From Winogradskyella sp. PG-2 (lineage in GTDB: Bacteria > Bacteroidota > Bacteroidia > Flavobacteriales > Flavobacteriaceae), in the NCBI RefSeq assembly GCF_000828715.1, contig NZ_AP014583.1, forward strand, positions 3,656,001 through 3,720,000: DNA of 64,000 nt, given 5' to 3'. Below the pieces are notes generated by a model. It was not told the DNA's origin and ran no database searches. It was given only the letters and a program-made list of their open reading frames with translations. This document shows, in pieces, positions 1 to 64,000 of this stretch. The translations under genes were made by a program, and so were the position numbers. The first letter of the stretch is position 1. Each line of letters begins with the position of its first letter.

Positions 1-497
1 ACTCCTTTTTCTTCTAAAAGTTTGTAACTATGATAACGTAAATATGGAGCCAAATTTTTACCTCTAAAAGCTTCAAAAGTATACATGCTATGCAAATAAC
101 TTTCTGTTGGCTGTAAATCAAAATAACGTTTTTTAAATGTAAAAGGCTTACATTTAATAAACATATAAGCTGCTATTTCACCTTTATTTTTCAGACCAAT
201 ACATATTTCACCATTGTTTAAATCTGCTAATAAATCTTTTTGCTCAATTCCTATTATTGTGCTCTTGATGTGATTGATTTCTGACTCTCCGAATAAAGAA
301 ATTTCAAAATCCTCATCCTCACCCCTAATTACTGGAGGTATAATTGCAGATGTAGCTTCCTTCACCCAATAGTATGGCATAAAATCTAATCCAATCTTAG
401 CAAGATTATTTCGTACTCCATGCAAAAACAAACCATGTTTAATAATATTTGATATCCATTTTATACGATAGGATATACCTCTTTTATCTCCTTCCAT
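1..497 (-). CDS. GNAT-like acetyltransferase (partial, C-terminus outside window)
   Basis: Reading from the ATG at 497 gives 165 residues without a stop before the window edge. The protein begins MEGDKRGISYRIKWIS. Near the end it has a stretch reading YTFEAFRGKNLAPYLRYHSY, which resembles GNAT motif A (an R-G-x-x-L-A loop that binds the acetyl-CoA pyrophosphate) after a beta-strand with AAYMFIKCKPF. The start lies 8 bases past the stop of the beta-keto acid cleavage enzyme gene, so the two are probably co-transcribed. The substrate cannot be inferred. Neighbouring CapK-like and membrane genes suggest a role in modifying an envelope or secreted compound, but this is inference. The GNAT call rests on one motif. 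Confidence 0.6.
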   Translation of the reverse strand, partial: MEGDKRGISYRIKWISNIIKHGLFLHGVRNNLAKIGLDFMPYYWVKEATSAIIPPVIRGEDEDFEISLFGESEINHIKSTIIGIEQKDLLADLNNGEICIGLKNKGEIAAYMFIKCKPFTFKKRYFDLQPTESYLHSMYTFEAFRGKNLAPYLRYHSYKLLEEKG

Positions 498-505
498 AAC
501 TGATA

Positions 506-1372
506 TTATTTATAAACACGACCATAACTGCCATTACCTGGTTCCATTTTCATCTGCTTTCTAAATTCAGCTGGAGTCATTACTTCTCTATTATTGGCTT
601 TTGCAATAGTATGGACTCTTTCTATAAGTGAAGTATTTGTAGCTAATCGAGTTCTTTCGGCATCAAACCAAATATTATCTTCTAAGCCTACGCGTACACC
701 TTTTCCAATTGCAATAGCCAAAGAATTCATCATCAATTGTTTGTTACCAATACCAGCAATACTAACTAAAGCATCTTCAGGAATATCGTTTAACATTACA
801 CCTGTATGCAACAAATTAGTCTGTGCGCAGGCTATGTTTCCAAATAAAAGATTGTAATATAGAGGTGGTTTTATGTAACCTTTTTTGACTAGGTATTTTC
901 CGAAATTTATCATACCAACATCAAAGACTTCCAATTCTGGGACAATACCCTTTGCTTTCATGGTATTTGCTAAATCTTCAATCATGCTTGGTGCATTCAT
1001 ACTAGCTACTTTATTAAAATTTAAAGAACTCAGCGTTAAACTTCCCATATCTGGCTTGAGATCACCTTCTAGCGACAATACATCTGCTCTTTTATCTAGT
1101 GTATTAAAATTTCTACCGCTTAATGAGGTGCAAATAACAAGATCTGGAGCGTATTTACGAATACCAGCAATCATTTCTGCATAAACCTCTTTCTTGTAAG
1201 TAGGAACACCTGTTTTTTCATCTCTGGCATGTATATGAGCCATCGTAATACCTAATTCATAAGCAAGATGCACATCTTCAACAATTTCATTAATAGTTAC
1301 AGGTACATGAGGTGTCATGTCCTTAGTAGGTATCATTCCTGTAGGAGTGAAGTTAATTATTAACTTGTTCAT
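506..1372 (-). CDS. Beta-keto acid cleavage enzyme (BKACE, DUF849 family)
   Basis: 288 residues, the usual length for the BKACE family, whose founder Kce cleaves 3-keto-5-aminohexanoate with acetyl-CoA. Family members are zinc enzymes with a TIM-barrel fold that condense a beta-keto acid with acetyl-CoA to give acetoacetate and a new CoA ester. The zinc ligands are visible: H46 and H48 in AHIHARD and E231 in VGLEDN. An N-terminal strand NFTPTGMIPTK precedes the active-site loop. No lysine-fermentation genes (kdd, kal, kamA) are nearby, so the substrate is probably not 3-keto-5-aminohexanoate. It sits 8 bases upstream of the GNAT gene and about 160 bases downstream of a membrane-protein gene on the same strand. 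Family assignment is strong; specificity is open. Confidence 0.88.
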   Translation of the reverse strand: MNKLIINFTPTGMIPTKDMTPHVPVTINEIVEDVHLAYELGITMAHIHARDEKTGVPTYKKEVYAEMIAGIRKYAPDLVICTSLSGRNFNTLDKRADVLSLEGDLKPDMGSLTLSSLNFNKVASMNAPSMIEDLANTMKAKGIVPELEVFDVGMINFGKYLVKKGYIKPPLYYNLLFGNIACAQTNLLHTGVMLNDIPEDALVSIAGIGNKQLMMNSLAIAIGKGVRVGLEDNIWFDAERTRLATNTSLIERVHTIAKANNREVMTPAEFRKQMKMEPGNGSYGRVYK

Positions 1373-1535
1373 TAGATTTGGGTTTTAATGAGCCGAAACA
1401 TAGTTTAAATATTAGTAAATCCATAAATATTTCGACGAAAAGAGTTTCTATTAGTATAAATTGAACATTATCAAACTTTTAAGAATAAAATACCAAACAA
1501 ATTAATTAATGGTTTTCATATTATAAATTACTAAA

Positions 1536-2918
1536 TTACTGCAAATTTGACCATTTGTACAAATCGAAATAATTGGATGAATACAGCAGTAAACTTTCTG
1601 CAGGCACTTTTGGTTCTACAAAGGGACTATATGGTCCAGGATACAATCTAATCTTTCCTTTTTTCTGGCGTAGAATTAAAATATTGTCGTATTTATCCAT
1701 TGTAGCCTTATCGATAAGTATCTGTGGTTGAGACATTTTTACATGTAATTGCCATATCATCCACCAATCTAAACCATGCCTTACTATAATTAATGTTTTA
1801 TCAGAATTTTCTATTTTACTAGAAATATTTGCCAAATCATTGTATGCGGCTTCATTAATTACTGAATTTTTAGGTCGCACAATATTATAAAGCAAAGCTA
1901 TAAAAGATATCGAAATTATAACTAATGGGATTTTACGCTTAATGATATCTTTTAGATAAGGAAAAACTAAGACTAATACTACAGCTTGAGGTACAAATAA
2001 CATAAAACTAAATCGTCTCCATAATTCAAATCTTAAAATTGGTAAGGCTAATAAAACAGTAAAAACCAATAGAATTATTAATATCTGCCTTTGAGGTTTT
2101 TTAATTGTGTTATTCTTTAAACTAAAAAATAAAAGAATAACTATCAATAGATTCACAATAGAATTAACAATACCAGCAGGGTAATAAACAATCCTCCATG
2201 GTAGTCCAAACCATTTTTCAAAAATATTAATTGCATTATAGGCTCGAAATGAATCAAATATACAAACCATCAAAAACCCAATTGCCACAACAGATACCAC
2301 AGGCAAAAAGGCATGTTTTTTATAAATACATATCAAAGAAATTATTAGAAAAATAATAGATATCGAAAAAACACCAAAATGAGTGACTGCAATCAATACA
2401 AGCGTTAAGCCCATCATTAGGGTATATTTCTTTGAATTTTGTTTAACAAATTGAAAAAAGAAATAAATAAAAAACATAAAACCTACCAATCCATAGGCAT
2501 TTTTCATCATTTCTGCTCCTAAGTACAGTGATGAAAATGAAAATAAACAAAAGATTAATATAGAGTACTCATAAATCTTAGGAAGCTTAAAATCTATTAG
2601 CTTATGATTCATTTTATATAGTGGAAATAAAATTAGAGGTATACTAATCGCTCCTGTAATTTTAACCACAATTAATACTATGAATTCAATAGAATGGTTA
2701 GGGAATAGAAAAACTCCTGTTTTCACTAATAACGCATTAATATAAAAGACTAATGGCATATCATTGACAGCTAAATGTCCATGCTCATATATTTTCATGA
2801 TTTGAACAGATATATAACCACCATTAATACCAGTAATAATATTAGATTGCGATTCAAAAAAGAATCTTATACAGAATGAAAGCACTCCAAAAATAAAATA
2901 GACTAATCTTGTACTCAT
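1536..2918 (-). CDS. Polytopic membrane protein, possibly glycosyltransferase-like
   Basis: 460 residues with about ten hydrophobic segments spread over residues 1-350, then a soluble tail of about 100 residues rich in aromatic residues (HGLDWWMIWQLH, RLYPGPYSPFVEP). The first loop reads GGYISVQIMKIYEHGHLAVNDMPLVFY. This recalls the first extracytoplasmic loop of GT-C membrane glycosyltransferases (a dynamic loop before 'PLxYY'), but no clear DD or DE catalytic pair is seen. It follows the CapK-like gene by 46 bases on the same strand. The family is not firmly recognised. A role in exporting or glycosylating a cell-surface product is inference from topology and neighbours. Confidence 0.6.
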   Translation of the reverse strand: MSTRLVYFIFGVLSFCIRFFFESQSNIITGINGGYISVQIMKIYEHGHLAVNDMPLVFYINALLVKTGVFLFPNHSIEFIVLIVVKITGAISIPLILFPLYKMNHKLIDFKLPKIYEYSILIFCLFSFSSLYLGAEMMKNAYGLVGFMFFIYFFFQFVKQNSKKYTLMMGLTLVLIAVTHFGVFSISIIFLIISLICIYKKHAFLPVVSVVAIGFLMVCIFDSFRAYNAINIFEKWFGLPWRIVYYPAGIVNSIVNLLIVILLFFSLKNNTIKKPQRQILIILLVFTVLLALPILRFELWRRFSFMLFVPQAVVLVLVFPYLKDIIKRKIPLVIISISFIALLYNIVRPKNSVINEAAYNDLANISSKIENSDKTLIIVRHGLDWWMIWQLHVKMSQPQILIDKATMDKYDNILILRQKKGKIRLYPGPYSPFVEPKVPAESLLLYSSNYFDLYKWSNLQ

Positions 2919-2964
2919 ATAATTACTAATTATAAGCTCTATATGTCTTCATAATGCTAAATGA

Positions 2965-4260
2965 TTATACATAGTACTCATTAACAACCTCACGTCTTTT
3001 TCCAGAGTCTAATAAAGGAATATCATCAATATAATTAATTTTAATATTAGCATCATTCCCAAAATAACTCTTGTACTCTTTTAGCACTTCAACTTCATTA
3101 ACCTTTTTATCTGTATTGAGGTTTATTTCATAATCTCTCATACTTTTTTGAACTAATTGAAACTGTTTATAGTCTCCATATTTACATAGTTTTGCAGATA
3201 AATGGGAAGGCACTAAATTCCCTTGCGTATCATAAAGTAAATCTAATCGTCTTCCAGATATTTCAGAAAAAAATGGTCTTTCATTTATATCTAATTCTAT
3301 AATTCCTACATCACCTGTATCATATCTTATCAAAGGTGTAGCTAGATTGTATAAATCTGTAACAACTATTCTACCGCGTTTACCATAATCTAATTTTTTA
3401 TCAGATTTGAGATCGAAAATTTCAACAATATAACTTGAGTCATTTATCTTAAAACGCAAATCATCATTACCAATTTGTTGAGCTATAATTCCATTTTCAT
3501 TGTTTGAATATCTCGAAAGTGGAGTTATATCAAAATATCTTTTAACAGCATTTCGAGTATAGTCATTTAAAGCTTCAGAAATTGTTATAATAGATTTAGT
3601 CTTAAATTTAATTGGGTTTTCGTCAAGCTTATCAAGGTACTTACATATTTTTTCGAAAGAAGAGGCATATCCAATAAAACTAACGTTTGAAGATTGAACA
3701 TTTAATTTAGTTATAAATGCATCTATTTCGTAGTCTGTTAAATGAAAAACACTCAAAGGAAGCATGTTTTTCATTTTAAAACTCATTTTATTCTGCAAAC
3801 TAAACTTGTCTGACCATATTTTTATGTAGACTAAAAAATCGCCAATATTATAATTTGATTGAGATGAAAAGTAAATATTATCTGCAACATTCTTTAAAAC
3901 TTTGCTTTTATTTTGGTAGGTACTAAAAGGTGAACCAGTAGAACCACTTGTTGATACTTTTCTGCATTTTTTAACATCAAACTTTGAAGACACAAATGCA
4001 TTTAGATTATCTCTAATGATATTTTTATTAATAATAGGAAAATTGTCTAATCCATTATTATTTGATGCTTCCTTATAAAATTCAGTAGTAGATATAGCAT
4101 GTTGTATTAAGTGATCTAATGAAGCATTCAATGATTTTTTTTGACTTTCCGAACTATCTAATAACCTCTGAGTATTATTGAGTTGGTTTTTAATACGATT
4201 TTTATTTACCGCATCATTAATCCAAAAAATCTTTCGTCTAAGATTTAATCCTCTTTTCAT
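2965..4260 (-). CDS. CapK / phenylacetate-CoA ligase-like adenylate-forming protein
   Basis: 431 residues. It belongs to the PaaK/CapK (coenzyme F390 synthetase) branch of the adenylate-forming superfamily. Visible motifs are the P-loop STSGSTGSP at residues 103-111, the RYSNNENG segment that aligns with the Y/F-G-x-T/S-E motif, LIRYDTGDVG (the adenylate-binding T-G-D), and GRRLDLLYD (the hinge before the small C-terminal domain). Family members activate carboxylic acids as acyl-adenylates; CapK homologues lie in capsule or exopolysaccharide loci. Here the gene heads a minus-strand group with a polytopic membrane protein, a BKACE and a GNAT. The acyl substrate is unknown. The ATG is preceded by a short AT-rich leader and a terminator at 4362-4396 separates it from proteorhodopsin. 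Confidence 0.8.
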   Translation of the reverse strand: MKRGLNLRRKIFWINDAVNKNRIKNQLNNTQRLLDSSESQKKSLNASLDHLIQHAISTTEFYKEASNNNGLDNFPIINKNIIRDNLNAFVSSKFDVKKCRKVSTSGSTGSPFSTYQNKSKVLKNVADNIYFSSQSNYNIGDFLVYIKIWSDKFSLQNKMSFKMKNMLPLSVFHLTDYEIDAFITKLNVQSSNVSFIGYASSFEKICKYLDKLDENPIKFKTKSIITISEALNDYTRNAVKRYFDITPLSRYSNNENGIIAQQIGNDDLRFKINDSSYIVEIFDLKSDKKLDYGKRGRIVVTDLYNLATPLIRYDTGDVGIIELDINERPFFSEISGRRLDLLYDTQGNLVPSHLSAKLCKYGDYKQFQLVQKSMRDYEINLNTDKKVNEVEVLKEYKSYFGNDANIKINYIDDIPLLDSGKRREVVNEYYV

Positions 4261-4361
4261 TTAAAATAATTAATAGCCTACTAAACCTCAAATAGTTAAG
4301 GTTTTAGCCAAAATTATAACAAAAAGTTTAACATTTCATAATTTTACCTGTTAAACGGAAC

Positions 4362-4396
4362 AAAAAACGCAATCAAATTAATGATTGCGCTTTTTT
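4362..4396. terminator. Bidirectional terminator after proteorhodopsin
   Basis: An 8-bp perfect stem (cgcaatca at 4368-4375, tgattgcg at 4382-4389) with a 6-base aattaa loop. A-runs on the left and T-runs on the right make it usable on both strands. It lies downstream of the proteorhodopsin stop at 4428 and upstream of the CapK-like gene. The same 22-base hairpin occurs at 6166-6187. Confidence 0.8.
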
Positions 4397-4427
4397 GCTT
4401 TAAAAAAGTAATTAGAGTACTTTATTA

Positions 4428-5165
4428 TTAACTAATAACATTTTGCTTTTTTACAGCTAAAGCATAAATCACTAATCCAAAGCCAATTTTATTAATGGCA
4501 TCTGCTATATTATATACCACATCAATTCCACTCTGTGGCAAAATTGAATTATACCAACCTTCAGTGCCCATCATATATCCTAATGGATAGATTGCCCATC
4601 CCACTAAAACAAACCAGCACAATATTTTGTGAGCTTGAAGTACGTCACCTCCTGCTTCAACTGCTAACTTTTTGGCACTTCCAAACCAAATTTCGTACAC
4701 AATATAGAAATAAGCCGCGCCTGAAATTGCTCCCCAAACTGCAGGTCCACTGCCAGTATTAAATACAGCTTCACCAAAATATCCTGTAATTAACATCACT
4801 ACTGAAAAGAATATCATTTTCCACATTAATGATTGTTTTGCTCCTGCTACTTTGAGTATTAGGTAAAATTCTACGCACATTAAAGGAACCGTTAATATCC
4901 AATCTACATATCTAAAAAATGTGGGTGATTCCATGTTTGCAGCCCAATAATCCCTCATATAGAAGTAATGCACTGCGGCAATAAAGGTGATTAGTCCAGA
5001 GACTAATACGGAGGTTCTCCATTTTTTATCAAATTGATTTAGTGATAAAAAGAAAAATGCTGATGCAGCCATCATAGCCATACAACCAACAAAAAAAGTA
5101 AATCCAACATAATCAGTTGGGTCCATTTTAGACGTAATGTCCGAAAATAATAAAATAGATTTCAT
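4428..5165 (-). CDS. Proteorhodopsin, green-tuned light-driven proton pump
   Basis: 245 residues with seven transmembrane helices. It binds retinal and pumps protons outward across the inner membrane. Helix C reads RYVDWILTVPLM...E: D88 is the proton acceptor, T92 the middle residue and E99 the proton donor, giving the DTE pattern of proton pumps. The retinal Schiff-base lysine is K226 in DAINKIGFG. H66 matches the histidine that partners the counter-ion. M96 occupies the spectral tuning site (position 105 of the first described proteorhodopsin), where Leu or Met means green absorption and Gln blue. The gene is divergent from blh, which makes retinal. It ends at a strong hairpin. Function is confident; the precise colour is inferred from the family. 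Confidence 0.97.
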   Translation of the reverse strand: MKSILLFSDITSKMDPTDYVGFTFFVGCMAMMAASAFFFLSLNQFDKKWRTSVLVSGLITFIAAVHYFYMRDYWAANMESPTFFRYVDWILTVPLMCVEFYLILKVAGAKQSLMWKMIFFSVVMLITGYFGEAVFNTGSGPAVWGAISGAAYFYIVYEIWFGSAKKLAVEAGGDVLQAHKILCWFVLVGWAIYPLGYMMGTEGWYNSILPQSGIDVVYNIADAINKIGFGLVIYALAVKKQNVIS

Positions 5166-5199
5166 AAAACTTATATTTAGTTAATTAGTTATGTTTAAA

Positions 5200-5207
5200 C
5201 AAATTTA
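5200..5207 (-). promoter_or_regulatory. Candidate -7 box of the proteorhodopsin promoter
   Basis: On the minus strand the sequence TAAATTTG matches the Bacteroidota -7 consensus TAnnTTTG. It lies 34 bases before the proteorhodopsin ATG. A TTTG stands upstream, but only 12 bases away, which is short for the usual -33 box, so the full promoter is uncertain. Confidence 0.35.
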
Positions 5208-5279
5208 CAATTTGGTAAACAAAAAAATTATTTTTTTAACAATATTTTTAGTTTTTATTTAATAATCTTATATTTTTTT

Positions 5280-6179
5280 ATGAGAAATATCTACAATATA
5301 TTAATTCCACTAAGTTTTGTGGGGCTATGGATTACTTCTATGGTTTCAAAAGAAGTAGAGGTACTTTTTGGATTTATTTTAATATTTACGTTTGGGATAC
5401 TACATGGATCTAACGATATATTACTAATAGATACTGTATCAAATGAAAAGAAAACCCACCCCTTTATACGTGTTTTAATTACGTATTTACTAACTGTTTT
5501 TATAGCTGTAGCTGTATTTTACTTTTTTCCCCTGATAGCCCTTGTATTATTTGTTGTTTTTAGTGCATTTCACTTTGGACAACAGCATTGGGAATACAAA
5601 GAATTAGAAATCTCCATGACTGTTAAAAACATCTATTATTTTCTTTATGGCATGGTAGTCCTTGAGCTATTATTTGTATATAATACAACAGAAGTTATTG
5701 AAGTGGTATCTTCTATTACAAACTATGAATTAGGTAGTAAAACGATTAATTGGTCTTTGATTGTATTTGGAATTATGCTTTTTTTAATTGCTTTATTTAT
5801 TGCTAACAAATCAAAAACATTTAAATCTTATATACTTATTGAGTTATTTTATTTAATAGTTTTTGCTATCATATTTAACGTTTCTAGTCTTATTTGGGGC
5901 TTTACAATATATTTTATTTTGTGGCATAGTATACCTTCTCTATATGAGCAAGTATCATTTATTTATGGTAATTTCAACAAAAGAAATCTTCTTAGATATT
6001 GCAAGACCGCCTTTCCTTATTGGTTAATATCTATCATAGGTATGTTAATAGTATATTTTATTTTTAAAGATGAGAAGTTATTTTACGCTATATTTTTCTC
6101 ATTTATAGCAGCAGTAACTTTTCCACATACGCTTGTAATTAACAAATTGTTTTCGAATAAAAAAACGCAATCAAATTAA
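5280..6179 (+). CDS. blh: Brp/Blh-type beta-carotene 15,15'-dioxygenase
   Basis: 299 residues with seven to eight membrane helices. Blh cleaves beta-carotene with oxygen into two retinal molecules and so supplies the proteorhodopsin chromophore. The four conserved histidine regions are present: ILHGSND (H42), FHFGQQHWE (H98, H103), LWHSIP (H216) and FPHTL (H283); the histidines bind the catalytic iron. The gene is divergent from proteorhodopsin, with 114 bases of AT-rich DNA between the two starts that must carry both promoters. The TAA stop falls inside the loop of a hairpin identical to the one after proteorhodopsin. Beta-carotene synthesis genes (crtE, crtB, crtI, crtY) are not in this window. 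Confidence 0.93.
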   Translation: MRNIYNILIPLSFVGLWITSMVSKEVEVLFGFILIFTFGILHGSNDILLIDTVSNEKKTHPFIRVLITYLLTVFIAVAVFYFFPLIALVLFVVFSAFHFGQQHWEYKELEISMTVKNIYYFLYGMVVLELLFVYNTTEVIEVVSSITNYELGSKTINWSLIVFGIMLFLIALFIANKSKTFKSYILIELFYLIVFAIIFNVSSLIWGFTIYFILWHSIPSLYEQVSFIYGNFNKRNLLRYCKTAFPYWLISIIGMLIVYFIFKDEKLFYAIFFSFIAAVTFPHTLVINKLFSNKKTQSN

Positions 6180-6190
6180 TGATTGCGTTT
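6160..6190. terminator. Terminator overlapping the blh stop codon
   Basis: The 8-bp stem cgcaatca (6166-6173) and tgattgcg (6180-6187) with loop aattaa is identical over 22 bases to the hairpin at 4368-4389. The blh stop TAA is in the loop, so the 5' arm codes for the last blh residues. An A-run precedes it and a short T-run follows. Confidence 0.7.
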
Positions 6191-6203
6191 TCAATATTCT
6201 GGG

Positions 6204-6222
6204 TTCTGAAACAGGTTCAGAA
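6204..6222 (-). terminator. Possible weak terminator hairpin after dnaK
   Basis: A perfect 7-bp stem (ttctgaa, ttcagaa) with loop acagg lies 14 bases past the dnaK stop. No clear T-run follows on the minus strand, so intrinsic termination here is only possible. Confidence 0.35.
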
Positions 6223-6236
6223 TAATAATTTATTAT

Positions 6237-8141
6237 TTATTTAACTTCTTCGAAATCTACATCTTCTACATTATCCCCTTCTTCTTCTGTTTGGCCTTGA
6301 GCTCCTGCATCAGGACCTGCGGCTCCACCTTGAGCTTCCGCTTGTGCTTTGTACATCTCTTCACTAACTACTTTCCATGCCTCATTGATTTTCTCTAAAG
6401 CAGGATCGATAACTGCGATATCCTTAGTTTCATAAGCTTTCTTTAACTCTTCTAGTGCTTCTTCAATTGGTTGCTTCTTATCATCTGATAATTTATCACC
6501 AAATTCTTTCAATTGACTTTCTGTTTGGAAAATCATAGCGTCTGCACTATTCAATTTATCAGCAGTTTCTTTTGCTTTAGCATCTGCATCTGCATTTGCT
6601 TCTGCTTCCGCTTTCATCTTTTGAATCTCTTCTTCTGTTAATCCAGATGATGCTTCAATTCTGATATCTTGCTTTTTACCAGTTGCTTTATCTTCTGCAG
6701 AAACCTTAATGATACCATTTGCATCGATATCAAAAGTTACTTCAATCTGAGGTGTTCCTCGTCTTGCTGGTGGGATACCATCTAAATGAAAACGACCAAT
6801 TGTTTTATTATCTGCTGCCATAGGACGTTCACCCTGTAACACATGAATTTCTACTGATGGTTGGTTATCTGCTGCAGTTGAGAATACTTGAGATTTCTTA
6901 GTCGGAATCGTAGTATTTGCTTCAATTAACTTAGTCATTACATTACCCATAGTTTCAATACCAAGAGATAACGGTGTAACGTCTAATAAAAGAACATCTT
7001 TCACATCACCTGTTAATACTCCACCTTGAATTCCTGCCCCTAAAGACACAACTTCATCAGGGTTTACACCTTTACTTGGTGCCTTACCGAAAAACTTCTC
7101 TACAGCTTCTTGCACTGCTGGAATTCTTGTAGAACCACCTACTAAGATAACTTCATCAATATCAGATTTAGATAAACCTGCAGCTTTTAAAGCTGTTTGA
7201 CAAGGCTCAATTGTACGCTTAATTAAATCGTCAATTAATTGTTCAAATTTAGAACGTGTTAAAGTACGTACTAAGTGTTTTGGTCCACTAGCAGTAGCCG
7301 TCACATAAGGTAAATTGATTTCTGTTTGTGCAGAAGATGATAATTCAATCTTAGCTTTTTCAGAAGCCTCTTTAAGACGTTGTAAAGCCATTGGGTCTTT
7401 ACGTAAGTCCATATCTTCATCAGCAATAAACTCTTCTGCTAACCAATCAATAATTCTTTCATCAACATCGTCACCACCTAAGTGCGTATCACCATCTGTA
7501 GATAATACTTCGAATACACCATCTCCTAATTCTAGAATTGATACATCATGTGTACCACCACCAAAATCGAATACCACAATTTTTTGGTCAGTACCTTTTT
7601 TATCCATTCCATAAGCCAATGCTGCTGCAGTTGGTTCGTTGATAATTCTACGAACTTTTAAACCAGCAATCTCACCAGCTTCTTTTGTAGCTTGTCTTTG
7701 AGCATCGTTAAAATATGCTGGTACTGTAATTACAGCTTCAGCTACATCTTGTCCTAAATAATCTTCAGCGGTTTTCTTCATTTTTTGAAGAATCATAGCC
7801 GATAATTCTTGTGGTGTGTATAAGCGACCATCGATATCTACTCTTGGTGTATCATTGTCACCTTTTACTACTGTATATGGTACGCGCTCTGCCTCTTTTT
7901 TAGATTCAGAATATTTATTACCCATAAAACGTTTAATAGAATAAACCGTTTTTGTTGGGTTAGTTACTGCTTGTCTTTTTGCTGGATCTCCAACTTTAAT
8001 TTCACCACCTTCTACAAAAGCGATAACCGAAGGTGTTGTTCTCTTACCTTCAGCGTTTGGGATTACAACTGGCTCATTACCTTCCATCACGGAAACACAA
8101 GAGTTTGTTGTACCTAAATCAATTCCAATAATCTTACTCAT
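6237..8141 (-). CDS. dnaK: Chaperone protein DnaK (Hsp70)
   Basis: 634 residues, full length for bacterial DnaK. The ATP-driven chaperone works with DnaJ and GrpE to fold and rescue proteins in the cytoplasm. Visible signatures are [12 protein letters not shown] at the N-terminus (phosphate 1), [14 protein letters not shown] (phosphate 2) and [14 protein letters not shown] (adenosine loop). The interdomain linker [15 protein letters not shown] follows near residue 390, then the substrate-binding domain and a helical lid. The C-terminus is acidic and ends DVDFEEVK, as in most bacterial DnaK. No dnaJ or grpE is adjacent. The gene is divergent from a lipoprotein gene; an odd-length palindrome at 8220-8232 lies in the shared upstream region. 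Confidence 0.98.
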
Positions 8142-8219
8142 AATTTATATGTATGTTTTGTTGCGTTTTAATTTTAACTCACAATTTACAAGTCAATGAT
8201 TATGCCATGACAATAAATG

Positions 8220-8232
8220 TGACATGATGTCA
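8220..8232. promoter_or_regulatory. Inverted repeat between dnaK and the collagen-like lipoprotein gene
   Basis: TGACAT-g-ATGTCA is a perfect 6-bp inverted repeat around one central base, 79 bases before the dnaK ATG and 82 bases before the divergent gene. It is a plausible operator for a dimeric regulator. It does not resemble CIRCE (TTAGCACTC). Function is unknown. Confidence 0.4.
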
Positions 8233-8313
8233 GATGAAATAATTTTAAATTTATTTACTATACCTAATACTTTGGTACATGCTTTGATGTATTAACAGAA
8301 ACAATTAGTTATT

Positions 8314-8817
8314 ATGAAAAAAATAGTATCCTTTCTTACAGTATTCGCCTTATTATTAACCGCTTGTGAAGGACCACAAGGGCCACCAGGATTTGATGGT
8401 TTTGATGGTTTAGATGGTGAAATCATCGCCTCATCTGCTTTTGAAATTGAACTCGACTTTATCGAAGCAGACAATTATGAATTTATTGAAGCTTATGGCT
8501 TTGACGTATTACCTACTGATGTTACTTTAGTTTACATTTTGTGGGAAACTTTAAATGGACAAGATGTATGGAGACTTGTGCCACAAACCGTTCAGTTTAA
8601 TGATGGCAACTTAGTTTACAATTATGATTTTACTCAGACAGATGTCCGTTTCTTTTTAGATGGCACAACAGATTTCACAACTTTAGATGATGCTTTTACG
8701 CTTGCTCAAGTTTTTAGAGTAGTTGTAGTACCAGCAGACAATGTTGGGCGTACTGACATAACAGATATCAATAATGTGATTTCTAAATATAATATTGAAA
8801 GCTTTCCTAAGCGATAA
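8314..8817 (+). CDS. Lipoprotein with a short collagen-like Gly-X-Y segment
   Basis: 167 residues. A signal peptide MKKIVSFLTVFALLLTAC ends in a lipobox (LTAC), so the mature protein is lipidated at C18. Directly after the cysteine come five Gly-X-Y triplets (GPQ GPP GFD GFD GLD). The rest is an acidic, beta-rich domain of about 130 residues that I do not recognise, rich in aromatic and acidic residues (DVWRLVPQTVQF, YNYDFTQTD). Five triplets are too few for a stable collagen triple helix alone; they may act as a stalk at the membrane anchor. Short collagen-like stalks after lipoboxes are common in flavobacterial hypothetical lipoproteins. It is divergent from dnaK and ends at a strong terminator. 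Confidence 0.75.
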   Translation: MKKIVSFLTVFALLLTACEGPQGPPGFDGFDGLDGEIIASSAFEIELDFIEADNYEFIEAYGFDVLPTDVTLVYILWETLNGQDVWRLVPQTVQFNDGNLVYNYDFTQTDVRFFLDGTTDFTTLDDAFTLAQVFRVVVVPADNVGRTDITDINNVISKYNIESFPKR

Positions 8818-8843
8818 CATAGCTTAACTAAAGAAATAAATAG

Positions 8844-8878
8844 AGCAGTTTTGAATAGATATCAAAGCTGCTTTTTTT
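8844..8878 (+). terminator. Rho-independent terminator after the collagen-like lipoprotein gene
   Basis: Stem agcagttttga (8844-8854) pairs with tcaaagctgct (8862-8872) apart from a G-T position, followed by six to seven T. It ends transcription before the serine dehydratase promoter. Confidence 0.8.
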
Positions 8879-8908
8879 GTATTCAATCTGAAACAAAATG
8901 TATATTTG
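8876..8908 (+). promoter_or_regulatory. Flavobacterial-type promoter of serine dehydratase
   Basis: TTTG at 8876-8879 and TATATTTG at 8901-8908 match the Bacteroidota consensus TTTG / TAnnTTTG with a 21-base spacer. The gene starts 26 bases further on, giving a short leader. The -33 box overlaps the T-run of the preceding terminator. Confidence 0.55.
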
Positions 8909-8934
8909 ATGTCTCTAACTAAATCAAATATTGA

Positions 8935-10359
8935 ATGGAGTGTATTTCTATATTCGACATGCTTAAAATTGGTGTTGGTCCTTCTAGTTCTCACACTTTA
9001 GGGCCATGGAGAGCAGCCGAACGTTGGATAAAGGAACTTAAAAACAAAAATCGATTTAATAAGGTTGAAAAAATTACGATCGATTTATATGGGTCACTAT
9101 CTCTAACCGGAAAAGGTCATGCTACAGATTATGCAGTTTTATTAGGACTCAGTGGAGAAGACCCTGAATATGTGCCAGTGGATAGTATCAATGAAACTAT
9201 TGCAAAAATAAAAGAGACTAATACACTTTATTTAAATAAAGAAAGGGAGCTTCCTTTTAACATTAAAGAACAGATAGTTTTCAACCGTAAATTCTTACCT
9301 TTTCATTCAAATGGAATGTCATTTAGCGCTTTAATTAATGGCAGAAACTACAAATCTACCTACTACTCTATTGGAGGAGGGTTTGTAGTGCAAGAAGAGC
9401 GTAAAATTTCTAAGGCAAATAAGATCATCTTTTACTGTACATTTCCTTATCCCATATCCTATGGTGATGAGCTTTTAAAGTTTTGTAATCAGTTAGATCT
9501 TCCTATTTCTGGTGTCGTTTTAGAAAATGAAAAATCGATTAGAGAAGAAGCATCAATAGATTTTGAATTAAATCGAATTTGGAATACAATGCTAGAATGT
9601 ATGTATACAGGCTGTCATGCAGAAGGTAATTTACCTGGTGGACTTAATGTAAGGCGTCGTGCTTTTGACATGCATAAGAATTTGATTGGTGAACACCAAT
9701 ATAATAGTCCTCAAAATTGGCTAGAAACAATTAGAAAAACTGAAGTAAAATTTCGTCAGATTTTAAAATGGGTCAGTTGTTTTGCTTTGGCTGTAAATGA
9801 GGTTAACGCTTCTCTAGGACGTGTTGTTACTGCACCAACAAATGGAAGTGCTGGTGTTATCCCTTCTGTTTTGATGTATTATTTAGTGATTGAAAATCAC
9901 GATGCAGGTTTTAATCATATCAAGAAATTCTTATTAGTTGCTGGTGAAATTGGCAGTATCTTTAAGAAAGGAGCTACTATTAGTGCTGCGATGGGTGGAT
10001 GTCAAGCAGAGATCGGAGTGTCTTCAGCTATGGCAGCAGGAGCTTTATGTGAATTACTTGGAGGAACGCCAGAACAGGTTTTAGTTGCTGCTGAAATAGC
10101 TATGGAGCATCACTTAGGGTTAACATGCGATCCCATAGGAGGCCTTGTACAGATTCCATGTATTGAGCGCAATTCTATGGGAGCGGTAAAAGCAATTAAT
10201 GCTGCAGAGTTAGCTTTAGATACAGATCCAAATAATGTAAAAGTCCCTTTAGATAAAGTGGTTAATACCATGTGGGAAACTGCAAAAGATATGAACACTA
10301 AATATAAAGAAACTTCGGAAGGAGGCTTAGCAATTGGAGTTAATATGGCAGACTGTTAA
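8935..10359 (+). CDS. sdaA: L-serine ammonia-lyase (L-serine dehydratase, iron-sulfur type)
   Basis: 474 residues, a single-chain enzyme with the beta domain first and the catalytic alpha domain second. It converts L-serine to pyruvate and ammonia with a [4Fe-4S] cluster. Motifs are GVGPSSSHT near the start, [23 protein letters not shown], and the cluster cysteines C356 (GGCQAE), C398 (LTCDP) and C409 ([10 protein letters not shown]). The ATG was chosen because the promoter box lies 26 bases upstream and the product begins as in homologues ([21 protein letters not shown]). It runs convergent with a disrupted NTF2-like gene whose stop overlaps its own. Confidence 0.95.
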
Positions 10360-10813
10360 TCTTGACAGCCTTTTCTTCGTCTTGTATCTACTAAATAAAT
10401 AATCTTCCATTCTCCATCGGTTTTAATAAGCTGAAAAGAATTGACACCACAATGACTAAATTGACCTTGATACCAAAATTCATAGGGTGTCCAAGCATTA
10501 GCCATATTACCATCGACCTGAAGACTAAAATCTAAGAGTTTTTCTTCAAATTTTCTGTCTTTTGGAATACTAGCAATAGATTTTATAAATTTATTAAAAT
10601 CGTCTTCCTTTAATACTGTCTTACCGTCTTTATTAGTTGATATTGATGTAATATAATATTATCCATAACCATAGATTCTAAAGCCGTAGAATCTTGTTTA
10701 TGGAATGCATCGAAGAACTCAATAATCTTTGCTTTTACATTTTCTGATTCAGACTTTTGATCGTTAACATTTATACCTAAGCATAAGATGAACATAAGTA
10801 ATAGGTATTTCAT
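10356..10813 (-). pseudogene. NTF2/SnoaL-like secreted protein, frameshifted
   Basis: The ATG at 10813 opens MKYLLLMFILCLGINVN, a signal peptide, then a helix FFDAFHKQDSTALESMV typical of the SnoaL/DUF4440 (NTF2-like) fold. This frame ends early at a TAA near 10610. A second frame continues the domain without a gap: ISTNKDGKTVLKEDDFNKF, later NAWTPYEFWYQGQF, HCGVNSFQLIKTDGEWKI, ending CQD at 10356. One missing base near 10645 would join the frames into one protein of about 150 residues. This is either a real deletion or a sequencing error. The stop overlaps that of the convergent serine dehydratase gene. The function of such secreted NTF2-like proteins is generally unknown. Confidence 0.8.
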
Positions 10814-10919
10814 GATTATTATAATTTTATTTCAAAATAGGAATTCAACAGTATTTATCTGTTAAATAAACAAAAGTTTAACAAAACTCATTATTTTTAC
10901 GAATACTAAAATAAAGATA

Positions 10920-11738
10920 ATGTCTGTAGCAAAAAATGAATACAAAAGAATTACAGTAAAATCATTAGTAGACATGAAGTCTAGAGGTGAAAAGATATCT
11001 ATGCTTACTGCTTATGATTATACCATGGCAAAAATCGTTGATGGTGCTGGTATAGATGTAATTTTAGTTGGTGATTCTGCAAGTAACGTAATGGCTGGTC
11101 ATGAAACCACATTACCAATTACATTAGATCAAATGATATATCATGCTTCTTCTGTCGTTAGAGCCATAGATCGCTGTTTAGTTGTTGTAGACTTACCTTT
11201 TGGTAGTTATCAAAGTGATCCTAAAGAAGCCTTACGATCTGCTATTAGAATTATGAAAGAATCTGGTGGACATGCAGTTAAAATGGAAGGAGGAAAAGAA
11301 GTCAAAGAATCTATTAAACGTATTCTAAATGCTGGAATTCCTGTAATGGGACATTTAGGATTAACACCGCAATCCATTTATAAATTTGGTACCTACACTG
11401 TAAGAGCCAAAGAAGAACAAGAAGCCAAACAATTAAAAGAAGACGCACTAATGTTAGAAAAAGCCGGCTGTTTTGGTATTGTATTAGAAAAAATTCCAGC
11501 CACTTTAGCAAAAGAGGTTGCAGAAAGTGTTTCTATACCTGTGATTGGTATTGGTGCAGGTAATGGAGTTGATGGACAAGTTTTAGTAACACATGATATG
11601 GTTGGTATGACTCATGAATTTAATCCACGTTTTTTGCGTCGTTACATGAATTTATATGAAGAAATGACGAATGCTTTTTCTCAATATGGTGAAGATGTTA
11701 AGCGTGGTGATTTTCCTAATGATAAGGAACAATACTAG
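10920..11738 (+). CDS. panB: 3-methyl-2-oxobutanoate hydroxymethyltransferase
   Basis: 272 residues. PanB makes ketopantoate from alpha-ketoisovalerate and methylene-tetrahydrofolate, the first step of pantothenate (CoA) synthesis. It is a TIM-barrel enzyme that binds magnesium. Diagnostic segments are [38 protein letters not shown] (with the metal-binding Asp), [28 protein letters not shown], the catalytic Glu in IVLEKIP, and [17 protein letters not shown]. It is followed by a small membrane protein and a pseudouridine synthase on the same strand. No other pan gene is present here. Confidence 0.97.
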
Positions 11739-11775
11739 AATAATAAATACATTAAAGCATATTCAAAAATAAATT

Positions 11776-12036
11776 GTGATTTATAAAAATTGGTCCTACA
11801 GACTATTCATCTATTCTCTAATTTTAATAATTTTATCCTTTATTATTGATAACAGCCTGATAACATTTTTATATCATTTCACAATTTTATTGGGTGTAAT
11901 TTTTGGAATAGTCTCCTTTATCAAGAAAGAGCAAAATGATTATAAAAAGTCTATCGGTTTAGTGGGGAATCTCATCATTTTTGCAATTTTTGCTTTCCTA
12001 AATTTATTTGTATTAAAATTTTTCGGGTATGTCTAA
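11776..12036 (+). CDS. Small membrane protein of unknown function
   Basis: 86 residues from a GTG start; no ATG is available in frame. Three hydrophobic segments (about residues 8-25, 29-47 and 61-82) are joined by a short basic loop (KKEQNDYKKS). Its 3' end overlaps the start of the pseudouridine synthase gene by 8 bases, which suggests translational coupling between the two and supports it being a real gene. I recognise no family. Confidence 0.55.
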   Translation: MIYKNWSYRLFIYSLILIILSFIIDNSLITFLYHFTILLGVIFGIVSFIKKEQNDYKKSIGLVGNLIIFAIFAFLNLFVLKFFGYV

Positions 12037-12727
12037 AATTTTATCCAACAAATATAATCTTCAAGTCATACATGAAGACAATCATATCATTGTTGTAAAT
12101 AAACGTGCTGGTGATATTGTACAAGGAGACAAAACTGGTGATAAGCCTTTAAGTGAAGTTGTAAAAGAATATATTGCTGAAAAATATAACAAACCTGGTA
12201 ATGTATATTTAGGTGTTGTACATCGTTTAGATCGCCCTACAACTGGTATTGTACTTTTTTCAAAGACTAGCAAGGCTTTACCTCGACTAAACAAACTTTT
12301 TGCCGAAAAGAAAGCTAAAAAAACCTATTGGGCTTTGGTAAAGAAGACACCACCTAAAACAAAAGATACACTCATTCATTGGTTAAAAAAGAATTCAAAA
12401 AACAACAAATCAAAAGCGTACGATAAAGAAGTGGAAGGAAGTAAAAAGGCTATACTCCATTATCAAATCATTAAAAAACTTGAAAATTTCTATTTGTTAG
12501 AGATTGACTTAGAAACAGGAAGGCATCATCAAATACGTGCGCAATTAAGTTCTATTGGATGTCCTATTAAAGGAGATTTGAAATATGGTTTTGATCGCAG
12601 TAATAAAGACGCAAGTATTAGTTTACATGCCAGAACCTTACGATTTATTCACCCAGTAAAAAAAGAGGATATTAATATAGTGGCACCTCTACCCAGAGAT
12701 CCACTTTGGAATGCTTGTAATAATTAA
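12029..12727 (+). CDS. RluA-family pseudouridine synthase
   Basis: 232 residues. It isomerises uridine to pseudouridine in rRNA or tRNA. The RluA signature VVHRLDRPTTGIVLFSK carries the catalytic Asp (D68 in HRLDR). The later LETGRHHQIRAQLSSIGCPIKGDLKYG is the second conserved block. It has no N-terminal S4 domain, so it is of the short RluA/TruC-like type; the target site cannot be told from sequence. It overlaps the small membrane protein gene by 8 bases and its 3' end overlaps that of the convergent histidine kinase gene by 4 bases. Confidence 0.92.
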   Translation: MSKILSNKYNLQVIHEDNHIIVVNKRAGDIVQGDKTGDKPLSEVVKEYIAEKYNKPGNVYLGVVHRLDRPTTGIVLFSKTSKALPRLNKLFAEKKAKKTYWALVKKTPPKTKDTLIHWLKKNSKNNKSKAYDKEVEGSKKAILHYQIIKKLENFYLLEIDLETGRHHQIRAQLSSIGCPIKGDLKYGFDRSNKDASISLHARTLRFIHPVKKEDINIVAPLPRDPLWNACNN

Positions 12728-13548
12728 AGTGTTCTGTATGGATAAACTAAGTGCAGGATTGTGCCCTTATTTAGTTGAGACTCTAATTGAAAATTAGTAT
12801 TAATAAGCTCAGCTCTTTTTTCCATATTAATTAAACCTGAACCTTTTTCTACAGTATTCAAGTCAAATCCAGAACCATCATCTTCAATACTAATTTCAAG
12901 TTTGTCCTCAAAATAATTTATGCTAATGTTTAAATGCTCTGCTTCAGCGTATTTGAGTGTATTAGACGAAAATTCTTGAAGAATACGGAATAAAATGGTT
13001 TCATCCTTTTCGTTCTCAAAATTTACCTTATTCCCAGTAATAGCTATACTAGATTGTATTAAACCTGTTTTATTTAAACGTTCTATTTCATTTTTAACTA
13101 CAGCTTCAAAACCTAAATTAAATATCACATCACTATTTAGAGACTTAGATAAAGTCCTTACTTCAGTTAAGGTCTCTTTTAAAGCTTCAGATGCATTATC
13201 AACCTTAGTCTTAACCTCATCATCAACAATCCTTGAAACTGCTTTCATTTGCATTGAAGCCAAAGCGAGCATTTGCCCTACATTATCATGTAACTCTCTA
13301 CCTACGTGTTTTAAGGTTTCTTCTTGTATTTCTTGCTGAGTTCTAACTAGTTCTTCCTCGAACTTTTTTTCTTGCTCGATTCGATCTATAATTAGTTGGT
13401 TTTTTCGTTTTTGGAAAATTGTAAAAAAAAGTACAAATACGACTATTAAAACTAAAACAAAAAACGCCACGTAAGCTATTAGGGCTATTAGCTCTTGGCT
13501 AATTTCATCTTGAACCGCAGCGAATATAAAAATGCAAATGTGTACCAT
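12724..13548 (-). CDS. Sensor histidine kinase (HisKA_3 / NarX-type)
   Basis: 274 residues. One membrane helix (about residues 20-45) is followed by a coiled coil rich in Glu and Lys, the dimerisation domain with the phospho-acceptor H87 in GRELHDNVGQ, and a HATPase domain with FSSNTLKYAEA (N box) and IEDDGSGFDL (G1 box). Kinases of this type normally signal to NarL/LuxR response regulators; none is adjacent. The ATG at 13548 makes it overlap the upstream 7-TM gene by 61 bases. A start near residue 12 (VQDEISQ) would remove most of that but needs a rare start codon, so the N-terminus is uncertain. The upstream membrane protein may be its sensory partner. Confidence 0.88.
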   Translation of the reverse strand: MVHICIFIFAAVQDEISQELIALIAYVAFFVLVLIVVFVLFFTIFQKRKNQLIIDRIEQEKKFEEELVRTQQEIQEETLKHVGRELHDNVGQMLALASMQMKAVSRIVDDEVKTKVDNASEALKETLTEVRTLSKSLNSDVIFNLGFEAVVKNEIERLNKTGLIQSSIAITGNKVNFENEKDETILFRILQEFSSNTLKYAEAEHLNISINYFEDKLEISIEDDGSGFDLNTVEKGSGLINMEKRAELINTNFQLESQLNKGTILHLVYPYRTL

Positions 13549-14192
13549 GAATACAAAATTATATTAGATATATCTAAGAACAAACTTCTAAAAAAAATAA
13601 ATTCTTTATTAACCTTTAAATAAAAAGCATTAAAAATAAATAATGGTGTTAAACAAATATACCATAACAATAATGCTATACTAACGTAAAAAACTGGAGA
13701 TTTATAAAAATTCAATATGTCATTACTTTGCATTAATTCTCTTAAATAGAGCATAACCATAGTAAAAATAATAAAGGTATAGATAACGCTATCGTATGGA
13801 AGTCCCATTTTAAAAAAATTGTCTCCAACTAAGAAAAAGCCAACGCAAAATAGAGTATAACAAAAGACTAAATATTTAATAATTTTATGAGAAAAAGCTG
13901 TATTTGTATTTTTAATCATAAACTTTCCAATAAGAAATATAGTTACAGGATTGTATAAATTATAGAGCCAAGAATTTCGATAAAATTTAGAATTTTTGAC
14001 ACTTGCAATAAATGAATTGTCAGTAATATCATATAAATATGGATACATAGCTAAAGTCTCAACAAAAACAATAAACCATAAATACCAAACAAAAGGCCTT
14101 ATAGTATCATCTTTTGTTTTCAACCAATAAAGAGATGAAGTTAAAGCAGCAACCAATTCCAATAAATGAAAAAGGAAATCGAAATTCGTCAT
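13488..14192 (-). CDS. Seven-transmembrane protein of unknown function
   Basis: 234 residues with about seven hydrophobic helices and short loops. No catalytic motif or known 7-TM signalling domain is recognised. Its 3' end overlaps the start of the histidine kinase gene by 61 bases on the same strand, so the two are almost certainly co-expressed. The kinase itself has only a single helix and no sensor domain, so a sensory or signal-transmitting role for this protein is a reasonable inference. The small-protein paralogues at 14217-15191 lie just upstream on the same strand. Confidence 0.7.
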   Translation of the reverse strand: MTNFDFLFHLLELVAALTSSLYWLKTKDDTIRPFVWYLWFIVFVETLAMYPYLYDITDNSFIASVKNSKFYRNSWLYNLYNPVTIFLIGKFMIKNTNTAFSHKIIKYLVFCYTLFCVGFFLVGDNFFKMGLPYDSVIYTFIIFTMVMLYLRELMQSNDILNFYKSPVFYVSIALLLWYICLTPLFIFNAFYLKVNKEFIFFRSLFLDISNIILYSWYTFAFLYSLRFKMKLAKS

Positions 14193-14216
14193 TCTAAATT
14201 AGTTGATACAATTAAG

Positions 14217-14731
14217 TTAGTTAGGATAGTTAGCTCCAGGAGGGTTTCCATTTTCACCTTTATTCAGTCCATATCCTCCTGGGATATCAGTTGCGCCTCC
14301 CTGAAAAAACGGTACTATACTTCCTTTTGATATATTCTTTTTACCAGTAGGTATAAAAACAACGTAGTTAATCCTGTTTCTCCTTTTGAATTTGGATAGG
14401 ACCCCAAATAAATCCTAAGACCATCCATCGTATAACCAAGTTCACCTGCTTGATTCTCTGCATAATTAATATAATTCTGTATATCCTCAATCGACCACCA
14501 AGATGATCTATTATCACCACGAGTGGTGGACTTACGAAATAATGAATCATTAATTATTTTATGTTTCAAATTATAGGCCTGATCTAAAGTCTTGGCTTCT
14601 TTTGGTGTTATAATACCTTAAGGAATAGATACTTCTTCCATAATCATTTCTTCATTTTCTTGAGAACAATAGAAATACATGACTAATGCACCAAAAATAA
14701 CACCAACAATTAGCAGTACTGAATTTTTTAT
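14217..14731 (-). pseudogene. Decayed paralogue of the GANYP-tail small protein, with N-terminal membrane anchor
   Basis: One reading path of 172 codons can be followed. It starts (ATA)KNSVLLIVGVIFGALVMYFYC, a membrane anchor or lipoprotein signal. It meets a TAA at 14618-14620, then runs GIITPKEAKTLDQAYNLKH and GDNRSSWWSIEDIQNYI to GETGLTT. Near 14360 the frame must shift by one base to continue FIPTGKKNISKGS and the tail GLNKGENGNPPGANYPN. The downstream paralogue aligns along this whole path, so the lesions are in a real former gene. Three defects (no ATG, a nonsense codon, a one-base deletion) make a functional product unlikely unless some are sequencing errors. A shorter open stretch from an internal ATG at 14569 exists but lacks the conserved C-terminus. 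Confidence 0.75.
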
Positions 14732-14801
14732 AATTAAATTAATTTACTTTAATTAGGCTATAATATTTTCATATCATAGCCATTAAAAAAACAAGTTATA
14801 C

Positions 14802-15191
14802 CTACTGTGGATAATTAGCTCCTGGTGGTCTCCCTTCAGATCCAATATTTAAGCCATTTGCACCTTGTATGTCATGACTATTATCCCCTTCAGCATCCCC
14901 GATCTTATTACTTGAAGTAGGGACTAAAAAAGAAGTAGAATAACCAGCTTGACCATTTTGTGTTGGATAAGCACCACAATATATTCTAACACCATCCATT
15001 TCGTAACCTAGATCTTTAGCCTGTGCTTCGGCTAAATCCAGAAAAGTTCTTAAATCATCCAAAGAATACCATGACGACCTATTATCTGGTCTATTAGTAA
15101 TCTTACTGCTGATAAGTTCACATCTTTCAGTAAATGCATTGTTTAGTTCTTTCGCCTGATCTGGCGAAATTAAGCCTTTAGGATTGCTCAT
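14802..15191 (-). CDS. Conserved small soluble protein with GANYP C-terminal tail
   Basis: 129 residues, no signal peptide. The core is RPDNRSSWYSLDDLRTFLDL, then MDGVRIYCGAYP, then a strand TSFLVPTS. The C-terminal 40 residues are Gly- and Asn-rich and end GRPPGANYPQ. The decayed paralogue just downstream shares all these blocks, which shows what is conserved: N-R-S-S-W, M-D-G-x-R-I-Y, F-x-x-P-T and P-P-G-A-N-Y-P. I do not recognise a named domain. It stands first in a same-strand group with its paralogue, a 7-TM protein and a histidine kinase. A role as signal input or effector of that kinase would be speculation. Confidence 0.75.
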   Translation of the reverse strand: MSNPKGLISPDQAKELNNAFTERCELISSKITNRPDNRSSWYSLDDLRTFLDLAEAQAKDLGYEMDGVRIYCGAYPTQNGQAGYSTSFLVPTSSNKIGDAEGDNSHDIQGANGLNIGSEGRPPGANYPQ

Positions 15192-15308
15192 TTTTAGTTA
15201 ATTTAATAATTAGTATTTAGTTTACTAATTAAGGGTTATAAGAATAATATTTAAAATTAGAAAATTTTATTGCCGATTACAAATTTTATTACAAATTTTC
15301 TTACGAAA

Positions 15309-16157
15309 CTAAACTTTTAGTCTGATTTTTAAGTTACTTCCTGTCGTTTTCTGACTTAAGATATTTATTGATTTCTCAGTTAATTGCAATACTCTAGGAT
15401 AACCACCTGTAGTTTGACAATCTCTCATTAATACAATTAATTGCCCTGAAGGAGTTAACTGTAAAGTTCCTGGTAAAACTGGAGCCGTTAAAATTTGTTC
15501 CAAGTTATTTTCAATAATCGGTTCTAATTGATAAGCCATTCTACTATTAAGTTTAGAGACCTTAAAAGTTATTTCTAAAAGTTGTTTTTGTTTATCATCT
15601 GCCAATTTATTGAATTCAGGGCCTTTATATACTTCTAATGTAGAAAGCTCAATTATTTCGTTAATACATTTAATGGTAGCATTGGCACTTTGATTATTAA
15701 CATCATAACTCTCATATTCTATGATATCACCGCCTTGAATTCTATTATCAATAGTAATCGCTTTATACATACTTCTACTTCCTAAAACTAATGGACTTTG
15801 AAAACCATCTTTAACGGCTAAATAGGCTCTAAAACCTGTCTTTAATCTTCCAAAGCTTAATATGTCATTAGCTTTTATTGAAATGCATAAATTCATTTCT
15901 ACATCAACGTTGTTAAGTTGCGGTTGAATGTTCGCGCCAGAGATCGCAATTATTGTTGGTTTCAAAAATTGCAAGCTAGGACCAGTCATTGTAATCTCTA
16001 TAACAGCTGCCTCTTTAGAGTTACCAATGATCGCATTAGCAAACTGACTAGAATATGAATCCATTACACCAGAAACCGGAACACCATAATTACGCTGTCC
16101 AAAACGGCCTTTATCTTGAATACTTGTATAAAATCCAGATTTTAAAACCTTAAGCAT
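15309..16157 (-). CDS. pxpC: 5-oxoprolinase subunit C
   Basis: 282 residues. PxpABC splits 5-oxoproline (pyroglutamate), a toxic by-product of glutamine and glutathione breakdown, into glutamate with ATP. PxpC is the carboxyltransferase-like subunit once called KipA or 'biotin-dependent carboxyltransferase'. Recognisable blocks are GFYTSIQDKGRFGQRNYGVPVSG near the start, AVIEITMTGP, and the C-terminal GQLIVLMRDCQTTGGYPRVLQ. It overlaps pxpB by 8 bases, so translation is coupled. It is the last gene of the operon. No biotin carboxylase is nearby, in keeping with the 5-oxoprolinase role. Confidence 0.93.
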   Translation of the reverse strand: MLKVLKSGFYTSIQDKGRFGQRNYGVPVSGVMDSYSSQFANAIIGNSKEAAVIEITMTGPSLQFLKPTIIAISGANIQPQLNNVDVEMNLCISIKANDILSFGRLKTGFRAYLAVKDGFQSPLVLGSRSMYKAITIDNRIQGGDIIEYESYDVNNQSANATIKCINEIIELSTLEVYKGPEFNKLADDKQKQLLEITFKVSKLNSRMAYQLEPIIENNLEQILTAPVLPGTLQLTPSGQLIVLMRDCQTTGGYPRVLQLTEKSINILSQKTTGSNLKIRLKV

Positions 16158-16881
16158 CTATTTTTATTGACTTTAATTGATATTCTGATTGCATGATATC
16201 TAATTGGATATGCTTATACCCCGTGTTTGAAATGGGTACAAACTTAACTTTATCGCCTGCTTTAATATTGCAAGGTGGATTTTGATTTGAATTAAATAAT
16301 TTTATTGGGGAATTTCCAATAATATGCCAGCCACCAGGACTATCTTGTGGATAGATCCCAGTTTGCTGTCCACCTATAGCAACTGAACCTTCCTTCACAT
16401 TAAGTTTTGGTGCAGTTTTACGGTCTAAAAATAGATTAGAATTTAATCCACCTAAGTATAAAAAGCCAGGTAAAAAACCAATAAAATAAACAGTATAAAT
16501 TGCTTCTGAATGCAATTGTATAATTTCTGAAATAGACAGTTTTTTAAGATTAGAAAAATGCTCTAAATCTACTCCGAATTCATCGTCATAACAAACAGGT
16601 ACTTCCCAAATATGAGGTTTTGATTCAGAGTAGTTAGTTTTATCTAAAAATAGGCTTTTTAACATTTCAAACTCACTAGTGGCATCATTAATATTGAAAT
16701 CATAAATAATTAATATTGAATTATATGTGTTAATTACTTCAACTTTTTGTTTAGAGTATTTTTTATGAATAGCATTTTTAAAATTTAAAATGTTTTTTAG
16801 CATTTTTTCATCAATAATCACTGGCCATTCTATTAAAATAGAGTACTCATTTAATTGCGAATATTGAAGTTTAAACTCCAT
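16150..16881 (-). CDS. pxpB: 5-oxoprolinase subunit B
   Basis: 243 residues. PxpB (formerly KipI) pairs with PxpC. The family motifs are FIGFLPGFLYLGGL and the loop VAIGGQQTGIYPQDSPGGWHIIGNSP. It has an N-terminal domain of about 80 residues (low conservation) and the cyclophilin-like C-terminal half. The stop is 6 bases before the pxpA stop side in operon order pxpA-pxpB-pxpC, and it overlaps pxpC by 8 bases. The B. subtilis homologue was first described as a kinase A inhibitor (KipI), but with pxpA and pxpC adjacent the 5-oxoprolinase function is the better call. Confidence 0.93.
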   Translation of the reverse strand: MEFKLQYSQLNEYSILIEWPVIIDEKMLKNILNFKNAIHKKYSKQKVEVINTYNSILIIYDFNINDATSEFEMLKSLFLDKTNYSESKPHIWEVPVCYDDEFGVDLEHFSNLKKLSISEIIQLHSEAIYTVYFIGFLPGFLYLGGLNSNLFLDRKTAPKLNVKEGSVAIGGQQTGIYPQDSPGGWHIIGNSPIKLFNSNQNPPCNIKAGDKVKFVPISNTGYKHIQLDIMQSEYQLKSIKIDA

Positions 16882-16887
16882 AATTTA

Positions 16888-17631
16888 TTATTGAATTTTA
16901 ATTCTATTTTTCGGTAATTCTAGGTTCAAATACTTTAAAATATCTACTGCGCTTTTTGCGTCTCCATGCACACATAAAGTTTCTATTTTTAGAGGCACTT
17001 CTACTCCACTTATAGCTTTGACTTTTTGATATCTTATTATTCTTAAAACATGATTCAAAATCACTTCATTATCATTTAGTACTGCATTGCGATTTTTTCG
17101 AGACACTAAGGATAAGTCTTCATTATAATTTCTATCAGCAAAACCTTCATAAACAACCTCTATATTTTCAGCAATTGCCAATTTGGTGATTACAGAATTA
17201 AATGGCGCATAAAGTTTAATAGGAAAAGACAAACTTTTTATAAGCTCAATCACAACTTTTGCAATTCTTTCGTCTTTACTAGCAAGGTTATAGAGTGCAC
17301 CATGTGGTTTAATATGGTGCAATTGCACAGTTTCGTTATGCAATACTCTTTGCAAGCTGCTAACTTGTTGTTTTAGACTGCTATATAAATCTTCTGCAGA
17401 GATATCGATTTCCAATCTTCCGAAATTAGCTTTATCAGGAAATGAAGGATGTGCACCAACTTTCACATTGTGTTTCTTAGCAAGTTTAACCACTTCCATA
17501 ATTGTTAATTCATCACCAGCATGACCACCACAAGCTATGTTACATGAAGACAAATAAGGCATAAGCTTAGATTCGTTACCAATACCCTCACCAACATCTG
17601 CATTAATATCTATTTGTAATGTATCAGTCAT
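16888..17631 (-). CDS. pxpA: 5-oxoprolinase subunit A (LamB/YcsF family)
   Basis: 247 residues, LamB/YcsF family. The start INADVGEGIGNESKLMPYLSSCNIACGGHAGD and the block KVGAHPSFPDKANFGR are diagnostic, as is VQLHHIKPHGALYN further on. PxpA acts in the ATP-dependent opening of the pyroglutamate ring together with PxpB and PxpC. The gene lies directly next to the Nramp-like transporter gene upstream (no intervening base) and 6 bases before pxpB. The arrangement transporter-pxpA-pxpB-pxpC is the same type of grouping as ycsF-ycsG with kipI-kipA in B. subtilis. Confidence 0.95.
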   Translation of the reverse strand: MTDTLQIDINADVGEGIGNESKLMPYLSSCNIACGGHAGDELTIMEVVKLAKKHNVKVGAHPSFPDKANFGRLEIDISAEDLYSSLKQQVSSLQRVLHNETVQLHHIKPHGALYNLASKDERIAKVVIELIKSLSFPIKLYAPFNSVITKLAIAENIEVVYEGFADRNYNEDLSLVSRKNRNAVLNDNEVILNHVLRIIRYQKVKAISGVEVPLKIETLCVHGDAKSAVDILKYLNLELPKNRIKIQ

Positions 17632-18855
17632 TTATATTAATTTAAAGACACTAAGAATGCCTTTTACTCCCAAGAATATATTGATTACTTGTATCACTAC
17701 ACCTAATATATTTTGAAGCTTTGAGTTTTTATAAGATCCTAACACTGAAGATTTATTCATTACCCAAAGTAAAAAACCAGCTATTATTGGTAATAACAAG
17801 CCATTAGCAACTTGAGCAAACTTTATAATTTCAATAGATTTAAAACCAATTGTAGAGAATACAACTCCTAAACCTAATATAAACATCCAAACCGCTCTAA
17901 ACTTTCTTGACTTTAAATTAGCAGACCACCCCAAACAACCACAAGCGACAAAAGCCGCAGCTAAAGGTGCAGTTATGGCACTTGTAATACCAGCAGCAAA
18001 TAATCCAATAGAAAGAAAATATTTAGCATTAACACCAAACAAAGGTTCTAAACCTTTAGCCAAGTCTGATGCATTAGAAATCTCTTGATTTGTAATTGAC
18101 GAAGCTGATATCATAATACACATAGACACAATTCCACCTAAAACAACAGCCATAATCGTGTCTTTTCTTGCAAAACTTAAATCACTCTTATTTTTCCATT
18201 TTGTTTTTGCAAGCGAAGCATGCAAGAATAAATTATATGGCACTACAGTAGTACCTATCAAACCAATTATTGTTAAAATACTTCCCTCTGGAAATTTTGG
18301 AACAATTATACTTTTAGCAATTTCTAATAAATTCGGTTTTGTAATAATGGCTGTTGTTAAAAATGCTAGGCTCATCAATAAAACAAGAAAAACTAATACC
18401 TTTTCCAATACTTTATAATTACCTATAAAAAGCAATACAAAAGCAAAAAAGCCAATAGTTAAGCTCATTATATTAAGTTTTAAACTTCCTAATTCCAAAA
18501 TAGGATTACCAAATAATGTTTGCATTCCTAATGCTCCACCACTTATGTTTCCCGCTTCGTATGCAGCATTACCAATAACGATAGCACTCAATATTAAAAT
18601 AATAGCGAAACCACGTATTGCAGGATTCTTAATTTCAGCTCTTATAATTTCTGACAACCCTTTTTGAGACACAATACCTAAGCGTGCAGCCATCTCTTGA
18701 AGCACAACAGTAGCAAATATTGACAACACCATTGCCCACAACAATGCATAACCAAAATTAACACCTGCAAGTGTACAAACTGTAACAGTTCCTGGCCCAA
18801 TAAAAGCTGCAGCAACTAAAGGCCCAGGGCCAATATTCTTAAAAAACTTTTTCAT
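17632..18855 (-). CDS. Nramp-like transporter of the 5-oxoprolinase operon (metal ligands absent)
   Basis: 407 residues with about eleven membrane helices in the Nramp/LeuT fold. In helix 1 the canonical metal-binding D-P-G-N is replaced by G20-P-G-T23 (FIGPGTVTVCT). In helix 6 the canonical M-P-H is V205-P-Y207 (VVPYNLFLHASLAK). So the residues that bind Mn or Fe in true MntH are missing, though the overall family pattern is clear. Directly upstream of pxpA with shared operon structure, it is more likely to carry 5-oxoproline or a related small molecule, or perhaps another cation, than Mn(II). This is inference. Its ATG shares a base with the stop of the DUF2891 gene (TAATG). Confidence 0.85.
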   Translation of the reverse strand: MKKFFKNIGPGPLVAAAFIGPGTVTVCTLAGVNFGYALLWAMVLSIFATVVLQEMAARLGIVSQKGLSEIIRAEIKNPAIRGFAIILILSAIVIGNAAYEAGNISGGALGMQTLFGNPILELGSLKLNIMSLTIGFFAFVLLFIGNYKVLEKVLVFLVLLMSLAFLTTAIITKPNLLEIAKSIIVPKFPEGSILTIIGLIGTTVVPYNLFLHASLAKTKWKNKSDLSFARKDTIMAVVLGGIVSMCIMISASSITNQEISNASDLAKGLEPLFGVNAKYFLSIGLFAAGITSAITAPLAAAFVACGCLGWSANLKSRKFRAVWMFILGLGVVFSTIGFKSIEIIKFAQVANGLLLPIIAGFLLWVMNKSSVLGSYKNSKLQNILGVVIQVINIFLGVKGILSVFKLI

Positions 18856-19988
18856 TAGTCATTTATAGAATTGAGCGCATAAATAGCAAAACTACCTAAC
18901 CAATGACCACCTTCATAGCTATCACCAACTATACTTGGTAAGGAATAATTGATATGTTGGTTAGCCACATTACCAAGATGTTTATATTCTGGTAAATCTT
19001 TAGCAATATAATTTAAACTCCAAGCTCTGGAGAAATTGACACCATCGAGATGAACTAGCTTTCCATCGGTTCTATCTGATACTTCACCTACACCTAATTG
19101 AAATGATTCATCTTTTAGTTGAGGCATAAAATCGTTAACCCAAACTTTAAAATCGTTTAACTCTAAGACACGTTTCATTAAAGCTGCTTCTTCTAAACAA
19201 GGTGATAGAAAATCAAAACCACTAGGTTCCCAACTTATTGGACAATCACTATCATTACTATAAAACTCTTTTGCTCGATTTTCAATTAAAGTCGCCAATT
19301 CTTCGTTATCTAATGTAGCTGCATAGTCATAAGCAAAGCTTAATCCAAAAGCTGTATTTGGATGTTCTCCCACCCTAATCGGGTAATTAAGCTTTGGCAA
19401 AAACTCAATATATTTGTGGACTATTAAATCTGTCAATGGTTGAAGGTTAGCCTCTAATTCTCTAGCTACTTCGCTATCCCACGTGTGTAATTCTTCAGCA
19501 AGTTTTAGTAACCATGCCCAACCATAAGTGCGTTCAAAAGATTTATTATACTGTCCTTCAAAATACAAAAGCTCGTGTTTTATATTCCCTTTAGATATAT
19601 TTTGAAGTAGTTTTTGCTCAATGATGGCTCTATTATCTAATTTAGGAAAATTCTTTAGCAAACTCACCAAACTCCAATGACCATGAACGGCCGAGTGCCA
19701 ATCAAAACAACCATAAAAAGTTGGATGTAACTCTTTAGGTGTTTTTAAGTCAGAATCTCCTCCTATAGTTTGATTAAGTTTATTCGGATATTCAGTATTC
19801 ATACAATGCAGTGGTAGTTGAGTAAGTCTATCTGCCTCCTCTAAATTGAGGATAGGTATCTTAACAATATCAACTTCAACATTAGACTCTGTTATCTCTT
19901 TCTTTACTTCATTACAACTAAGAATTAAAATTCCAAAAAATAATAGGTAATAGTTTTTCATCTGGTTAATCATTTTCGTATATCTCAA
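18855..19988 (-). CDS. DUF2891 family lipoprotein
   Basis: 377 residues as drawn. The likely true start is M6 or M10 (19973 or 19961), since MKNYYLLFFGILILSC is a standard lipoprotein signal with lipobox ILSC. The mature part matches DUF2891: FYGCFDWHSAVHGHWSLV, FERTYGWAWLLKLAEE, HPNTAFGLSFAYDYA and HWLGSFAIYAL. The His- and Trp-rich blocks sit on an all-helical (alpha/alpha barrel-like) pattern. The function of DUF2891 is unknown. The stop and the transporter start overlap (TAATG), so it belongs to the pxp operon as its first gene. Confidence 0.9.
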   Translation of the reverse strand: MRYTKMINQMKNYYLLFFGILILSCNEVKKEITESNVEVDIVKIPILNLEEADRLTQLPLHCMNTEYPNKLNQTIGGDSDLKTPKELHPTFYGCFDWHSAVHGHWSLVSLLKNFPKLDNRAIIEQKLLQNISKGNIKHELLYFEGQYNKSFERTYGWAWLLKLAEELHTWDSEVARELEANLQPLTDLIVHKYIEFLPKLNYPIRVGEHPNTAFGLSFAYDYAATLDNEELATLIENRAKEFYSNDSDCPISWEPSGFDFLSPCLEEAALMKRVLELNDFKVWVNDFMPQLKDESFQLGVGEVSDRTDGKLVHLDGVNFSRAWSLNYIAKDLPEYKHLGNVANQHINYSLPSIVGDSYEGGHWLGSFAIYALNSIND

Positions 19989-20091
19989 AAATACGATATT
20001 TACATTTCATTTTTTTCGACTCTACACTTCTAATTCCTCAATATTATTTATCTTTCAGAATAAATTCAATCGTTATTATCTCAAATAGAAG

Positions 20092-22261
20092 ATGACAGAA
20101 AAAAAAGCAGCAAAAAAAATGGTTAAATACACTTAAGTTTTTAGCAGCATATTTAGTAGCTGCCTGGACATTTCTTCAATTTGTAGATTGGATTCTTAAC
20201 CGTTATAATATTTCACCTCATTGGGTGGACATTTTATTATGGTTATTCTTAGGAATTACTCCATCGCTTCTAATTTACTTTTATCATCAAGAGCGTTTGA
20301 GTAAACGCATATTAAAACTTAGAGAAAAGATTATTATCCCTCTTAATATCATCATTCTCATTATTGCATTATACTTTGGGTTTGGGAATAGTGACCTTGG
20401 CGCTACTACAAAAGAAATTCAATATACAGATGAGCAAGGTCTAGCAAAAAGTGAAACAATTACTAAAGAAGAATTTAGGATTGGTGTACCTATTTATGGT
20501 TTTAAAAATTTAGATAAAGACAAGTCTTTAGATTGGTTAAGATATGGAATAGGACGGTTATTAGAAGAAGATTTACATCAGAATAAGAGCTTAAGTCCTG
20601 ATTTTGGTTTTTATACAAATACATCAACTAAAATTGAGGAGTCTTCTCTATTTAATGACTTTTACATCGATGGTAGTTATAAAAAAGATGGAGATAATTA
20701 TCATATTACTGCTTATAAACGAAAATCTACAAATGGAAAAATACTCAAAGAACAATTGTTTTCAGGCTCAGATTTATTACCGTTAATTGATGAAATAACC
20801 GTTTTTATTACCGAAAACTCAGGCTTTACTGAAACGAAACAATTACGTTACTTAGATTACCCAATTAATGAGTTTATGAGTGACTCTATAGACGCTATTA
20901 AAGAATATCTCAATGGAAATTATAGCAAGGCAGTTACTATTGATAAAAATTTTGCTTTAGCCTACCTAGAATATGCAAAACGATCTCTCAGAGTTAGCCG
21001 TGGCAAATTAGAGGTTCAAGACTTAGCAGATAAAGCATTTGATAACAGAAGCAGATTGCCACTTCAAAAACAGTTAGAAGTACATATACAACATAATTTA
21101 GCTTATGAAAATTTTGATGATGCAGCAGAGCAAGTAAAACTTCAATTAGAAGTCGACCCGCACAATTCATTCTATAATCAAGTTTTATTCAGCATTTACG
21201 GTGAAACCAAACAAACAGATAAATTCTTTGAGTCTTCTGGGAAATTATTTGACATGGATCAGAATCCTGATACAGGAACAAATCTTGCCATAGCAGCAAT
21301 GGTGAGTGGTAATGATGATATGTTAATCAATGAAATTAAAAAATATGAAATAATCAGTCCTAACTTAAAGATTTTTAGGCTTCAGCCACTATTATTTAAA
21401 GGAGAATTCAAAAAAGCTGAAACACTCTTAGAAGATATAAATTCTCCTTACCCAAATTATAAAAACAGAACTAAAGTCTATGATTCTGCTACTCAATATT
21501 TAAAAAAGAATGGTTATGATATTTCGAAATTTAAAAAGTTTGAAGGTTCCTATCGCGCTAGTTTTAATGAACAAGTAAACACCTATTGGATTGAAAATAA
21601 TAGACTCATACAATATATAAAAAATCAAAGAATGCATGCGCTTCTGCCTGCTGGTGAAAATTGTCTTGTTTCTGGATTTATAAATAATGAAACATATAAA
21701 CATAATTTGGTGTTAAATGAATCTGGAAAACCAATAGGGATTAATTTTCAAGAAATCAATAATCGTGATAATATTAACTCTTATTGGTATTGGAAAGAAG
21801 ATGATACTATATTAAAAGCTCATAAGGCCTTTGACAATGGAAATTCCGAAGAAGCCTTAAGGTTATATGAAATTGCTCTTAATAAAAACCCAAAGCATGC
21901 CTATTTATCTAATGCTCTTGGATATTTGAGCTATATAAAAAGTAAAGATTCTATACAAATGCAAAATATAACATTTTCGGGTGATTATGGTCCAAGAAAA
22001 TTTTGGGTAGAAGACGAAAAGTTTTACTATCAACGTAAAGACAATAATACTGAATTGGCAAAGGTTGAATTATTACCAATCTCAGAAAATCGCTATATGG
22101 ATTTAACCAGATTAGGTACGATTATGGCTTTTGAAAAAGATCCATCTGGTAAAATAGCCTCAAAAAGTTATAGCTATATTATTGGAAAAGAATTAGCTTT
22201 TGAATGGAGACATAACATTGGTAACGAAAACGTTTCTAATTACTTTTTAAAAGACGATTAA
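20092..22261 (+). CDS. Membrane-anchored TPR protein with TolB-like N-domain, frameshifted near the start
   Basis: From the ATG at 20092 the frame reads MTEKKAAKK and then stops. In the next frame the protein runs on without interruption: KWLNTLKFLAAYLVAAWTF, LQFVDWILNRYNISPHW and so on to 22261. One extra A in the A8 run at 20112-20119 (or the A-run before it) explains this. The protein has three membrane helices in the first 100 residues. A domain opening RIGVPIYGFKNLDKDKSLDWLRYG recalls TolB/FlgO-like regulatory cyclase neighbours, and TPR-type helical repeats follow (ALRLYEIALNKNPKHAYLSN). Without the indel the only start is an internal GTG at 20225, which would lose the first helix. The gene is probably functional if the indel is an error. 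Confidence 0.75.
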
Positions 22262-23796
22262 CCCAACCAACCCTCACGATCTAAACTACGATACTGAATC
22301 GCTTCACTAATATGAGCTCCCAACACATCATGAGACCCTCCTAAATCTGCAATAGTTCTAGATACTTTTAATATTCTGTCATAAGCTCTAGCAGATAAAT
22401 TTAAGCGTTCCATGGCCGATTTTAATAGTTGTAATGATGCTTCATCTAATTTGCAATATTCACGGATCTGTTTAGTATTCATTTGTGCGTTGTAGTGAAT
22501 ATTCTCTAAATCCTTAAAGCGCTCAGTTTGATTTTCTCTTGCTTTAGTCACACGCCTTCTAATATCTACTGAAGATTCCCCCTTTCTATCATCTGAAAGC
22601 TTCTCAAAAGGTACAGGAGTCACTTCAATGTGTATATCTATTCGGTCTAAAAGTGGTCCAGAAATCTTTCCCATATAACGCTGCATTTCTGCTGGTGAAG
22701 ATGTAATTGGAGAATCTGGATCGTTAAAATAACCACTAGGACTCGGATTCATACTTGCCACCAACATAAATGAAGACGGATAAGTCACAGTAAACTTTGC
22801 TCTAGAGATCGTAACTTCTCTATCTTCAAGCGGCTGACGCATTACTTCTAAAACTTCGCGCTTGAATTCTGGTAATTCATCTAAAAACAAAACTCCATTA
22901 TGAGATAATGAGATTTCGCCTGGCTGAGGGTAGCTTCCTCCGCCTACTAATGCTACATTGCTAATTGTATGATGTGGACTTCTAAACGGTCTCTGAGCCA
23001 TTAATCCTGCATGTGCTTTTACTCTGCCAACTACTGAATGTATTTTTGTAGTTTCCAAAGCCTCATGAAGTGTCATTGGCGGAAGAATAGAAGGTAATCG
23101 TTTTGCTAACATGGTTTTACCTGAACCTGGTGGCCCAATAAGAATGATGTTATGGCCTCCTGCTGCTGCAATTTCCATACAGCGTTTAATACTTTCTTGT
23201 CCTTTTACATCCGCAAAATCAAATTCTGGGAAGTCGAGATTCTTATAAAATTCTTCTCGTGTATTTATTATAGTTTGCTCTAGAGTTTCCCCTTTATCAA
23301 AATGGTTTATGACTTGTGTTATATTATCAATACCATAGACTTTTAAATCATCCACTATTGCAGCTTCTTTTGCATTTTGCATTGGCAATATAAACCCTTT
23401 AAAACCTTCTTCTCTAGCCTTAATAGCAATTGGTAAAGCACCCTTTATAGGTTGTAAGCTTCCATCTAAGGACAACTCACCCATAATTAGGTAATCATCG
23501 AGGTCTTCAGCTTTTATTTGTCCAGAAGCCGCTAGAATACCAATAGCTAAAGTTAAATCATAGGCAGAACCTTCTTTTCGTAAATCAGCTGGCGCCATAT
23601 TGATTGTAATCTTTTTACCCGGAATTCTATAATCGTTATTCTGAAGTGCAGCTGCGATACGATAATTACTTTCTTTTATAGCATTATCAGGTAATCCTAC
23701 TAAGTGATACCCAACACCTTTATCTATGTTAACCTCCACTGTTATTGTTGAAGCTTCTACACCAAAAACGGCACTAGCAAAAACTTTTTTGAGCAT
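22258..23796 (-). CDS. YifB/ComM family Mg-chelatase-like AAA+ ATPase
   Basis: 512 residues. An N-terminal ChlI-like Lon-protease-fold domain (residues 1-190) is followed by a Mg_chelatase AAA+ domain with Walker A GPPGSGKT (221-228), the Walker B region VLFLDELPEF, and a C-terminal ChlI_C domain (RAYDRILKVSRTIADL). ComM, its best-studied relative, is a hexameric helicase that drives branch migration in natural transformation. Whether that holds here is not known. Its 3' end overlaps that of the convergent TPR gene by 4 bases. Confidence 0.95.
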   Translation of the reverse strand: MLKKVFASAVFGVEASTITVEVNIDKGVGYHLVGLPDNAIKESNYRIAAALQNNDYRIPGKKITINMAPADLRKEGSAYDLTLAIGILAASGQIKAEDLDDYLIMGELSLDGSLQPIKGALPIAIKAREEGFKGFILPMQNAKEAAIVDDLKVYGIDNITQVINHFDKGETLEQTIINTREEFYKNLDFPEFDFADVKGQESIKRCMEIAAAGGHNIILIGPPGSGKTMLAKRLPSILPPMTLHEALETTKIHSVVGRVKAHAGLMAQRPFRSPHHTISNVALVGGGSYPQPGEISLSHNGVLFLDELPEFKREVLEVMRQPLEDREVTISRAKFTVTYPSSFMLVASMNPSPSGYFNDPDSPITSSPAEMQRYMGKISGPLLDRIDIHIEVTPVPFEKLSDDRKGESSVDIRRRVTKARENQTERFKDLENIHYNAQMNTKQIREYCKLDEASLQLLKSAMERLNLSARAYDRILKVSRTIADLGGSHDVLGAHISEAIQYRSLDREGWLG

Positions 23797-23962
23797 AAAA
23801 AGATTGATTTTCTTTAAATGTATGGAAAAGGATTGTAATAAAAAACTGACTTAAAATCAATTCGTTTGGCATAAACAAAGAATGCATTTCATCGAATAAT
23901 TGATACGCTTTGTGGATTATATTAAAATTAATTCTATGTTTACCATCCCAAATTTACTCAAT

Positions 23963-24241
23963 ATGAAAAAACAACTACCCCTAATGTTAGTGTTGGCACT
24001 TATCTTTAGTGTAACCTTTTTCGGTTGTTCGCCAGAATCTGAAGCCCTAGAAGAAAGTGCTTGTGATTGCGACAAAGTCACTTATGTTGAATCTAAATAC
24101 CAAGAAGAGACAACTAATGAGTGGCTACTTGAACATTTAGAAACTAATCGTGAAGATGTTCAATGTCAACCTGAAACGGATTATTCAATTCCTCCTGTTG
24201 GAAGTTTGACTAGAGAAGTCCATAGAATTGAGTGTAACTAA
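23963..24241 (+). CDS. Small cysteine-rich lipoprotein
   Basis: 92 residues from the ATG at 23963; an earlier in-frame ATG at 23900 adds 21 residues before the signal peptide and is less likely. The signal MKKQLPLMLVLALIFSVTFFGC ends in a lipobox (FFGC). The mature part is acidic and has five further cysteines (ACDCDK, DVQCQP, RIECN and others), which may form disulfides outside the cell. I recognise no family. A hairpin at 24263-24294 follows. Confidence 0.65.
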   Translation: MKKQLPLMLVLALIFSVTFFGCSPESEALEESACDCDKVTYVESKYQEETTNEWLLEHLETNREDVQCQPETDYSIPPVGSLTREVHRIECN

Positions 24242-24262
24242 CGCTTGTATTACAAAACACAT

Positions 24263-24294
24263 AATAGCTTTGGATTAATTGATTCAAGGCTATT
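24263..24294. terminator. Imperfect bidirectional terminator
   Basis: aatagctttgg (24263-24273) pairs imperfectly with ttcaaggctatt (24283-24294) around an A/T-rich loop, with T-rich DNA on the right. It separates the convergent lipoprotein and YheT-like genes. Confidence 0.45.
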
Positions 24295-24302
24295 GATTGT
24301 TT

Positions 24303-25256
24303 TTAATTTACAAACTCCAAAGCTCTTAGTTCGTTATAATAAATATTCTTCTTAGATATAAATCCAACGTGCCCACCATATTTTGGCATTTCTAAGAATA
24401 GGTTTGGATTCTCTTTTGCTTCCTTTATAGGAAAACAATCAGGAGATAAAAAAGAATCGTTTAGTGCATTGATGATTAAAGATGGTACTTTAATATTTGG
24501 CAGAAATTGCAATGAACTTGCCTTGTCATAATAATCATAAGCATCTGTAAATCCATGTGCTTTTGATGTGTATATATGATCAAAATCTATTAAAGTTTTA
24601 ATTGTGTTTAAATCTGCAGCAGATATGTTGTTAGGAAATTGTAATATTTTAGGTTTTAATTTATCTTTTAAATGTTGTAAAAACCTAATTGCGTAATGTT
24701 TATTTTTAAAACTTAGCAATTCATCACAAGAACCTTTTAAATCACAAGGTACAGAAACTGCAATTACAGCTTTAACTTCCTTAGGCAGCTCATTGCCTTC
24801 GCCTACATATTTTAAAACCATATTTGCTCCAAGACTTATACCTTTTATATAAATTTCATTGTACTGATTTTTAGTCAATACATGTTTTACAACAGAGTCT
24901 AAATCTTCTGTAGCACCAGAGTGATAACTACGATATAATACATTAGGTTCACCACTACAGCCTCTAAAATTAACACCAATAGCATCAATACCATTATCAT
25001 TAAACAGCTTTGCAGTACCAGTAATATATGGGCGTTGTGCATGTCCCTCTAGTCCGTGTAAAAGAATAATGATTTTATTAGATTTCTTCTCTGCATAACT
25101 CCAATCTAAATCTAAAAAATCATTATCGGGTAAGGTGATACGTTCCCTTGTTTGTTCCACTCCACTAACCTTCCTTACCAAACCAGAAAATACTGTAGAC
25201 ACAAAGCTTTTTTTAGCCCAAAATGGTGGTTTATAAGTTGGTTCTAGAATTGGCAT
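24303..25256 (-). CDS. YheT-family alpha/beta hydrolase
   Basis: 317 residues. The fold markers are the oxyanion region ILLHGLEGHAQRPYI, the strand-turn VNFRGCSGEPN, the nucleophile elbow KGISLGANMVLKY with Ser in G-x-S-x-G, the acid region NALNDSFLSPDCFP and the final His in KYGGHVGF. Together these match the COG0429/YheT group of putative esterases. The natural substrate is unknown. The gene is 3 bases past the ade stop in the operon tilS-ade-yheT, all on the minus strand. Confidence 0.9.
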   Translation of the reverse strand: MPILEPTYKPPFWAKKSFVSTVFSGLVRKVSGVEQTRERITLPDNDFLDLDWSYAEKKSNKIIILLHGLEGHAQRPYITGTAKLFNDNGIDAIGVNFRGCSGEPNVLYRSYHSGATEDLDSVVKHVLTKNQYNEIYIKGISLGANMVLKYVGEGNELPKEVKAVIAVSVPCDLKGSCDELLSFKNKHYAIRFLQHLKDKLKPKILQFPNNISAADLNTIKTLIDFDHIYTSKAHGFTDAYDYYDKASSLQFLPNIKVPSLIINALNDSFLSPDCFPIKEAKENPNLFLEMPKYGGHVGFISKKNIYYNELRALEFVN

Positions 25257-25259
25257 GTG

Positions 25260-26882
25260 TTAATTAATTTCTAATGATGTGAATTTAAAACCACTTCCAT
25301 TAAATAACCCTTTGTCACTCAACTTTATAGCCGGAATAACAAGTAATGCCATAAAAGATAGACTCATATATGGTGCATGTAGTTGACTGCCTAATACTTT
25401 TGCCATTTTATCTAATTCAGAATATTGTTTTCCAATCGTTTCTGCATTTTGGTCACTCATAATACCTGCTACGGGAAGTGCAATCACTTTCTCTTCAGAA
25501 TTACTTAAAGCACAAATACCACCTTCATTTTCAATTAAGAGATTTACAGCTTTACAAATTGCTTCATCAGACACTCCAATAGCAATAATATTGTGAGAAT
25601 CGTGCCCAACAGAAGATGCAATCGCGCCTTCTTTAAGTCCGAAGTTTTTGATAAATGCAATAGCTGGTTTATCATTTTGATAGCGATTAACTACCACCAT
25701 TTTTAAAATATCAGTTTTTGTGTTAGAAACCAGATTACCTTCTTCAATAGTACTATTCGCTATAATTTCATTTGTCACTAACTGACCATCTAAACATTCA
25801 ATAACTCGAATTTGTCTTGTACTAGATTCAAATCTAAAATCAGAAACTTGCTTCTTATATGTATTGAAGTTGTTTAGATTTTCAAATTCTACAGGTACAA
25901 TTTTTGAAATACCATTATTAAAAACTAATTCACCATTAATATAGGTTTGTAATGTCTTAAAGTCTTTTAAATCCTTTACTATAATAAAATCAGCAACATC
26001 TCCTTTATTTAATAAACCAATATCTAGATTATAATGCTTTACAGGATTTATACAAGCTGCTTTAAGAACTTTGAATACATCTATACCTTTTGCAACTGAT
26101 CTAGCACAAAGTTGATTAATATGACCTAGCAATAAATCATCAGGATGCTTATCATCACTGCAGAACATCATATTTTCATAATGTACATTTAATAAATCTA
26201 TTAAAGCTTCAAAATTTTTAGCTGCACTACCCTCTCGAATAATCACTTTCATCCCTTTTTGAAGTTTCTCTAAAGCTTCATCATAAGTAAAACATTCATG
26301 ATCCGTTGAAATACCTGCAGAAATATATTTTGTTAAATCATCACCTCCTAGTCCTGGTGCGTGACCATCAATAGGCTTATTATAATATTTTGCCCATTCT
26401 ATTTTTTTCAAAACTTCTGCATCATCATAAATAACTCCAGGATAATTCATCATTTCAGCTAAGTATTTAATTTCTGTATTAGCCATTAATGATTTAATAT
26501 CATCAGAATCTATTACTGCTCCGGCAGATTCAAAATTTGTAGCTGGCACACATGAAGGTGCACCAAAATTGAATTTAAATGGTGTCTGCTTACCGTTTTC
26601 AATCATAAACTCTACACCTTTTACACCAAGTACGTTGGCAATTTCGTGAGGATCTGAAACTGTAGCTACAGTACCATGCTTAACAGCTATTTTCGCAAAC
26701 TCGGAAGGTACAAGCATTGAGCTTTCTATATGAATATGTGCATCAATAAAACCTGGCAAAATAAAGTGGTTTTCTTCGCAGTCTTTTTTTTCAACACTTT
26801 TAATAATACCGCTTGCAATGGTAATTTCTCCCTTGAATATTTTGCGATTAGTTATGTCTACTATATTTCCTTTTAAGATCAA
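25260..26882 (-). CDS. ade: Adenine deaminase
   Basis: 540 residues. It deaminates adenine to hypoxanthine in purine salvage. It belongs to the amidohydrolase superfamily with a metal centre: [20 protein letters not shown] holds the H-x-H pair, followed by [25 protein letters not shown], and [10 protein letters not shown] with later metal ligands. The C-terminal adenine deaminase domain includes [13 protein letters not shown] and GGICALS. Its 3' and 5' neighbours are coupled: the ATG overlaps the tilS stop by 4 bases. Confidence 0.96.
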
Positions 26883-28195
26883 CTTAATTCAATTTTTAAA
26901 ATATCAATGGTTTTATCTTTAACTCTAAACCTATTATCTGCACGCTTTCCTATGACCCAAACAATATTACCTTCTGATGTTAAAACCCAAACACTCTCTT
27001 TTTCAACTAAGGATAATTTTTCGTCTTTTAGGTATTTACTAATTTTCTTTTTCCCTTTCATTCCAAGCGGATGAAAGTAATCTCCTTTTTTCCAAAGTCT
27101 CAACTCTAAAGGAAACTTAAGTTTGTCTTTATCTATGTAAATTTCGTATTTAGATGCAGTAGTAATGGTTTTAACTAGTTCGAATTTTAATCGGCCAATC
27201 GGAATATTTATTGATTCATTTATTTCTTTCACCAAAAGAGATTCTTCACTATGTACCGAAGAAGATAATTCAGTTAAAATTAAATGTTCACGATGTTTCA
27301 CTAATCGATGCGTATTAGATAACACATGCTTACCCGATTGTGCATTCAACAAGCCTACTAGATCATTCCACTCGGTAAAACCAAAACCCTTGAATATCTC
27401 AAACATATATGCCTTAGGATTATTCATCTTTTTGAATTTTGATATCTTATAAGTTATAGCATTTTTATCATGACTTATAGTTGCCTTTTTCTCTAACAAT
27501 TTGATGCTATCCTCAACAATAGAAAATGTATCACCTAAGTTATCAACCGTTTTTCTAAAGTTATTTAATAGGTTTGGATTTACTTCTTTTAGAATCGGAA
27601 TTACCTCGTGTCTTAATTTATTTCTTAAATATTTTCTTGAAGAATTACTACTATCTTCTCTCCAATTAATTTCTTCATGTATAGCATAAAGCATTAATTC
27701 ATCTCTAGAAAATGGCAGCAATGGTCTAACAATATTTTGATTAATTATTGGAATGCCAGTTAATCCATTAAGGCCTGTGCCTCGCATAAAATTGATTAAA
27801 AACGTTTCAATATTATCATCTGCTTGATGTGCAGTGAGTATATAATCGAATTGTAATTGTATTGCCAACTCTGCAAACCAGTTATACCGTAATTCTCGTG
27901 CAGCCATTTGGATTGACAACTTGTTCTCGTCTGCATAAGTCTGCGTATCAAAACTCTGTATAAATACTTCTACTTCTAATTGTTCTGCTAAATCAATAAC
28001 AAATTCTTCGTCTCCATTACTTTCCTCACCTCTTAAGTTAAAGTTGCAATGTGCTAAAGCAAAATTAATATTAGAAGTTTTACATAAATATGTCAAAACT
28101 ACACTGTCAATTCCACCAGAAATAGCAATAACAAGCCTATTTTCTTTTAGAAAAGGTAATTTATTTTTAATATGATGATTAAACGCTTCTCGCAC
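26879..28195 (-). CDS. tilS: tRNA(Ile)-lysidine synthetase
   Basis: 438 residues. TilS adds lysine to C34 of tRNA-Ile(CAU) with ATP so that it reads AUA instead of AUG; it is essential in most bacteria. The PP-loop ATPase motif SGGIDS is at residues 26-31. The block [21 protein letters not shown] and [11 protein letters not shown] are typical, and the C-terminal TilS domain ends with [27 protein letters not shown]. It is the first gene of a three-gene minus-strand operon with ade and the YheT-like hydrolase. Confidence 0.96.
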
Positions 28196-28255
28196 AAACC
28201 AAAGTTATTGAAATTAAGGTTTATGCTACAATTAAAGTCTAATTAAATACGAGAA

Positions 28256-28876
28256 TTATTGAACTCTAAAAAAATAGTGACCTTCTGTGCCTGTTCTGGT
28301 ATAAACATCACCACAACGATTAAACTTTATTTCATTATCTAAAGTATTGTAAGTATTGTAGACTTGTGCATTATTTTCAACCTCAATATTAAAATTAAAA
28401 TTATTTGTATTGACTATGCAGTAATCACCAGGATTACTAACCGAAAGCCCAAGCCTATAATTATAAGTTAAATTGTCATCTGACAATACTGGCAACGACC
28501 TTATAGATTTTAAACAATTGCCAACTAAAAATGGCTCACCTAAACTATACTCAACTGAATAATCTTCTACTAACTGAGCATTTAGACCTGAAAGCTCATT
28601 ATTTAACTTTAGTAAAAAGAAGCCTCCATTAAACTCTGTAGCATCATCTATAACCATCAATTCTTCCGTCTCATCACATTCATCAAAAAGCATTGATGAT
28701 GTTTGTGCGTTTAAAAATATAGTTTCATTCTCAGTATAAATTTCTGAAGTATTTTCTATATCAATCGTATAAATTTCTGGATCAGAATAACCACAAGCAA
28801 TTTCATCATCAAATGGGTCGCATATAACTGACAAAAGACAGGGAGCAAGTAACAGGAATTTGAGGTATTTTTTCAT
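28256..28876 (-). CDS. Secreted/lipoprotein-like hypothetical protein
   Basis: 206 residues. The start MKKYLKFLLLAPCLLSVICD has a hydrophobic core and a cysteine (VIC) that can serve as a lipobox. The mature part is acidic, beta-rich and has several cysteines (DECDETEE, VGNCLKS, DYCIVN, NRCGDVY). I recognise no family. It lies between tilS and pabB on the same strand, with about 60 bases on each side. Extracytoplasmic location is well supported; function is unknown. Confidence 0.7.
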   Translation of the reverse strand: MKKYLKFLLLAPCLLSVICDPFDDEIACGYSDPEIYTIDIENTSEIYTENETIFLNAQTSSMLFDECDETEELMVIDDATEFNGGFFLLKLNNELSGLNAQLVEDYSVEYSLGEPFLVGNCLKSIRSLPVLSDDNLTYNYRLGLSVSNPGDYCIVNTNNFNFNIEVENNAQVYNTYNTLDNEIKFNRCGDVYTRTGTEGHYFFRVQ

Positions 28877-28937
28877 TTCTTTTATTTTAGAGTAGATGCC
28901 AAAAATGTAAAATGGTTGCGTTAAATAATTATAAATT

Positions 28938-30236
28938 TTAATTTTCTAAAACTTCACGCATCGCCTTGGCTTTAATTAAGCATTCTTCATACTCTTTCAA
29001 AGGATCACTCTTTGCTGTAATAGCACTACCTACAGAATAAGAGATGTATTTAAGGGTTTGATTATAGAGAATACTGCGAATAATAACGTTAAAATCGAAA
29101 TCACCACTCGGATTAAAATAACCAACACTGCCAGAATATAAGCCTCTTTTCGTTTCCTCCAAATCTTCAATAATTTTCATGGCAGAAATTTTTGGAGCAC
29201 CAGTCATACTTCCCATTGGAAAGGTCGTTTTTAAAATATCAACTGGTTTAGTGCCTTCAGATATTTTTGAAGAAACTGTAGAAATCATTTGATGAACTTG
29301 TAAAAACGAATATACCTTGCATAATTCTTCAACTTTTACACTTCCTTTTGTTGCAGTATGTGATAAATCATTTCGTACCAAATCTACAATCATAATGTTC
29401 TCGCTACGTTCTTTTTTGTCTTTAGATAAAGCTTCAGCTAGTTTAATGTCTTCTTCTTTATTTGATGATCGCTTCGCAGTTCCTTTTATGGGTTGTGAAA
29501 TGACCATATTCCTTTCTTTTTTAATATAGCGTTCTGGGCTAGCTGACATCAAAAATTTATCTTCTACCTTAAAAAAAGTTGCAAAAGGTGGCTTAGAAAT
29601 TTTATTTAACTTATTAAACGTCTCTAATGGGTTAATTTCACTATCCTCAGCATAAAACTCTTGACAAAAATTAGCTTCATAAATATCGCCTCTTTGTATA
29701 TGAGCTAACATAGCATTAGCTTTTTCGAAATATTTATCCTTATGAATCCTAAGTTTTATTTTAATTTCATTTTTTTCTTTTTCGACTGGCTCAAACTGGC
29801 AATTTTCTATAACTTTTAAGTCATCTTCAATTTCATCATCTACCATTTTCAAATATTGCACCTCAACTTTATTACCTTTTATTAAAAAGAGCTTTTTTGG
29901 CTGAAAAAAATATAGATCTGGAAACTCTATTCCATCAAAATTTTTGGACTCTAATCGTTCTGTAGTATTCTTTAAATCATAAGTAAGGTAGCCGAAAATC
30001 CAATCTTTTGTAGATGACTGGTATTCCTCTAAACGGTTAAAAGCATCAAAATAATCTGTTCTTAATATTGTAAAAGCATCTACAGCCAATATTGCATCAT
30101 AACTACTATAATTGTCTTTGTGATCATTAGAATCTAACCAAACTACATCATAATATTGTTGGCTCCAACATAAGAGTTGTTGTTTAAATTTGTCTAAACT
30201 TTTAAATTGGTGATGAATAGTTGTTCTCAATAGCAA
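28938..30236 (-). CDS. pabB: Aminodeoxychorismate synthase component I
   Basis: 432 residues, chorismate-binding family. PabB converts chorismate to 4-amino-4-deoxychorismate, the branch leading to folate. The catalytic lysine of PabB is present as K251 in QPIKGTAKR; anthranilate synthase (TrpE) has Ala there (PIAGT), so PabB is preferred. Other blocks are YEANFCQEF, SASPERYI, ENIMIVDLVRNDLS, FPMGSMTGAPK and SGSVGYFNPSGDFDFNVIIR. No glutamine amidotransferase pabA or lyase pabC is adjacent; they would be elsewhere. Confidence 0.92.
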   Translation of the reverse strand: MLLRTTIHHQFKSLDKFKQQLLCWSQQYYDVVWLDSNDHKDNYSSYDAILAVDAFTILRTDYFDAFNRLEEYQSSTKDWIFGYLTYDLKNTTERLESKNFDGIEFPDLYFFQPKKLFLIKGNKVEVQYLKMVDDEIEDDLKVIENCQFEPVEKEKNEIKIKLRIHKDKYFEKANAMLAHIQRGDIYEANFCQEFYAEDSEINPLETFNKLNKISKPPFATFFKVEDKFLMSASPERYIKKERNMVISQPIKGTAKRSSNKEEDIKLAEALSKDKKERSENIMIVDLVRNDLSHTATKGSVKVEELCKVYSFLQVHQMISTVSSKISEGTKPVDILKTTFPMGSMTGAPKISAMKIIEDLEETKRGLYSGSVGYFNPSGDFDFNVIIRSILYNQTLKYISYSVGSAITAKSDPLKEYEECLIKAKAMREVLEN

Positions 30237-30398
30237 AATATAATAGTTGTAAAAATAAAGAGAATACTTTTTAATAATATCAAATTTGTATATTTCATGT
30301 GGTTATATTTATTTTTAATGTCACATGCTATTCGCAAAATATTTATTATTTAGTGATTAAGCAAAATTACATTCTCGTTTCTAAAAACAAATTTTAAT

Positions 30399-31289
30399 AT
30401 GCACATTTTAAAGAATGATTCACTAGAAATTAAGATAAAGCCACGTGGTGCGGAATTATCTGCTATAAATTCAATTAAAAATAACAAGGGTTTTATGTGG
30501 CATGCAGACCCAGATGTATGGGGAGGCCATGCACCTAACCTATTCCCTGTAATAGGCTGCATGAAAGATGATAGTTATACCTATGATGGTAAAACTTACC
30601 CAATGACTAAACATGGATTTGTTAGAAGGAATGATGATTTTAAAGTGATCTCAAAAAGTGAAACTGAAATTATATTTCGTATTTCTTCTAACGATGATCT
30701 ATACAAAATGTTTCCGTTTCAATTTGAACTTGATATCTATTACAAACTCAACGATAATATACTAACCATAAATCATATGGTCAGAAATATAGACACTAAA
30801 ACTATTTATTTTTCCTTAGGAGGACATCCTGCGTTCACTTGTCCTTTATATGAAAATGAAAGTTATGAAGATTATATACTTGAATTCGAAAAAGCTGAAA
30901 ACAGCCAGTCCTATTTGTTAAATATGGAAAACGGCTTAGTAACCGATAAAACAAAACCTGCTTTTACGACCGATAATACTATACAACTTCGTGGTGATTT
31001 ATTTAATGAAGATGCTCTTATTTTTAAAGATTTAAAATCTAGAACTGTTACTTTAAAACACAAAACTAAAGGCAATATATTAACTGTAAAATTCAAGGAC
31101 TTCCCATATCTAGGTATTTGGGCAAAGCCAAATGCTCCATATGTTTGTATTGAACCTTGGATAGGCATTGCAGATTCTGAAACAACAAACCAAAAAATTG
31201 AAGATAAAGAAGGTATTATTGCTCTTGATGCAGCTTCAGTTTTTAATGCTAGCTATAGTATAGAAATTGACAAAAGGCATTTAGTGTAA
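30399..31289 (+). CDS. Aldose 1-epimerase family protein
   Basis: 296 residues. A galactose-mutarotase-like fold is indicated by RGAELSAINSIKNN, FPVIGCMKDDSYTYDGKTYPMTKHGFVR, GGHPAFTCP and CIEPWIGIADS. The two catalytic residues of the family, a His (H in GGHPAF, or KHGFVR for the second histidine) and a Glu near the C-terminus (IEPW), are present. It resembles the LacX/YeaD-like branch, and may act on sugars or sugar phosphates. Start ATG at 30399 is the only reasonable one. It is followed at 41 bases by a DEAD-box helicase. Confidence 0.88.
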   Translation: MHILKNDSLEIKIKPRGAELSAINSIKNNKGFMWHADPDVWGGHAPNLFPVIGCMKDDSYTYDGKTYPMTKHGFVRRNDDFKVISKSETEIIFRISSNDDLYKMFPFQFELDIYYKLNDNILTINHMVRNIDTKTIYFSLGGHPAFTCPLYENESYEDYILEFEKAENSQSYLLNMENGLVTDKTKPAFTTDNTIQLRGDLFNEDALIFKDLKSRTVTLKHKTKGNILTVKFKDFPYLGIWAKPNAPYVCIEPWIGIADSETTNQKIEDKEGIIALDAASVFNASYSIEIDKRHLV

Positions 31290-31304
31290 GTAGATTATAA
31301 ATGG

Positions 31305-31312
31305 TAGCTTTG
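31305..31312 (+). promoter_or_regulatory. Candidate -7 box of the DEAD-box helicase promoter
   Basis: TAGCTTTG matches TAnnTTTG exactly, 17 bases before the TTG start. A weak TTTAG stands about 21 bases upstream as a possible -33 element. This fits a very short leader and supports the TTG start. Confidence 0.4.
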
Positions 31313-31329
31313 CAGCTAAATTAAACATC

Positions 31330-32684
31330 TTGACTTTTAACGACTTAAATTTAAATACGCCATTATATAACGCTTTAGACGATTTGGGCTTCACAACTCC
31401 AACTCCAATACAAGAAGAATCGTTTAATGTAGTTGCATCTGGTAAAGATGTCGTTGGTATTGCACAAACAGGGACAGGCAAAACACTTGCTTACATGTTA
31501 CCCATACTAAGAAATCTTAAATATTCTAGGCAAGATAATCCTAGGGTTTTGGTTTTGGTGCCAACAAGAGAGCTTGTAGTGCAAGTAGTTAGTGAAATTG
31601 AAAAATTCTCAAAGTACATAAACAATCGTGTTTTAGGAGTTTATGGTGGCACTAATATTAATACACAAAAGCAAGCCGTTGCTCAAGGTCAAGATATTAT
31701 TGTAGCGACTCCTGGTCGGTTATATGATTTAGCAGTAAGTAGAGTTTTACAGCTAAAATCTATTCAAAAATTAGTGATTGATGAAGTTGATGTGATGTTA
31801 GATTTAGGTTTTAGACATCAATTGATGAATATCTTTGATATCTTACCAGAACGTCGTCAAAACATTATGTTTTCAGCTACCATGACAAAGGATGTTGATG
31901 AGTTGATTACAGATTTCTTTATTAATCCTAAAAAGATTTCAATTGCAGTTTCTGGCACTCCATTAGAGAATATAAAACAAGAACGTTACAACGTTCCAAA
32001 TTTTTACACTAAAGTAAATTTATTAGAATACTTGCTTCATGATAAAAATGAATTTTCAAGGGTATTGATTTTTGTAGCCTATAAGAGAATGGCAGATCGG
32101 CTTTTTGAAAAGCTTGAAGAGTTATACCCAAATCAAACATGTGTGATTCATTCTAATAAAACGCAGAATTACAGATTAAGAAGTATCGAACAATTTAGAG
32201 CTGGTGAACATCGTCTTTTAGTAGCAACTGATGTTATGGCTAGAGGCTTGGATATTAATGATGTATCTCACGTTATTAATTTTGACACACCTGATTATCC
32301 CGAAAATTATATGCATAGAATCGGTAGAACAGGTCGTGCAGAAAAAGAAGGTCGTACCATACTGTTGTCTACAGAAAAAGAGCAAGAAGGCAGAGAACGT
32401 CTTGAAGAATTAATGCAAATCAAAATAGATACTTTGGATATTCCTTCTAATGTTAAAATTTCTACTGAACTTATAGAAGAAGAACGTCCTCAAATTAGAG
32501 AACGACATAATCCTACAAAACGAAGAGATGTAGATGCTCCTGGACCAGCATTCCATGAAAAAAAAGAAAAAACCAGAAAGAAAATTTGGGCGGTTCTTAC
32601 AGGCGTGAGATTGCTAAGAAATATAAGAAGCCTAAAACTAGAGGCGATAAAAATTATAATAGACGTAATAAAAAACGTAAATAA
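31330..32684 (+). CDS. DEAD-box RNA helicase (DEVD variant), tail frameshifted
   Basis: The helicase starts at TTG (product MTFNDLNLNTPLYNALDDLG) and has the full core: Q motif TPTPIQEE, motif I AQTGTGKT (45-52), Ia PTRELVVQV, TPGR, motif II as VIDEVDVML (Asp-Glu-Val-Asp instead of DEAD), SAT, and VI HRIGRTGRA. The strict open frame runs on to 32748, but this tail passes through a terminator and has no family character. Reading with one extra A in the A6 or A8 run at 32558-32572 gives NQKENLGGSYRREIAKKYKKPK and RRNKKRK with a stop at 32682-32684, a normal basic tail. So the real gene likely ends at 32684. It may assist RNA unwinding in ribosome assembly or cold growth. Confidence 0.88.
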
Positions 32685-32689
32685 AAAAA

Positions 32690-32712
32690 CCTCTTCTATG
32701 AAGAGGTTTTTT
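32690..32712. terminator. Terminator after the DEAD-box helicase
   Basis: cctctt (32690-32695) and aagagg (32701-32706) form a 6-bp stem with a 5-base loop, flanked by A-run and T-run. It lies 6 bases past the stop of the frameshift-corrected helicase. Confidence 0.75.
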
Positions 32713-32772
32713 AAGGTCAAGTACTCGCAGGATCACATTTTATTATAACAAATAAAATCTATAACCCTAACC

Positions 32773-33606
32773 TTATAGTTGATCCTGCACTTGTACTTGA
32801 TTTTCTGTTAAATCTTCTATTGGAACTATTAATCTTCCTTTTGAGTTTTTTAATATTACTGATATACTCTTCACTTCGTCTATGACATAATCCTGATCAT
32901 TAAAAGTTATATTTTGTCCAGCTTCATATGTTTTACGAGCATAAAATGTCTTTAGCAATTTACTCACTACTTCTCTAGCACCAAATCCAAAAGCAATAGC
33001 AAATGCTAAAAGAAAAGCTGCAATAATCATATTAATATTATTAGTAATTATCTCAGTATTAATACCTGCTTGGTTTAAAGCCGTTACAGATATAAAAGTT
33101 AGCATTAAGAAAAACACCACTTGACTAATCATTTTACCACCAGATAAATCCATAGATTCAAAAAGAGACTTAAGTCCTTTCTTAACAAAATTGGTAAATA
33201 ATAACCCAACTATAAATATGACTAAAGCTGCAAATAATTGAGGCAAATAAGATATTAAATCACTAATCTGATCAGTGATTATATCTAAACCCATTATATC
33301 AGAAGCTGTGACTAATAGTACAATATACATTAGGTATTTTACAAATTTTGAAACTACTTTTATCGTATCAAAATTGAGTTGTTTACCTTCTATAATCTCA
33401 ATTTCATTAAGCTTATCGTCAAGTTTATTTGCATGTGCTAATTTTAAGACCTTCTTTATAATTCTTACTACCAATTTTGTAATTAACCATCCTATAATAA
33501 GTACTACTAATGCACCTATTATATTTGGAAATATTTTTGTTATTTCTAACCAAATATTAGTTAAAGATTTCATGGCAACATCTGAGAATTCGCTCACTTT
33601 TTCCAT
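32773..33606 (-). CDS. MscS-like small-conductance mechanosensitive channel family protein
   Basis: 277 residues. It has four to five membrane helices: a TM_helix repeat (IIGALVVLIIGWLITKLVVRI), then further segments including IIAAFLLAFAIAFGFGAREVVSKLL, and a short C-terminal cytoplasmic domain (AGQNITFNDQDYVIDEVKSISVILKN). This pattern fits the CmpX/TM_helix group of MscS-like channels, which respond to membrane tension or osmotic shifts. It lacks the long MscS tail. It is the last gene of a three-gene operon with an ECF sigma factor and a 59-residue protein, 25 bases after the latter, suggesting stress-driven expression. Confidence 0.8.
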   Translation of the reverse strand: MEKVSEFSDVAMKSLTNIWLEITKIFPNIIGALVVLIIGWLITKLVVRIIKKVLKLAHANKLDDKLNEIEIIEGKQLNFDTIKVVSKFVKYLMYIVLLVTASDIMGLDIITDQISDLISYLPQLFAALVIFIVGLLFTNFVKKGLKSLFESMDLSGGKMISQVVFFLMLTFISVTALNQAGINTEIITNNINMIIAAFLLAFAIAFGFGAREVVSKLLKTFYARKTYEAGQNITFNDQDYVIDEVKSISVILKNSKGRLIVPIEDLTENQVQVQDQL

Positions 33607-33631
33607 ACTTATTTATTTTATTGTTAGGGTT

Positions 33632-33811
33632 TTAAGTATTATTATTTCTTTTACTAGTTACACTATCAATGATATGACCTATGTTATACGAAAACAACTC
33701 TGCTAATTCCATAAATAACTTGGCCATAGCAATATCGTGCATGACTTTCCCTTTAAGTTCCGGCGGAACCTCCTTTAAAGGCTGATTTATTTGCTTAAAT
33801 GGATTTTCCAT
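33632..33811 (-). CDS. 59-residue conserved small protein between sigma factor and channel
   Basis: 59 residues, starting MENPFKQINQPLKEVPPELKG and ending VTSKRNNNT. The ATG lies inside the end of the sigma factor gene (17-base overlap), so the two are translationally coupled. The middle is an amphipathic helix with many Met and Ala residues (VMHDIAMAKLFMELAELF) and there is no clear membrane span. Proteins encoded directly after ECF sigma factors are often anti-sigma factors, but this one has neither a zinc-binding motif nor a transmembrane helix. A regulator of sigma or a channel partner is only inference. Confidence 0.7.
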   Translation of the reverse strand: MENPFKQINQPLKEVPPELKGKVMHDIAMAKLFMELAELFSYNIGHIIDSVTSKRNNNT

Positions 33812-34382
33812 CTTTAGTATAATTTTCGTACTTACGTACTAGTTTTTCTTTTGCTCTTTTTAAGCGCATTTTTACTGCACTTTCTCCTATATCTAAAGCC
33901 TCTGATAATTCCTTAATTGATAAATTATCTTGATACTTTAATAATAATATCATTTTCTCGTCTGGCGAAATCAACTCTATTACTTTCTTCAGCTTTTCTA
34001 CACGCATGTTATCAAACTCGCGAGTAGAATCTATATTTTTACCAATATTCTCTATACTATCTGAACTTACCGACTTTTTTTCAACCTTTTTTGCCGTATT
34101 TCGGGTAACATAATTTACACAATGATTATAAGTAAATGCATATAACCATGTAGAAAATTTAGACTTCCCTTTAAAACTGGCTAGTTTAACAAAGACTCTT
34201 AAAAATACATCTTGCGTTAAATCTTTGGCTTCATCAACACCACTAGCAAACCCATAACATTTGTTATATACCATAGTCGCATATCTATCGTACAGCACCT
34301 CAAACAACATTGTGTCGTTGGTTTTTACGATTGCTTCGACTAGCATTTCATCGGTTAGGTTATGAACAGCCTCTAGTGTCAA
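33795..34382 (-). CDS. ECF-type RNA polymerase sigma factor
   Basis: 195 residues from a TTG start (MTLEAVHNLTDEMLVEAIVK); no ATG lies before the first conserved block. Region 2 contains DLTQDVFLRVFVKLASFKGKSKF and WLYAFTYNHCVNYV. Region 4 is the helix-turn-helix IKELSEALDIGESAVKMRLKRAKEKL. A 25-residue low-conservation linker (VEKKSVSSDSIENIGKN) lies between them. It heads the operon with the 59-residue protein and the MscS-like channel. The regulon and the inducing signal are unknown; envelope or osmotic stress is inferred from the channel gene. Confidence 0.93.
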   Translation of the reverse strand: MTLEAVHNLTDEMLVEAIVKTNDTMLFEVLYDRYATMVYNKCYGFASGVDEAKDLTQDVFLRVFVKLASFKGKSKFSTWLYAFTYNHCVNYVTRNTAKKVEKKSVSSDSIENIGKNIDSTREFDNMRVEKLKKVIELISPDEKMILLLKYQDNLSIKELSEALDIGESAVKMRLKRAKEKLVRKYENYTKDGKSI

Positions 34383-34471
34383 TTTATTTATTAGTTCGTT
34401 TTAACTTTGTTAGTTATTAGTATTAAGACACCAAACATTTTATGAAGTCACAATTAATTTGAAAAAAATTC

Positions 34472-34876
34472 TTACTTTTTTAAATCACCTTCAATATCAA
34501 CTAAATGATGCTGTAAAGCCTTAGCTGATATTTGAATTTCCCAAATCAGAAACAATAATGAAAGAATCAACAATAACAGTCCAATGCCAAATGCCCAAAT
34601 TGCAATGATATTTTCACCTATATAGATTAAAAACATAGTGAGCACACACAACAGTAAACTACTAATACCTGAGATTTGCATATATCTTGTGAGTTTAACT
34701 CGTAATCTCAGGTTACTTATTTGACGTAAAATAGTCTGATCTTGGCTCTCTAAATACTTGTCTTTTAGATTTCTTATAATAGCAGCATAAGCTAAAAAAC
34801 GATTCGTATAAGCTAGCATAATTAAAGAAATAGCTGAAAATAAAAGTGCTGGAGTGGTTAGTGTCAGTGCTTCCAT
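34472..34876 (-). CDS. DUF2721 family membrane protein
   Basis: 134 residues. The N-terminus LTTPALLFSAISLIMLAYTNRFLAYAAIIRNLKDKYL is the hallmark of DUF2721. It has three hydrophobic helices (around residues 8-25, 68-85 and 90-112) with a charged coiled segment between the first two. The function is unknown; members are conserved membrane proteins in many bacteria. It stands upstream of the sigma factor gene on the same strand with a gap of about 90 bases, so co-transcription is uncertain. Confidence 0.9.
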   Translation of the reverse strand: MEALTLTTPALLFSAISLIMLAYTNRFLAYAAIIRNLKDKYLESQDQTILRQISNLRLRVKLTRYMQISGISSLLLCVLTMFLIYIGENIIAIWAFGIGLLLLILSLLFLIWEIQISAKALQHHLVDIEGDLKK

Positions 34877-34922
34877 AAAACAGTTTTAACAAAATTACTG
34901 AATTAAAGCTCCGAATAAAAAA

Positions 34923-34947
34923 AGCGAACTTGAAAAGTTCGCTTTTA
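34923..34947. terminator. Bidirectional terminator
   Basis: agcgaactt (34923-34931) and aagttcgct (34935-34943) form a 9-bp stem with loop gaa and T-run on the right. It sits between the DUF2721 gene and the esterase gene (both minus strand). Confidence 0.8.
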
Positions 34948-35019
34948 ATTGATCTACTATTATTTATAATTAAAATCTATATTCTTACTTTATTAAAACT
35001 ATTCTTTAGAGAAAAATAA

Positions 35020-36243
35020 CTATTCCTTTAATTTACTTAACTTAGCTTGGGCTGCTAGATTACCATCAATCTCAATTGCTTTTTTGTAATATTCAATGGC
35101 TATAGCTTTCTCTTTTTGTAAGGCATAATAATTCCCTAATGTCACATAGCTTTTTGATTGCTCAGGATAGAAATCTAAATTCATTTCAAAAAAAGCTAAT
35201 GCTTTTTCATGTAGCTTATGTCCTTCTAATAAATACGATCCAACATCATTTATCAGTTGCCAGTCTGGTTTTACCTTACGTTTTAAACGTTTACTCAATT
35301 TTCCGTAATGCTTGTAATAAGGCTCAGTCAGTTGTTTAGCTGAATACTTCTTAGGTATATTAAATCTCCACATTTCATGAAATGGAAACCATGAAAAAAC
35401 TGATCTTAGCCCATTATACTGCGCTGGTACAACAATGCTACCATGATCTTCATTTTCATAATACTCCCAGATGAAATTGAGTTTTTCATCATAGTCTACC
35501 AGTATATCATGAAATTTTAGATTAGCTCTAATCTGCTCTGTAGACACACTTCTATCCTTTCTCACTTTTACTGTATCCATAGCTTTACCTAAACTATTGG
35601 CTACAGCTATATACAATGACTTCTCTTTTCGATTTCCCTTTCGAATTTGATCTGAAGCCATTTTAACCAATTGTTCTTTATCCCACCAAAGGCTTGGATC
35701 TATTGCTAAATAGTTATCAAAAACATTTTCGTGATTTAAAAAAGCATAAAGCACCAATAGACCACCTGAAGAATGACCAATGATTGTGTTATTATTTTCT
35801 GTTGGATATTTACTATTAATAAAAGGTTTTAATTCGTTATCTAAAAACTTTACAAAATTATTAGCACCTCCTGAGGTTTCAGAATTACGACCACGTTGAA
35901 ATTTCACATTGGTAGGTGTAAAATCTCTTGTTCTATCAGTGTTTGTTATACCGACTATAATTGATTCTGGAATGTTAAATGGTGCTAAATGTTTCATCAT
36001 CCCAACTATAGTTGAGAAGTTTTTAGAACCATCTAAGACATATATTACAGGATATTTTTTAGTAGCATCGAAGTTATTGGGTTTGAGCATCCAAACATGC
36101 CTATACTCTTTTAGTATATCTGAGTATAAACTATCTATCTCACCAATAATTATTTTTTTACCAATACCTTCTTTAGACTGAGCTATTCCTTTAAAGCAAA
36201 GACTTAATACAAGCATTGTCATAATGAATTTATATGCCTTCAT
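35020..36243 (-). CDS. Secreted esterase-like alpha/beta hydrolase with TPR tail
   Basis: 407 residues. The Sec signal peptide MKAYKFIMTMLVLSLCFKGIAQS is followed by a putative-esterase domain (COG2819 / esterase D-like) with YPVIYVLDGSKNFSTIVGM and the nucleophile elbow GHSSGG (S158). A distal His lies in NEDHGSIV. The C-terminal 90 residues form two TPR-like repeats (ALAFFEMNLDFYPEQSKSYVTLGN, AIEYYKKAIEIDGNL). Related proteins include ferri-enterobactin esterase IroE-like enzymes, but the substrate is unknown. It lies 14 bases after a class C beta-lactamase-like gene, so the two are likely in one operon. Confidence 0.88.
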   Translation of the reverse strand: MKAYKFIMTMLVLSLCFKGIAQSKEGIGKKIIIGEIDSLYSDILKEYRHVWMLKPNNFDATKKYPVIYVLDGSKNFSTIVGMMKHLAPFNIPESIIVGITNTDRTRDFTPTNVKFQRGRNSETSGGANNFVKFLDNELKPFINSKYPTENNNTIIGHSSGGLLVLYAFLNHENVFDNYLAIDPSLWWDKEQLVKMASDQIRKGNRKEKSLYIAVANSLGKAMDTVKVRKDRSVSTEQIRANLKFHDILVDYDEKLNFIWEYYENEDHGSIVVPAQYNGLRSVFSWFPFHEMWRFNIPKKYSAKQLTEPYYKHYGKLSKRLKRKVKPDWQLINDVGSYLLEGHKLHEKALAFFEMNLDFYPEQSKSYVTLGNYYALQKEKAIAIEYYKKAIEIDGNLAAQAKLSKLKE

Positions 36244-36257
36244 TTAATCATAAATTT

Positions 36258-37580
36258 TTAATCAACTTTCTTAAACATTAAAGGTTTATCTTTCCCTTTT
36301 GTAAATTTCACAGCTTCAATTCCAGGATAAAAATCTAACACGACACCCAATGTATCAAATGTAAATTGATGTTGTTTAGTTGGTGCTAATTCTTTTAAAG
36401 TACTTTGTTCTGGTGCGCCCATTAAAATAGTTCCATTAGCTTTAAATATTAACTTATAAGGCACTTCCTCACAAGTATACTCACCTTCATATAATTTTAC
36501 TTGTTCTTCTGTTAATTCAAGTTTTGAGAAAACTGGCATTGTAATCGGTTGACCACTTAATAATCCAAAAGCAGATAGCATAATCTGCATTTTACTATAA
36601 TCTAATGCGTTAGCTGTTAAGGCTATTGTTGTTTTAAACTGAGGCACATGCACTAACATAGACTGAAATCCATCTATACCTCCTTCACTTGCATAAATAT
36701 CCAAACCATTTATGTTTGCATAAAAAATACCATGACAGGTTTCACCATCATTGGTTTTTTTCATGGTTTCAAAACTATTTAGAGATATTAGTTTTCCTGA
36801 AAAAAGTGCATTCATAAACTTAGTTAAATCTGCTGATGTTGATACTATAGCGCCTGCTCCACCTGGGTTAGACATATCTGTCTCTAATTGTTTACTCCAT
36901 TTAGTATTAGCAATAGCATAAGAATGGCTTTCATTATCATTTGAATTAATCTTATTACCCACATAAGTATCTTTTAAATCTATTTTATCTGCAATTCGTT
37001 TTTTTAATGATTGAGAATATAGATTTTTATCTAAAGCTTCAATAATATATCCTAAGAGTATATAATTAGTATTACTATAAGCAGTTTTTTCGCCAGGATT
37101 AAAGTCTAAATCATAAGCTTTTATTCTTTTTAACATACCACCTCTAGATGATGGTTTTAGCATCCACTCACCAAACTTTAGATCATTTGTAATATTATAT
37201 AACCCAGAACTATGATTTAAAAGATGAGCTATGGTAATTTTTGATGCATTAGGAATTTCATTGAAAAATAAAGTTAGTGGTGTCTCTAAAGTTATTCTAC
37301 CTTCATCAATTAATTGAAAAATCATTACAGCTGTAAACGCCTTGGTAATAGAGCCAATCCTATACTTTGTTTCAGCAGTATTATTAATTTTGTCTTCTAC
37401 ATTGGCATATCCAACCGCTTTATTATAAACTTCTACTCCATCTTTAGTAATGGTCATGGTAGCCATAAGTTTATCATTTGCTTCTAGAATAGTTAAGAAT
37501 TCATCTAGTTGGTTTAAATTTTGAGCGGTTAAATTTAGAGCGTTGACGAGTAATACGACAACAAAAATTATTTGTTTCAT
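36258..37580 (-). CDS. Serine hydrolase, class C beta-lactamase / PBP4-like family
   Basis: 440 residues with a Sec signal peptide (MKQIIFVVVLLVNALNLTAQ). The catalytic S-x-x-K is S77-I-T-K80 in RIGSITKAF and the Y-x-N is Y168-S-N170. The segment GGIDGFQSMLVHVP is in the region of the third motif (H/K-x-G). A C-terminal beta domain (about residues 345-440) resembles the DUF3471-type sandwich. Relatives are esterases, D-amino-acid peptidases and beta-lactamases, so the specificity is unknown. It is coupled with the esterase gene (14 bases apart). Confidence 0.88.
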   Translation of the reverse strand: MKQIIFVVVLLVNALNLTAQNLNQLDEFLTILEANDKLMATMTITKDGVEVYNKAVGYANVEDKINNTAETKYRIGSITKAFTAVMIFQLIDEGRITLETPLTLFFNEIPNASKITIAHLLNHSSGLYNITNDLKFGEWMLKPSSRGGMLKRIKAYDLDFNPGEKTAYSNTNYILLGYIIEALDKNLYSQSLKKRIADKIDLKDTYVGNKINSNDNESHSYAIANTKWSKQLETDMSNPGGAGAIVSTSADLTKFMNALFSGKLISLNSFETMKKTNDGETCHGIFYANINGLDIYASEGGIDGFQSMLVHVPQFKTTIALTANALDYSKMQIMLSAFGLLSGQPITMPVFSKLELTEEQVKLYEGEYTCEEVPYKLIFKANGTILMGAPEQSTLKELAPTKQHQFTFDTLGVVLDFYPGIEAVKFTKGKDKPLMFKKVD

Positions 37581-37711
37581 AATAGAATTAAGTTTATATG
37601 TTATTGAAATTATTTTGTATTATTTAACACCTTATGAGGTATATCTATATGTGCATATGATAAACACTAGCTTTTATTTTGAGAATCAGACTACTTAAAA
37701 TAATTCAACTT

Positions 37712-38338
37712 TTAATTGTTAGGCCTTTCAGGAATATAAACAACATCAACTTCGATTTTATTTCCATATTTTATTAGTACAGAACATAATACAGAAACGT
37801 CCTCTCCATTGTGGCGAGCAGGTTTCATCACTGGCATTTTTCGAAGCACTCTTAATATTTCTGCCTGAATGGTTACTTCTGAATCTCTAACCTTCATACC
37901 AGTTCTATTTCCAGTTTGATCAATTATAAAAAAAGCATCGACCTGCTTTGGTTCAGAAAGGTTTAAATCTTTAGATAAACTGACGTTAAACTCTCTTTTA
38001 ATAAATGCTCTTATTTTATTCTTAAAACATTCTTTTGTTTCTTCTTTAGAAAGTCCCTCACAACCTTCATAGATGGGCACTATTTCCACATCTTTTAATA
38101 TCATTCTATTTTCAGGACTAAAATTTGCTAAACCATCATCATGTGATATAATTGCGCATAAGCTCAACATGGCTTGCTCCTCTTCTTTAGTTATATTTCC
38201 TTGTACCATAATCTGTTCTTGAACAGCATTGACTTTTATTATTAATTCACTATCAGAATTTTGCTGTGAAGAATTTTCGTTGCATGAGGCACAAAACATT
38301 AATATACCTAAGCAAATAATTAATTTAAAGTGTTTCAT
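37712..38338 (-). CDS. Lipoprotein with a TonB C-terminal-like domain
   Basis: 208 residues. The signal MKHFKLIICLGILMFCASC ends in a lipobox cysteine. Residues about 110-208 (REFNVSLSKDLNLSEPKQVD, AFFIIDQTGNRTGMKVRD, AEILRVLRKMPVMKPARHNGEDVSV) look like the TonB C-terminal domain as seen in flavobacterial secreted proteins. The pattern is a strand ending in Asp-Gly or Gly-Asn, a helix with an R-x-L-R core, and P-x-x-x-P-A...G. There is no proline-rich TonB spacer. It is 42 bases downstream of a short ExbB-like gene on the same strand, so a link with energy transduction is possible but unproven. Confidence 0.65.
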   Translation of the reverse strand: MKHFKLIICLGILMFCASCNENSSQQNSDSELIIKVNAVQEQIMVQGNITKEEEQAMLSLCAIISHDDGLANFSPENRMILKDVEIVPIYEGCEGLSKEETKECFKNKIRAFIKREFNVSLSKDLNLSEPKQVDAFFIIDQTGNRTGMKVRDSEVTIQAEILRVLRKMPVMKPARHNGEDVSVLCSVLIKYGNKIEVDVVYIPERPNN

Positions 38339-38380
38339 AATGGAGAATCATTTGATTATAATTTTTTATTATTAATTTAT

Positions 38381-38734
38381 TTAAGCTTTTAAACTCCATT
38401 TATAAACTAAAATCCCTAATCGCCCAATTATAAATGAAAACACACCAAAAGTTATAGTTAACAAAGAGACTTTTAATCCTGCCGAAAAAAGGTCTGGCCT
38501 TGTTTCACCTAGTGCTTCGACCATATCAAATAGCTCAATAATTCCTAATAAGGACCCTAAACAACCAATGACAAGTGATAATAAACTTGAATCTACTGCA
38601 AGGCTAATCATTTTCTTAGAATGTGTTTCGTCTTTAGTTTTACTTATAAAAGCTTTGATAATAAAAAATAATGATAGTATAAATAGCACTAAAATAATGT
38701 ACATAACTGGTCCGCCATCGTTTAATAATCTCAT
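38381..38734 (-). CDS. Short MotA/TolQ/ExbB-like membrane protein
   Basis: 117 residues with three hydrophobic segments: YIILVLFILSLFFIIKAFI, SSLLSLVIGCLGSLLGIIELFDMV and GLKVSLLTITFGVFSFIIGRLGILVY. The last two match helices of the MotA/TolQ/ExbB family, including the G-L-K-x-(S/A)-L-x-(T)-T-x-x-G pattern of the channel. It is about half the size of ExbB and lacks the large cytoplasmic loop. The start codon ATG at 38734 gives a product that begins in the expected N-terminal place. It is next to a TonB-C-like lipoprotein gene. Confidence 0.75.
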   Translation of the reverse strand: MRLLNDGGPVMYIILVLFILSLFFIIKAFISKTKDETHSKKMISLAVDSSLLSLVIGCLGSLLGIIELFDMVEALGETRPDLFSAGLKVSLLTITFGVFSFIIGRLGILVYKWSLKA

Positions 38735-38932
38735 AATTAAATATCTTAAAATTGTTAGAATTGATCAAATTTAAGATGAAACTAAACTTCAAAAAATTGT
38801 TTTGCGACCAACAACCAATTTTAAGTCGGATTTAACTACAAAAGTTAAAACGCTTACAAAACCTGTCATTCGTCTACAAAACCATATATGACTATAAAAA
38901 ATAAGCTATCATTGTAATATTATTTTATAGAA

Positions 38933-39991
38933 GTGAAGGAAAATCCGAAAATAACAACACATCTAAAACGTGCTCTTCTGCATATTCTATTTTGGATTTT
39001 TATTTTACTATTCTTCACTTCTATCTTCGGTGTCGGTAACACCATTGACATGAATGTTCTTTACTTTTCGCTCTTTTTAATGCCCGTAACTATTGGTGCC
39101 ACATATGTTTCTATATACAAACTACTCCCTGATTATTTAATTACAAAACGTTACTTTTTATTTGGACTATATAGTATTTACACATTAATCATTTTAATAT
39201 TTGGTGCTGTCTTTTCAATATTTTTTGCTTTAGCATTTCTTACTGATTTTAAGTTTGAAAAAATGACTGTTTTAGGCAAAAGCAGTGTTTTTATCATTAC
39301 CAGTATTTGTTTGGTTACTTTGGTAGTTAGTGCATTTAAATTGTTGAAATTAAATTTAAAACAGTCTAAAAATAACGCTGAATTAGAAGCTAAAATATTA
39401 GAAGCACAACTCAAATTAAAAGAGCAAGAGTTAAAATACTTAAAAATGCAGATTCATCCGCATTTTTTGTTCAACACTCTAAACACAATCTATGGTTTTG
39501 CATTAAAAAAGTCTGAGCAAACTCCAGATATGATATTGAAACTATCTAATCTGCTCGATTATTTACTTTATCAAGTTGATAAGCCTTCAGTAGCTTTAAT
39601 AGATGAAATCAATCATATTAAAGACTATATTAGTCTAGAAGAAATACGGTTTAATGACACCTTGAGCATCAGTTTTAAGGATTCTAATTGTGCTGAAACA
39701 CTTTCTGTTGCACCTATGTTATTTTTACCATTTATTGAAAATAGCTTTAAACACGGTAAAATTATTGAAGGAAAATTATCAATATCAGTTACGTTTGAAT
39801 GTACGGAAGAGCGTATTGACTTTACAATTAATAACTCGCACGAAAAACAACTATCCAAACCGCATGGAATTGGTTTGGAAAATATAAAAAAACGATTAGA
39901 ATTACTCTATAGAAATAAGTATAATTTAAATATCGTTGAAAACGATACTTTTTTTGAAGTACATCTAAAACTTTTATTACCTAATGTCTAA
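38933..39991 (+). CDS. LytS/YehU-type sensor histidine kinase
   Basis: 352 residues from a GTG start. Four membrane helices fill the first 145 residues. A coiled segment leads to the His_kinase domain with the acceptor H175 in QIHPHFLFNTLNTIY, then an ATP-binding HATPase region (FIENSFKHGKI, HGIGLENIKKRLELLY). Such kinases pair with LytTR response regulators. Its 3' end overlaps the response regulator start by 8 bases, so the pair is coupled. The signal is unknown. Confidence 0.93.
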   Translation: MKENPKITTHLKRALLHILFWIFILLFFTSIFGVGNTIDMNVLYFSLFLMPVTIGATYVSIYKLLPDYLITKRYFLFGLYSIYTLIILIFGAVFSIFFALAFLTDFKFEKMTVLGKSSVFIITSICLVTLVVSAFKLLKLNLKQSKNNAELEAKILEAQLKLKEQELKYLKMQIHPHFLFNTLNTIYGFALKKSEQTPDMILKLSNLLDYLLYQVDKPSVALIDEINHIKDYISLEEIRFNDTLSISFKDSNCAETLSVAPMLFLPFIENSFKHGKIIEGKLSISVTFECTEERIDFTINNSHEKQLSKPHGIGLENIKKRLELLYRNKYNLNIVENDTFFEVHLKLLLPNV

Positions 39992-40694
39992 ATCTATTTC
40001 TTGTATTATCGTTGATGATGAAGCTATCGCAAGAGATATTGTAGCTACACATTTATCAAAGATTGATACTATTAAAGTAGCTGCCCAATGCAAAAATGCT
40101 ATAGAAGCATTTAACTTTATAAGTAATAATAAAGTCGATTTGGTATTCTTAGATATTAATATGCCTGAAATTTCAGGAATCGCTTTCGCAAAATCTATAA
40201 ACAAAAACATTAAGATTATATTCACTACAGCTTATAGAGACTACGCTGTTGAAGGGTTTGATTTACAGGCAGTAGATTACATACTAAAACCTATATCTTT
40301 TGAGCGTTTATTAAAAGCTGTCAACCGTTATTTTGAAGTCAACCCAAATTCAAAAGCACAAGAGATAAAAAGCACAGATAATAATAATTTTATTTTTGTA
40401 CGCTCTAATCGCAGAATGCTAAAAGTAGATTTTGATGCAATTCTCTATATTGAAAGTTTTAGTGATTATATTAAAATCCATACTCATAAAGAGACAATTG
40501 TAACAAGAGAAACCATTAGTGCAATTGAAGCCAAACTTCCGATAAATCAATTTATAAGAATTCATCGTTCATATATTGTCTGTTTAATGAAAATTCAATC
40601 CTTTACTAATGAGGATATTACAGTTAATCGAATAGCTTTACCCATTAGTCGAAGTTATAAGAAAGAAGTTTTGAAACGTCTAGAAAAATTTTAA
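39984..40694 (+). CDS. LytR/AlgR-type response regulator
   Basis: 236 residues. The receiver domain carries D57 in VFLDINMP as the phosphorylation site, with the acidic pair VDDE near the start and the conserved K in ILKPIS. The C-terminal half is a LytTR DNA-binding domain (VRSNRRMLKVDFDAILYIESFSDYIKIHT, then IRIHRSYIV). It is the cognate regulator of the LytS-like kinase upstream (8-base overlap). The target genes are not apparent. Confidence 0.95.
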   Translation: MSKSISCIIVDDEAIARDIVATHLSKIDTIKVAAQCKNAIEAFNFISNNKVDLVFLDINMPEISGIAFAKSINKNIKIIFTTAYRDYAVEGFDLQAVDYILKPISFERLLKAVNRYFEVNPNSKAQEIKSTDNNNFIFVRSNRRMLKVDFDAILYIESFSDYIKIHTHKETIVTRETISAIEAKLPINQFIRIHRSYIVCLMKIQSFTNEDITVNRIALPISRSYKKEVLKRLEKF

Positions 40695-40760
40695 CTTTAT
40701 ATAATTAAAAGCCTAAATCTAACGTTATAATAGCCCTTACTATTATTATAAAACTGCTTA

Positions 40761-41351
40761 ATGACTGATTACCTACGTAATACTATTCCTAATCTTAAAC
40801 CTTTTGATTTTGAGCGTCATCACGACACTTTATTCATTAATCAACAATGGGTTTTAGTAAATGGAATTTCTAAGAAAAAGTCCATTTATACTTTTAAAGA
40901 AGATAATATTCTAGAAATTACTAGAAAAGATAATGTCATTAAAACATCATGGAATCTAAGTATACAGAATATTTTTTCCATTGAGACTGAAGATGGTTTA
41001 ATAACAGTTAAAGCCTATTTTAAAGATGATGATATCTTGGTACTTAATCACCAAGATAAGCAAGAGTTTGCACTATATATAAACACTACTAATTACGATG
41101 ACGAGTTAAACTCTGTTGAAGATATTCAGTCCTTTTTAAAAGACAAGTACAAAAAGAAAGTAAGTAATATTATCTACGAGCATGAGTTTTATTATATCTC
41201 AGAATCAGAAGAGTATGGACCTTTTACTGTTGAAGAACTTTCAGAAAAGGTCAAAAACGAAGAGATTAGTCCTTACTGTTTTGTAAGAGATATTAATGAA
41301 TATGATTATAGTAAACGAATGCGCATTGAGGATTTAATGCAAGAGTTATAA
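40761..41351 (+). CDS. GYF_2-domain protein of unknown function
   Basis: 196 residues, soluble. The C-terminal 50 residues fit a GYF_2-type fold (FYYISESEEYGPFTVEELSEK, then ISPYCFVRDINEYDY), where the Y-G-P-F-T core is typical. The N-terminal 130 residues are beta-rich and unrecognised (WVLVNGISKKKSIYTFKEDN). It begins 66 bases after the response regulator on the same strand and could belong to its transcript. A strong terminator follows. Confidence 0.75.
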   Translation: MTDYLRNTIPNLKPFDFERHHDTLFINQQWVLVNGISKKKSIYTFKEDNILEITRKDNVIKTSWNLSIQNIFSIETEDGLITVKAYFKDDDILVLNHQDKQEFALYINTTNYDDELNSVEDIQSFLKDKYKKKVSNIIYEHEFYYISESEEYGPFTVEELSEKVKNEEISPYCFVRDINEYDYSKRMRIEDLMQEL

Positions 41352-41367
41352 ATTATAGGTATAAAAA

Positions 41368-41392
41368 AGCGAACCAAATAGTTCGCTTTTTT
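41368..41392. terminator. Bidirectional terminator
   Basis: agcgaac (41368-41374) and gttcgct (41381-41387) with a 6-base loop and flanking A- and T-runs. It separates the GYF protein gene from the convergent serine hydrolase gene. Confidence 0.85.
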
Positions 41393-41416
41393 GTTTTATA
41401 TTCTGAATAAATACAC

Positions 41417-43204
41417 CTATTCTTTCAACTTATGACCAACCGTATCTCTTCCATTTTGATGTAATGTCATACTTTCTATAACACCATTAGCGTCTCTATT
41501 AAAAGTGACTTTTGCTTTAACTTCTTCTACAAAGAACCTATCTTCAGACATCGGAATAATGGTAACAGGTGTTTGTCCTGTTGGCTGAGCAATTAATTTA
41601 TTCTCTTTTAGCAAAATGGTAACTATAAACTCTGGAGCAAGTTGGTACTTACCTAGGTAGTCATTCAATTTTTCGGCGTCAATTTCAAATGTTTTTGGCA
41701 AGCCATCTACATCAACATTTAAAGATTTTAAAATATTAATAGCATTGGTATTAGCAGGATTAAGTACTACTGATTTTTTATAGTTTATAATAGCTTGTTC
41801 TTTTTTTGAGTTTTCTAGTAGTGCCTCGGCATAACTATCATATACATTAGATGATTTAGGGAATTGATCTACATTTAACTTAAAAACGGCCTCTGCCTTA
41901 GCAATCTCTTTTCTTCTCATATAATAATATCCAAAATTATTTAATATACTTTCAGAAAAACTATAGTCTTCTGGCTTATTTACTTTCAACTCCTCATAAG
42001 CTGAAACTATATTAATTATCCCTTCAGAATCAATAATAGTTTTAAGTTTTACAGCTACAGAAGGTTTAACCTCACATCTGTTTCCCATAGACTCACCAGT
42101 TTTCCATTGAATCCAATCACAAAATACTTGAGTGTAAATGTTTTGGCCAGCACCACCATTGGTAATCATAATAAATCCATCATTAGTATCTGGGTTTACC
42201 CTAAAAAATGCGTGCCAACCGGAATTTGCACCACCATGACCTTTTAAGCTATATGATGTATTATGAATAGTATGCATTTGATAACCTAAACCATAACTAT
42301 CATTTGAAGCTGCAGCCGGTTTCATCATTTTTTTAACAGTACTTTCTTTTAAAACCTTGTTATATGTTTTGTTATCCTTGTGAGCAAAAAGACTTGCATA
42401 AGCAAATCTTGTAAAATCTTCAATTGTGGTATGCAATCCTGCAGCTGCTTGTGCAGTAAACAATTCAAAATCTATTTGTTCTCCAAAACCATCATGTTCT
42501 AAAGATGAATTTTTAAGAATAGTTTCGTCAATTTTATAACTGCTATTCTTCATACCAATAGGATTTAAAACTGCTGTTTGTATATAATCTTCAAATTTTT
42601 GTCCTGTTACTTCCTCTATTATTAATTGTAAGATTGTATAACCTCCACCAGAATATTTCCATTTTGTTCCTGGCTCCATTATCATTTCTACTCTACCAGG
42701 TCCATTATTACGACCATTTAACGACTCTTCGATTGTAGATAAGCGATCTTTAGGAGTCCAACCAGGATAGCCGTGAAGCGATAGTCCTGCTGTGTGACTT
42801 AGCAATCTTCTTATAGTCACTTTTTTAGAATCAAAATCCGATTCTGGCAATTCCCATCTTGTCAAATAATTTTCAGCTGGTGCGTCTAAGTCTATTTTGT
42901 CTTCTTCAACCAGTTTCATAATTCCCCATGCAGCAATGGTCTTAGAAATAGAACCAATATTAAATCCTGTTTTAGTTGTTACTTTCTCACCTTTAACAAG
43001 ATCTGAATAACCATAAGCCTTTTGTAATACCAACTCACCATTTTCAATAATTGCAATTGCTGTACCTGGCACCATAAAATCTTGCAGTAATTTTGGAATT
43101 TTTTGATCCAATTCTTTAGTAAAACTATCAACATCTTGGGATTTAGTTTGTCCATAAAATACAAAAGACATTAAAAGGAAGACAAGTGTGATTTTTTTGA
43201 ACAT
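41417..43204 (-). CDS. Secreted serine hydrolase (class C beta-lactamase family) with TPR and DUF3471-like domains
   Basis: 595 residues with a Sec signal (MFKKITLVFLLMSFVFYGQT). The catalytic S-x-x-K is S85-I-S-K88 in NIGSISKTIA; Y-S-G-G-G-Y follows (Y-x-N-like motif as Y-S-G), and GHGGANSGW is in the place of the third motif. After the hydrolase domain (about 1-370) come TPR-like helices (NVDQFPKSSNVYDSYAEALL) and a C-terminal beta domain of the DUF3471 type with YLGKYQLAPEFIVTI. The substrate is unknown; relatives include esterases and D-aminopeptidases. A gap of about 220 bases separates it from fabV. Confidence 0.88.
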   Translation of the reverse strand: MFKKITLVFLLMSFVFYGQTKSQDVDSFTKELDQKIPKLLQDFMVPGTAIAIIENGELVLQKAYGYSDLVKGEKVTTKTGFNIGSISKTIAAWGIMKLVEEDKIDLDAPAENYLTRWELPESDFDSKKVTIRRLLSHTAGLSLHGYPGWTPKDRLSTIEESLNGRNNGPGRVEMIMEPGTKWKYSGGGYTILQLIIEEVTGQKFEDYIQTAVLNPIGMKNSSYKIDETILKNSSLEHDGFGEQIDFELFTAQAAAGLHTTIEDFTRFAYASLFAHKDNKTYNKVLKESTVKKMMKPAAASNDSYGLGYQMHTIHNTSYSLKGHGGANSGWHAFFRVNPDTNDGFIMITNGGAGQNIYTQVFCDWIQWKTGESMGNRCEVKPSVAVKLKTIIDSEGIINIVSAYEELKVNKPEDYSFSESILNNFGYYYMRRKEIAKAEAVFKLNVDQFPKSSNVYDSYAEALLENSKKEQAIINYKKSVVLNPANTNAINILKSLNVDVDGLPKTFEIDAEKLNDYLGKYQLAPEFIVTILLKENKLIAQPTGQTPVTIIPMSEDRFFVEEVKAKVTFNRDANGVIESMTLHQNGRDTVGHKLKE

Positions 43205-43379
43205 AACAAATGGATTTAATGAATAGTAAAATGAGTTGTATGCTTTTATGACGACTACCTCATACTTTCGTTACAGTAAGTACCTACTATTTTAATTTAT
43301 TAAAATTGTGTGTCGAGCAATTAAATTTAGCTTAAAAATATCTTCCAAACTTATTTATTAAAGACAATAAGCTAAAAAA

Positions 43380-43403
43380 AGCGAACCAAACGGTTCGCTT
43401 TTA
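43380..43403. terminator. Bidirectional terminator after fabV
   Basis: gcgaacc (43381-43387) and ggttcgc (43392-43398), extended by an A-T pair, with a 4-base loop and a T-run. It lies 22 bases past the fabV stop on the minus strand. Confidence 0.8.
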
Positions 43404-43424
43404 ATATATTAAATATGATATAAT

Positions 43425-44615
43425 TTAAGCCTGTAATCCAGGAATATCAATCATTTCATTGGCATCTTTATCATAATCTACTCCAGCAACTTCAAAACCA
43501 AAAAGATTAAAAAAATCCGTTTTATAACCATCTAAGTCACCTATCTGTGGCAAAGTTTCTGTTTTTGCCTCTTTCCAAAGCTCTAATACTTTGGCTTGTA
43601 CATCGTCTCTCATTTCCCAATCGTCAATACGGATTCTTCCTGCATCATCTAGAGGTATGTTTGCAGCATTCAAGCGTTCGCTAAACAAACGTTCTATTTG
43701 CTCTATACAACCTTCATGTATACCTTCTTCTTTCATTACTTTATACAGTAATGAAATATACAGTGGTATCACAGGAATTGCAGAACTCGCCTGAGTTACT
43801 AATGCTTTGTTTACAGAGACATATGCCTTGCCACCTATATTTTTTAAGGTATCTGTAATTTTGAAAGCTGTTGCTTCTAAATCATCTTTAGCTGCTCCTA
43901 TAGTTCCTTTTCTATAAACTGCTTCGGTTAATGATGGACCAATATATGAATAGGCAACGGTTTTAAAATCTTTAGACAAAACGCCAGCCGCATTTAGTTG
44001 ATCAATCCACATTTTCCAATCTTCTCCTCCCATTACAGCAACAGTGTTTTTTATATCATCTCCAGAACTTGGTTCTATAGAAATTTCTTTCACCTCACCT
44101 GTATGAAAATCGACAGTGTTATCTGTAAATGTGCCACCAATAGGCTTTAAAACCGACTTAAAACGCTCACCAGAATCTGGGTGCGTTCTGACTGGAGATG
44201 CTAAACTATAAATCAATACATCTATTTGACCTAAATCATCTTTAATCAGTTGTAGTGTTTGTGCTTTAACTTCATTAGAAAATGCATCGCCATTTATACT
44301 CTTAGCATATAAACCGTCTTTATGCGCTTGCTTTTCAAATGCCGCACTATTATACCAACCCGGTGAAGCTGTTCTCCCCTCTTTAGGTGGTTTCTCAAAA
44401 AACAAACCTATAGTAGCAGCATAAGATTTATATGCACTTGCAATTCTAGATGCTAATCCAAAGCCTGTTGAAGCGCCAATGACTAAGACCTTTTTTGGCC
44501 CATCGGTTTTTGACTTTGATTTAATATAATCTATCTGATTAAGAACATTTTGCTCACAACCAACTGGATGCGCTGTTAAACAAATGAATCCTCTGGTTCT
44601 TGGTTCAATTATCAT
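43425..44615 (-). CDS. fabV: Enoyl-ACP reductase (FabV type)
   Basis: 396 residues. FabV reduces the trans-2-enoyl-ACP with NADH in the last step of each fatty acid elongation cycle. It is a large short-chain dehydrogenase. The N-terminus IIEPRTRGFICLTAHPVGCEQNV is typical, the Rossmann motif is VLVIGASTGFGLASR, and the active-site region contains VAYSYIGPSLTEAVYRKGTIG with the Y-(8)-K arrangement of FabV. It is the last gene of the operon with a beta-barrel protein and lpdA (12-base gap). No fabI is seen in the window. FabV enzymes are less sensitive to triclosan than FabI, as established knowledge. Confidence 0.95.
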   Translation of the reverse strand: MIIEPRTRGFICLTAHPVGCEQNVLNQIDYIKSKSKTDGPKKVLVIGASTGFGLASRIASAYKSYAATIGLFFEKPPKEGRTASPGWYNSAAFEKQAHKDGLYAKSINGDAFSNEVKAQTLQLIKDDLGQIDVLIYSLASPVRTHPDSGERFKSVLKPIGGTFTDNTVDFHTGEVKEISIEPSSGDDIKNTVAVMGGEDWKMWIDQLNAAGVLSKDFKTVAYSYIGPSLTEAVYRKGTIGAAKDDLEATAFKITDTLKNIGGKAYVSVNKALVTQASSAIPVIPLYISLLYKVMKEEGIHEGCIEQIERLFSERLNAANIPLDDAGRIRIDDWEMRDDVQAKVLELWKEAKTETLPQIGDLDGYKTDFFNLFGFEVAGVDYDKDANEMIDIPGLQA

Positions 44616-44627
44616 AGTTTAAGTTTT

Positions 44628-46028
44628 CTAAACGTGTAATGGTCTATTATCTGTTGCCGCTAGAGCTGCTTCTTTTACTGCTTCAGCAAATGTTGGATGT
44701 GCATGTGAGTATCGTGAGATATCCTCAGCTGAAGCTCTAAATTCCATTGCTGTAACTGCTTCTGCAATTAAATCTGCACAACGCGCACCAATCATGTGTA
44801 CTCCTAAAACTTCATCAGTTGTTTTATCAGCTAAAATTTTTACGAAGCCATCTATATCACCACTAGCTCTAGCTCTTCCTAAAGCTCTAAATGGAAACTG
44901 ACCAACTTTATATTCTACTTTATCTACTTTTAATTCTTCTTCTGTTTTACCTACTGCAGCTACTTCTGGCCATGTATAAACCACTCCAGGAATTAGGTTG
45001 TAATCTATATGTGGCTTTTGCCCAGCTAATGTTTCAGCAACAAATACACCTTCTTCCTCAGCTTTATGTGCTAACATAGCTCCTTTAATCACATCTCCAA
45101 TAGCATAAATATTAGAAGTAGATGTTTGCAAATGATCATTGACTTCTACTTGTCCTCTATCATTAATCTTTACGCCTACTGCTTCAACGTTTAAACCATC
45201 AGTATAAGGGCGACGACCAACAGAAACTAAACAATAGTCACCTTTAAATTCTACAATCTCTCCTTTTTTGTTTTCTGCTTTTACAATAACTTCATCACCT
45301 TTACGCTCTACAGATTGAACTTTGTGAGACATCATCATTTTGCATTTAGCTTTCTTAAAGACTTTGTTCAACTCTTTTGATAAGCCTGCATCCATAGTTG
45401 GTAAGATTCTGTCCATATATTCAATAACTGTAACTTCAGCACCTAGACGACGATATACTTGCCCTAACTCTAATCCAATTACTCCACCTCCTATGATAAT
45501 CATATGCTTTGGAATTTCCTTCAATTTTAAAGCCTCAGTAGATGTAATAACTCGCTCTTTATCTAAAGAAATAAAAGGTAAATTCGATGGTTTAGAACCT
45601 GTTGCAATAATGATGTTTTTCGCTTCAATTTCACCAGCATCTTTTCCTTCAATCTTTATATGAGTAGAATCTATAAAAGATCCTAAACCTTCATATACAT
45701 CGATTTTGTTTTTCTTCATTAAAAAATCAATTCCACCTGTAGTCTGATCTACAACAGCCTGCTTACGTGCAATCATTTTTTCGAGATTAACTTTGATATC
45801 ACCAGGAATCTCAATGCCATGCTCTTCAAAATGTTTTGTAGCTTCTTCATAATGGTGAGAAGAACTCAACAAAGCTTTACTTGGTATACATCCTACATTT
45901 AAACATGTTCCTCCAAGGGTTGAATATTTTTCAATAATCGCAGTTTTCATGCCTAATTGCGCACAACGAATTGCTGCTACATATCCTCCAGGACCTGATC
46001 CGATTACTGCTACGTCGTATGAATTCAT
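44628..46028 (-). CDS. lpdA: Dihydrolipoyl dehydrogenase (E3)
   Basis: 466 residues. E3 reoxidises dihydrolipoamide in the pyruvate and 2-oxoglutarate dehydrogenase complexes and the glycine cleavage system. It has the FAD-binding GSGPGGYVAAI and the redox disulfide C42-x4-C47 (GGTCLNVGCIP). The NAD-binding IIGGGVIGLELGQVY, YAIGDVIKGAMLAHKAE and the C-terminal HAHPTFAEA (catalytic His-Glu) are also visible. It lies 4 bases after the beta-barrel gene and 12 bases before fabV. Confidence 0.97.
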   Translation of the reverse strand: MNSYDVAVIGSGPGGYVAAIRCAQLGMKTAIIEKYSTLGGTCLNVGCIPSKALLSSSHHYEEATKHFEEHGIEIPGDIKVNLEKMIARKQAVVDQTTGGIDFLMKKNKIDVYEGLGSFIDSTHIKIEGKDAGEIEAKNIIIATGSKPSNLPFISLDKERVITSTEALKLKEIPKHMIIIGGGVIGLELGQVYRRLGAEVTVIEYMDRILPTMDAGLSKELNKVFKKAKCKMMMSHKVQSVERKGDEVIVKAENKKGEIVEFKGDYCLVSVGRRPYTDGLNVEAVGVKINDRGQVEVNDHLQTSTSNIYAIGDVIKGAMLAHKAEEEGVFVAETLAGQKPHIDYNLIPGVVYTWPEVAAVGKTEEELKVDKVEYKVGQFPFRALGRARASGDIDGFVKILADKTTDEVLGVHMIGARCADLIAEAVTAMEFRASAEDISRYSHAHPTFAEAVKEAALAATDNRPLHV

Positions 46029-46032
46029 ATTT

Positions 46033-46590
46033 TTAATTTATTTTATATTGAAATGCTAATTGAAATGCTCTATTAAAATTTTTATTTTTTATTATCGTTA
46101 CATCAGTTAAACCAACATAGTATCTAAATGATGCCATTATTTTCTCTGAAATACCATAACTCATACCCAAATTAACACCAAAATCTCTATTATAAAAATC
46201 TGATTTTAAATTTGAAATATAACCCTCTTTATCTTTAGCTGAAACTAGTAGAGATACTTGTGGGCCAGCATCTAAACTAAACTTTTCAAACAAGAATATT
46301 TTAGAAGAAACCGATAAGGCAATATAATTTAATATAATATCTGATGTTTCACCAGTATTTTCTATTTTAAAACCATATCCTGTATATAAAAGTTCTGCTA
46401 AAAATATAGCCTTTTCACTGGCAGGTAGTTCCATATAAAAACCTGCTTGAAGATTAACAGTTAAATCTATATTTTGAGTTCCATCTCCTACTAAATTAGA
46501 CACATTACTACCAATTTTAATACCAACAGGGCGATCCTGAGCATTAAGATTTAAGCTTGCTAAAAAAAGAAGAATAAAGAGTATTCTCAT
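46033..46590 (-). CDS. Outer-membrane beta-barrel (porin-like) protein
   Basis: 185 residues. A Sec signal MRILFILLFLASLNLNAQD is followed by amphipathic strands alternating with turns (GIKIGSNVSNLVGDG, LQAGFYMELPASEKAIFL, YTGYGFKIENTG), ending with an aromatic-basic tail (FQLAFQYKIN). This is the pattern of the OMP_b-brl/PorT-like proteins of Bacteroidota. It stands 4 bases before lpdA, an unusual partner. Function is unknown beyond outer-membrane location. Confidence 0.85.
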   Translation of the reverse strand: MRILFILLFLASLNLNAQDRPVGIKIGSNVSNLVGDGTQNIDLTVNLQAGFYMELPASEKAIFLAELLYTGYGFKIENTGETSDIILNYIALSVSSKIFLFEKFSLDAGPQVSLLVSAKDKEGYISNLKSDFYNRDFGVNLGMSYGISEKIMASFRYYVGLTDVTIIKNKNFNRAFQLAFQYKIN

Positions 46591-46651
46591 ATAAGCTAAA
46601 TGAAAAGCAAAAATACAAATGTTTTATGGGAAGACCATAAAAAAATGAAGC

Positions 46652-47161
46652 TTAGTAAAGCGGAATAATATCTTCTTTTAAACCTTTAGAATCAAGATAA
46701 TCTTTAACATTTAACGCATCATCTCCTCCCTTTTTTGCATGATGTAATAAAGTGTAAACATGAGGTCCTTTTGCATTTAAAAGTTTAGGGTTGAAATCTA
46801 ACATAGACTTTAAAATATCTAACTGTCCAAACAATGCCATCGTAAAAATATTTGCCTGCGCACCATGATTTAAAAAATAAGTCACTAATTCCTTATGACC
46901 TACAAGACTAGCCGCTCCTATACCTGTTTCAAAATCACCTGCGCGCCAATCGTGTGCGGCATTTATTAGTGTTGGATGTTCTTTATGTAATTCCTTTACA
47001 ATATCCATTTTACCATGAGCTGCACCAACAAACTTTTTAACCAATGCTTTATCTAATTGTGGTGGCTCTTTTTGCTCTTTGTCTTGAGCAAAAATTAATG
47101 AAGTCCCGGAAATTGCAATGAGTCCTATGCTAGCCGATTTTATAAACTGATCTCTTTTCAT
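46652..47161 (-). CDS. Secreted ankyrin-repeat-like protein
   Basis: 169 residues. The start MKRDQFIKSASIGLIAISGTSLIFAQ is a signal peptide (the K-R start with S-A-S core is Tat-like but lacks RR). The rest has ankyrin-type helices: GAASLVGHKELVTYFLNHGAQANIFTM and ALFGQLDILKSMLDFNP, then YTLLHHAKKGGDDA. It is part of a minus-strand run with the Lrp, CPBP and porin-like genes, separated by about 60 bases on each side. Function unknown. Confidence 0.75.
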   Translation of the reverse strand: MKRDQFIKSASIGLIAISGTSLIFAQDKEQKEPPQLDKALVKKFVGAAHGKMDIVKELHKEHPTLINAAHDWRAGDFETGIGAASLVGHKELVTYFLNHGAQANIFTMALFGQLDILKSMLDFNPKLLNAKGPHVYTLLHHAKKGGDDALNVKDYLDSKGLKEDIIPLY

Positions 47162-47223
47162 TATTCATGATTTCCGAAAAGGTATTTATAAATTAATCAT
47201 ATAACATCATCTTTAACATCAAT

Positions 47224-47850
47224 TTATAAAGGAAAGCCTAGCATTTCTCCCATACCAACGGTAAATAACCAACAACCATAAAACGCATGCTCAATAGAAA
47301 CTAAAAGTGTAGATTTCGTCTTCATAAAAGTTAATGCAAAAAGGAGTCCTCCAACAAAAGTTAGAATCATAACAAGTGTATTTTTAAAAAATAGATGTGC
47401 TAATGAAAACAACGCTGCATTCACTAAAATAAAAAGGTTATCGTTTTTAAATAAGTTTTGATAACGCTGAAAGAAAAACGTTCTATAAATTAACTCCTGA
47501 GGATAAACTGACAAAAAAGTATAAACACAACAGAATATTAACCAAACACGATAATCTTTAACTATTGGATTAAATAAAATCTCACGCTGAAAAGCAAACA
47601 TATATAGTGCAGTTATAATTGCAATACCTGTAAACTTTATAAATGTGAGTTTCCAAAAGCGTTTCCAGTCAATATGCTGTGCTATATGTATTTTTACCCG
47701 TTCTACACCAACTATTACAAAAAGCACATACAAAAAACCAATTACAGCTATTGTCATTTTTAATCTTACTGAAATGTTTAACACCATACTTATTGGTGCT
47801 AAAACGAATACTAGAAACATCTCAATACCTCTATACCTAATACTCTTCAT
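47224..47850 (-). CDS. CPBP-family intramembrane metalloprotease (PQE variant)
   Basis: 208 residues with about six helices. The motif 1 region reads SVYPQELIYRTFFFQRY: the consensus E-E-x-x-x-R is here Q118-E119-L-I-Y-R123, so the first Glu, thought to be catalytic, is Gln. Motif 2 FSLAHLFF (H152) and SIEHAFYG (H about 188) are normal. The family includes Rce1-type proteases. With Gln at the first position activity is uncertain; the PQE form may be a distinct subgroup. The gene starts 2 bases after the Lrp gene, so the two are co-transcribed. Confidence 0.85.
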   Translation of the reverse strand: MKSIRYRGIEMFLVFVLAPISMVLNISVRLKMTIAVIGFLYVLFVIVGVERVKIHIAQHIDWKRFWKLTFIKFTGIAIITALYMFAFQREILFNPIVKDYRVWLIFCCVYTFLSVYPQELIYRTFFFQRYQNLFKNDNLFILVNAALFSLAHLFFKNTLVMILTFVGGLLFALTFMKTKSTLLVSIEHAFYGCWLFTVGMGEMLGFPL

Positions 47851-47852
47851 AA

Positions 47853-48320
47853 TTATAACGTAATTGCAGTAGTATGTTTAACTTCATTAATCATAAACAT
47901 ACTATGCGTGCTCCCTATATGATCTATTTTAGTCAGCTTTTTAACCATAAACTCTCTGAAAGCCTTCATGTCTTTGACTAAAACTTTGAGTAAATAATCG
48001 TAATCACCACTAATATGGTAACATTCTAGAACCTCTTCTAGTTGATTAACCTCCTTTTCAAACTTCATAACATAATCTTGAGAATGCTGTACTAACTTAA
48101 TATGGCAAAAAGTTACGAAATTCTTCTCTACTTCTTCCTTGTCTAATAGTGCAACATAATTACTAATCACACCATTATTTTCAAGTTTTTTTATGCGTTC
48201 GTAAATGGCAGTAACTGATAAATTGAGCTTAAGAGATAAAGCTTTATTTGTTTGCTTACTATCTTCTTGGAGTAGCTGCAGTAGTTTTCTGTCAATTTCG
48301 TCGAAAATCATAATTATCAT
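47853..48320 (-). CDS. Lrp/AsnC-family transcriptional regulator
   Basis: 155 residues; the more likely start is M4 (48311; MIFDEIDRKLLQLLQED). The helix-turn-helix is TNKALSLKLNLSVTAIYERIKKLENNGVI and the RAM effector domain follows, with CYHISGDYDYLLKVLVKDM and MFMINEVKHTTAI. Lrp proteins respond to amino acids. It is divergent from a methionine gamma-lyase-like gene across a 150-base spacer that contains an ATTAAT inverted repeat, so it probably controls that enzyme. Confidence 0.93.
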   Translation of the reverse strand: MIIMIFDEIDRKLLQLLQEDSKQTNKALSLKLNLSVTAIYERIKKLENNGVISNYVALLDKEEVEKNFVTFCHIKLVQHSQDYVMKFEKEVNQLEEVLECYHISGDYDYLLKVLVKDMKAFREFMVKKLTKIDHIGSTHSMFMINEVKHTTAITL

Positions 48321-48415
48321 TTTTCAGTTAAAAGTCAATAATAATTAAAAATAAAGAAAATATATCTATTTATTTACCATAAAATAGATTTAAAATCTAA
48401 AATACCACAATTATA

Positions 48416-48446
48416 TTGACTATTAATCATATATTATTAATCTTTG
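48416..48446 (+). promoter_or_regulatory. Candidate promoter and operator of the methionine gamma-lyase-like gene
   Basis: TTG at 48416-48418 and TAATCTTTG at 48438-48446 resemble the Bacteroidota promoter with a 19-base spacer; the -7 box has one extra base. Between them lies ATTAAT (48422-48427) - 8 bases - ATTAAT (48436-48441), a dyad that overlaps the -7 region and could bind the divergently encoded Lrp protein. Confidence 0.4.
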
Positions 48447-48470
48447 AGGTAACAAATTATATCAATAGTT

Positions 48471-49688
48471 ATGAAATTTAAACCTGCAAACAATATTCAA
48501 GATTTACAATACTTCGGAGAATTCGGAGGTGTTAATCCATCAATTTCAGATTCTTCAACCTATACATTCCTTTCAGCTAAAACGATGTTTGATACGTTTG
48601 AGGGTAATGCAGATGGCTGTTATTTATACTCACGTCATTCATCTCCATCGAATTTATATTTAGGTGAAGCACTAGCTGCCATGGAAGGTACAGAAACCGC
48701 AACAGTAACCGCTTCTGGAATGGGAGCCATTACACCAGTTCTACTTCAACTTTGTGATGCTGAAGATCATATAGTAAGTAGTAGAACTATTTATGGTGGC
48801 ACATATGCATTCTTAAAAAATTTTACTCCGCGTTTAGGTATTGATACTACTTTTGTAGACATTACAAAACTAGATGTTGTAGAAGCTGCCATTACATCAA
48901 AAACTAAAGTGTTGTATTGTGAATCGGTTAGTAATCCCTTGCTCGAGGTTGCAGACTTAAGAGGCTTAGCCCAATTAGCAAAAAAGCACAATTTAAAATT
49001 AGTTGTAGACAACACCTTTTCGCCATTATCTATTTCACCGATTAAACTGGGTGCTGATATTGTGATTCATAGCTTAACAAAGTTTATCAATGGGTCTTCG
49101 GATACTGTCGGTGGCGTAGTTTGCGGTACTCAAGAATTCATCGACCAATTGCGCAATGTCAACGATGGTGCTGCCATGTTATTGGGCTCTACAATGGACA
49201 GCTTACGTTCTGCTTCCGTTTTAAAAAACTTAAGAACGCTACATATCAGAATGCAGCAACATAGTTATAATGCTAGTTATTTGGCTGAAAAGTTTGAAAA
49301 AGATGGCTTAAAAACTGTATATCCTGGTTTAGCGTCTCACCCATCGCATGAGTTATTCAAATCTATGATGAATGAAAAATATGGTTATGGAGGCATGCTA
49401 ACAATAGATGTTGGCTCTTTAGAAAAAGCCAATGCTTTAATGGAGCTAATGCAAGAACGTAACCTTGGATACTTAGCTGTAAGTTTAGGGTTCTATAAAA
49501 CTTTATTTAGTGCTCCAGGAAGTTCTACCTCATCAGAAATACCCGAAGATGAACAAATTGAAATGGGTTTAAGTGATGGGCTAATCAGATTTTCAATTGG
49601 TCTGGATGCAGATATTGAACGTACCTACGACATGATGAAAGCATGTATGATCGAATTAAATATTCTTGAAGCAGAAATGGTTTTATAA
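48471..49688 (+). CDS. PLP-dependent trans-sulfuration family enzyme, methionine gamma-lyase-like
   Basis: 405 residues, Cys/Met metabolism PLP-dependent family. K204 in IHSLTKFINGSSD is the PLP lysine; the family blocks SGMGAITPVLLQL, LKLVVDNTFSPL and SLGFYKTLFSAPGSSTSSE are seen. Members include methionine gamma-lyase, cystathionine beta- and gamma-lyase, and O-acetylhomoserine sulfhydrylase. I prefer the methionine gamma-lyase branch because it is paired with an Lrp-type regulator and no biosynthetic met or cys gene is nearby, but specificity is not certain. The start ATG has an upstream promoter-like signal. Confidence 0.85.
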   Translation: MKFKPANNIQDLQYFGEFGGVNPSISDSSTYTFLSAKTMFDTFEGNADGCYLYSRHSSPSNLYLGEALAAMEGTETATVTASGMGAITPVLLQLCDAEDHIVSSRTIYGGTYAFLKNFTPRLGIDTTFVDITKLDVVEAAITSKTKVLYCESVSNPLLEVADLRGLAQLAKKHNLKLVVDNTFSPLSISPIKLGADIVIHSLTKFINGSSDTVGGVVCGTQEFIDQLRNVNDGAAMLLGSTMDSLRSASVLKNLRTLHIRMQQHSYNASYLAEKFEKDGLKTVYPGLASHPSHELFKSMMNEKYGYGGMLTIDVGSLEKANALMELMQERNLGYLAVSLGFYKTLFSAPGSSTSSEIPEDEQIEMGLSDGLIRFSIGLDADIERTYDMMKACMIELNILEAEMVL

Positions 49689-49703
49689 AACTTTTTAGAT
49701 TAA

Positions 49704-50726
49704 TCAATTACCTTTTAAGCGAATCCAAAGCGCATTCATAGCAAAACCAAAATCGTCCATCTCTGGAGTGAATGGCTTCATGTTTAATCGGTTTCCATCT
49801 TGAAACAACTCAAGATTGAAAATAGCTTTATAACCACTCTTGGTTTTTACCAAAGGATAACGTAAATCTTTATATAAATAATCTCCATCTTCTAGAGCTT
49901 CTACATTAAAATAATCATTGCTAAACCAAGCTAAGTATTTAATATCGCTATAATCGTTTTTAGTTAGATCTCTAATCTTTGGAATAGTTTGCCAATCGGA
50001 AAATTGACTAGAACTATCAAGCAGAGAATAAAATCCAATATAATAGTTCTCATTAGTTTCTGCAATACCATACCAAAGGATATTATTTAAAATTGCAGGT
50101 TGTGTACTAAAACGTTCTTCTGTAATTCCTTTACTTTCAATTGATGATTTAAAAACAGTATCGATATAAAATTTATTAAAAACAGTGAATAATAGATATA
50201 CAGAACTGATGCCTATTCCTAACTTCAACCAAAATGTACGCCTATTTGTATTCCGCTTGTAAAACATCAAAATAATCACACAAAGTAAAAATGGCACTGT
50301 GTATAGTGGGTCTGCAACTGCAATATTATTAAAGGCTACACGATAATTAGAAAATGGTGCAAAAAGTTGTGTACCATAAGGTGTAAAACAATCTAATAAT
50401 GGATGTGTAAATAAAGACCAAAAAAATAATTTAGTCCAATCATTTTTAGAAGTCGTATGTAAACGTTTACCAGTATTATATAATTTGTGAGCTAGCCAAC
50501 CAAATAAGAAAGCACCTAAAACTGAAAATAAAATAGAATGCATAAAGCCACGATGAAAGAGCATAGCATCAATTTCATTTCCATGTAACCAGCTACCAAC
50601 AAAGACATCTAAATCTGGTATTGTACCGCCAATAGCGCCAAACAATAACGCTTTGTTTCCTGTTTTTTTACCAAGGATAGCTTCACCACAAGCAGCACCT
50701 AAAACGATTTGAGTTAATGAATCCAT
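49704..50726 (-). CDS. DUF457/YdjM-type membrane metal-dependent hydrolase
   Basis: 340 residues from M9 at 50726 (MDSLTQIVLGAACGEA); the earlier ATG at 50750 adds an unlikely MCTFALVI. The motif GAIGGTIPDLDVFVG, then MLFHRGFMHSILFSV, and later LFTHPLLDCFTPYGTQ match the metal-dependent hydrolase family (H-x-x-x-H and Asp ligands) once called LexA-binding inner-membrane YdjM. It has about four helices and a soluble C-terminal half (residues 195-340). Function unknown. It is divergent from nhaC; a perfect palindrome (50756-50769) lies in the spacer. Confidence 0.85.
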   Translation of the reverse strand: MDSLTQIVLGAACGEAILGKKTGNKALLFGAIGGTIPDLDVFVGSWLHGNEIDAMLFHRGFMHSILFSVLGAFLFGWLAHKLYNTGKRLHTTSKNDWTKLFFWSLFTHPLLDCFTPYGTQLFAPFSNYRVAFNNIAVADPLYTVPFLLCVIILMFYKRNTNRRTFWLKLGIGISSVYLLFTVFNKFYIDTVFKSSIESKGITEERFSTQPAILNNILWYGIAETNENYYIGFYSLLDSSSQFSDWQTIPKIRDLTKNDYSDIKYLAWFSNDYFNVEALEDGDYLYKDLRYPLVKTKSGYKAIFNLELFQDGNRLNMKPFTPEMDDFGFAMNALWIRLKGN

Positions 50727-50755
50727 AATTACAAGCGCAAAAGTACACATTTAAT

Positions 50756-50769
50756 CCATTTGCAAATGG
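50756..50769. promoter_or_regulatory. Perfect palindrome between the YdjM-like gene and nhaC
   Basis: CCATTTGCAAATGG is a 14-base perfect palindrome, 30 bases before the YdjM-like ATG and 41 before the nhaC ATG. Its TTTG core resembles a -33 box. It is a candidate shared operator. Confidence 0.45.
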
Positions 50770-50809
50770 TTTCACAAAATTGTAACATTACAGAACTAAA
50801 CTATACAAA

Positions 50810-52480
50810 ATGCAAGACGACGACTTATCAGAAATCAAAATTGAAGATCAGAAAATCATAGATAACAAGGAGCTCAATATCTTTGAGGCAATGGTTCCTG
50901 TAGTTATTTTAATGGGACTCCTTGCATATAATATCTTTTTTGCAAATGGAGAGATGTTTGGTGGTTATTCTAATCAATATATATTATTAATAGGTGGTTT
51001 TGTAGGATTTATTGGTGGTTTACTCAATAAAGTAACACCAATAATTATGATTAAAGAAGTTTGGGAAAATCTTAAAAGTGTATTTATACCAATTATGATT
51101 TTGTTCTTAGTTGGTGCACTTGCAGGAACTTGGCTAATAAGTGGTGTGATTCCAGCAATGGTTTATTATGGATTACAAGTATTGAGTCCTGAAATATTTT
51201 TACCAGCTTCAGTTATAATTGCTGCAGTTATTTCTATTGCTACTGGAAGTTCTTGGACAACATCAGCAACCGTTGGTATCGCATTAGTTGGCATAGGCAC
51301 AGCTCTAGGAATTAATCCAGGAATGATTGCTGGTGCTGTAATTTCGGGTGCGTATTTTGGTGATAAGATGTCTCCTTTAAGTGATACTACAAACCTTGCT
51401 CCTGCAATGGCTGGAACAGATTTATTCACACATATAAAATATATGGCATATACTACTGTGCCAACGATTATAGTAACACTAATTGTATTCGGAATTATAA
51501 GTGCCTCTATTGAGCCTACAGGAAGTTCTGATACAGATTTTATACTAAGTAGAATTGACACTTATTTCAATATTACACCTTGGTTATTCTTAGTTCCTGT
51601 TGCTGTTGTAGCTCTGATATTACTTAAAACAAAACCTCTAGTTGCTTTAGCATCTGGTGTAGTTTTAGCTATAATTTTTGCTTTTATGTTTCAACCTAAC
51701 CTAATTGGTACTATCTCAGATTCTTCATCTAGGACAGTAGTTAATTCTATTTTAATTGATACCAACATTGAAATTGCAGACGAAGAATACTTAGCCGTTC
51801 TATCGGAATCAGACATAGAAAAAATTAATAATGATAAGGATGGTCTAGAAAAGCTGTTTTCTGATGATGATTTAAAAGGTGTCTATACATTAGAAAGCTT
51901 AAAAACATTCTTTTCTTCAGATTATAATGACGCAACTATATTACGAAATAAAGCTAAAAATCTAGAAAAGCTCATAACTATTAAAAGATTAAAAAAGTTA
52001 TTTAGTTCTGGTGGAATGAAAGGCATGCTTTGGACCATATTCCTAATTTGTTGTGCGATGGTTTTTGGTGGTATCATGGATGGTATTGGTGCTTTAGCTA
52101 GAATTACAAAAGCATTATTGTCAATAGCATCAACTGTATTTGGTTTATTTGGAGCTACTGTTGCAAGTTGTTTAGGTCTTAATATCATAGCATCGGATCA
52201 ATACCTTGCACTAGTTATTCCTGGTAAAATGTTTAAACAAGCCTATGAAGATAAAGGCTTAGCACCTGAGAATTTAAGTCGTACACTAGAAGATTCTGGT
52301 ACAGTAACTTCAGTTTTAATTCCTTGGAACACATGTGGAGCTTATCAAAGTGGTGTTTTAGGAGTAGGTGTTGGAGAGTATTTCTTCTATGCGATTTTTA
52401 ATTGGTTGAGCCCTTTTACAACATTACTATTTGCTGCATTTAGAATAAAAATCAGGCAATTATCGAGTAAAATGTCTTAA
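50810..52480 (+). CDS. Na+/H+ antiporter NhaC family
   Basis: 556 residues with about eleven membrane helices. NhaC exchanges sodium for protons across the inner membrane. Recognisable stretches are VGALAGTWLISGVIPAMVYYG, TGSSWTTSATVGIALVGIG, GAVISGAYFGDKMSPLSDTTNLAPA, and later LEDSGTVTSVLIPWNTCGAY. A charged insert of about 90 residues (316-405, with ADEEYLAVLSESDIEKINN) sits between helices in the middle and is not typical of shorter homologues; it appears cytoplasmic or periplasmic. In a proteorhodopsin-bearing marine cell such antiporters can use light-made proton gradients to expel sodium, which is inference here. Confidence 0.92.
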   Translation: MQDDDLSEIKIEDQKIIDNKELNIFEAMVPVVILMGLLAYNIFFANGEMFGGYSNQYILLIGGFVGFIGGLLNKVTPIIMIKEVWENLKSVFIPIMILFLVGALAGTWLISGVIPAMVYYGLQVLSPEIFLPASVIIAAVISIATGSSWTTSATVGIALVGIGTALGINPGMIAGAVISGAYFGDKMSPLSDTTNLAPAMAGTDLFTHIKYMAYTTVPTIIVTLIVFGIISASIEPTGSSDTDFILSRIDTYFNITPWLFLVPVAVVALILLKTKPLVALASGVVLAIIFAFMFQPNLIGTISDSSSRTVVNSILIDTNIEIADEEYLAVLSESDIEKINNDKDGLEKLFSDDDLKGVYTLESLKTFFSSDYNDATILRNKAKNLEKLITIKRLKKLFSSGGMKGMLWTIFLICCAMVFGGIMDGIGALARITKALLSIASTVFGLFGATVASCLGLNIIASDQYLALVIPGKMFKQAYEDKGLAPENLSRTLEDSGTVTSVLIPWNTCGAYQSGVLGVGVGEYFFYAIFNWLSPFTTLLFAAFRIKIRQLSSKMS

Positions 52481-52787
52481 GCAATATTATATCTCATAAA
52501 TTAAACATAAGTATTCTAGACTTTTGAGTTTAATCTTATAACTAAATTTCATTTCCAATGACCATATTTTGTGTTTGAAATCTTCAATAATTTTGGTTCA
52601 ATTCATAATTTTTCTCTTAAATTTCTTTATAATTTACTCGTATATTCATTTTTTTTGGTTAAAAAATTGATTTTATAATTTATATTATCATATTAATTGA
52701 AGCCTTAACTATTTTCAACCTAATATCCTAACTTATTGACCTCAAAAACAGTTAGTTAAATAATTCAAAAAGCAAATAACATTTGTT

Positions 52788-52868
52788 AAAAAACACGCAA
52801 TAGATGTTTGATTAATAAGCATTATTAAATCGTTTAAATGCAAATAAATACGATTATGTGTGTTTTTT
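52788..52868. repeat. Long inverted repeat / possible structured RNA or terminator
   Basis: aaaaaacacgca (52788-52799) pairs with tgtgtgtttttt (52857-52868) through 12 bp including one G-T pair. A second dyad aatcgt (52828-52833) / acgatt (52850-52855) is nested inside. The 3' side ends in six T, so on the plus strand it could be the end of a small RNA or of a long nhaC mRNA. Nothing shows that it is transcribed. Confidence 0.4.
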
Positions 52869-52898
52869 GAAAGAATTTTTATATATTAGCATAAAATT

Positions 52899-53040
52899 TA
52901 ACCCTTAATCGATAACTATGAAATCCCAAACAAATATTCAGCACTATTTCTAAGGTATATTAATTCTATATACCCAAGATTTCCTTTTATAAGTTTATAA
53001 AAACAGCAAAATTGATTTTTTTGACTGATCATATTCATGT
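52899..53040 (+). repeat. Diverged direct repeat, copy 1
   Basis: Copy 1 of a two-copy repeat. Shared blocks in order are taacccttaat..ataactatgaa.tccc, gtatattaattcta, a pyrimidine-rich ttccttt block, and aacagcaaaatt.att with a T-run. It contains a short frame MKSQTNIQHYF. The distance to copy 2 is about 315 bases. Confidence 0.6.
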
Positions 53041-53213
53041 GATATATGCATTTATATACAATAGCACATAAGTATTATGATTAGTGTAAAAGAAATAGTA
53101 TTGGATATTACATAATTAAAAAATTATGAAGCCAGACACTTAAATAATAAGAACTAACCAGACCATACATTAATTCATGTGACTATTTTTTAATGAATGT
53201 GTCTTAATAGTAA

Positions 53214-53350
53214 TTAACCCTTAATTAATAACTATGAAGTCCCCTAAAATATGCGATACGAATTCTATTGTATATTAATTCTAACATTAGCCAGAATTCC
53301 TTTTCAAAGTTATTAAACAACAGTAAAATTATTTTTTTACTGAACCGCAT
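53214..53350 (+). repeat. Diverged direct repeat, copy 2
   Basis: Copy 2, similar to copy 1 by eye over most of its length with small indels. Its frame is MKSPKICDTNSIVY and does not match copy 1 beyond the first three residues, so the peptides are probably not conserved. It ends about 110 bases before the T9SS cargo gene. Confidence 0.6.
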
Positions 53351-53357
53351 TCTTATG

Positions 53358-53372
53358 GTATTCTATGAATAC
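53358..53372. promoter_or_regulatory. Palindrome upstream of the T9SS cargo gene
   Basis: GTATTC-tat-GAATAC is a perfect 6-bp inverted repeat with a 3-base centre, about 90 bases before the ATG at 53461. It may be a regulator site; no factor is known. Confidence 0.35.
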
Positions 53373-53460
53373 TATAGATAGGTTCATACAAGAAATTAAT
53401 GGAGTTGTTGTAAAAATATTTTAGCAAACTGATTGTTGAATTAAAATAATTTTAATAACA

Positions 53461-56406
53461 ATGAAAAAGACATTCTTATTTTTACTCTTAGGAATTATAT
53501 CTCTATATAGTTTTGGGCAAACTGTCATTTATTCAGAAAGTTTCGATGGGCAAACAGGACAAGGTGCTACGGGCTCAACTCCAACAATCGATTTATCAGC
53601 TGTAGATTGGGATATTGATGTGTCGGGAGCAAGCTCGAATTCTAATTATAGATTCCATGTAAGAACCGTTGGAGGAAATCCAATATTCGAATCTAGAAGG
53701 GTTGGTACTTCTATTTGGTTATCCCCATCTATAGATATTTCCGCACATACAGATATTTCATTTACAATAGATGCTACACAAGGCCGTAATAATTTAGATG
53801 ATACAGATACATTAACGACGCAATATAGAATTGACAGTGGCTCTTGGACTAATGCAAGTATTAATGGTGCTTTAAGCAATGATTATGGCAGCGTAGTAAT
53901 AAGTGAAAGTGCTCTTAACGGAAGTACATCTTTAGAAATTAGAATAATTTCAGTAAATAATGCTAACAATGAACGTCATCGCATAGATAATATCGAAGTT
54001 ACTGGGACTATTGAGTGCTATATTCCTGTAAATCCAATTACTTTTAATGCTACAAATTCTTCAACAACAAGCATCGATTTAGACTGGGATTTAAATGATT
54101 GCAATGATGAATATTTAATTATTGCCAAAGAAGCTAGTGCAGTTACAGCTCTACCTACAGGAAACGGAGGTTTATATACTGCCGACTCCAATTTTGGCAA
54201 TGGTACCGAAATTGTTACAAATGAATTCGTGGTTTACAAAGGTGACTTAACAATCGAAACTATTTCAAATTTAATATTTGGTAACACCTATCATTTTACA
54301 ATTTTTTCCAGAAAAGGAACAACTTGGAGCTCAGGTACACAAATTAACTTCACTATAAGTTACTGTACTTCAGTAGGTACAAGAACTGATTATGATACAA
54401 ATACGACATTAGTTAGTTTTGGAGAAATTAATAATAATACCGTTGGAGATGATGGAGCACCTTACCACGACTATACGGCATTTTCAAATAATATTGAATT
54501 AGGTGCTACAGAAGATTTAACTGTAAACATAGATACTGATGGTAATTTCTCTGTTTACTGTTATGTATGGATTGATTGGAATAGAGATGGAGATTTTGAA
54601 GACGCTGGTGAAATATACGATTTAGGTAGCGCAGCAAACACAGAGAATGGACCTACATCAAATAGTGCATTGAGTATTACAGCACCTACAGATGCAGAAC
54701 TAGGTGATACACGCATGCGTGTAGTTTCAGAATATTATTATGAAACCATACCAACAAACGGTCCATGTGATGGTGCCGCAGATGGTGAAGTAGAAGATTA
54801 TACGGTAACCATATTACCTGCGATAGAATATACTTATGATAATGGTTGGTTGCCTTCAGACCCGAACGGTGTAGCAACGTTCGTAAATGATATTACTATT
54901 ATGGAAGGTACAGCCAATTTTAATACAACTACAAATTGTCATAATATAACTGTAAATCCTGAAGGAAGTCTTATGGTAGCTAGTGGTGTAACACTTTCAA
55001 TTGATGGTGAAATGACATTGAAATCAAGTTCAACACGCTATTCAAGCCTTATTTCTGACGGAACAATTACAGGTGATGTCGTTTACAAAAGACATGTTAA
55101 TAATGCTGCTGGTAATGGTACAACAACTACAGCAAACGATTTATTGAGTGCACCTTTAACAGATCAGACATTTGGTGCATTTAGAGCTGCTAATCCTAAT
55201 ATATTATCAGGAACCATTGGTGGAGGAAGTACTTTATTTTTATTTGGCCCTTTTAATCCAGCTACTGAATCTTATGTCAATTATTCATCTTCAGATGATA
55301 CAAGTACACTATCTCCAGGGAGCGGTTACAGAACAGGTTCTACAGATGGTGCTACATATACATTTACTGGAACCATAGAAACTGGTAATGTGGATACACC
55401 TGTAGTTTCTGGAGGATCTAGTAACTGGAATTTAATTGGCAACCCATATCCTAGCTATTTAAAGGTTCAAGACTTTTTAAATAATTCTTCTAATGCAGCA
55501 TTATTAGATGAAAATGCCGTTGGAATGTATGGCTATGACGGAACAGCAACAGATGGTTGGGTCGTATACAATTTAGCTACAACAACGGCTTCTACAGTTA
55601 TCACTCCTGGACAAGGCTTCTTTGTTGATGCAGAATCTTCAGGAAATATTCAATTTACACCAGGTATGCGATCAACTGGTACTGATGATGACTTTATCGC
55701 AGGAAGAAACTCAAATCCATTAGTGTTTGTAAAACTTAATGTTTCTAATGCTACAAAAAATTATAACACAGATTTTTATTTTAACGATAATGCAACGCTA
55801 TCATTAGATGTTGGTTATGATGCCAAAATTTGGAATAATACACCTCCGAGTTTTTCAGTGTATTCACATTTAGTTGAGAATAACACAGGTGACGCTATGG
55901 CTATACAAGCACTTCATAGTGATGATCTATTGAATGTAACCATTCCTTTAGGTGTAAATGCAAATAATGATTCAGACATTGTATTCACAATTTCAGAATC
56001 AACGCTTCCTGAATCTATTAATGTATATATAGAAGATACAGTTGAAGATACATTAACTTTACTCACAGAAGAGGATTATATAATGACTCCTAATGCTTCA
56101 ATAAGTGGAACAGGAAGGTTCTACTTAAGGTTAGTTGCAAATCAATTAAATGTAAAAGAGCAAGAACTTGAAATGCTTAATATTTTCACTGATAATAATC
56201 GGAAGTCAGTTGAAATAGCTGGTTTAATACAAGAGCATACAAGTTTTCAACTTTTTGATGTGCAAGGACGTGAAGTTGTGAGTAAAGGCTTGCAACTGCA
56301 AACTAATAGACAATCTATTGGTATATCTCATTTAGCGTCTGGAATATATGTAGTTAAGTTACATAGTGAAGCGAGCACAAAAACCCAAAAAATTATCCTT
56401 AGATAA
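53461..56406 (+). CDS. T9SS type A sorting-domain protein with GEVED domain
   Basis: 981 residues, secreted to the cell surface. The Sec signal is MKKTFLFLLLGIISLYSFGQ. Next comes a beta-sandwich (residues 20-180) ending in a short fibronectin-III-like part (PVNPITFNATNSSTTSIDLDW). A GEVED domain (about residues 355-455) carries VWIDWNRDGDFEDAGEIYDLG and GEVEDYTVTI. A beta-rich middle part follows. The last 80 residues, ending GIYVVKLHSEASTKTQKIILR, form the type A sorting domain that directs export by the type IX system and surface attachment. Targets are unknown; GEVED proteins are usually adhesion or matrix proteins. It is followed by a strong terminator. Confidence 0.9.
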   Translation: MKKTFLFLLLGIISLYSFGQTVIYSESFDGQTGQGATGSTPTIDLSAVDWDIDVSGASSNSNYRFHVRTVGGNPIFESRRVGTSIWLSPSIDISAHTDISFTIDATQGRNNLDDTDTLTTQYRIDSGSWTNASINGALSNDYGSVVISESALNGSTSLEIRIISVNNANNERHRIDNIEVTGTIECYIPVNPITFNATNSSTTSIDLDWDLNDCNDEYLIIAKEASAVTALPTGNGGLYTADSNFGNGTEIVTNEFVVYKGDLTIETISNLIFGNTYHFTIFSRKGTTWSSGTQINFTISYCTSVGTRTDYDTNTTLVSFGEINNNTVGDDGAPYHDYTAFSNNIELGATEDLTVNIDTDGNFSVYCYVWIDWNRDGDFEDAGEIYDLGSAANTENGPTSNSALSITAPTDAELGDTRMRVVSEYYYETIPTNGPCDGAADGEVEDYTVTILPAIEYTYDNGWLPSDPNGVATFVNDITIMEGTANFNTTTNCHNITVNPEGSLMVASGVTLSIDGEMTLKSSSTRYSSLISDGTITGDVVYKRHVNNAAGNGTTTTANDLLSAPLTDQTFGAFRAANPNILSGTIGGGSTLFLFGPFNPATESYVNYSSSDDTSTLSPGSGYRTGSTDGATYTFTGTIETGNVDTPVVSGGSSNWNLIGNPYPSYLKVQDFLNNSSNAALLDENAVGMYGYDGTATDGWVVYNLATTTASTVITPGQGFFVDAESSGNIQFTPGMRSTGTDDDFIAGRNSNPLVFVKLNVSNATKNYNTDFYFNDNATLSLDVGYDAKIWNNTPPSFSVYSHLVENNTGDAMAIQALHSDDLLNVTIPLGVNANNDSDIVFTISESTLPESINVYIEDTVEDTLTLLTEEDYIMTPNASISGTGRFYLRLVANQLNVKEQELEMLNIFTDNNRKSVEIAGLIQEHTSFQLFDVQGREVVSKGLQLQTNRQSIGISHLASGIYVVKLHSEASTKTQKIILR

Positions 56407-56434
56407 CTTTGTCTAATGTTTATAAATTAAAAAA

Positions 56435-56466
56435 GGAATGTTCAGTAGTTAGAACATTCCTTTTTT
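56435..56466. terminator. Bidirectional terminator between the T9SS gene and katG
   Basis: ggaatgttc (56435-56443) and gaacattcc (56452-56460) form a perfect 9-bp stem with an 8-base loop and T-run. It serves both converging genes. Confidence 0.85.
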
Positions 56467-56490
56467 TATTGATTTGCTATTAATCAACTA

Positions 56491-58692
<2,202 letters not shown>

Positions 58693-58903
58693 TTAGTTTT
58701 TTTGATTTACTAATTTGACATGGATAAAATTATGAAATAATGAGCGTTAAATAAAGCCTCTATATTTTTTTAAATTATCTTTTTATAGCTAAAACTTATA
58801 GTATAGATTATTTGAATAGTATTATTTGATATTACTGTAATCTCAGTCTAGGAAATCTTGCCAAAATTTCGTAACTTTTAGTTATAATCTAATACCTATA
58901 GAT

Positions 58904-59143
58904 ATGAGCAGTACAGAATATACAAAAGTTTATTTCGGCAATTTTATTTTAGTAACTCGTGTTAAAAATGAGTTAGAACGCATTGGAATTATACCAATAA
59001 TTAAAGATGAAGGTGAATCACAACGTTTGGCAGGTTACGCATCAATGAATCAAGGTTTTCAAGAGGTTTTTGTTCATAATGATGAATTGGATAAAGCGGT
59101 TTCAATTGTTGAACAGGTTAAGGCTGAGATGGAAGCGCAATGA
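58904..59143 (+). CDS. DUF2007-family putative signal-transducing protein
   Basis: 79 residues. The pattern TKVYFGNFILVTRVKNELERIGI followed by IIKDEGESQRLAGYASMNQGFQEVFVHNDELDKAVSIVE fits the DUF2007 (putative signal-transducing) fold, a ferredoxin-like beta-alpha-beta. There is no signal peptide or membrane segment. The function is unknown. It lies divergent from katG across 217 bases and just before the convergent ABC-F gene. Confidence 0.85.
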   Translation: MSSTEYTKVYFGNFILVTRVKNELERIGIIPIIKDEGESQRLAGYASMNQGFQEVFVHNDELDKAVSIVEQVKAEMEAQ

Positions 59144-59179
59144 CAAAAAAAGTCAAAATTCAAAGACTATTTAAAATAA

Positions 59180-60868
<1,689 letters not shown>

Positions 60869-60994
60869 TTATGAATTTAAAAAGTAAATAATAATGTGTA
60901 TCTGTTCTAACAAATATGCATTATACATGGTTTTTCTGTGATTTAACGGGATTTATAACCTACACAACAAGTTTTAACGAGGTGTTAACAATAC

Positions 60995-62497
60995 ATGAAG
61001 TTTCCAAAACATATTTTTGTTTTGTTGATTATGATGAAAATTTCCCTAATATCTAAGCATATAGCTTTAATATGTCTTTTAACAAGCCTTACTATAGGTT
61101 GCAAGCCAAATAGTAACGACAAGGGAGACTACGCCTATATTGGAGGTGAAATTATAAATCCTAAAAACCAAAATATCATTCTTTACGATACTAAAGGTAA
61201 AGTTGTAGACTCCTTAACTTTAGATTTCAACAATAGATTTGTACATAAAATAGAAGATTTACAGTCAGGTCTATATATGATTACTCACGGTGGTGAATAT
61301 CAAAAGATTTTACTAGAGCCTAATGACAGTATTATGTTTAGATTAAACACTTATGATTTTGATGAGTCTTTAGTATTTACAGGTGATGGTGCGAAGAAGA
61401 ACAATTATCTAATTAAGACCTATTTGTTCAATGAAAAACAAGAAAAGAAATTAGTTAAGTATTCGAAAATGGAACCCGAAGCATTTCATGATTTCACTGA
61501 AGAAAGACGGAATAATCAATTAAAAGAATTAAGTTCTTTTTTAGAATACAATAAAGAGTCTGAATTATTTAAAACTATTATAGAGGCAAACATCAATTAC
61601 AATTCCTATGCAGATAAAGAGATTTATCCTTTCGCCTATTTTGGAAACAATAAGTTGATACACATTAAAGATTTACCTGAAGAGTTTTTTGCACATAGAA
61701 AGGATATAAATTACAACTCTAAAATTTTAACTCGTATCTATGCTTACAATCGATTTTTATCTTCTCACATAGAAAATTTAGCGACACACAAATATTACGA
61801 CGATAATGCTTACCATAGTAAATTTAATAGACATGACATGAGCTATAATAAGTCTAAGCTTGATTTGGTGGACAGTATTATCTCTGATGAAACTATAAAA
61901 AATAATCTTTTAAAATATAAAACTAGAGATTATGTAAGTCACAATCATACTGTTGTTGAAGCAAATGAAATGTTAGAGTATTATTTATCTAAGAGTAGTA
62001 ATGAAGAAGATAAAAAAGCTATGAAAGAGCTTGTATCATCATTGAAATTATTACGTCAAGGAAATCAAATACCAAACTTAGCTGTAATAAATTATGATAA
62101 TAGTGAATATAATCTAAATTCCATAATAAATAAACCAACAATCATATATTTTTGGTCGTCTAATTCTAAGATGCAATACAGGAATAGCCATTACAAAGTA
62201 AAAGGGTTGAAATCTAAATTTCCTGAGGTAAATTTTATTTCTATTAATTTAAATAGTAATGATGATAAGACTTGGAAAGAAATTATTAATAATTATGATT
62301 TCCCGACAACAAATGAATATCGTTTTAAATACCCAAAAAAGTCAAGGAAAATATTAGCTGTTAATTATTTAAATAAAGCTATCATAGTTAATGAAAATGC
62401 TATGATATTGCACCCAAATATTAATATTTTCAAATCAGATTTCTCTAAATCACTTGGCAAATTATTACAAAAAAAGCACCTTATTGTTGCTAAATAA
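60995..62497 (+). CDS. TlpA-like thioredoxin-fold lipoprotein lacking the CxxC pair
   Basis: 500 residues as drawn; a better start is M13 or M14 (61031 or 61034), since MKISLISKHIALICLLTSLTIGC is a lipoprotein signal with lipobox TIGC. After a DUF4369-like N-terminal beta domain (YAYIGGEIINPKNQNIILY) comes a long helical part and a C-terminal thioredoxin-like domain from about residue 360 (PNLAVINYDN, PTIIYFWSSNSKMQYRNSHY). Where TlpA has W-C-x-x-C, this has W-S-S-N-S-K, so no redox cysteines remain. It could have a binding or scaffolding role. A hairpin overlaps its stop codon. Confidence 0.8.
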   Translation: MKFPKHIFVLLIMMKISLISKHIALICLLTSLTIGCKPNSNDKGDYAYIGGEIINPKNQNIILYDTKGKVVDSLTLDFNNRFVHKIEDLQSGLYMITHGGEYQKILLEPNDSIMFRLNTYDFDESLVFTGDGAKKNNYLIKTYLFNEKQEKKLVKYSKMEPEAFHDFTEERRNNQLKELSSFLEYNKESELFKTIIEANINYNSYADKEIYPFAYFGNNKLIHIKDLPEEFFAHRKDINYNSKILTRIYAYNRFLSSHIENLATHKYYDDNAYHSKFNRHDMSYNKSKLDLVDSIISDETIKNNLLKYKTRDYVSHNHTVVEANEMLEYYLSKSSNEEDKKAMKELVSSLKLLRQGNQIPNLAVINYDNSEYNLNSIINKPTIIYFWSSNSKMQYRNSHYKVKGLKSKFPEVNFISINLNSNDDKTWKEIINNYDFPTTNEYRFKYPKKSRKILAVNYLNKAIIVNENAMILHPNINIFKSDFSKSLGKLLQKKHLIVAK

Positions 62498-62508
62498 GAT
62501 GCTTGTTT
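62475..62508. terminator. Terminator overlapping the TlpA-like stop codon
   Basis: agcaccttatt (62475-62485) and aataagatgct (62493-62503) form an 11-bp stem with one mismatch, followed by a T-run. The 5' arm lies inside the coding region. It may serve both this gene and the convergent aldolase gene. Confidence 0.7.
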
Positions 62509-62526
62509 TATAATTATTGTATTAGC

Positions 62527-63180
62527 TTAATTTCCTTTTTTATAATCTGCTAAAAATTTCTCTAAACCAATATCTGTTAAAGGATGTTTTAATAATCCTA
62601 CAATTGATTTCAACGGACCTGTCATAACATCTGCACCTAACTTAGCACAATCTATAACGTGCATAGTATGGCGAACAGAAGCTGCTAATATTTCTGTTTC
62701 AAAAGCATAATTATCATATATATGACGAATCTCCGCAATAAGGTTTAAACCATCAGTAGAAATATCATCTAAACGTCCTATGAATGGAGATACATACGTT
62801 GCGCCAGCTTTTGCTGCAAGTAAAGCTTGACCTGCCGAGAATACTAAAGTGACATTAGTTTTAATTCCCTTATCAGAAAAATATTTACAAGCTTTAATAC
62901 CATCTTTAATCATCGGTAATTTTATTACAATTTGATCATGTAAATCAGCTAAAGCTTCACCTTCTCTAACCATACCCTCAAAATCAGTAGAAATAACTTC
63001 AGCAGACACATCGCCATCTACAATATTGCAGATATCTACATAATGCTTTAAAATATTATTTGTACCAGTTATGCCCTCTTTAGCCATTAATGATGGATTT
63101 GTAGTTACGCCATCTAAAATACCCATGTCTTGAGCTTCTTTAATCTGATCTAGGTTTGCTGTATCGATAAAAAATTTCAT
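62527..63180 (-). CDS. Transaldolase-family protein (fructose-6-phosphate aldolase type)
   Basis: 217 residues, the short TalC/FSA type. It has [17 protein letters not shown] and [13 protein letters not shown]. The Schiff-base Lys K87 lies in [14 protein letters not shown], and [31 protein letters not shown] and [16 protein letters not shown] follow. FSA proteins cleave fructose 6-phosphate; many short homologues function as transaldolases in the pentose phosphate pathway instead. In the absence of other tal genes in the window the choice cannot be made. The upstream 120 bases hold the promoter. Confidence 0.92.
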
Positions 63181-63300
63181 CTAATTAAAATTTGAATTGT
63201 TGTGTTTTTTGTTGTCGCGAATTTACAACTATTCGTTAGGTAGATATATATTAAACTATTAAAATATATTAACAAGTTTCTAATTAGAGCAAATAAAGAC

Positions 63301-63708
63301 CTATTCTATAATTAATTTATAACTTCTAGACGTACTGTATTCACATAATAAATCAGGATCATCATCAAAATTATTTCTAAAAGGACCTTCAACATCTAAG
63401 AATACTTTAATACGGAATGTACCTGTCTCTTCTGGTTTTCCTTCAAAGCTTATAGTTCTATGGCTTACATAATAATCCATACCCAAAGGCAAACCTTCAG
63501 CATAAAAAAAGTAATCATAGTCATTATCTCTAGGTTCATTATTAATTTCAGCGTCAAATTCTGTATAATAGAAACTTTCTGTTGAGCCAATTGGAAATTC
63601 CTTATTAGGTAATTCTGGCTCTCGTGGAATAATGCAACTCAATACATCTTCACAACTAAAGGCTAAAAAAAGGCAAATAAAAAGGGGAATAATTTTGTAA
63701 GTTTTCAT
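63301..63708 (-). CDS. Small lipoprotein with Ig-like fold features
   Basis: 135 residues from M13 at 63708 (MKTYKIIPLFICLFLAFSC, lipobox AFSC); the earlier ATG at 63744 adds 12 residues. The mature part is short, acidic and beta-rich with two further cysteines (LSCIIP, LLCEY). The pattern GLPLGMDYYVSHRTISFEGKPEETGTFRIKV resembles the putative-Ig (He_PIG-like) repeats of secreted proteins, where 'LP-G' and 'G-P-x-x-x-G-x-x' are typical. Function unknown. Confidence 0.65.
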   Translation of the reverse strand: MKTYKIIPLFICLFLAFSCEDVLSCIIPREPELPNKEFPIGSTESFYYTEFDAEINNEPRDNDYDYFFYAEGLPLGMDYYVSHRTISFEGKPEETGTFRIKVFLDVEGPFRNNFDDDPDLLCEYSTSRSYKLIIE

Positions 63709-63754
63709 AATAGCTAAATTTGAAAAAGATACTTCAAATAGCATACCAAATTAA

Positions 63755-64000
63755 CTATAACTTATAATGATTCATTAATAATTTCTCATAAACCTTATCT
63801 GGAAGAATTCGCTTTAAGACAATTGAAAATTTTTGCATGAATACACCAACCTTATAATGCACTTTCGGCTTTCTAGTTTCAATAATTTTTAGAATGGCAT
63901 CTGCCATTTGTTGAGGATCACTACCATCATCTACATGAGCATCCATTAATTTTAAACTCTTACCATAATTTACTTTATAAGGAGAACCTTCCAAAACTGG
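63755..64000 (-). CDS. Short-chain dehydrogenase/reductase (C-terminal part)
   Basis: The last 81 codons of a gene that runs off the right edge. The fragment reads DAHVDDGSDPQQMADAILKII and then a helix-rich tail ending in MNHYKL. The D-P-x-x-M/V-A-x-A-I pattern is the C-terminal substrate-loop region of classical SDR oxidoreductases. The Rossmann motif and catalytic Tyr-Lys lie outside the window, so the call is made from the end only. Confidence 0.7.
   Translation of the reverse strand, partial: PVLEGSPYKVNYGKSLKLMDAHVDDGSDPQQMADAILKIIETRKPKVHYKVGVFMQKFSIVLKRILPDKVYEKLLMNHYKL

Follow-up and report, generated by a model that had tools for sequence, protein, structure and literature searches.

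What does a transporter of the Nramp fold carry when the residues that bind metal in canonical Nramps are absent and its gene lies in a 5-oxoprolinase operon? The question is raised by one locus of the window, the 64,000-nucleotide stretch of Winogradskyella DNA analysed here. The operon structure, the fold, the absence of the ligands and a linkage kept with two unrelated lactamase families are all directly observed; the operon is probably a unit for the uptake and use of 5-oxoproline (pyroglutamate), in which the Nramp-fold protein would import 5-oxoproline and not a divalent metal.

Structure of the operon

The gene order in Winogradskyella is DUF2891, Nramp-fold gene, pxpA, pxpB, pxpC, in a tight operon:

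18855..19988, minus strand: DUF2891 protein, likely a lipoprotein (DUF2891, 447 bits)
17632..18855, minus strand: Nramp-fold transporter of 407 aa without metal ligands (PF01566, 305 bits)
18787..18798, minus strand: G20-P21-G22-T23 in TM1, at the break of helix 1 (D-P-G-N in canonical Nramps)
18232..18243, minus strand: TM6 motif V205-P206-Y207-N208 (canonical M-P-H-N) adjoining the helix-6 break
16888..17631, minus strand: pxpA, 5-oxoprolinase subunit (LamB/YcsF; PF03746, LamB_YcsF, 273 bits; NF003814)
16150..16881, minus strand: pxpB, 5-oxoprolinase subunit (PF02682, CT_C_D, 212 bits; TIGR00370)
15309..16157, minus strand: pxpC, 5-oxoprolinase subunit (PF02626, CT_A_B, 225 bits; TIGR00724 and NF045499 matches below cut-off)

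By their coordinates, the DUF2891 and Nramp-fold genes have 1 base in common, the Nramp-fold gene runs into pxpA with zero gap, 6 bases separate pxpA from pxpB, and pxpB and pxpC overlap by 8 bases; given this spacing, coupling of the genes is plausible, and the operon is conserved in relatives. PxpA and PxpB exceed their NCBIfam cut-offs (NF003814, 251.7 vs 226; TIGR00370, 178 vs 145.6); PxpC passes that of Pfam CT_A_B and falls below those of NF045499 (176 vs 500) and TIGR00724 (197 vs 230). Reading-frame coordinates and family matches thus confirm the positions given by the first-pass annotation, with pxpA, pxpB and pxpC downstream. The DUF2891 lipoprotein gene, first of the range, was not named there; its listed start is a TTG at 19988, the ATG at 19961 is the probable start, and a lipobox-like ILILSC can be read by eye in its product.

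Metal-ligand sites

The window protein has the LeuT-type Nramp fold. In a phmmer alignment with the D. radiodurans Nramp chain (DraNramp), G20 and T23 fall on D56 and N59, and V205 and Y207 on M230 and H232; the DraNramp numbering is fitted to the alignment by an offset. D, N, M and H occupy the four sites in 8/8 DPGN/MPH reference Nramps, so that the substitutions noticed in the first-pass annotation, GPGT for DPGN and VPY for MPH, are real. Every window-type row read carries G, T, V and Y (one row is masked at helix 1), as do all rows read from a sister tier of 20 loci with 35-41% identity, of which 18 were fetched (all but G067 and G116). The equivalent of the helix-3 E134 of DraNramp is N103, with N in 80/80 named loci (the best 80 of 593) and E in 8/8 references. 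Because the operon is kept in relatives and the four letters recur in every window-type row read, the combination of operon and ligand-site pattern is not due to chance.

Could the protein nevertheless import a divalent metal (Mn or Mg) through altered ligands, its place in the operon reflecting a need of 5-oxoprolinase or glutamate metabolism for metal? We consider this unlikely. It would fit Nramp_1, the NCBIfam model titled "divalent metal transporter", whose cut-off the window protein passes (98 vs 50 bits; it falls short of MntH with 162 vs 430 and of nramp with 103 vs 272.5), the published manganese phenotypes of YcsG/MntG (PMC10448178) and MumT (PMC5050338), and the NRMT precedent, in which EleNRMT with a changed site still carries metal (PMC12873925). 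No canonical DPGN/MPH Nramp rose above cut-off when the genome of the window was searched for the family, and redundancy is therefore no argument against a metal role. However, Gly, Thr, Val and Tyr replace D, N, M and H throughout the rows read, N103 stands in place of E134, the helix-1 Asp missing here is kept in 5/5 NRMT-like rows, and linkage tracks lactamases of two unrelated families.

Linkage to 5-oxoprolinase

A census that started from PxpA in 247 Bacteroidota genomes gave 51 PxpA loci, 36 of them with an Nramp-fold neighbour, and a metal ligand is kept in 0/35 of the readable pxp-linked Nramp-fold proteins of this Bacteroidota census (G185 is a fragment without a readable helix 1). 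The claim "5-oxoproline, not manganese" survives this ligand test in Bacteroidota, and the manganese phenotypes published for YcsG and MumT weigh against it. Conversely, PxpA is present in 34/34 genomes of the 247-genome sample that have a window-type transporter, 4 of the 34 genes not adjoining pxpA. Beyond Bacteroidota, five of 60 listed plasmid matches to PxpA were opened: two have an Nramp-fold neighbour, ligand-less in both cases, two an ABC transporter and one neither. The expectation that pxp-linked homologues lack DPGN and MPH holds in Bacteroidota (35/35), and its test across phyla is thin (2/2 in five plasmid loci). DUF979, an alternative importer, was found in 0/247 Bacteroidota genomes. 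DUF2891 is rejected as an obligate partner, since by coordinates it adjoins transporter or lactamase in only 8/22 genomes.

PxpABC is the enzyme in the window and in 72/80 named loci, which are the best 80 among the 593 relatives listed for a pxp-linked query, include many Flavobacteriia and in part come from genomes also in the whole-genome sample; their ligand letters are partly circular, the scan patterns having held GPGT and GTTV[PG]YN, and for this reason the loci enter with their gene context and stay out of the ligand test. A lactamase within 8 kb is absent at 2/80 of these best-ranked loci (L117 and L175); L153 is truncated at its contig end, and its helix 1 is masked.

Export of 5-oxoproline, or another housekeeping role, would accord with the formation of 5-oxoproline inside cells (PMC13274462) and with the few copies located away from pxp, and uptake by the window protein is something we infer. 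Yet growth on external 5-oxoproline requires PxpT, which belongs to another lineage (PMC13274462), and the likely lipoprotein partner points to an outward-facing system for scavenging, which makes this role very improbable.

A second, unrelated lactamase family

The clade of the window protein also adjoins HyuAB/OPLAH lactamases in haloarchaea, Bacteroidota and one gammaproteobacterium. This family is non-homologous with PxpABC, and a single origin of the HyuAB/OPLAH-linked members is rejected (AU p 0.0003). 5-oxoproline is the common denominator of both linkages, and the second one strengthens the case for it as substrate. At the sister-tier loci, pxp and DUF2891 queries found linkage in 0/18 and lactamase queries in 7/18, the fetched stretch holding no lactamase at 11/18; the ligand-less clade thus extends beyond its pxp-linked members.

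Caprolactamase and N-methylhydantoinase are among the relatives of HyuAB, so the substrate could be a different lactam. The protein may then carry some other cyclic amide or amino-acid derivative (a hydantoin, another lactam or D-5-oxoproline), 5-oxoproline being secondary, a reading that we regard as improbable. In its favour, the haloarchaeal and fused HyuAB partners match best caprolactamase models, though below cut-offs, and also the solved N-methylhydantoinase, and an aspartate/glutamate racemase family gene lies at the haloarchaeal loci L102 and L166. On the other side stand the PxpABC enzymes of the window and most named loci, described for 5-oxoproline (PMC13274462), while links to YcsI and DUF2891 also indicate 5-oxoproline.

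The YcsG/PxpT/MumT lineage

PxpT, an Nramp relative of C. glutamicum published as a YcsG homologue (the two are 50% identical), is required for growth on 5-oxoproline, and a non-metal substrate for the pxp-linked Nramp relatives PxpT and YcsG is already in print (PMC13274462); the first-pass suggestion of a non-metal substrate class for the Nramp fold was to that extent anticipated. YcsG (MntG) of B. subtilis and MumT of A. baumannii have also been published as manganese importers: cell Mn rises when ycsG is overexpressed, and mntH, mntA and ycsG could be inactivated together only in the presence of an extra ycsG copy (PMC10448178), while deletion of mumT lowers cell Mn, an effect complemented in trans, and increases Mn resistance (PMC5050338). 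The "G-motif 3" group of PMC12873925 includes MntG.

YcsG-type proteins resemble the window protein in Nramp fold, pxp operon and a four-site signature (D56 to G, E134 to N, H232 to Y and helix-10 L to N), whose presence in both lineages is new; unlike it, they have GPGF and GGYI motifs. Identity between the window protein and eight of them is 17-21%, and in a careful tree that leaves out the long branches L204, L208 and L209 they form a clade separate from the window type (100/100 support). B. subtilis YcsG (20% identity, structural match 9a52) was found by sequence neither in the PDB nor in the 120 listed of 7995 matches. Identity and the separate clade rule out that the window protein is a YcsG/PxpT orthologue, as judged against these eight YcsG-type proteins. 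The two lineages may descend from a single ancestor without ligands: in the unrooted tree a branch supported at 78/63 has both on the same side, but joining the YcsG type to the GTGS group (p 0.37) or to MntH (p 0.17) is rejected in neither case.

Discussion

In the reading that we prefer, the Nramp-fold protein would be an alternating-access importer of 5-oxoproline, and PxpABC would open the lactam with ATP to yield glutamate. In the predicted pocket, the unwound part of helix 1 (G20-P21-G22-T23), with Gly for Asp, would offer backbone amides to the substrate carboxylate, as happens in amino-acid carriers sharing the fold, while Y207 (helix 6), N103 (helix 3) and N351 (helix 10) may line the lactam side. 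DUF2891 may have an accessory role.

In the first-pass annotation the transporter "has lost its metal ligands". We find no support for such a loss from an ancestor that bound metal: our own trees carry no root, and in a rooted tree already published Nramp-related proteins are paraphyletic to canonical Nramps, which makes a gain of the ligands in the latter more likely (PMC12873925).

Nramp relatives without metal ligands are diverse and mostly annotated as divalent-metal transporters. They are a known, mostly uncharacterised group; a 2026 preprint calls them, except for the NRMT-like and MntG groups, "entirely uncharacterised" (PMC12873925). What we add is a 5-oxoproline assignment, which we infer, for a clade resembling the Slc11 orphan outgroup. 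Knowing what this clade carries would set many annotations right, supply an outgroup function that may have been the starting point of metal transport, and make the dispute over YcsG/MntG/MumT/PxpT (manganese or 5-oxoproline) testable by site-directed mutants.

More tentatively, and with some doubt, two deep Nramp-fold lineages (the window clade, likely the orphan outgroup, and YcsG/PxpT/MumT) might both be organic-acid carriers of 5-oxoproline or similar lactams, with the shared four-site signature as their mark. If so, the Slc11 metal site would have arisen later, on a carrier of amino-acid lactams, and the manganese phenotypes published for YcsG and MumT would be indirect. The OPLAH-linked sister tier would belong to the carrier group, and the mum operon of A. 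baumannii, described for "urea", would instead encode a 5-oxoprolinase, although urea use has been published as dependent on mumC, which runs against this last point.

Among known systems, canonical Nramp/MntH proteins (DraNramp, BfraNramp) have DPGN, MPH and E134, all absent in the window protein. The NRMT magnesium transporters (EleNRMT) differ too: NRMT-like rows have Asp in helix 1 (5/5) where the window protein has Gly, and Trp at the His site in 4/5 cases where it has Tyr. The 5-oxoproline uptake operon of C. jejuni (cj0552-4) has a DUF2891 gene in common with the window operon, whereas its transporter is of other families (DUF969/DUF979). The Slc11 "orphan outgroup" of PF01566 (Cellier, PMC9606685, PMC10606218) likewise lacks the metal site and has no assigned function in the available text of these papers. 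The residues in print as mimicking it, Y/N in helix 3 and T/V/Y in helix 6, resemble Y99, N103, T202, V205 and Y207: the last three align with A, M and H of DraNramp, as the outgroup is defined by T, V and Y at A228, M231 and H233 (PMC10606218), and Y99 and N103, by their letters and spacing, may correspond to the helix-3 Y and N at A131 and G135 of the paper's template. Matched in this way by published residues and not by outgroup sequences, the clade of the window protein is likely the Slc11 orphan outgroup.

The transporter and its operon

Five genes follow one another closely, their families confirmed by Pfam and NCBIfam searches:

18855-19988, minus strand: DUF2891 gene
17632-18855, minus strand: Nramp-fold gene
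16888-17631, minus strand: pxpA (Pfam and NCBIfam)
16150-16881, minus strand: pxpB (Pfam and NCBIfam)
15309-16157, minus strand: pxpC (family assigned at Pfam level only)

By their coordinates, the DUF2891 and Nramp-fold genes share one base, the Nramp-fold gene directly abuts pxpA, pxpA and pxpB lie 6 bases apart, and pxpB overlaps pxpC by 8 bases. The first-pass annotation of a ligand-less Nramp-fold gene set closely with pxpA, pxpB and pxpC is confirmed. An orthologue (at least 62% identity) is present in 35 of 37 same-genus genomes, its own counted. In the window genome, the family search found no canonical DPGN/MPH Nramp above cut-off, a third match sitting below it; a second Nramp-family protein above cut-off (L002, C1:2275356-2276417) carries IGVS at helix 1 and also lacks metal ligands. 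Downstream of pxpC, two small ORFs (14315-14569 and 14802-15191) have a common pattern, DNRSSW...LGY.MDG.RIY.G.YP, and matched no Pfam family.

Absence of metal ligands beside PxpA

To read the ligand sites without motif bias, a census was started from PxpA (PF03746); among 247 Bacteroidota genomes, 51 have it above cut-off, each with one main locus. The neighbouring transporter is window-type at 30 loci and YcsG-type at six, a name that we give to pxp-linked proteins carrying GPGFLTQT and GGYI (in Moraxella, L. plantarum, Bacteroidota and A. baumannii); at the other 15, tblastn found no Nramp-fold protein within about 5 kb of PxpA. All 35 transporters readable at the ligand sites (of 36) are ligand-less, as is the window protein (GPGT at helix 1, VPY at helix 6): the Asp site is Gly, the His site Tyr, the Asn site Thr or Phe and the Met site Val or Gly, compared with D, N, M and H in eight Bacteroidota DPGN/MPH Nramps. 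Beyond Bacteroidota, five PxpA plasmid loci were examined among 60 matches listed: PxpA is next to a ligand-less Nramp in Moraxella and in L. plantarum and next to an ABC transporter in two alphaproteobacteria, while the Natrialba locus has neither. Two Bacteroidota pxp operons (L253, L254) have, by eye, an MFS-permease-like ORF in place of an Nramp between pxpC and pxpA.

Counted at 47% identity or more to the window protein, one fragment included, window-type proteins occur in 34 genomes of the Bacteroidota sample, all with PxpA, versus 17 of 213 others (Fisher p 2e-29, made too small by kinship among genomes). The two genes are adjacent in 30 of the 34, at 12 to 1231 bases, and present but separate in G251, G134, G168 and G111. 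The window transporter is a predicted importer of 5-oxoproline, an idea of the first-pass annotation that context supports well and that is partly anticipated in print. Among the open-access full texts listed for Nramp with 5-oxoproline, with pyroglutamate or with hydantoinase and oxoprolinase, and for ycsG with oxoproline, we found no paper on the window-type clade.

Two lineages and probable enzyme swaps

Where measured, YcsG-type proteins share 17-21% identity with the window protein, and the careful tree sets them apart from the window clade with full support. Four changes are common to both lineages (D. radiodurans numbering): Gly for D56, Asn for E134, Tyr for H232 and Asn for the helix-10 Leu. 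All rows checked agree (80 window-clade loci, one masked at helix 1, 18 sister-tier and eight YcsG-type), bearing in mind that the scan patterns partly dictate which letters the 80 loci have in helices 1 and 6 and that alignment at 20% identity is weak. No row among GTGS, NRMT-like, MntH and two others combines all four. The GTGS proteins (L190, L192, L194, L196, L200) form another Nramp-fold group without metal ligands. The L. plantarum YcsG-type protein has matches in 168 plasmid records, of which 93 are from Klebsiella; the match in NZ_CP012989 adjoins pxpA.

In the contig scan (best 80 of 593 relatives), pxpA is found at 72 loci, HyuAB or a fused OPLAH-like gene at five (L112 and L115, Bacteroidota; L163 and L166, haloarchaea; L167, Paraglaciecola) and neither at three (L117, L175 and L153, the last cut); DUF2891 occurs at 39 and a YcsI homologue at four, all Bacillota. 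On three haloarchaeal plasmids, a transporter 46-51% identical to the window protein adjoins HyuA/HyuB genes. A single clade for the seven HyuAB-linked rows was rejected (AU p 0.0003), so that enzymes were probably swapped at least twice around a constant transporter. The fused protein combines Hydantoinase_A and Hydantoinase_B domains and matches the solved N-methylhydantoinase and the 6yra pair; as it scores under the caprolactamase cut-offs, its family does not fix its substrate. The sister tier (35-41% identity) has GPGT and V-x-Y-N in all 18 members fetched, of 20 listed; seven of the 18 loci have HyuAB/OPLAH genes, two of these adding a TRAP permease (DctM family), and in G165 a DUF2891 gene adjoins the OPLAH gene and the transporter. 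A ligand-less sister-tier subgroup (L062-L066, L068; GPGTVL with VTYN or VAYN) has no lactamase genes in the stretches fetched and may have a different substrate.

Comparison with known systems

PMC12873925 describes Nramp-related proteins as lacking DPGN/MPH and as paraphyletic with respect to canonical Nramps; it assigns MntG to 'G-motif 3' and calls the groups besides G-motif 3 and NRMT-like uncharacterised. An orphan outgroup of Slc11 has residues like those of the window protein (PMC10606218, PMC9606685). From gene order with YcsI and published homologues, we infer that B. subtilis YcsG is YcsG-type. Natroniella has the order pxpA-ycsI-transporter-pxpB-pxpC, with a window-type transporter where the B. 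subtilis pxp operon has YcsG (PMC10448178, PMC13274462).

Published work on these relatives points both to 5-oxoproline and to manganese. C. glutamicum PxpT is required for growth on 5-oxoproline, the evidence being growth, and may also carry metal (PMC13274462). For YcsG, more cell Mn is reported upon overexpression, along with a mntH mntA ycsG triple mutant that needed an additional ycsG copy; a polar effect may explain the 5-oxoproline phenotype described before (PMC10448178). Mn accumulation likewise requires MumT, whose operon mumTLUHC is interpreted as urea catabolism, urea nitrogen use being dependent on mumC (PMC5050338). An A. baumannii record (L258:7642-15103) has, in order, a LysR-like gene (by eye), a YcsG-type Nramp (GPGF/GGYI), PxpA, YcsI (D-glutamate cyclase in Pfam), PxpB and PxpC fused in one gene, and a biotin carboxylase; by gene order and published descriptions this set fits mumR-T-L-U-H-C.

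The window DUF2891 (18855-19988) belongs to the same family as C. jejuni CJ0554 (8ieu/8iev), third gene of a 5-oxoproline-use operon. In a preliminary growth test, use of 5-oxoproline required cj0552-4 (DUF969, DUF979, DUF2891), a role that the authors attribute to DUF969/979 (PMC12795558). DUF2891 may be an accessory that two unrelated systems for 5-oxoproline uptake have in common.
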